Shown: one piece after another, positions 1 through 21,671 of the stretch
Numbering within the stretch: the first letter of the stretch is position 1
Layout of the letters: each line of letters begins with the position of its first letter
Source of the DNA: Nitrospirota bacterium
Lineage (GTDB): Bacteria > JACPQY01
Reading direction: 5' to 3'
NCBI GenBank assembly: GCA_016190245.1
Contig: JACPQY010000029.1
Coordinates: 1 to 21,671 of the forward strand
Length of the DNA stretch: 21,671 bases
Notes under the pieces: model-generated
Told to the model about the DNA's origin: nothing
Seen by the model: only the letters and a program-made list of their open reading frames with translations
Database searches by the model: none
Made by a program: the position numbers and the translations under genes

Positions 1-1
1 T

Positions 2-997
2 ACGTGGACGGGCCCCTGTGGCGGAAGCCTGACGGATCCACAGTGCTCTTTCAATCTGGAGGGCGACACCACCGTCACGGCCTCGTTCATTCCCCAATGG
101 CACCTTACGGTCTCCGTGGAAACACCCTACGGTGGAGCAGGGTCTGTTCACACCATTGACGACCCGACAACAGGCAACAGGATCCCCGGCATAGACTGTT
201 CGGGCTCGGGGCCGGACTGCGAGGAGCTTTTCAGGGATCAGACCTTGGTTCATCTCAAAGCCGAGCCGGCCCCGGGCTCGATCTTCTATGCCTGGGGAGG
301 AGCATGTCTTGGGGTTACGACCGACGTCTGCTCACTCGAGATGGCCTCGGACATCGAGGCCGTTGCCGCATTCAGGCCCCTTCTCACCCTCACCATCACG
401 CCCCAAACATTCGGCTGGAACGGCAGCGGACAGGTCCTGGCCTACGACGAGACCGGGCAGAACGTGATCCTCGAATGTCTCTCCATCTCACCCTCATGCT
501 CGGTCAGCTACCCCTATGGTCTCACCGCCAAAGTGGAGGCCGTTCCGGACCTCAGCTCGCTCTTCTCCGGCTGGGCGGGGGCCTGCTCAGGCACGGGGCG
601 CACCTGCTGGGTGACGATGGAGGTGAATGAATCCGTGGAGGCCACATTCAAGCTCATCTACACACTCACGCTCACCAAGGCGGGAACGGGGCGCGGGACC
701 GTGACGAGCAATGACCCGGGCCTGAAGATCAACTGCGGGCGCGGCTGCCTGTCCGATCAGGGAACGTACGGCGAAGGCGAGGCGGTTCTTCTCACGGCCG
801 CGCCGGACAGCAGCTCGATCTTTTCCGGGTGGAGCGAGAACTGTGCCGTTTCAGGCCAAAATGGAGAAGTCTGCACCGTTACGATGTCCGGCGCGGAAAC
901 GACGATCGCCGTGACGTCCGAGTTCAACAGGGCACGCCTGGCTCCCGGCAACCAAGTGCGCGGCGCCAAACGGAGAGCGTCCGCGCCACCAAAGTGA
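2..997 (+). CDS. Exported repeat protein with divergent InlB B-type repeats, 3' end only
   Basis: The reading frame is open from the window edge, so the gene is truncated at its 5' end; the first GTG (116) lies inside a repeat and is not a real start. About 331 residues are present. They form four roughly 85-90-residue repeats, the first incomplete. Each ends in the pattern F-x-x-W-x-x-x-C ... C-x-V-x-M ... V-x-A-x-F, for example FSGWAGACSG and CTVTMSG. This is the pattern of the divergent InlB B-repeat (Flg_new_2) family, common in large secreted or surface proteins of environmental bacteria. Each repeat has paired Cys residues that could form a disulfide outside the cytoplasm. The C-terminus ends in a basic tail (RGAKRRASAPPK) with no anchor or sorting signal. 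The function is unknown; adhesion or a structural surface role is inferred only from the family. The SBBP-repeat gene starts 45 bp downstream on the same strand, so the two may be co-transcribed. Confidence 0.8.
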   Translation, partial: TWTGPCGGSLTDPQCSFNLEGDTTVTASFIPQWHLTVSVETPYGGAGSVHTIDDPTTGNRIPGIDCSGSGPDCEELFRDQTLVHLKAEPAPGSIFYAWGGACLGVTTDVCSLEMASDIEAVAAFRPLLTLTITPQTFGWNGSGQVLAYDETGQNVILECLSISPSCSVSYPYGLTAKVEAVPDLSSLFSGWAGACSGTGRTCWVTMEVNESVEATFKLIYTLTLTKAGTGRGTVTSNDPGLKINCGRGCLSDQGTYGEGEAVLLTAAPDSSSIFSGWSENCAVSGQNGEVCTVTMSGAETTIAVTSEFNRARLAPGNQVRGAKRRASAPPK

Positions 998-1042
998 CTT
1001 CTTGTGCGATCTCGAATCGAGGTGTCCGATGGTGGATCCAAC

Positions 1043-3319
1043 ATGAATGGAAATGCTGGAACCACCGTATTGCCGCGCCGAGGAGGCTCTCTTCGCCGTG
1101 GCCTGGTTGCGTGCGGGGCAACAGGAGTCGCCCTCGCACTCGCCTGCTACGGCCTGAGGCTTTCCTACGATCGGGGGCAACGGCCCGCGGACGATTCCAG
1201 AACCCTCGCCTCCGCTCACGAATCCCCGAACCTCACAAGCGAGACGACTCGACGGGAATCCTTCAAGCCGCGCCCCATCGTGTTCGAGGCCAACCGCGGG
1301 CAGACCCATCCTGATGTGCGTTTCTTGTCCGTCACCTCATCCCACTCACTCTTCCTCACGCCTCAGGAGGCCGTTCTCGCTCTTCGCTCCGCGCAGTCCC
1401 CTCCACCCTCGAACCGCGACGTCCACGTTGCCTCCCCGCCCCCCGCACCGACCCCTGCGGTCGTGCGAATCAAGTGGGTGGGAGGGAAACCCGAGCCTGT
1501 CTTGAGCGGTGAGCAACTCCTCCCCGGACGCAGCCACCATCTCATCGGAAACGATCCGGCCAAATGGGTCGGAAATGTCCCCCTATTTTCGAGGGTACGC
1601 TATGAGGGCATCTATGACGGCGTTGACCTCGTTTTTCACGGATCGGATCAGCAGTTGGAGTACGACTTCGAGGTGTCGCCGGGGGCGGACCCCAATGTCA
1701 TCGAATTGGCCGTTGTGGGAATCCAGGCTCTCAAGCTGGAGGAAGCAGGCGGTCTGATCTTGGAAACCACGGTGCGCCCTATTCACCACTCTGCGCCAAA
1801 TGTCTACCAGACCACCGATGGGGAACGTCGCACCGTGAGCGGGCGCTTCGTGGCCCGCGGCAAGAACCGCATCGGCTTCCAGGTCGCCTCCTACGACAAC
1901 CGGCGGGCTCTCGTGATCGATCCCCGCGTCACACTGCTCTACTCCACCTATCTGGGCGGGAGCACACCCGGCTGGGGTGACGACTATGGGGAATCCATTG
2001 CACTGGACTCCGCCGGAAACATCTTCATCACAGGAAACACAGCGGCCGCCGACTTTCCTACCCAAAACCCCTTCCAAGGCGCTCTGGCTGGTTACACCGA
2101 TGCGTTCATCACGAAGTTCAGTCCCGATGGCCAGACCCTCGTCTTCTCGACGTACTTGGGCGGATCCAGCTTCGAGGCCGGATTGGATATCGCTGTGGAC
2201 GGGGGGGGGCGCGCCTACGTGACAGGGAACACCTCTTCGGAGGATTTCCCGACCGTGCGACCGCTCCAAGACCGCTTGGGCGGGAGTGCCGATGCTTTCG
2301 TTGCTGAACTTGCGCCGGACGGGTCAGCCCTCCTCTTCTCCACGTACGCTGGAGGCGCGCTCTATGACACGGCCGACGCCCTCGACCTTGACTCAGAGCG
2401 CAGAATCGCCCTGGTCGGCCACACCGACTCGGCCGACTACCCAACAACACCTGGCAGCTTTCAGCCTCGATACGCGGGGAACCACGATGTCTTCATCACC
2501 GTCTTCCGACCCCACGGTTCGGGCCTCGACTTCTCAACCTTCCTGGGCGGAAGCATGGCCGAAAACGGTCTCGGGATCGCCGTCGATCAATCCGGTGCCG
2601 TCTACGTCACGGGGGACACCTACTCCCGCGACTTTCCCCTCGAAAAGCCCTTCCAAGGCACGTTCCGCGGAATCGGGGACGTTTTCCTCACGAAACTGAG
2701 TCCGGATGGTGCCGCCCTCGTCTATTCCACCTACCTGGGCGGGGAGAGCAATTGCCAGTTCTTCGAGGACATCGGGTATGACATCGCAGTGGATGCTCTG
2801 GGCAGCGCGTACGTGACAGGAGAAACGTGCTCCCATAACTTTCCCACGCGATATCCCTTCCAAGGCCAGAAAGCGGGTTGGAACGACGCATTTCTGAGCA
2901 AGTTCACGCCGGGTGGCGAAAACCTCGTCTATTCCACTTATCTGGGGGGAGCGGACTTTGATATGGCGCTGGTCGTCTCCCTCGACACCTCTGCGCGCGC
3001 CTACATCATGGGCGGCACCTTCTCCCGGAACTTCCCCGTCTATCGCGCCGCCCAGTGGCAATTGGCGGGGGACGAGGACGGTTTCGCCACCGTGTTCTCG
3101 CCGGATGGCCAGTCTCTCATCTATTCGACATATCTGGGCGGAACAGGCTGGGACAGGGTTCATGGTGGAGTGGCATCACCTTGTCGGCGTACCTACGCGG
3201 TCGGCTTCACTGGGTCATCCGACTTTCCCCTGCGGCATCCCTACCAGGACGACTTGGCAGGGGTGTACGACGCATTTGTCGCCGTACTCGGACCGCCCGT
3301 GGAAGGCTGCCCCGACTGA
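1043..3319 (+). CDS. SBBP-repeat beta-propeller protein, exported or lipid-anchored
   Basis: A 758-residue protein. I chose ATG 1043 over the in-frame GTG 1004 because it gives a basic N-terminus (RRGGSLRRG) followed directly by a hydrophobic segment (about residues 20-40, ending LALAC, a weak lipobox). GGTGGA lies upstream as a weak ribosome site. Around residues 78-95 is the FEANRGQTHPDVRFL block that typically opens the N-terminal domain of SBBP proteins. From about residue 300 to the end there are seven repeats opened by [YF]STYLGG or a close variant, with codons at 1940, 2144, 2336, 2531, 2723, 2930 and 3122. The spacing is 64-69 residues. Each repeat has a central GxxYVTGxT..xDFP and a closing DAFxxxxxPDG element. 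Seven repeats fit a seven-bladed beta-propeller. A surface binding or scaffolding role is inferred; no catalytic motif is seen. A run of nine G residues lies in the coding region at 2201-2209. Confidence 0.88.
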   Translation: MNGNAGTTVLPRRGGSLRRGLVACGATGVALALACYGLRLSYDRGQRPADDSRTLASAHESPNLTSETTRRESFKPRPIVFEANRGQTHPDVRFLSVTSSHSLFLTPQEAVLALRSAQSPPPSNRDVHVASPPPAPTPAVVRIKWVGGKPEPVLSGEQLLPGRSHHLIGNDPAKWVGNVPLFSRVRYEGIYDGVDLVFHGSDQQLEYDFEVSPGADPNVIELAVVGIQALKLEEAGGLILETTVRPIHHSAPNVYQTTDGERRTVSGRFVARGKNRIGFQVASYDNRRALVIDPRVTLLYSTYLGGSTPGWGDDYGESIALDSAGNIFITGNTAAADFPTQNPFQGALAGYTDAFITKFSPDGQTLVFSTYLGGSSFEAGLDIAVDGGGRAYVTGNTSSEDFPTVRPLQDRLGGSADAFVAELAPDGSALLFSTYAGGALYDTADALDLDSERRIALVGHTDSADYPTTPGSFQPRYAGNHDVFITVFRPHGSGLDFSTFLGGSMAENGLGIAVDQSGAVYVTGDTYSRDFPLEKPFQGTFRGIGDVFLTKLSPDGAALVYSTYLGGESNCQFFEDIGYDIAVDALGSAYVTGETCSHNFPTRYPFQGQKAGWNDAFLSKFTPGGENLVYSTYLGGADFDMALVVSLDTSARAYIMGGTFSRNFPVYRAAQWQLAGDEDGFATVFSPDGQSLIYSTYLGGTGWDRVHGGVASPCRRTYAVGFTGSSDFPLRHPYQDDLAGVYDAFVAVLGPPVEGCPD
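1940..3319 (+). repeat. Seven tandem SBBP propeller repeats within the coding sequence
   Basis: The codons for the [YF]ST[YF]xGG motif recur at 1940, 2144, 2336, 2531, 2723, 2930 and 3122, giving periods of 204, 192, 195, 192, 207 and 192 nt. The repeats have diverged in DNA sequence, so they look old rather than a recent tandem amplification. The third copy reads FSTYAGG and the fourth FSTFLGG; the rest are [YF]STYLGG. Confidence 0.8.
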
Positions 3320-3320
3320 A

Positions 3321-3343
3321 CCCGCGGCAGACTTCCTCGCGGG
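3321..3343. terminator. Possible bidirectional terminator hairpin between convergent genes
   Basis: CCCGCG (3321-3326) and CGCGGG (3338-3343) form a 6-bp GC stem with an 11-nt loop. It fills the 26-bp gap between the stop codons of the SBBP gene (+) and the SurA-like gene (-). There is no T tract on either side, so intrinsic termination is uncertain; its position is the main argument. Confidence 0.35.
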
Positions 3344-3345
3344 CC

Positions 3346-4329
3346 TCAGAGCGTGGGCGGGCCGAGCGCGAACTTCTCGGACCAAGGGACCAGCCGAACC
3401 ATCTCCGTCTGAAGCGCTGAGTCCAGCACTCTCACGGGGATATCTCTCGCCTCGTCCCAATACACCTCGTCGTGGGACCTCTTGTGGAACGCGGCCATGC
3501 GTAGGAGACGCCTCTCGCCGACCTTTCGGTCGTAGCGCAGCACGAGAAACATGTCCGGCATCTCCACCACCTCGGGCACAACCTCCCCCGGGCGAACGCC
3601 GCTGAGGGTTTCGGAAAGAAACCGTTTTGCCCACTCCGCGTCTGAGCGCTGCGCATCGCCTGAAGGCAACCCGGCCGCCGCCGCCACGTTCGGTGGCACG
3701 CCGGAGAGGGCCGATTGGGGGGCGGGACCTCCCGGGCGGGATTCATGCACGGGGAGCCAACCTTCTGAAGTGACATCCAACCCGGTCGCCTCCCTCCCAA
3801 GGGCCTCCTTCGCGCGCCGGTCGAACTCGCGTGGCCTCTCCCGCACGCTCCTCATCCACGCCTCGGCCTCCGCGCGCCGCCCACCCTGGATCTCGGGCGA
3901 CCAGCGCACAACATCGTAGGGCAGAACCCGGCCGACGTACACGGGCAGAATGTAGTTCGCGAGGTAGGCCTTCCGCCGACCCCCGAACACGGCCTTGATC
4001 CTTGCGAGCACCTCGGGCGCGAGCGTTTCGCGGTCGATCCGTCCGGCCTCCGTTTCCAGCACTTCCGTCGTAACGGCCTTGCCGTGTTTCTTCATGATCG
4101 AGGCCCCCACGCAGGCCTTGAGAAGGTGGCTGAGGACGATGCCCGGCTCCACCACCCGGCCCTCCTCGGTGATCTTGAGCACCTCCTGCCGATCCTGGAG
4201 ATCCTTCTGCGTGATTTCGCACTCGCCGGCCCGGGCCGCGAGTGGCGGACTCTCCGGCTTGCGCGAACAGGCCCCACATAGCACGAGGACGGCCGCAACC
4301 CACGGCACACCGGTCTTCACACCCCGCAT
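3346..4329 (-). CDS. SurA/PpiC-like lipoprotein, putative periplasmic folding factor
   Basis: A 327-residue protein. The frame continues upstream, but the start is placed at ATG 4329 because the protein then opens with a typical lipoprotein signal (MRGVKTG, a hydrophobic stretch, then CGAC with Cys21 as the lipidated residue). The upstream residues are low-complexity and cross the palindrome at 4455-4490. Residues 36-125 look like the helical N-terminal chaperone region of SurA-type proteins (EITQKDLQDRQEVL, then a charged helical segment). Around 240-270, LSGVRPGEVVPEVVEMPDMFLVLRYDRK resembles the end of a parvulin domain, where 'PGEV..PV....G.H....' is usual. The canonical parvulin active-site block is not evident, so isomerase activity is doubtful and a holdase or chaperone role is the better guess. 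It is transcribed divergently from the metallo-hydrolase gene and convergently with the SBBP gene. Confidence 0.72.
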   Translation of the reverse strand: MRGVKTGVPWVAAVLVLCGACSRKPESPPLAARAGECEITQKDLQDRQEVLKITEEGRVVEPGIVLSHLLKACVGASIMKKHGKAVTTEVLETEAGRIDRETLAPEVLARIKAVFGGRRKAYLANYILPVYVGRVLPYDVVRWSPEIQGGRRAEAEAWMRSVRERPREFDRRAKEALGREATGLDVTSEGWLPVHESRPGGPAPQSALSGVPPNVAAAAGLPSGDAQRSDAEWAKRFLSETLSGVRPGEVVPEVVEMPDMFLVLRYDRKVGERRLLRMAAFHKRSHDEVYWDEARDIPVRVLDSALQTEMVRLVPWSEKFALGPPTL

Positions 4330-4454
4330 GGTAGTCCACACAACGACCCTCTTCCAGCGCGGCGGCGTCAGGCGTTCAACCACCGCCCCGAATCGCACGG
4401 CAAGGCGAGACACGTCCGCAGACGGCACAACGAAGCCTGACCCCCTTTCTTCTC

Positions 4455-4490
4455 TTACTGTACAGAAGACGGCCGTCTTCTGTACAGTAA
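4455..4490. promoter_or_regulatory. Perfect 36-bp palindrome, candidate operator
   Basis: The left arm TTACTGTACAGAAGACGG is followed immediately by its exact reverse complement. Each arm also contains the 8-bp self-palindrome CTGTACAG, at 4458-4465 and 4480-4487. Their centres are 22 bp apart, about two helical turns, so both would face the same side of the DNA. The element lies 125 bp upstream of the SurA-like gene start and 162 bp upstream of the metallo-hydrolase start. No T tract follows on either strand, which argues against a terminator. I do not recognise the regulator. A copy of a dispersed palindromic repeat is the main alternative. Confidence 0.6.
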
Positions 4491-4612
4491 ACAAGACGTT
4501 CGCCGACCTCATGAGGACACCGGCGGGAATCAAGGAAACTCCAGAGGCTCCGGATTCCCCGCCGGTCGGTGAGGACCTGACAACCTCGGCGTGGGTCAGC
4601 CGTGGCCATGCA

Positions 4613-4643
4613 TTGGACACCGATCCCGTTGCGCTGGTAGGCT
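4613..4643 (+). promoter_or_regulatory. Weak promoter candidate for the metallo-hydrolase gene
   Basis: TTGGAC (4613-4618) and TAGGCT (4638-4643) are 19 bp apart and lie 9 nt before the GTG start at 4653. The spacing is longer than ideal and the -10 box matches only partly. Confidence 0.25.
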
Positions 4644-4652
4644 CGGCATACC

Positions 4653-5549
4653 GTGTACGGCATCTCATTGTTGATGTGGCTGCCTGCGGTGACGATCGCC
4701 CAGGCGGGGGAAGTCCCGTGCGTGGAGGTTTCCGCTCTGCATACCGGCGGGATGATTCAGCGCGAGTACGCGGCGATGGAAGGCGGGCGGTGGGGGGAGA
4801 AGGTGGACATGACGATGTCCGCCATCGCCTTCCGCGAGCCCGGCAGCAGCGGCCTCTGGCTGTTTGACGCGGGGCTTGCGGCGCAGGTTGAGGAGCAGCG
4901 CGAGGCGGCGCCCTGGTGGTTCCGCTTGGCGCTCAGAGACGTGCGGCCCGGCCGCCCTGCCATCGAGCAGCTCGGCCCGGCCGCCCAGAACGTCAGCGGC
5001 ATCGTTCTGTCGCACGCCCACTGGGACCACTTGAGCGGCGTGGTGGATTTCCCCCATGTTCCAGTCTACGCGCCCGAGCGGGAACTCACGTGGGCACGGG
5101 AGCAGAAGGCGGGCCGGCACGGCATCCTGCCTGCCCTCGTGGACTCCGCAGCCGCGCGGTTCCGGGCGATGGCCGCCGAGCCGAGGGCCGACATTGACCC
5201 CTTCGGTGAGGCCGGCGACTTCTTCGGGAACGGCTCCGTCCTCTTCATCCCTGTCCACGGCCACACTCCCGGCAGCCTCCTCATGCTTGCCTCCGCCTGC
5301 GACGGCCGCCGCTTCCTTTTCATTGGCGACGAGGCGTGGATCCGGCGGGCGGTCCAGGAGGCCCGTAAGCGGCCCTGGTTCGTTCGGTGGGTAGCGGATG
5401 TCGAGGCCGAGGTCATTCCTCGCGAGCTGACCCTCGTGCGCCAGCTCGCTTCGCGGCTCGAGGCCGTCGTGATCCCCGCTCACGACCGCCGTGCCCATGA
5501 CGCGGTGCCCGAATACCCCTCGTTCGCCGGCGCTCCCCGTTCCGATTGA
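4653..5549 (+). CDS. Exported metallo-beta-lactamase-fold hydrolase
   Basis: A 298-residue protein with the complete metal-binding set of the metallo-beta-lactamase superfamily: HAHWDH at 121-126 (His121, His123, Asp125, His126), HGHTPGS at 202-208 (His202), IGDE with Asp226, and a late AHD with His277. This predicts a binuclear zinc hydrolase. The N-terminus (MYGISLLMWLPAVTIAQAGE) looks like a short signal peptide cleaved after AQA, so the enzyme is probably periplasmic. The start is GTG 4653; an in-frame ATG at 4674 would shorten the signal. The spacing and the HGHTPGS motif resemble the lactonase/glyoxalase-II-like branch, but the substrate cannot be told from sequence. It is divergent from the SurA-like lipoprotein gene, and the next lipoprotein gene starts 33 bp downstream from its own promoter. 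Confidence 0.85.
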   Translation: MYGISLLMWLPAVTIAQAGEVPCVEVSALHTGGMIQREYAAMEGGRWGEKVDMTMSAIAFREPGSSGLWLFDAGLAAQVEEQREAAPWWFRLALRDVRPGRPAIEQLGPAAQNVSGIVLSHAHWDHLSGVVDFPHVPVYAPERELTWAREQKAGRHGILPALVDSAAARFRAMAAEPRADIDPFGEAGDFFGNGSVLFIPVHGHTPGSLLMLASACDGRRFLFIGDEAWIRRAVQEARKRPWFVRWVADVEAEVIPRELTLVRQLASRLEAVVIPAHDRRAHDAVPEYPSFAGAPRSD

Positions 5550-5575
5550 CCACCACGGACCCCCAGTGATAGGTT
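5546..5575 (+). promoter_or_regulatory. Strong promoter candidate giving a leaderless transcript of the 5583 gene
   Basis: TTGACC (5546-5551, five of six matches to the -35 consensus) is followed after 18 bp by TAGGTT (5570-5575), and then after 7 nt by ATG 5583. The predicted transcription start falls on or next to the start codon, and no Shine-Dalgarno sequence is present. The -35 box overlaps the stop codon of the metallo-hydrolase gene. Confidence 0.5.
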
Positions 5576-5582
5576 CACGAGC

Positions 5583-5957
5583 ATGATCGCGCGACATGTG
5601 CGTCCCACAACCCTCCTCCTCCTCGTCGCCGCCCTTCTCCTCCCTGCGTGTGGCGTGATGCGCGCCTCCCCCCTCAACACGGTCGTCGGCCTGCAGCAAC
5701 ACCAGCTTACGCCGGACGCGTACACGCTTCTGGGCCCCGTCCAGGGCTCGGAGTGCGGGTGGTCGGTTCTCTACTTCCTCCAAGTTGACCCGGCGAGCAC
5801 CATGGAGGCGTATCAGCACGCGCTCTCCACGCGAGGCGCCGATTTCATCATCGAACCTCGCACGGAGTTGGAGATGTCGAACTACGTCGTCTACCAGGAC
5901 TTCTGTGTCCACGTCTGGGGGCTGGGCGCCAAGCTCAAGGGCGCCGCCCCGCACTGA
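5583..5957 (+). CDS. Small lipoprotein of unknown function
   Basis: A 124-residue protein. The N-terminus MIARHVRPTT is followed by a leucine-rich stretch and LLPAC, a clear lipobox with Cys23 as the lipid site. The mature part has Cys59 (GSECGW) and Cys108 (DFCVHVWG), which could pair in the periplasm. It also has a segment typical of small TRL-like or DUF lipoproteins (MEAYQHALSTRGADFIIEPRTE), where an Ala-rich helix precedes a beta-strand. I do not recognise the exact family. ATG 5583 lies directly behind a -10 box. The 3' end overlaps the start region of the large hydrolase gene by up to 53 bp, so the two are probably translated from one transcript. Confidence 0.75.
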   Translation: MIARHVRPTTLLLLVAALLLPACGVMRASPLNTVVGLQQHQLTPDAYTLLGPVQGSECGWSVLYFLQVDPASTMEAYQHALSTRGADFIIEPRTELEMSNYVVYQDFCVHVWGLGAKLKGAAPH

Positions 5958-8900
5958 TACTCCCATCCGCCTCCTCGTCTTCGCTCTCCTCGCCCTTCTC
6001 GCCTCGGCGTGCGGCGGCGATCCGTTCGTGGGTCTCCATCCGACACCGGCCGGCGACGGGCCGGCGGTGATCTACGATCTCACGCACAAGCCTCTCCCCG
6101 ACATCCCCTTCCCCAACGACTCTGCCACACGACCCGACTCTTCCAGCCCGACGGGCCGCCGCGTCTCGCTCTCGCTCGCTGCCCCCACCGCCCTCGAGCG
6201 CCAGATCCGGCTCCAAGCCAACGAGCTGACGGGCTTCAGTCTCTACGGCCCGATCACCGTCTCGTTCTCCGAGCCGCTCGACGTCGGCCTCTTCAAGACC
6301 CACCACCTCGGCAACCGCAGCGCCGAGGACGACCTCCTCTACCTCATCAACATTGACCGCGCTTCACCGCACTTCGGGTCTCTCGTGCCGCTCGAGCTCG
6401 GCCAGGGCAACTTTCCGCTCCTCATCGACCATCAGAAATCCGATCCCGACGATCCCTTCGGCATCTTCGAGAACGACCCGAAACGTTTCTCGAGCAACAT
6501 CCTGTTCGAGACGACCGAGGAGGACGCGAACGGCAACGGATCGCTCGACGAGGGCGAAGACGCCGATTTCGACGGCGTCCTCGATCATCCCAACGTCTGG
6601 GACCCCTCGCACCGGCCTATTGACCAGGATCGGGATCTCCTCGCCTTCTACGAGCGCGAGACGCGTACGCTGACCGCCCGGCCGGTTCTCCCTCTCGATC
6701 AACGCACGACCTACGCGGTGGTCCTGACGCGCAGGCTGCTCGGCGAGAACGGCCAAGCCGTCCGCTCCCCCTTTCCCTACGTTCACCACCTCAGCCAGAC
6801 CTCCGCCCTCTCGGAACTGCCCGCCGCACTGGCGGTCGCCGGCCTCAACCTGGGATGGGACGGCATCGCGTTCGCGTGGTCGTTCACCACGCAGGATGCC
6901 ACCGGCGAGATGGAGGCGATCCGCGCGGGGCTCTATGGTCGAGGGCCGTACGCGTGGCTGGCGGATCGGTTCCCCCCGGACGTGGAGCTCGATCCGCTTG
7001 CGAGCAAGCTGAACCCCGACTTCGGCATCACGAGCCTGTATCGAATCCCCGCCCGCACCCTCGAGCAGCTTTTTCGCCTCGCCGTGCAGGTGGCGCCCGA
7101 CCTTCTCTCCCTCCTCACGGATGCGGCCGACGCCGGACAGTTCGTGGACGAGTTCTTCAAGCCCTGGGCCTTCATTGATTACTTCGTGGCCGGGACGTAC
7201 CTCTCGCCCAACTTCATGGTGGACCGGGACGGGATCGCCGAGGCGGGGTATCCCGCCGACGACGACGAGACCTTCAAGATCGATGCGAGATCCGGCCTGG
7301 CGACGGTTGGCGAGGGCCGGGGCATGTTCTTCTGCGCCGTTCCCAAACAGGTTTCCGGCCGCACGCAGCCATTTCCGGTCGCCTTCCTCCCTCACGGCTA
7401 CGGCGGCTCGCGTCTCGCGGCGGTCCTCCAGATGGGCGTCATCGCGCAGTACGGATTCGCGAGCTGCGGTGTGGATGCGTTCAGCAGCGGCCTTGCCGTC
7501 ATCCTCGGTGAGAACCTGCCCCTCACGGCCGACGACATCCGAAGTCTCATCAAACCGTTCGGCATGGATCCCTTCTGGGATAACCTCATCCTCAAGGGTC
7601 GGGCGCGGGACCTGAACAACGACGGCTTCGCGGAATCCGCCGGCGATCTCTTCACTCCCGATCTGTACCATACGCGCGACGCGCTCCGGCAGACGATGGT
7701 GGACTACCTGCAACTCGTGAGGGCGATGCGCGGGTGGGACGGCGTTCGCCGCGGCACGCAGGACCTCGACGGGGACGGACAAACCGACCTCGCGGGCGAT
7801 TTTGACGGCAACGGACTCGTGGATTTCGGGGGGCCGCTGCCGGCGGGGGCCAAGTACTACATGACCGGTTGTTCGCTCGGCGGGATCACGACCGGGCTCC
7901 TCAGCGGGATCGAACCGGCGCTTTCCGCCACCGCGCCGATGGCGGGTGCAGCCGGCCTCTCGGACGTGGCCATGCGAACGGTTCAACCGCGCGCCGTCGA
8001 GGCCGTCTATCTGCCCCTCTTCGGACCCATGATCGTCGGGAATCCCGTTGAGGGTGGTATCGAGGTCAAGTACCTCGCGCTCGACGTGTACAAACAGGCC
8101 CACCTGCCCTTTCTGGTCAGCGACAAGATCAACCCCGGCGATCGCGTGGAGCTCCACAACCTCGTGAACGGCGAGTGGGATTGGACCGTCGTGGGACCGG
8201 ACAAAAAATTCCGGCTCGCCGTGGCGGCTGACGCGCTCACCGCGACAGAGAAACGCCACCTCCTAGGGCAACTCGGAAAGCCCAAGCCTCCCGCACACAC
8301 GCCCGATCTCACGGGCGACGAGACGCTGGCCACGGGGGACGCCCTCGAAATCCGTGTCTGCGACGGCCCGAGCTACTCAACCGCCCCTTGTTCGCCCGTG
8401 CGCGTGAGGTTCCGTCGCCACGACATCGCCTTCACCTATCAGGGGGCGCGCTACGCCGAGGGCAGCCGCCTCACGGCCCTCCACCCGGGATTCGGGTTCA
8501 AAAGGAACCGGCCTCCCCTGCGCCGATTCCTCTCCATTGCCCAGACCGCCCTCGATCCCGGCGATCCGGTCGCCTACGCGCCACACTACTTCACCGACCC
8601 CCTCGACTTCTCGTACGACCCCGACATCAAGCCCGAAGATGTTCCGGTGCCCGTCCTCGTGGTCAATACGGTGGGCGACATGAACGTGCCGATCAGTTCG
8701 GGGATCTCGATCGCGCGCGCCGCCGGAGTCATCGATCTCACGTCCGAGAAGGCCGACACCGGTGGGCGAACTGAGAACGAGATCATCCTCGATCACTTCG
8801 TGGCGGAAGGCGCGGAGAGGCTCCGGCGATTCTCCGGGCCGCCATGGAGCGACGACCGCTCGATCTTGTTCGATCTCGACGACCTCGATGACGGCACGGA

Positions 8901-9171
8901 TTCCTACCGTGCCCCGGACCTCCGCGCGGAAGGCTACCCCCCGCTGCGTGTCATGCGAGCCACACCGAACGGTGTTTCCGGGATGCGCATCCCCTACATG
9001 CGGGATACCGGGCAGCACTGCTTCGGCCCCTCGAACCCAAGCCGCCCATTCAACGTGGAGAACTTCATCATGAACCAAGCGGCAGCGTACTTCCTTTTCG
9101 ACGGCCGCCGGCTTCCGGACGACGCCTGCCTGGCGACGTCCTCGTGCGATTTCACCCCGCAGGCGCCGTGA
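5905..9171 (+). CDS. Large putative lipase-type lipoprotein with calcium-binding repeats
   Basis: About 1,088 residues. No ATG lies near the signal sequence. The nearest usable start is GTG 5905, with AGGA at 5896-5899 (5 nt spacing), inside the preceding gene; TTG 5785 is the only other. The segment IRLLVFALLALLASAC gives Cys36 as a likely lipid site. Residues 50-330 (PLPDIPFPND, the LTGFS block, LPLDQRTTYAVVLTRRL, ending in a FTTQ segment) resemble the N-terminal domain of bacterial virulence-factor/VolA-type extracellular lipases. DANGNGSLDEGEDADFDG (207-224) and DLDGDGQTDLAGDFDGNG (620-637) are Asp/Asn calcium-loop patterns. The nucleophile elbow is GCSLGG with Ser657. VGDMNVP (Asp925) and LDHF (His964) are plausible triad partners. 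Lipase or esterase action is inferred from these motifs; the substrate is unknown. Confidence 0.75.
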   Translation: MSTSGGWAPSSRAPPRTDTPIRLLVFALLALLASACGGDPFVGLHPTPAGDGPAVIYDLTHKPLPDIPFPNDSATRPDSSSPTGRRVSLSLAAPTALERQIRLQANELTGFSLYGPITVSFSEPLDVGLFKTHHLGNRSAEDDLLYLINIDRASPHFGSLVPLELGQGNFPLLIDHQKSDPDDPFGIFENDPKRFSSNILFETTEEDANGNGSLDEGEDADFDGVLDHPNVWDPSHRPIDQDRDLLAFYERETRTLTARPVLPLDQRTTYAVVLTRRLLGENGQAVRSPFPYVHHLSQTSALSELPAALAVAGLNLGWDGIAFAWSFTTQDATGEMEAIRAGLYGRGPYAWLADRFPPDVELDPLASKLNPDFGITSLYRIPARTLEQLFRLAVQVAPDLLSLLTDAADAGQFVDEFFKPWAFIDYFVAGTYLSPNFMVDRDGIAEAGYPADDDETFKIDARSGLATVGEGRGMFFCAVPKQVSGRTQPFPVAFLPHGYGGSRLAAVLQMGVIAQYGFASCGVDAFSSGLAVILGENLPLTADDIRSLIKPFGMDPFWDNLILKGRARDLNNDGFAESAGDLFTPDLYHTRDALRQTMVDYLQLVRAMRGWDGVRRGTQDLDGDGQTDLAGDFDGNGLVDFGGPLPAGAKYYMTGCSLGGITTGLLSGIEPALSATAPMAGAAGLSDVAMRTVQPRAVEAVYLPLFGPMIVGNPVEGGIEVKYLALDVYKQAHLPFLVSDKINPGDRVELHNLVNGEWDWTVVGPDKKFRLAVAADALTATEKRHLLGQLGKPKPPAHTPDLTGDETLATGDALEIRVCDGPSYSTAPCSPVRVRFRRHDIAFTYQGARYAEGSRLTALHPGFGFKRNRPPLRRFLSIAQTALDPGDPVAYAPHYFTDPLDFSYDPDIKPEDVPVPVLVVNTVGDMNVPISSGISIARAAGVIDLTSEKADTGGRTENEIILDHFVAEGAERLRRFSGPPWSDDRSILFDLDDLDDGTDSYRAPDLRAEGYPPLRVMRATPNGVSGMRIPYMRDTGQHCFGPSNPSRPFNVENFIMNQAAAYFLFDGRRLPDDACLATSSCDFTPQAP

Positions 9172-9174
9172 GGA

Positions 9175-9186
9175 GGGGCTCGCCCC
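9175..9186. terminator. Short GC hairpin between convergent genes
   Basis: GGGGC (9175-9179) and GCCCC (9182-9186) pair across a 2-nt gap, or as a 4-bp stem with a CTCG tetraloop. This lies in the 35-bp space between the convergent stop codons. There is no T tract. A 10-bp palindrome CCTGATCAGG (9202-9211) overlaps the stop codon of the crotonase gene. Confidence 0.25.
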
Positions 9187-9206
9187 CGTACCCAAGCACG
9201 GCCTGA

Positions 9207-9929
9207 TCAGGCGCGCGGCGCGAGCGGACCCGACTTGAGAAAGTTGTCGAGGTGCCGCTCCTCGTCGGCCCACGCAGCCTGAGCCTCCGAGGACCGCAAG
9301 TACTTCTTCGTGACCGCGAACGCATGTTCGTGCAGGGCTGCAAGACGTTTCGCTTCCTCGAGGGCCTGCCTCAGCACTTGGTCCGCCGGTACCATCCTGT
9401 CCAGATACCCTTTGCCGACGGCGCCGAGCGGATCGTAGAGCTCGCCGAACAGCATCGCACCCGACCACGCGGGCGGCGGCAAGACCTGCCGCGCCATGGC
9501 CACGACATAGGGCGGAAGGGGCAACCCGATCGCCACCTCGCTCAGCCCGATCTTGAACGTGCCGACGGCACCGATCCGGCGATCGCACGCCAACGCCAAT
9601 ACGGCGCCACCCGCAATCGCGTGCCCCGTGATCGCGGCCACAACGGGCCGCGGGTGCTGCCACACCCGAAGCATGCCGGCCCCAAAGCTGCGCACAAAGG
9701 CCTTCATGGCATCCGGGGGGAGCGTGGGAAGCACCTTGAGGTCCAATCCAGCGGAGAAGAACCCGGCCCGACCCACGATCACAACGGCCGCCGCATCTTT
9801 CTCGGCGCGGTCGAGCGCGGCATTCAGCTCCCGGATGAAGGTGGACTCGATGGTGTTCGCCTTGCCGTCATCGAGCCGCAGCGTCGCGATGCCGTCAGCC
9901 AGTTCGTAGTGGATCTTCGTCGTGTGCAT
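9207..9929 (-). CDS. Enoyl-CoA hydratase/isomerase (crotonase) family protein
   Basis: A 240-residue protein. The start at ATG 9929 is supported by a perfect GGAGGT 5 nt upstream. Crotonase landmarks are FSAGLDL (58-64, first oxyanion-hole strand), GHAIAGGAV (102-110, second oxyanion-hole helix), ACDRRIG, and LSEVAIGLPLPP (130-140). Glu131 matches the catalytic Glu164 of rat mitochondrial hydratase. The position of the second catalytic acid (rat Glu144, in GGGCE) is Val110 here. With only one acid, a standard syn-hydratase mechanism is unlikely, and isomerase or another acyl-CoA chemistry is possible. LSEVAIG and the short C-terminal region resemble the small hydratase subgroup I know as PRK06213. 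It acts in the cytoplasm and is the last gene of the minus-strand operon, 32 bp after the TPR lipoprotein, the only gene of the four with a non-overlapping junction. Confidence 0.85.
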   Translation of the reverse strand: MHTTKIHYELADGIATLRLDDGKANTIESTFIRELNAALDRAEKDAAAVVIVGRAGFFSAGLDLKVLPTLPPDAMKAFVRSFGAGMLRVWQHPRPVVAAITGHAIAGGAVLALACDRRIGAVGTFKIGLSEVAIGLPLPPYVVAMARQVLPPPAWSGAMLFGELYDPLGAVGKGYLDRMVPADQVLRQALEEAKRLAALHEHAFAVTKKYLRSSEAQAAWADEERHLDNFLKSGPLAPRA

Positions 9930-9933
9930 GTGG

Positions 9934-9939
9934 GACCTC
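9934..9939 (-). promoter_or_regulatory. Strong ribosome binding site of the crotonase gene
   Basis: GGAGGT on the - strand, 5 nt before ATG 9929. It is the best Shine-Dalgarno match in the window and fixes the start. It contrasts with the genes here that lack one. Confidence 0.8.
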
Positions 9940-9961
9940 CTTTTCGGCCGCGTTGCAGCCC

Positions 9962-11866
9962 TCAGCGCGATCCCCTCAGCCCCTTCTCCCCCATGGAGGC
10001 GCCCAGCGTCTGCTGGACTGCGCCGAAGAGCGTGACCGCATCCTTGAAGAACGATGCCAGGGCCTTGTCGAGTGAATACCGGCTTGCCGGGACAGCGGAG
10101 GCGCGGGGAACGGGATTGGCACCGGGGTCGGGGCCCAGAAACGGCGCGTCCGTGGCACCGCACCCCTCAGCGGTGATCGGCGTCAAGTTGACGAACACCG
10201 ACCCGTTGAACGTCGGATCCTGCCAGTACAGGTACGGCACGGCGAGTTTCTTGCCCAGCGCGGGATCCTCGGGCGCCACGGTCGGCTCGACGCAATCATC
10301 GGGCAAGGCCGACACTCCCCCCCCGAGACGTGCCGCTACCTCCGGGCCAAGCGAGAAACTCGCGACCTCCTGCGTGTAGTAAGGGGCCGAGAACCGCAGT
10401 CCCGGCCCACACGTGTGGCAGTACTTCGTCGCATCGTTGGCGGCCACCTCCTGAACCAGGTCTGACACAGGCGACGCTTTCGGCAGCTCGCCTTCGACCA
10501 AGAAGATCGAATGGGCATCGCCTGCGTATCGTCCCTCGCCACCCGGTGGATCGTACGTCCCCCACGCCGGCAACAACTCCCTCAGGGGCTTGGCGAGCGA
10601 GCGGTCGGCCGGAAGAACACGCGCAAGGTCCAGCACCAGCGTCTTCGGGAAGAGCGAGAAACCAAACGGCACCGCTGCGTTCAGCTCGGCCAGGTTGAGG
10701 AGATCCCCCTGGCCCCGGAGCGCGCCCGCCAAGCGGCGAAGGATGCCGACCGCTGCGCGATTGTACGGATCTCCTGCCACAGACCACACCAAGAGGGCGG
10801 CGACGGATCCCAGGTCGCCGCGGGAGACCTGGATCGGATAGCGCGAGAGGGTTTCCTCCCCGATCGTGAGCGGCGGGTCGGCCTTGAGAATACCCAACCA
10901 AAGCTCGTCCCCGGAATCCGCTCTGCCGTTTCCGTTCGCATCCACGTAGCCGATCACGTTGTCCCTCGCGGCCTCGCCTTCGGAGCCGGAGTAGAGCGAC
11001 TCGGTCCCGTCCCCCACCAAGTCCAACCCCTTCGAAACCAGCGCGCCCGCTTCACCGAAACGCCCCGCCCGGGCGGAGCTCCAGCCCAGGAACGCGGGGG
11101 CATCCGTCATCACCCGGCCCATCAGGCGCATCGCCCCGATCCAGTCGGTGGTCTCCTCCGCATCGAAGAGAAGATCCTCCATTCCGTACAAATCGAAACC
11201 GACGTCGTAGGCCGTGGCGAACATGTAGGCGCCGCGCATCGCTTTGAGCATTCCCGCCAACAGACTCGCCTCGGTGGGGCCGAAATCCGTGCCGATCCAA
11301 ACGCGCGACTCCAATCCGGTGTCCACCTGGATGCCCTCCTGACCCGTCCGGAAGCGACAGCCACCGGCCGCGGCCTCTTCCAGCGCTTCCTCGGCCGGCC
11401 GGAACACCTGCTCCATGTACGGGTCGAGGATGTTGGCCACGACGGTATCCGTGTCGCCGCGCTGGTCTGCGGGCAGGCCAACCCGATGCGGTGCCTCCCG
11501 GCCACGCCGACGCGGGGCGTCCGAATCTTCCTCATCATCGAGGAACAGGCCCGCCAGCTCGTCGGCGTCGTCATCGTCAGCCAGGAGGCCGTCAACGGAC
11601 GTGAGGAGGTCCGCCCCCACGCTGAAGAGAAGGGAGAGTCCGAGGCCATAGCGGGCCTCGCAGCGCTGCGCACCGGCGGGCAACTGCTCGGCCGCGCGTG
11701 AAAACTCGACGGCGGCCTGGCGATGGTAGCCCTTGGCGAGATACTCCCTGGCAGGATCCGTAGGCAACGCGGGAGAGGAGGTCGAGGACGAACAAGACAC
11801 CATTGCCGGGCCAAGTGCCGCGGCAAGGAGAATCGCCGCCCCTCTGCCGACGGATTTCCTGCTCAT
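9962..11866 (-). CDS. TPR-containing lipoprotein of unknown function
   Basis: A 634-residue protein. ATG 11866 is chosen because it overlaps the stop of the upstream esterase gene as ATGA and has GGAG 6 nt upstream; GTG 11878 is a possible earlier start. The N-terminus MSRKSVGRGAAILLAAALG ends in MVSC, so Cys25 is the likely lipid site. Residues 37-82 (PAREYLAKGYHRQAAVEFSR) read as one or two tetratricopeptide repeats. Residues 97-115 are very acidic (ADDDDADELAG, DDEEDSD) and are followed by an Arg-rich patch. DANGNGRADSGDELW is a calcium-loop-like pattern. Further on is YCHTCGPG, a CxxC motif that may be a disulfide. I recognise no family for the whole protein. It resembles the large TPR-plus-unknown lipoproteins common in Myxococcota. 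Coupling with a secreted esterase and a chaperone-like protein suggests an envelope function. Confidence 0.75.
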   Translation of the reverse strand: MSRKSVGRGAAILLAAALGPAMVSCSSSTSSPALPTDPAREYLAKGYHRQAAVEFSRAAEQLPAGAQRCEARYGLGLSLLFSVGADLLTSVDGLLADDDDADELAGLFLDDEEDSDAPRRRGREAPHRVGLPADQRGDTDTVVANILDPYMEQVFRPAEEALEEAAAGGCRFRTGQEGIQVDTGLESRVWIGTDFGPTEASLLAGMLKAMRGAYMFATAYDVGFDLYGMEDLLFDAEETTDWIGAMRLMGRVMTDAPAFLGWSSARAGRFGEAGALVSKGLDLVGDGTESLYSGSEGEAARDNVIGYVDANGNGRADSGDELWLGILKADPPLTIGEETLSRYPIQVSRGDLGSVAALLVWSVAGDPYNRAAVGILRRLAGALRGQGDLLNLAELNAAVPFGFSLFPKTLVLDLARVLPADRSLAKPLRELLPAWGTYDPPGGEGRYAGDAHSIFLVEGELPKASPVSDLVQEVAANDATKYCHTCGPGLRFSAPYYTQEVASFSLGPEVAARLGGGVSALPDDCVEPTVAPEDPALGKKLAVPYLYWQDPTFNGSVFVNLTPITAEGCGATDAPFLGPDPGANPVPRASAVPASRYSLDKALASFFKDAVTLFGAVQQTLGASMGEKGLRGSR

Positions 11867-12852
11867 CGCCCGCTCCACTTGTCCAGGAATCGGTCCACCG
11901 CCTCAAGCGCCTGATTCGTCCACGGCGTGCCGAACGCGAAATCGAACGCATGGTTCGCGCCGTCAAGAAGGAGCAGCTCGCTGCGTCCACCTTTCGACTG
12001 CACGACCTCGTGAAGGCGAACCGACTGCCCGTACGGCGCCGCGGAATCCGCCTTCCCATGAACGATGAGGAGAGGGGGACTGTCGGCGGCGGCGTAGGTC
12101 ACGGGCGATTCGCGAGCCAGATCCGCCGCGCTCGCATCGGCGCGTCCGATGTACGCCTCGCGCAGCACCTTCAGGATCGAACGATAGTCGTGCTGGACGA
12201 GGAGATTCAGGTCGTGAATGCCATAGAACGGGATTCCCCCAGCCACACTGAGGTCCTCCCCAGGGTGCGTCGAACAGGTGGGGTCGAAGTACGAATCCTT
12301 CGCGGTGAGAGCCACCATCGCGCTGAGGTGGCCCCCGGCGCTCCCGCCCGTCACGAAGACCTTCTCCCGATCGAGCCCGTAGACATCGGCCTCTCCTTTC
12401 AGCCAGCGCAGGGCGCACTTGCAGTCCTGCACCAGGCCGGGCGCGTGGTTCCGAGGCGCCAGTTCGTAGTCGATGTCGAACATCGCGTAGCCGCGACACG
12501 CCAAGTGTTCTCCCCATAGCGGAGCATTCGCCATGCGTCGGCTGCCCGCGACCCACCCGCCACCGTGGATGAAGAGCACCGCCGGATGAGGGCCACCCCC
12601 GTCAGGCATGTACAGGTCACCCTTCAGGCCTTTCTCGGGATGGTACACAACGTTTCGCAGCCGCCGATAGACAACCGCCCCCTCGGGAAAAGCATCCAAG
12701 TGTTGGGGGTCCACGCAGGGGATGGTGTCCAAGCCAGGCGCCGACTTGGTGGCTTCGGCGGCGAAGGCGACCCCCCCACCTGCGGCAAGGATCGCGCAAG
12801 CCACGGCACCACACCGAAACCGCCGGCCTGACCGGTTGCGAGCCCCTTTCAT
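11863..12852 (-). CDS. Secreted alpha/beta-hydrolase, BD-FAE/hormone-sensitive-lipase type
   Basis: A 329-residue esterase with a complete catalytic set: HGGGW at 96-100 (oxyanion hole), GGSAGG at 169-174 with nucleophile Ser171, GKADS with Asp269, and GANHAF with His301. This order and spacing fit the carboxylesterase family that includes acetyl-xylan/feruloyl esterases and arylacetamide-type esterases (PF20434/PF07859). The N-terminus is basic (KGARNRSGRRFR) followed by a hydrophobic Ala-rich segment ending AFAAE, a Sec signal peptide with likely cleavage near residue 32, so it is periplasmic or secreted. ATG 12852 overlaps the stop of the upstream gene by 4 bp (ATGA), and its own stop overlaps the next start the same way, so translation is probably coupled. 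The natural substrate, a short-chain acyl ester, is not predictable. Confidence 0.88.
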   Translation of the reverse strand: MKGARNRSGRRFRCGAVACAILAAGGGVAFAAEATKSAPGLDTIPCVDPQHLDAFPEGAVVYRRLRNVVYHPEKGLKGDLYMPDGGGPHPAVLFIHGGGWVAGSRRMANAPLWGEHLACRGYAMFDIDYELAPRNHAPGLVQDCKCALRWLKGEADVYGLDREKVFVTGGSAGGHLSAMVALTAKDSYFDPTCSTHPGEDLSVAGGIPFYGIHDLNLLVQHDYRSILKVLREAYIGRADASAADLARESPVTYAAADSPPLLIVHGKADSAAPYGQSVRLHEVVQSKGGRSELLLLDGANHAFDFAFGTPWTNQALEAVDRFLDKWSGR

Positions 12853-13787
12853 TTGGATTCGCCGCTCCCCTCCCCCGAACCCCCAGGCGGGAGGCGAACG
12901 TCGGCGGTCCTCCGAAGCTCGACCGCCAGTTGCTCCAGAGCCTCGCGCCTCACGCTCGCTGCATACGCCCGCCGCACGCTCTCCACGACCTCCTCATACG
13001 GAAGCGCCTCAGGTTCGAGCCGCTCGCTCAGCAAGTAGACCGAATAGCCGGATCCCCCGAGCTGAGGGTCCGCGACTTGGCCTTTGGCCAGAGCCGCCGC
13101 GCTGCGTGCCGCCGCCTGGCCTCTTGCCTTCGTGAACTCCTCGATCGTGATCACCCCGCGCGGCAGGGGGCGAGGCGGGCGATCGCCCAGTGCCCGGACG
13201 ACCTGCGAATAGGGTTCCCCTTGCCTAAGGCGCGCGGCGGCCTCCGAGGCCTTCTCCAAGGCCCTCGCGGCGGACTCCGGCGAAGAAACGGGGACGTAGA
13301 CTTCGTCCACGTCCACCCGCAAGGGGCCGGTGAAGCGGTCGAGGTGGGACGCGTAGTACGCGCGCAGAGTTTCCTCCGTCGGTGCCGACGCGGTGGCTTG
13401 CCGTTCCGCCAGGAGATCCAGGAGACGAGCCTTGACCACGGGGTCTCCACGGACGAGATCCATGGAGGCGGCTCGCTCGATGAGGAGGGTCTCCTCGATC
13501 AGGGTGTCCAGGACGGCCTTGGAGGCTTCCTCCGCCGATCCCGCGCTTCGGGGCTCATCGGCTGCACGGCGCTCCACATCCGCTGTGGGAATCTCCCGCC
13601 CGTTGACGACGGCCGCCACGCCAGCCGGCCACGCTGGGGCCTGGACGTTCGGCTGGTCGTACCACCACAGGCCGGCCGCGACCGCCGCGACGGCCGCGCC
13701 GAGCAGAACCGTGGCGGCCAGGGGTGCAGCGCTCCGCCGCCTCCGCTTTCCGATCTGCCAGCCTCCGCCGAACGGATACCGTGCCAT
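12849..13787 (-). CDS. Membrane-anchored SurA/parvulin-like protein
   Basis: A 312-residue protein. ATG 13787 gives a short cytoplasmic N-terminus (MARYPFGGGWQIGKRRRR), a transmembrane helix at about 19-42 and a periplasmic remainder. The frame extends upstream to 13913 without protein-like sequence. Residues 57-135 (VVNGREIPTADVERRA, LDTLIEETLLIERA) match the SurA N-terminal chaperone fold. Residues 137-150 (TEETLRAYYASHLDRF) lead into a parvulin-like domain, where VDEVYVP replaces the usual V-x-HIL-x and GGSGYSVYLLSER replaces the usual GYHI-x-x-L closing strand. The active-site His is therefore missing and prolyl isomerase activity may be lost. It is the first gene of a minus-strand operon and is divergent from bioA, with a 4-bp overlap into the esterase gene. 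A role in folding or passing on the secreted products of the operon is inferred. Confidence 0.75.
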   Translation of the reverse strand: MARYPFGGGWQIGKRRRRSAAPLAATVLLGAAVAAVAAGLWWYDQPNVQAPAWPAGVAAVVNGREIPTADVERRAADEPRSAGSAEEASKAVLDTLIEETLLIERAASMDLVRGDPVVKARLLDLLAERQATASAPTEETLRAYYASHLDRFTGPLRVDVDEVYVPVSSPESAARALEKASEAAARLRQGEPYSQVVRALGDRPPRPLPRGVITIEEFTKARGQAAARSAAALAKGQVADPQLGGSGYSVYLLSERLEPEALPYEEVVESVRRAYAASVRREALEQLAVELRRTADVRLPPGGSGEGSGESK

Positions 13788-13932
13788 CTCACACCCGCCG
13801 GTAGAGGGACCCGCGAAGCAGCAGGACCCCGGCTCTCGGCCCCCGTTCAAATCGCTCCCGCATCGCCTTCGCTCATACCACGACCGGCCCGCGTGGCCAA
13901 ACGATCGGCACACCCCTCCGGCAGCACTCTGC

Positions 13933-13938
13933 TATCAT
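13933..13938 (+). promoter_or_regulatory. -10 box for a leaderless bioA transcript
   Basis: TATCAT is followed after 7 nt by ATG 13946. No Shine-Dalgarno sequence lies before either candidate start, and no good -35 box is seen at 16-18 bp. The 149-bp space (13788-13936) to the divergent minus-strand operon holds nothing else I can name. Confidence 0.35.
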
Positions 13939-13945
13939 GCCGCGC

Positions 13946-15391
13946 ATGAAAAAATCCGCGCGCACCCGGCACCTCGCCACGCAGGACCGCCTCCACATCT
14001 GGCACCCCTTCACCCAACATTCCGAATGGAATGCCCAGGACCCGTTGCTCATCGAGCGCGCACGCGGCAACTACCTCTTTGATTCGCAGGGGCGCCGCTA
14101 CCTCGATGGGGTCTCTTCCCTGTGGTGCAACGTTCACGGCCACGCCGTGCCGGAGATCGTCCGCGCGGTGCGGGACCAGGTCGGGCGGCTCGACCACTCC
14201 ACCCTCCTCGGGCTCACCCACCCCGCGGCGATCGAACTCTCCCGCGAACTCGTCCGCCTCGCCCCGCCGGGCCTGACCAAGGTCTTCTATTCGGACAGCG
14301 GCTCCACCGCCGCGGAAATCGCGCTCAAGATGGCCTATCAGTATTGGCAGCAAACTCCTGCGACCGCGAGCGTCCCCGAGCCGAAACGGAAAACGAAGTT
14401 TCTCACGCTTGGAGAGGGCTACCACGGCGACACGATCGGATCCGTGAGCTTGGGCGGCATTGACCTCTTCCACGCCACCTACCGGCCGCTTCTGTTTCCC
14501 ACGGTGAAGGCGCCCGCGCCGTATTGCTTCCGCTGCCCCGTGGGGCACGCGGGGATGAGCGTCGAGGCCTTCTCCGCGGCACTCTTCGGAAAGTCCAAAG
14601 CGTTCGAGGGCCGCCGCGATCTCCCCTGCCGGTTCGCCTGCCTCCAGGCCGCCGATGATCTCATCCGCGCGCACCACGCAGAGCTTGCGGCGGTCTTCCT
14701 CGAACCCCTCGTCCAAGGCGCTGCCGGCATCCTCGTGCATCCTCCCGGGTATCTCAGGCGCCTGCGGGAGCTGTGCACCGAGCACGATGTCCTCCTGATT
14801 GTGGATGAGGTGGCGACCGGGTTCGGTCGGACGGGAAGGATGTTTGCCGTCAGCCACGAAGAGGTTTCACCGGACCTGATGTGCCTGGGGAAAGGTCTCA
14901 CGGGCGGGGTTCTGCCTCTGGCCGCCACGCTCACCACGGAGACGATCTACAATGCTTTCGTGGGTCCGTACGAGGAATACCGGACCTTCTTCCACGGGCA
15001 TACGTACACCGGCAACCCCATCGCCTGCGCCGCGGCCCTCGCCAACCTCCGCCTCTTCCGAAAGAACCGCCTCTTACGCTCCCTCCCGGCCAAGATCCGG
15101 CTTCTCCACTCTTCACTCTTCACCCTTTCCTCTTCACAATTCGTGGGCGAGATCCGCCAGCGCGGGCTGATGGTCGGGATCGAGCTGGTCAAAGATCGGA
15201 CCACGCGCGAGCCGTTTCCCGCTCGCGACCGCATCGGCCACCGCGTCTGCATGAAGGCCCGCGACTACGGTGTCATCATCCGCCCTCTGGGGGACGTGAT
15301 CGTCCTCATGCCTCCCCTAAGCATGACCCCGGTCGAAATCAGGAAACTCGTTGCATCCACACGCGACGCCATCTCAGCCGTCCTGGGCTGA
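13946..15391 (+). CDS. bioA: Adenosylmethionine-8-amino-7-oxononanoate aminotransferase (biotin synthesis)
   Basis: Makes 7,8-diaminopelargonic acid from KAPA with S-adenosylmethionine as amino donor and PLP as cofactor, in the cytoplasm. Class-III aminotransferase and BioA marks are IWHPFTQ (near the N-terminus, typical of BioA), LDGVSSLWCNVHGH, YSDSGSTAAEIALKMA (phosphate-binding), GYHGDT, IVDEVATGFGRTG (Asp287 binding the pyridine N), LGKGLTGG (Lys316, Schiff base) and HGHTYTGNPIACAAAL. The protein has 481 residues, about 50 more than the E. coli enzyme. Extra residues lie at QQTPATASVPEPKRK and in an odd Ser/Leu-rich piece encoded at 15101-15141. ATG 13946 is preferred because of the -10 box 7 nt upstream; ATG 13937 is the alternative. 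No other biotin gene is in the window, so bioA stands apart from a bio operon. Confidence 0.93.
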   Translation: MKKSARTRHLATQDRLHIWHPFTQHSEWNAQDPLLIERARGNYLFDSQGRRYLDGVSSLWCNVHGHAVPEIVRAVRDQVGRLDHSTLLGLTHPAAIELSRELVRLAPPGLTKVFYSDSGSTAAEIALKMAYQYWQQTPATASVPEPKRKTKFLTLGEGYHGDTIGSVSLGGIDLFHATYRPLLFPTVKAPAPYCFRCPVGHAGMSVEAFSAALFGKSKAFEGRRDLPCRFACLQAADDLIRAHHAELAAVFLEPLVQGAAGILVHPPGYLRRLRELCTEHDVLLIVDEVATGFGRTGRMFAVSHEEVSPDLMCLGKGLTGGVLPLAATLTTETIYNAFVGPYEEYRTFFHGHTYTGNPIACAAALANLRLFRKNRLLRSLPAKIRLLHSSLFTLSSSQFVGEIRQRGLMVGIELVKDRTTREPFPARDRIGHRVCMKARDYGVIIRPLGDVIVLMPPLSMTPVEIRKLVASTRDAISAVLG

Positions 15392-15436
15392 TCCCCCCCC
15401 CCGCGGGCTCGATTCCGCGGCGCGCCTCCGTCACTC

Positions 15437-15465
15437 TTGCCCTCCCGCCGACGATCCATTACCAT
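15437..15465 (+). promoter_or_regulatory. Promoter candidate for leuCD
   Basis: TTGCCC (15437-15442) is followed after 17 bp by TACCAT (15460-15465), and then after 7 nt by ATG 15473. The arrangement copies that of bioA (TATCAT, 7 nt, ATG), including the shared CGCGC just before the ATG. Upstream, two CCGCGG copies (15401-15406, 15415-15420) can form a hairpin after bioA, and a run of ten C lies at 15393-15402. Confidence 0.4.
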
Positions 15466-15472
15466 GACGCGC

Positions 15473-16750
15473 ATGGGGATGACGGTAACGGAGAAGATCC
15501 TCTCTGCCCATTGCAGCCGGGAGTCCGTGCGCCCCGACGAGTTCATCGAGGTGAGGGTGGACCTCGCCATGGGAAACGACATCACAGCACCCATCGCCAT
15601 CCGCACGCTCCAGAAGAACGGCCTCGACGGCGTGTGGGACCGGTCCAAGGTCGCCCTCGTCATGTCCCACTTCGTGCCCGCGAAGGACATCGCCAGCGCC
15701 GAACAGGCCCACATCACACGGTCGTTCGCCCGTTCGCATGACCTCCCGCTCTTTTTCGACGAAGGCCAGGGCGGCATCGAGCACTCCCTCCTGCCCGAAC
15801 TCGGCCTCGTCGTCCCCGGAGACGTCGTGATCGGCGCGGACTCGCACTCCTGCACGTACGGCGCGCTGGGCATCTTCTCCACCGGCGTCGGCAGCACCGA
15901 CCTCGCGGCCGTGCTGGCCACGGGCGAGTTCTGGATGAAGGTGCCGGCCTCGATGAAATTCGTCTACAACGGCTCCCTGCCCCCGTGGGTGATGGGGAAG
16001 GACTTGATCCTCTACACCATCGGCAAGATCGGCGATGACGGGGCGCGCTACCGCGCGCTCGAGTTCACCGGCCCCGCCATCCGGTCCCTTTCCATCGAGG
16101 GACGACTCACCATGAGCAACATGGCCATCGAGGCCGGCGGGAAATCGGGCATCATCGCGGCGGACGCCCAGACCATCCGCTATGTCGAGCCCCGGACGGA
16201 TCGCAAGTTCAAGATCTATGAAAGCGATCCTGACGCCGAGTACGTCTCGGTCCACGAATGGGATGTCTCAACCCTCGAGCCCATCGTCTCCTGCCCGAGC
16301 CTTCCCTCGCGCGCCCGCTCTGTGGGAGAGGTTCGCGGGCAGCGCGTCACGTACGCCTTTCTCGGCTCCTGCACCAACGCGCGGATCGAGGACCTCCGTC
16401 TGGCCGCCCGAATCCTGCGCGGGAAAAAGATCGCGCGCGGCATGCGCCTGATGGTGATCCCCGCCACGGTCAACATCTACAAGCAGGCCCTCCGCGAAGG
16501 CCTCATCGAGGTCTTTGCCGAAGCCGGCGCGAGCATCTCGACGGCCACGTGCGGGCCGTGCCTCGGCGGCCACATGGGCGTACTCGGCTCAGAGGACGTC
16601 TGCATCTCCTCCTCCAACCGGAATTTCCCCGGCCGGATGGGACACAAGGACGCCAAAGTCTACCTTGCGAACCCCGCCGTGGTGGCCGCCACAGCGCTGA
16701 CCGGCGTGATCACCCACCCGGCGGATGTCGCGCCCTGGTCGGAGAACTGA
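15473..16750 (+). CDS. leuC: 3-isopropylmalate dehydratase large subunit (LeuC type 2 / homoaconitase family)
   Basis: With LeuD, isomerises 2-isopropylmalate to 3-isopropylmalate using a [4Fe-4S] cluster. The protein has 425 residues, the short class found in archaea and many deltaproteobacteria rather than the roughly 465-residue E. coli class. The cluster ligands are Cys300 (LGSCTNAR), Cys360 and Cys363 (TCGPCLGG). The substrate region [13 protein letters not shown] is at 121-133. The start [10 protein letters not shown] (15473) fits the family N-terminus and follows a -10 box at 7 nt; ATG 15464 and ATG 15479 are alternatives in frame. The leuD start is 1 bp after its stop. Homoaconitase or a related C5-C7 hydro-lyase cannot be excluded by sequence, but leuD and leuB as neighbours favour leucine synthesis. 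No leuA is seen in the window. Confidence 0.9.
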
Positions 16751-16751
16751 A

Positions 16752-17276
16752 ATGGCCAGATCGGCTGTCGCCACCCTCACCTACACGGGACGCGTGTGGC
16801 GCTTCGGGGACGACGTGGATACCGATCAGATCATCCCTGCCGCGTACCTCGTCACCTCCGATCCCGCGGAGCTGGCCAAACACTGCCTGGAAATCCCCGA
16901 CCCCGAATTCTCGCGCAAGGCCCAACCGGGGGACATCCTGGTGGCCGGGAAGAACTTCGGCTGCGGCTCGTCACGCGAGCATGCCCCCTGGGCCATCAAG
17001 GGCCTCGGGATCCACTGCATCATCGCCAAGTCCTTCGCGCGAATCTTCTACCGAAATGCCTTCAACATCGGCATGTGCGCGCTCGAGTGCCCCGAGGCGG
17101 CCGACGCGATCGCGTCCGGAGCGATCGTCACGGTCAATCCGATCGAGGGCGCGATCCAGGCGGACGGGCGGGTCTACCGCGCGCAGCCGCTGCCGGAGTT
17201 CATGCAGCAGCTTGTCTCCATGGGCGGGCTGATGCCCTGGGTCAAGACGAAAATCGAGAGCCGCCGGCGGGCCTGA
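16752..17276 (+). CDS. leuD: 3-isopropylmalate dehydratase small subunit
   Basis: A 174-residue swivelling-domain partner of Leu[13 protein letters not shown] (19-30) and [18 protein letters not shown] (67-84) are the two hallmark blocks; the second closes over the substrate. The loop following the first block reads AAYLVTSDP. As I recall from archaeal work, an Arg in this loop goes with homoaconitase and hydrophobic residues with isopropylmalate isomerase, so this loop supports leucine synthesis. The length fits the type-2 small subunit. The start is 1 bp after the leuC stop, so the two are translationally coupled. A 200-bp non-coding gap follows before leuB. Confidence 0.92.
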
Positions 17277-17382
17277 GACCTGTGGCGCCACCCTTGGAGC
17301 GTATCCGAGAACATGGGACCAACTCACTGGCAGTTCGAGATCCTGAGCCAAGTTCAGGCTGACACATTGGTCCGTCAAGCTG

Positions 17383-17427
17383 TCCGCCACGGGCGGATTG
17401 CTTCAGCATCTCGATCCGCCTTAGGAT
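17383..17427 (+). promoter_or_regulatory. leuB promoter overlapped by inverted repeats (candidate operator)
   Basis: TTGCTT (17398-17403) and TAGGAT (17422-17427) are 18 bp apart and could drive leuB, with a start site about 40 nt before ATG 17477. Around them lie three copies of one short element: TCCGCC (17383-17388), GGCGGAT (17392-17398) and ATCCGCC (17414-17420). Copies 1 and 2 form a hairpin with an ACG loop. Copies 2 and 3 form a 7-bp inverted repeat with centres 22 bp apart. The middle copy touches the -35 box and the third fills the spacer. A repressor site is the simplest reading; mutually exclusive RNA hairpins are the alternative. A further hairpin CCTGA/TCAGG lies at 17342-17358. 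Confidence 0.45.
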
Positions 17428-17476
17428 AGTCTCCTGGCGGAAAGCACATGACGTTTCCCTCACCAAAGGCAGGACG

Positions 17477-18550
17477 ATGAAAACCTATCGCATCGCCGTG
17501 ATCGCCGGAGACGGGACCGGCCCGGAAGTCATGCGCGAGGGGATCAAGGTCCTCGAGGCCGCCTCGGGCACGAACGGTTTCCGCCTGGAATTCAACTCCT
17601 ACGACTTCGGCGGCGAACGCTACCAACGCACAGGCGAGACGCTGCCGGACTCCGCCCTTGCGGAGTTGCGGGCCCACGACGCGATCTACCTGGGCGCCAT
17701 CGGCCATCCCGATGTTAAGCCGGGCATCCTCGAGAAGGGGATCCTGCTCCGGCTGCGCTTCGATCTCGATCTATACATCAACTTGCGACCCGTGAAGCTC
17801 TATCCCGGCGTGAAGACACCCCTGGCCGGCAAGCGGGCCGAGGACATTGATTTCCTCGTCGTCCGCGAGAACACCGAGGGGCTGTATTGCGGCGCGGGCG
17901 GTTTCCACCGCAAAGGGACGCCCGAAGAGGTGGCGGTTCAGGAGTCCATCAACACGAGGCGAGGCGTGGAGCGGTGCATCCGCTACGCCTTCGAGGCGAC
18001 CCGGCGGCGAAACCGGCGGAAGAAACTCACGCTCTGTGGAAAGACCAACGTGCTGACTTTCGCGTTCGACCTCTGGGAGCGTGCCTTCCACGAGGTGGCA
18101 CGTGAGTATCCGGATGTGAGGGCGGACTACGCCCACGTGGACGCCACGTGCATGTGGATGGTGAAGAACCCGGAGTGGTTTGACGTGATCGTCACGGACA
18201 ATATGTTCGGCGACATCATCACCGACCTCGGCGCCATGATCCAGGGCGGCATGGGCATTGCCGCCGGCGGCAACATCCATCCCGGCCAAGTTTCCATGTT
18301 CGAACCGATCGGAGGTTCTGCCCCCAAGTACACGGGGACCAACAAGATCAACCCCCTCGCCTGCATCTGCGCCGGCCAGATGTTGCTGGAATTTCTGGAC
18401 GAGGGGAAGGCCGCCCGCTTGGTGGAGACCGCGGTCATGAAAACGCTGCGTGACGACATCCAGGATCTCTCTGCGGGCAAGATGGGCCTCTCCACCACGG
18501 AGGTCGGAGACCGCCTTGCAGACTATGTATCCAAAGGGGTGAACCTGTGA
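17477..18550 (+). CDS. leuB: 3-isopropylmalate dehydrogenase (beta-decarboxylating dehydrogenase family)
   Basis: Oxidises and decarboxylates 3-isopropylmalate to 2-oxoisocaproate, the third leucine-specific step. The protein has 357 residues, normal length. Family residues are GDGTGPEV near the N-terminus, Arg94 and Arg104 (LRLRFDLDLYINLRP) and Arg130 in VVRENTEGLY with Tyr137, all binding the malate part, then Lys189 (CGKTNV) and the metal ligands Asp222, Asp246 and Asp250 (TDNMFGDIITD). The coenzyme loop reads EPIGGSAPKYTG: Lys284-Tyr285 stand where NAD-dependent LeuB normally has Asp-Ile, and Gly279 replaces the usual His. Lys-Tyr is the pair that gives NADP preference in E. coli isocitrate dehydrogenase. 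An AGGA lies close before ATG 17477. The asd start overlaps its stop as GTGA. Confidence 0.9.
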   Translation: MKTYRIAVIAGDGTGPEVMREGIKVLEAASGTNGFRLEFNSYDFGGERYQRTGETLPDSALAELRAHDAIYLGAIGHPDVKPGILEKGILLRLRFDLDLYINLRPVKLYPGVKTPLAGKRAEDIDFLVVRENTEGLYCGAGGFHRKGTPEEVAVQESINTRRGVERCIRYAFEATRRRNRRKKLTLCGKTNVLTFAFDLWERAFHEVAREYPDVRADYAHVDATCMWMVKNPEWFDVIVTDNMFGDIITDLGAMIQGGMGIAAGGNIHPGQVSMFEPIGGSAPKYTGTNKINPLACICAGQMLLEFLDEGKAARLVETAVMKTLRDDIQDLSAGKMGLSTTEVGDRLADYVSKGVNL

Positions 18551-19572
18551 GCCCGAGCGGGGCGGTTTCGCTGGCCGTGGTCGGGGCCACGGGCGCCGTC
18601 GGCCAGGAGATGTTCTCCGTCCTGGAGCAGCGTCGCTTCCCGGCAGGGAAAGTTCGCGCCTTTGCCTCGGCGCGTTCCACGGGAAGAACCGTCGCGTTCA
18701 ATGGGACCACGCTGCCCGTTGGGGAGCTCAAAGCCGATGCCTTCGAGAGAGACCGATTCGATATCGTTCTTATGTCCGCGGGCGCCAAGATCAGCCGGGA
18801 ATACGCGCCGCGGGCCGTCTCGGCCGGAGCGGTCGTCGTGGACAATTCCTCCGCCTGGCGCATGGACCCGGGCGTCCCCCTCGTCGTCCCCGAGGTGAAC
18901 GCTCCCGATATCCGCCGCCACAAGGGGATCATTGCCAATCCGAACTGTACCGCGGCTATCCTGTGCGTCCCTCTCAAGCCGATCTCCGATGCCTTCGGAC
19001 TGGAACGGATCGTCGTCTCCACCTATCAGGCGGTGAGCGGAAAGGGGGCCCGCGCCGTGGCGGAGCTGGAAGCTCAAACCCGCGCGTGGGCCGCGGGGCA
19101 GGCGCTGCCCCACAACGTCTGGCCTTACGACATGGCCTTCAACGTGCTCGCGGTGGACTGGAAGGTGGCGGAAGACGGGACCACGGAGGAGGAAGCCAAG
19201 GTCATGGAGGAAACGCGGAAGATCCTCGGCCTGCCGAACCTCCGGATCTCCGTCACCTGCGTCCGCGTGCCGGTGTTCCGTTGCCACTCCGAGAGCGTGA
19301 ACCTTCAGACAAGGCGCAAGGCGGCCGTTGCGGAGGTCCGCCGGGTCCTTTCCGGCGCCCCCGGCGTCGAACTCCTCGACGATCCACGGGCCGGCCGTTT
19401 CCCTCGGCCCAAGGAACTGGCCGGCAGCGATCCCGTGTACGCTGGCCGGATTCGGGAGGATGGAAGCGTTGAAAATGGACTGAGCCTCTGGGTTGTTGGA
19501 GATCAGCTCCGTAAGGGCGCGGCCTTGAACGCGGTCCAGATCGCCGAGCGCCTGATCCAGGACGGCCTGTGA
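18547..19572 (+). CDS. asd: Aspartate-semialdehyde dehydrogenase
   Basis: Reduces aspartyl phosphate to aspartate semialdehyde with NADPH, the branch point to lysine/diaminopimelate, threonine and methionine. The protein has 341 residues. GATGAVGQE (13-21) is the nucleotide-binding loop, NPNCTA holds the catalytic Cys134, VSGKGARA is the substrate/phosphate loop, and RCHSES holds the acid/base His247. The short length and SGKG fit the typical bacterial group related to that of Vibrio asd2 and Gram-positives rather than the E. coli-type enzyme. The start is GTG 18547, whose last two bases plus A form the leuB stop (GTGA). The same GTGA overlap links it to the next gene, so translation of the chain is probably coupled. 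Confidence 0.95.
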   Translation: MSPSGAVSLAVVGATGAVGQEMFSVLEQRRFPAGKVRAFASARSTGRTVAFNGTTLPVGELKADAFERDRFDIVLMSAGAKISREYAPRAVSAGAVVVDNSSAWRMDPGVPLVVPEVNAPDIRRHKGIIANPNCTAAILCVPLKPISDAFGLERIVVSTYQAVSGKGARAVAELEAQTRAWAAGQALPHNVWPYDMAFNVLAVDWKVAEDGTTEEEAKVMEETRKILGLPNLRISVTCVRVPVFRCHSESVNLQTRRKAAVAEVRRVLSGAPGVELLDDPRAGRFPRPKELAGSDPVYAGRIREDGSVENGLSLWVVGDQLRKGAALNAVQIAERLIQDGL

Positions 19573-20654
19573 GGCGCTCGCTTCTCGTCTCGCTGGCCCT
19601 CTTCTCTCTGTCCGCCACTCTCGCTCACGCCCACTCGATTGAGATGCGGCTCGTGAGCATCCTCCCGCCCGAGCGCGCGGAGTGCGCGGCCAATCTGACC
19701 GGCTGCACGATCTACACGAGGCCGGACGGCCCCTCGATCGACGTGAGGTGGTCCGCCAACCACGGCAAGGACGTGGAAGCCGCCTACCACATCGTCCTCA
19801 CGGGCTCCTGCACGGACAAGGCGCGGATGCTGCCCGGCACGTCCGCGGACTCGACGCCCTATTCGGATGCCGATGCCGTGGCCTCCTTCACGATCAATCC
19901 GGCGGACGTTCGCGAGGCGACGCGCGATCTCCCCGGAGACCTCTTCACCCTTCGGTTGTGCTACAGCGTGCGATCCCACGAAGACAGCACCGGCACGACT
20001 ACCTCCAGCACCACCACCACCAGCGGAGGAACCGGGCAACCGGCGGGAAGCCGGTTCGAGAGCGAGATCGACATGACGCTCCGGTTCGACGAGGAGAAAC
20101 CCCAGGCGCCGCCGCGTCCGACAGTATCCGGGAGGCACCACACGCTCCTGATCTCCTGGGCGCCCAGCGTCTCCAGCGACATCGGTCAGTACAGAGCTTA
20201 TCTCGACACACGTTGCCACGAGCAGCAACCGGACGCCCGGCAGGCGTTGTCCGATCTGACGGAAGGCGAGGTCACCCCGGACGACCGGGCTCGGATGGAC
20301 GCGGCCCTCACCTGCTACGAGGACGCCTCGCAGTCGTATCTTGTCACCAAGGAAGTCGACGGCTCCAAGACCGAGCTCACCCTCACAGAACTGGAAGGTG
20401 AACCGCTGCAAAACAACCGTTTCTTCTTCGTCGTCGTCCGGGCCGTCGATCGGGCAGGCAATGAGAGCGCATCGTTCGTCGGTGAGGAAGCGTTCGGCCG
20501 TCCCATCCCGGCCACCGGTCCCCAGGAGGTTTTTGGGGAGCCGGGGTGCGCCGCCGTCCCGGGACTCCCCGGCCCGCCGGCGGCACTCGTCTACCTCATG
20601 GCGCCGGGCGTATTCGTCGCCGTCCGAAAGCGCGCGGGGAAGGTTGGTCGGTGA
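19569..20654 (+). CDS. MXAN_2561-like exported protein with a MYXO-CTERM-type C-terminal anchor
   Basis: A 361-residue protein. The start is GTG 19569, overlapping the asd stop as GTGA. The N-terminus MRRSLLVSLALFSLSATLAHA is a Sec signal peptide cleaved near residue 21. The mature part has two beta-rich regions. They are separated by a Ser/Thr/Gly linker at about 138-158 (STGTTTSSTTTTSGGTG). The second looks like a fibronectin type III domain (PPRPTVSGRHHTLLISWAPS, then FFFVVVRAVDRAGNES), with an even number of Cys. The tail is GEPGC (Cys327), a hydrophobic segment 338-352 and RKR (353-355), the Cys-transmembrane-basic layout of MYXO-CTERM sorting signals. Name by recall: the MXAN_2561 family of anchored proteins, whose neighbour is an outer-membrane barrel as here. 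No biochemical role is known to me. Confidence 0.75.
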   Translation: MRRSLLVSLALFSLSATLAHAHSIEMRLVSILPPERAECAANLTGCTIYTRPDGPSIDVRWSANHGKDVEAAYHIVLTGSCTDKARMLPGTSADSTPYSDADAVASFTINPADVREATRDLPGDLFTLRLCYSVRSHEDSTGTTTSSTTTTSGGTGQPAGSRFESEIDMTLRFDEEKPQAPPRPTVSGRHHTLLISWAPSVSSDIGQYRAYLDTRCHEQQPDARQALSDLTEGEVTPDDRARMDAALTCYEDASQSYLVTKEVDGSKTELTLTELEGEPLQNNRFFFVVVRAVDRAGNESASFVGEEAFGRPIPATGPQEVFGEPGCAAVPGLPGPPAALVYLMAPGVFVAVRKRAGKVGR

Positions 20655-21346
20655 TGCGTCTCGCCGGATCGGCAGCACGCGCGGGCGCGCTTGCGCTCCT
20701 TCTTCTTGGCACCTCGCCTTCCGCCGTCATGGCCTTCTCCCTCAAACCCACCCTCGCCGAGATCGGCGGCGGCGTCTTCCGAGCAGGCGACCCTCGGTTC
20801 CAGTACTTCTACCTCGAGCAAGTTCCCCTCTCCAGGCTCACCGTGGGCTGGTTCCTCCACCGCACCGTCTCCGTCTCCTTCTCCGGCGGCTATCTCTACG
20901 CGGCGGGCTACGGCCTACAGCCCGGCCAGTCCATCCTCACCTGCCAAAGGAACTGCCTGCGAACTCAGGACCTCTACACCCTGCGCACCGCGCCCATCCA
21001 GGCCGATCTCCGCCTCTACTTGGACTTCCTGCGCAACCAGTGGGTCGTCCCCTTCGGCAGCGCGGGAGCGGAGGAAATCCTCGGCCAGTCACGCCACCGC
21101 GAGCTGAAGCGGGAGCGCTTCTCCTTCGAGAAGCGCGGCTGGCACTATGGCGGCGGCCTCCTGGTCCTGCTGGACGTGTTCGACAAGTATCACGCGGACA
21201 AACTCGAGGACGAGTGGGGCGTGGCCGACACCTACATCGGCCTCGAAGGCCGCAAGGGCACGGTGGACGACTTCGGCAAGAAGGAAGGCCTCGACTTCTC
21301 GGGCTGGACCTACGTCGCCAGTTTCACCTTCCGGCTGGTGCCCTGA
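20654..21346 (+). CDS. MXAN_2562-like outer-membrane beta-barrel protein
   Basis: A 230-residue protein. ATG 20654 overlaps the previous stop (TGATG); GTG 20651 would give a 4-bp GTGA overlap like the two upstream junctions. The N-terminus MRLAGSAARAGALALLLLGTS ends in AVMA, a signal peptide cleaved near residue 26. The mature protein opens with FSLKPTLAEIGGGVFRAGD and then alternates hydrophobic and polar residues in strands with aromatic ends (FQYFYLEQVPLSRLTVGWFLHRTVSVSFSGG, LYLDFLRNQWVVPFGSAG), closing with YVASFTFRLVP. This is a typical terminal strand with an aromatic residue close to the end. Two Cys (CQRNC) lie in one loop. It fits the family I know as MXAN_2562, which is found beside MXAN_2561-type anchored proteins. 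It is the last gene of the leuB operon; a terminator follows. Confidence 0.75.
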   Translation: MRLAGSAARAGALALLLLGTSPSAVMAFSLKPTLAEIGGGVFRAGDPRFQYFYLEQVPLSRLTVGWFLHRTVSVSFSGGYLYAAGYGLQPGQSILTCQRNCLRTQDLYTLRTAPIQADLRLYLDFLRNQWVVPFGSAGAEEILGQSRHRELKRERFSFEKRGWHYGGGLLVLLDVFDKYHADKLEDEWGVADTYIGLEGRKGTVDDFGKKEGLDFSGWTYVASFTFRLVP

Positions 21347-21376
21347 GCCCTTCGGCCCGGCAAGACCATCATTCCA

Positions 21377-21399
21377 GGCGGGATCACCGTCCTTTTTTT
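21377..21399 (+). terminator. Rho-independent terminator of the leuB-asd-barrel operon
   Basis: GGCGG (21377-21381), loop GATCA, CCGTC (21387-21391, one G-U pair), then C and seven T (21393-21399). It lies 31 bp after the stop of the barrel gene. The stem is short, but the T run and position fit well. Confidence 0.5.
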
Positions 21400-21429
21400 C
21401 GAGACCCTCGTTCCTCGCGGGGACCTGCC

Positions 21430-21458
21430 TTGTACCTCCCCACGCTGCTTGGTACGAT
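21430..21458 (+). promoter_or_regulatory. Weak promoter candidate after the operon
   Basis: TTGTAC (21430-21435), 17 bp, TACGAT (21453-21458), with ATG 21465-like codons 6 nt later. Spacing is ideal but the -35 matches only in TTG. It could serve whatever lies beyond the window. Confidence 0.25.
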
Positions 21459-21510
21459 GAAGGCATGCTCGGCGCGGTCACAACTTGCGATTTTGGGGGA
21501 ACCACTCCTC

Positions 21511-21568
21511 GTAGGGGAGCATCTTCAGATGCTCCCTGATCCGGGCGGGTCCAAGGACCCGCCCCTAC
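21511..21568. repeat. Inverted doublet of GTAG-type REP elements (REPIN)
   Basis: Two 26-bp units face each other across a 6-bp spacer (TGATCC). Unit 1 (21511-21536) is GTAG plus a perfect 10-bp stem (GGGAGCATCT / AGATGCTCCC) with a 2-nt loop. Unit 2 (21543-21568), read on the - strand, is GTAG plus a perfect 10-bp stem (GGGCGGGTCC / GGACCCGCCC) with a 2-nt loop. The outer ends GTAGGGG and CCCCTAC form 7-bp terminal inverted repeats. A GTAG tetranucleotide beside a hairpin is the signature of REP sequences mobilised by REP-associated tyrosine transposases (RAYT). No RAYT gene is in the window. Confidence 0.7.
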
Positions 21569-21578
21569 CACGGTCATT

Positions 21579-21666
21579 GCCCTGCCATCTCCGCCGCGGC
21601 GGACAGGGCCACACCTGGGCAGGAAGCCCTGGTGCCACGAGCGGAAGGCAGCCCACGAAGGGCTGC
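21579..21666. repeat. Cluster of three further hairpins beside the REP doublet
   Basis: GCCCTG (21579-21584) pairs with CAGGGC (21604-21609) around the 14-bp palindrome TCCGCCGCGGCGGA (21590-21603). CACCTGGGC (21612-21620) pairs with GCCCTGGTG (21626-21634), with one mismatch. GCAGCCC (21648-21654) pairs exactly with GGGCTGC (21660-21666). None is followed by a T run. Confidence 0.45.
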
Positions 21667-21671
21667 GATGA

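Follow-up and report, generated by a model that had tools for sequence, protein, structure and literature searches.

A perfect palindrome in the shared upstream region of two divergent genes raises the question whether it is the operator of these genes or a sequence which merely happens to lie between them. The palindrome considered here, TTACTGTACAGAAGACGGCCGTCTTCTGTACAGTAA, occupies positions 4455–4490 of the window, a term which stands for the whole stretch of 21,671 nucleotides analysed and which corresponds to the complete contig C14 of an 86-contig, 3.29-Mb draft genome (G000) of about 85% completeness. As the first-pass annotation had described, the sequence is its own reverse complement with neither a loop nor a mismatch. 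The symmetry ends at the very next base outward, and no other perfect palindrome in the window is as long as its 36 bp, the runner-up having 16 bp. The two CTGTACAG words which had been pointed out as its cores were located at 4458–4465 and 4480–4487, with the claimed distance of 22 bp from centre to centre. They are the only occurrences of this word in the window, where shuffled sequences lead one to expect 0.07 and none out of 100 shuffles reached two. To the left of the palindrome a lipoprotein-like gene is encoded on the minus strand (3346–4341, with an approximate start at 4332–4341), and to the right the gene of a secreted metallo-beta-lactamase-fold hydrolase on the plus strand (4653–5549; Pfam Lactamase_B, E 2.9e-13), which confirms the divergent setting. 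The first gene product had been called a SurA-like lipoprotein. Its lipoprotein-like character is retained, while SurA-like is a reading of the sequence only, the protein having matched no family in Pfam or NCBIfam. For the hydrolase the best NCBIfam matches were N-acyl homoserine lactonases (AttM, AidB), which scored far under the cut-off.

The whole genome was searched with the pattern CTGTACA-N4-ACGGCCGT-N4-TGTACAG, allowing up to three mismatches over the 22 fixed positions and using the reversed pattern as a control. This yielded 17 full copies with zero to two mismatches and none with exactly three, and the control pattern gave no match at all. An 18th copy is truncated by the end of contig C62, for which reason the interpretation of this place as an empty site was rejected. 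With the genome being incomplete the count is a lower bound, making the palindrome of the window one of at least 18 dispersed copies, which are spread over at least 13 contigs. The alternative that had been offered beside an operator, namely one copy of a dispersed palindrome, was thus borne out, and an operator local to the two envelope genes was rejected in view of the 17 dispersed copies. When half-sites alone were searched for, none were found in the genome beyond those of the full palindromes, barring overlapping echoes. The flanking sequence is common to the copies C24, C72, and C62, which therefore do not represent three independent insertions. The remaining copies have little in common outside a core of 34–36 bp.

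Two further observations concern repeated sequences in the same genome. Paralogous lipoprotein-like sequences with shared 3'-end flanks are located at L021:5054–6199, L027:139–359, the end of L044, and L043:1458–1656; the palindrome is present at the paralogs on C72, C24, and C62 and absent at the one on C6, the flank of which could not be aligned. A second dispersed repeat family, which is longer, more variable, and unrelated to the palindrome, occurs at 21605–21669 of the window and at L024:3285–3461, L025:2843–3019, L031:7990–8102, L032:8123–8211, and L023:6325–6423. This second family showed no match to the Y1 transposase loci checked.

In G001, the one other genome of the phylum compared, which belongs to the same family and another genus, no copy of the palindrome was found. 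Searches of further collections gave no exact match to TGTACA-N4-ACGGCCGT-N4-TGTACA among the genome contigs, no match to CTGTACA-N5-CGGCCG-N5-TGTACAG among the viral contigs, and nothing similar to the palindrome among plasmids and phages. G001 contains an ortholog of the lipoprotein gene with 50% identity and a different upstream neighbour, and no TGTACA was detected in the 9.7 kb examined at this locus. Conservation upstream of orthologous gene pairs, which had been proposed as a mark of an operator, is therefore not seen in this one relative.

Comparison of the copies allowed us to define the conserved unit. The 34 half-sites match TACTGTACA-N-W-R-R-M-CGG with rare deviations. In the window the left half-site, TACTGTACAGAAGACGG, extends from 4456 to 4472 on the plus strand, and the right one is the identical 17-mer inverted, from 4473 to 4489 on the minus strand. 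This unit reaches beyond the two CTGTACAG words and takes in the central ACGGCCGT (4469–4476), whose inner CGGCCG is intact in 16 of the 17 full copies, as well as the flanking TA on the left (4456–4457) and on the right (4488–4489). Across all 34 half-sites CTGTACA, the first seven bases of the outer box, is never altered, and a single deviation each occurs in the inner CGG, in the outer T, and in the outer A (33 of 34 conserved). Variation is almost limited to five positions per half-site and is restricted in kind there (W, R, R, M). The outer flank is mostly HTA on both sides and carries no conserved tetranucleotide tag; the flanking TA is possibly a target duplication or a part of the site itself. 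The two arms of the same site are alike in 15.2 of 18 positions as compared to 15.0 for shuffled halves (p 0.19). Recognition as a hairpin would require paired changes in the arms. As the arms vary independently, and at restricted positions only, recognition of the duplex half-sites by a symmetric protein would fit better than a hairpin, and from this pattern of variation the 36-mer is likely to be bound as duplex DNA by protein dimers.

For scoring the placement of the copies, genes were called by a simple codon-based method in the stretches examined, 88% of which came out as coding. Sixteen of the 17 copies fall into intergenic DNA, and an overlap of about 11 nt with a predicted start codon was seen for the remaining one. 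The 15 copies flanked on either side by a called gene, for which the orientation of the neighbours could be classified, comprise five in divergent, six in co-directional, and four in convergent settings. From intergenic length 25% divergent, 47% co-directional, and 27% convergent settings are expected, and the orientation classes hence match random intergenic placement. Twelve of the 17 copies precede some start codon by no more than about 300 bp, which leaves room for a regulatory role of a subset of them, and ten are found within about 140 bp downstream of a stop codon. Among the products of the neighbours are an acyl-CoA dehydrogenase, a nucleoside hydrolase, a glycosyl hydrolase, a TauE exporter, a FadL-type porin, a GGDEF-EAL regulator, an NAD(P)H-hydrate repair enzyme, and a radical SAM protein, and no common functional theme was found among the genes adjacent to the palindromes. 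The first-pass annotation had considered an operator of an undescribed regulon, to be recognised by copies confined to promoters. This proposal is weakened by the promoter-indifferent placement and the lack of a theme among the neighbours; several copies are unrelated to promoters, including the four between convergent genes.

How the copies came to be so similar is suggested by two lines of evidence. Each site carries about 55 bits of information, and about 18 bits suffice to single out 17 sites in this genome. Because of this excess, common descent by copying is likelier than a convergent origin of operators. The second line of evidence is the copy C79, which is situated inside the last spacer of a CRISPR array adjoining cas1, cas2, and cas4. 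Five intact spacers of this array have 35–38 nt, and the last one, measured up to a degenerate repeat, has 67–68 nt; the alignment score of the degenerate repeat was reached by 0.1% of shuffles (p 0.001). The last spacer is thus longer than the intact ones by about 30–32 bp, which corresponds to the 30-bp core alone or together with a duplicated TA, the boundary of the repeat at this single locus being uncertain by a base or two. The over-long spacer containing the palindrome suggests an insertion; an empty site of any of the copies was not found in a close relative. Together with the information argument, on which insertion likewise rests, it points to a palindrome which would be mobile. The array itself covers L022:4566–4968 and contains six repeats, the 37-bp repeat reading CTTTCAGAGGCTACCAAGATGCTTCCGAGAATGAAAG.

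A candidate partner of the palindromes is encoded on contig C10, where three copies surround a gene of 216 amino acids on the minus strand (L026 6065–6715). Copy C10A is positioned 32 bp past the stop codon of this gene, 6 bp separate the end of C10B from its start codon, and C10C is located about 200 bp upstream in the same divergent promoter region as C10B. C10A and C10C are 94% alike over 35 nt and have opposite orientation, and C10B, which precedes a regulator-like gene, may be a genuine operator. A DUF5618 gene (L026 7099–7515), which is divergent from the 216-amino acid gene, is immediately preceded by an inverted repeat with perfect arms of 18 bp and a loop of 3 nt (CGTTGACGCTGGGCGCAC cgc GTGCGCCCAGCGTCAACG; L026:7060–7098).

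PaaX_M is the Cas2-like central domain of PaaX, and the 216-amino acid protein clears the Pfam threshold for it with 27.2 bits versus 24. Matches to winged-helix and Cas2 models were obtained as well, both sub-threshold. The protein has a PaaX_M/Cas2-like C-terminal part and probably a winged-helix N-terminal part. The models for the N-terminal helix-turn-helix and the C-terminal domain of PaaX remained unmatched, PaaX_M alone having passed, and a signature of a transposase or an integrase is absent. In 386 genomes the search for homologs returned one match of 40 residues, and none were present in genome contigs, viral contigs, phages, or plasmids. An AlphaFold2 prediction from the single sequence gave no usable model (mean pLDDT 35). 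The other two PaaX_M matches in the genome are a longer PaaX-like protein of 336 amino acids and a protein with a ChrB-like sequence; both are encoded on contig C43, which has no copy of the palindrome. In G001 no PaaX_M match was found, just as no palindromes were found there. It is from its location and from this joint absence in one relative that we infer a link of the 216-amino acid protein to the palindromes.

A peculiar distribution of half-sites was noticed on the same contig. The rare inner half-site TAAGA is common to C10A and C10C, and the outer half-sites of these two copies are the two half-sites of C10a, another copy 96 kb off on C10. Joining the centres of C10A and C10C by excision of what lies between them would give the half-site combination of C10a. 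The exact arrangement, which was noticed post hoc, has a shuffle p of 0.004, and any triad of this kind is seen in 42% of shuffles; the pattern is taken as a lead only. It would fit a proposal, to which we give a small probability, that a Cas2-like/PaaX-like winged-helix protein and not a Y1 or DDE transposase recognises as well as spreads the 36-bp palindrome, the two forming a minimal mobile system: the arrangement looks as if an existing palindrome had received a one-gene element of about 925 bp in its centre.

The copies, their common half-site, and their intergenic, promoter-indifferent placement are direct observations on this genome. The reading built on them, that a small family of near-perfect 36-bp palindromes spread in the genome by copying into intergenic DNA and has the 216-amino acid protein as its partner, is given about an even chance of being correct. 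According to this reading the palindrome would have been copied into intergenic DNA within this genome, resulting in 17 full copies and a truncated one. A two-fold symmetric protein would recognise each copy as a duplex and contact both of its 17-bp half-sites, and this protein would most likely be the one encoded between the copies on C10. It would repress its own gene via C10B, and it could, more speculatively, spread the palindromes by itself or with a transposase acting together with it. If so, the copy in the window would sit as a passenger between the lipoprotein and the hydrolase gene and influence their expression as a side effect at most. At the very least, the case shows that a striking perfect palindrome is not necessarily the operator of the divergent genes between which it lies.

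Of the alternatives, a regulon survives best, although we consider it unlikely. Here the 216-amino acid protein would be a PaaX-like regulator, of which two dimers per 36-mer block promoters, its own and those of the window genes included. In its favour are C10B, ending 6 bp in front of the regulator gene, and C10C in the same divergent promoter region, the pattern of variation, which is typical of protein contacts, and the 12 of 17 copies within about 300 bp of a downstream start codon. Against a regulon it counts that four of the 15 classifiable copies are situated between convergent genes, one of them in a CRISPR array, that the overall placement equals the random intergenic expectation, and that the neighbours are devoid of a functional theme; moreover, the information in the sites is roughly threefold what recognition requires, and the lipoprotein ortholog of G001 has no palindrome upstream.

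More doubtful is a function in chromosome organisation. SlmA, MatP, and Noc are regulator-like DNA-binding proteins with dispersed sites not tied to promoters, and in a similar manner the 216-amino acid protein might bind the palindromes for positioning or protecting regions of the chromosome. Such a function would agree with a placement indifferent to gene orientation, with conserved half-sites, and with a low copy number over at least 13 contigs. Unlike the core chromosome systems, however, the palindrome is missing from G001, the other member of the family, and the information excess as well as the CRISPR copy suggest insertional spread instead.

About equally little credit is given to the possibility that the palindromes are ordinary miniatures of a known enzyme, either REPs of one of the eight Y1 (RAYT-like) transposases or TA-flanked miniatures of the IS630/Tc1 type. 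The enzymes would be at hand, as the genome has eight Y1_Tnp matches together with one intact-looking and one partial DDE_3 match, and TA is found beside almost every half-site. Yet the motif occurs in none of five Y1 loci searched, each of the eight Y1 genes is free of copies within 30 kb on its contig, the GTAG/CGTC tag of REPs is absent, the arms lack co-variation, and the DDE_3 locus shows no terminal repeat resembling the palindrome. The eight Y1_Tnp genes are distributed over contigs C13, C22, C28, C68, C74, C79, and C81, and two loci that were checked have flanking inverted repeats of their own. Very improbable, finally, is a bidirectional transcription terminator or RNA hairpin, since in spite of ten of 17 copies being within about 140 bp past a stop codon and of the ability of a perfect palindrome to fold, five copies are placed between divergent genes, no T-run follows the palindrome, neither a terminator-like site was called at 4455–4490 nor an Rfam family found at threshold, and complementarity of the arms is not kept beyond the half-site consensus.

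Among known systems two classes of short dispersed repeats invite comparison. RAYT transposases are thought to spread REPs, and RUP is an example of a TA-flanked bacterial MITE. REPs are intergenic palindromes of 20–40 bp which bear GTAG or CGTC tags, and inverted REPs lie on both sides of RAYT genes (PMC3733652, PMC2817692). The family described here resembles this system as a short palindrome which is dispersed in intergenic DNA, is restricted to one genome, and has a candidate partner gene between the inverted copies C10A and C10C. It differs by its only 18 copies, which are perfect or near-perfect, loop-free, and devoid of a GTAG or CGTC tag, by arms which do not co-vary, complementary changes being absent (p 0.19), and by a candidate partner which is a PaaX_M protein and not a Y1 (PF01797) transposase. 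With MITEs the palindrome shares its non-coding, inverted-repeat, intergenic, and TA-flanked nature, and the length of the CRISPR copy would be compatible with 30 bp and a TA duplication. Its 36 bp, however, are below the 70–300 bp given for MITEs (PMC3733652), its arms enclose no interior, and a parent IS sharing its ends was not found. A search for an autonomous element with palindrome-like terminal repeats found none, as the ends of the DDE_3 locus differ and half-sites occur only in full palindromes.

With PaaX the candidate partner has in common that it scores over the PaaX_M threshold and has a copy of the palindrome at its own promoter region, but it has 216 amino acids as compared to 336 of the longer PaaX-like protein of this genome, matches no N-terminal PaaX model, and would have sites beyond promoters. 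What distinguishes the palindrome from the sites of SlmA, MatP, and Noc is its information content of about 55 bits per site, its absence in a relative of the same family, and its occurrence in a CRISPR spacer. The family would work most like a dispersed palindrome of the REP type, yet it can be filed neither as a REP nor as a MITE. During CRISPR adaptation Cas2 has a part in the integration of DNA, and a Cas2-like protein tied to the spreading of a palindrome would therefore bear on how such domains were recruited. If the inference holds, the palindromes would constitute a dispersed family outside the definitions of both REP/RAYT systems and MITEs, having a candidate partner with a Cas2-like domain.
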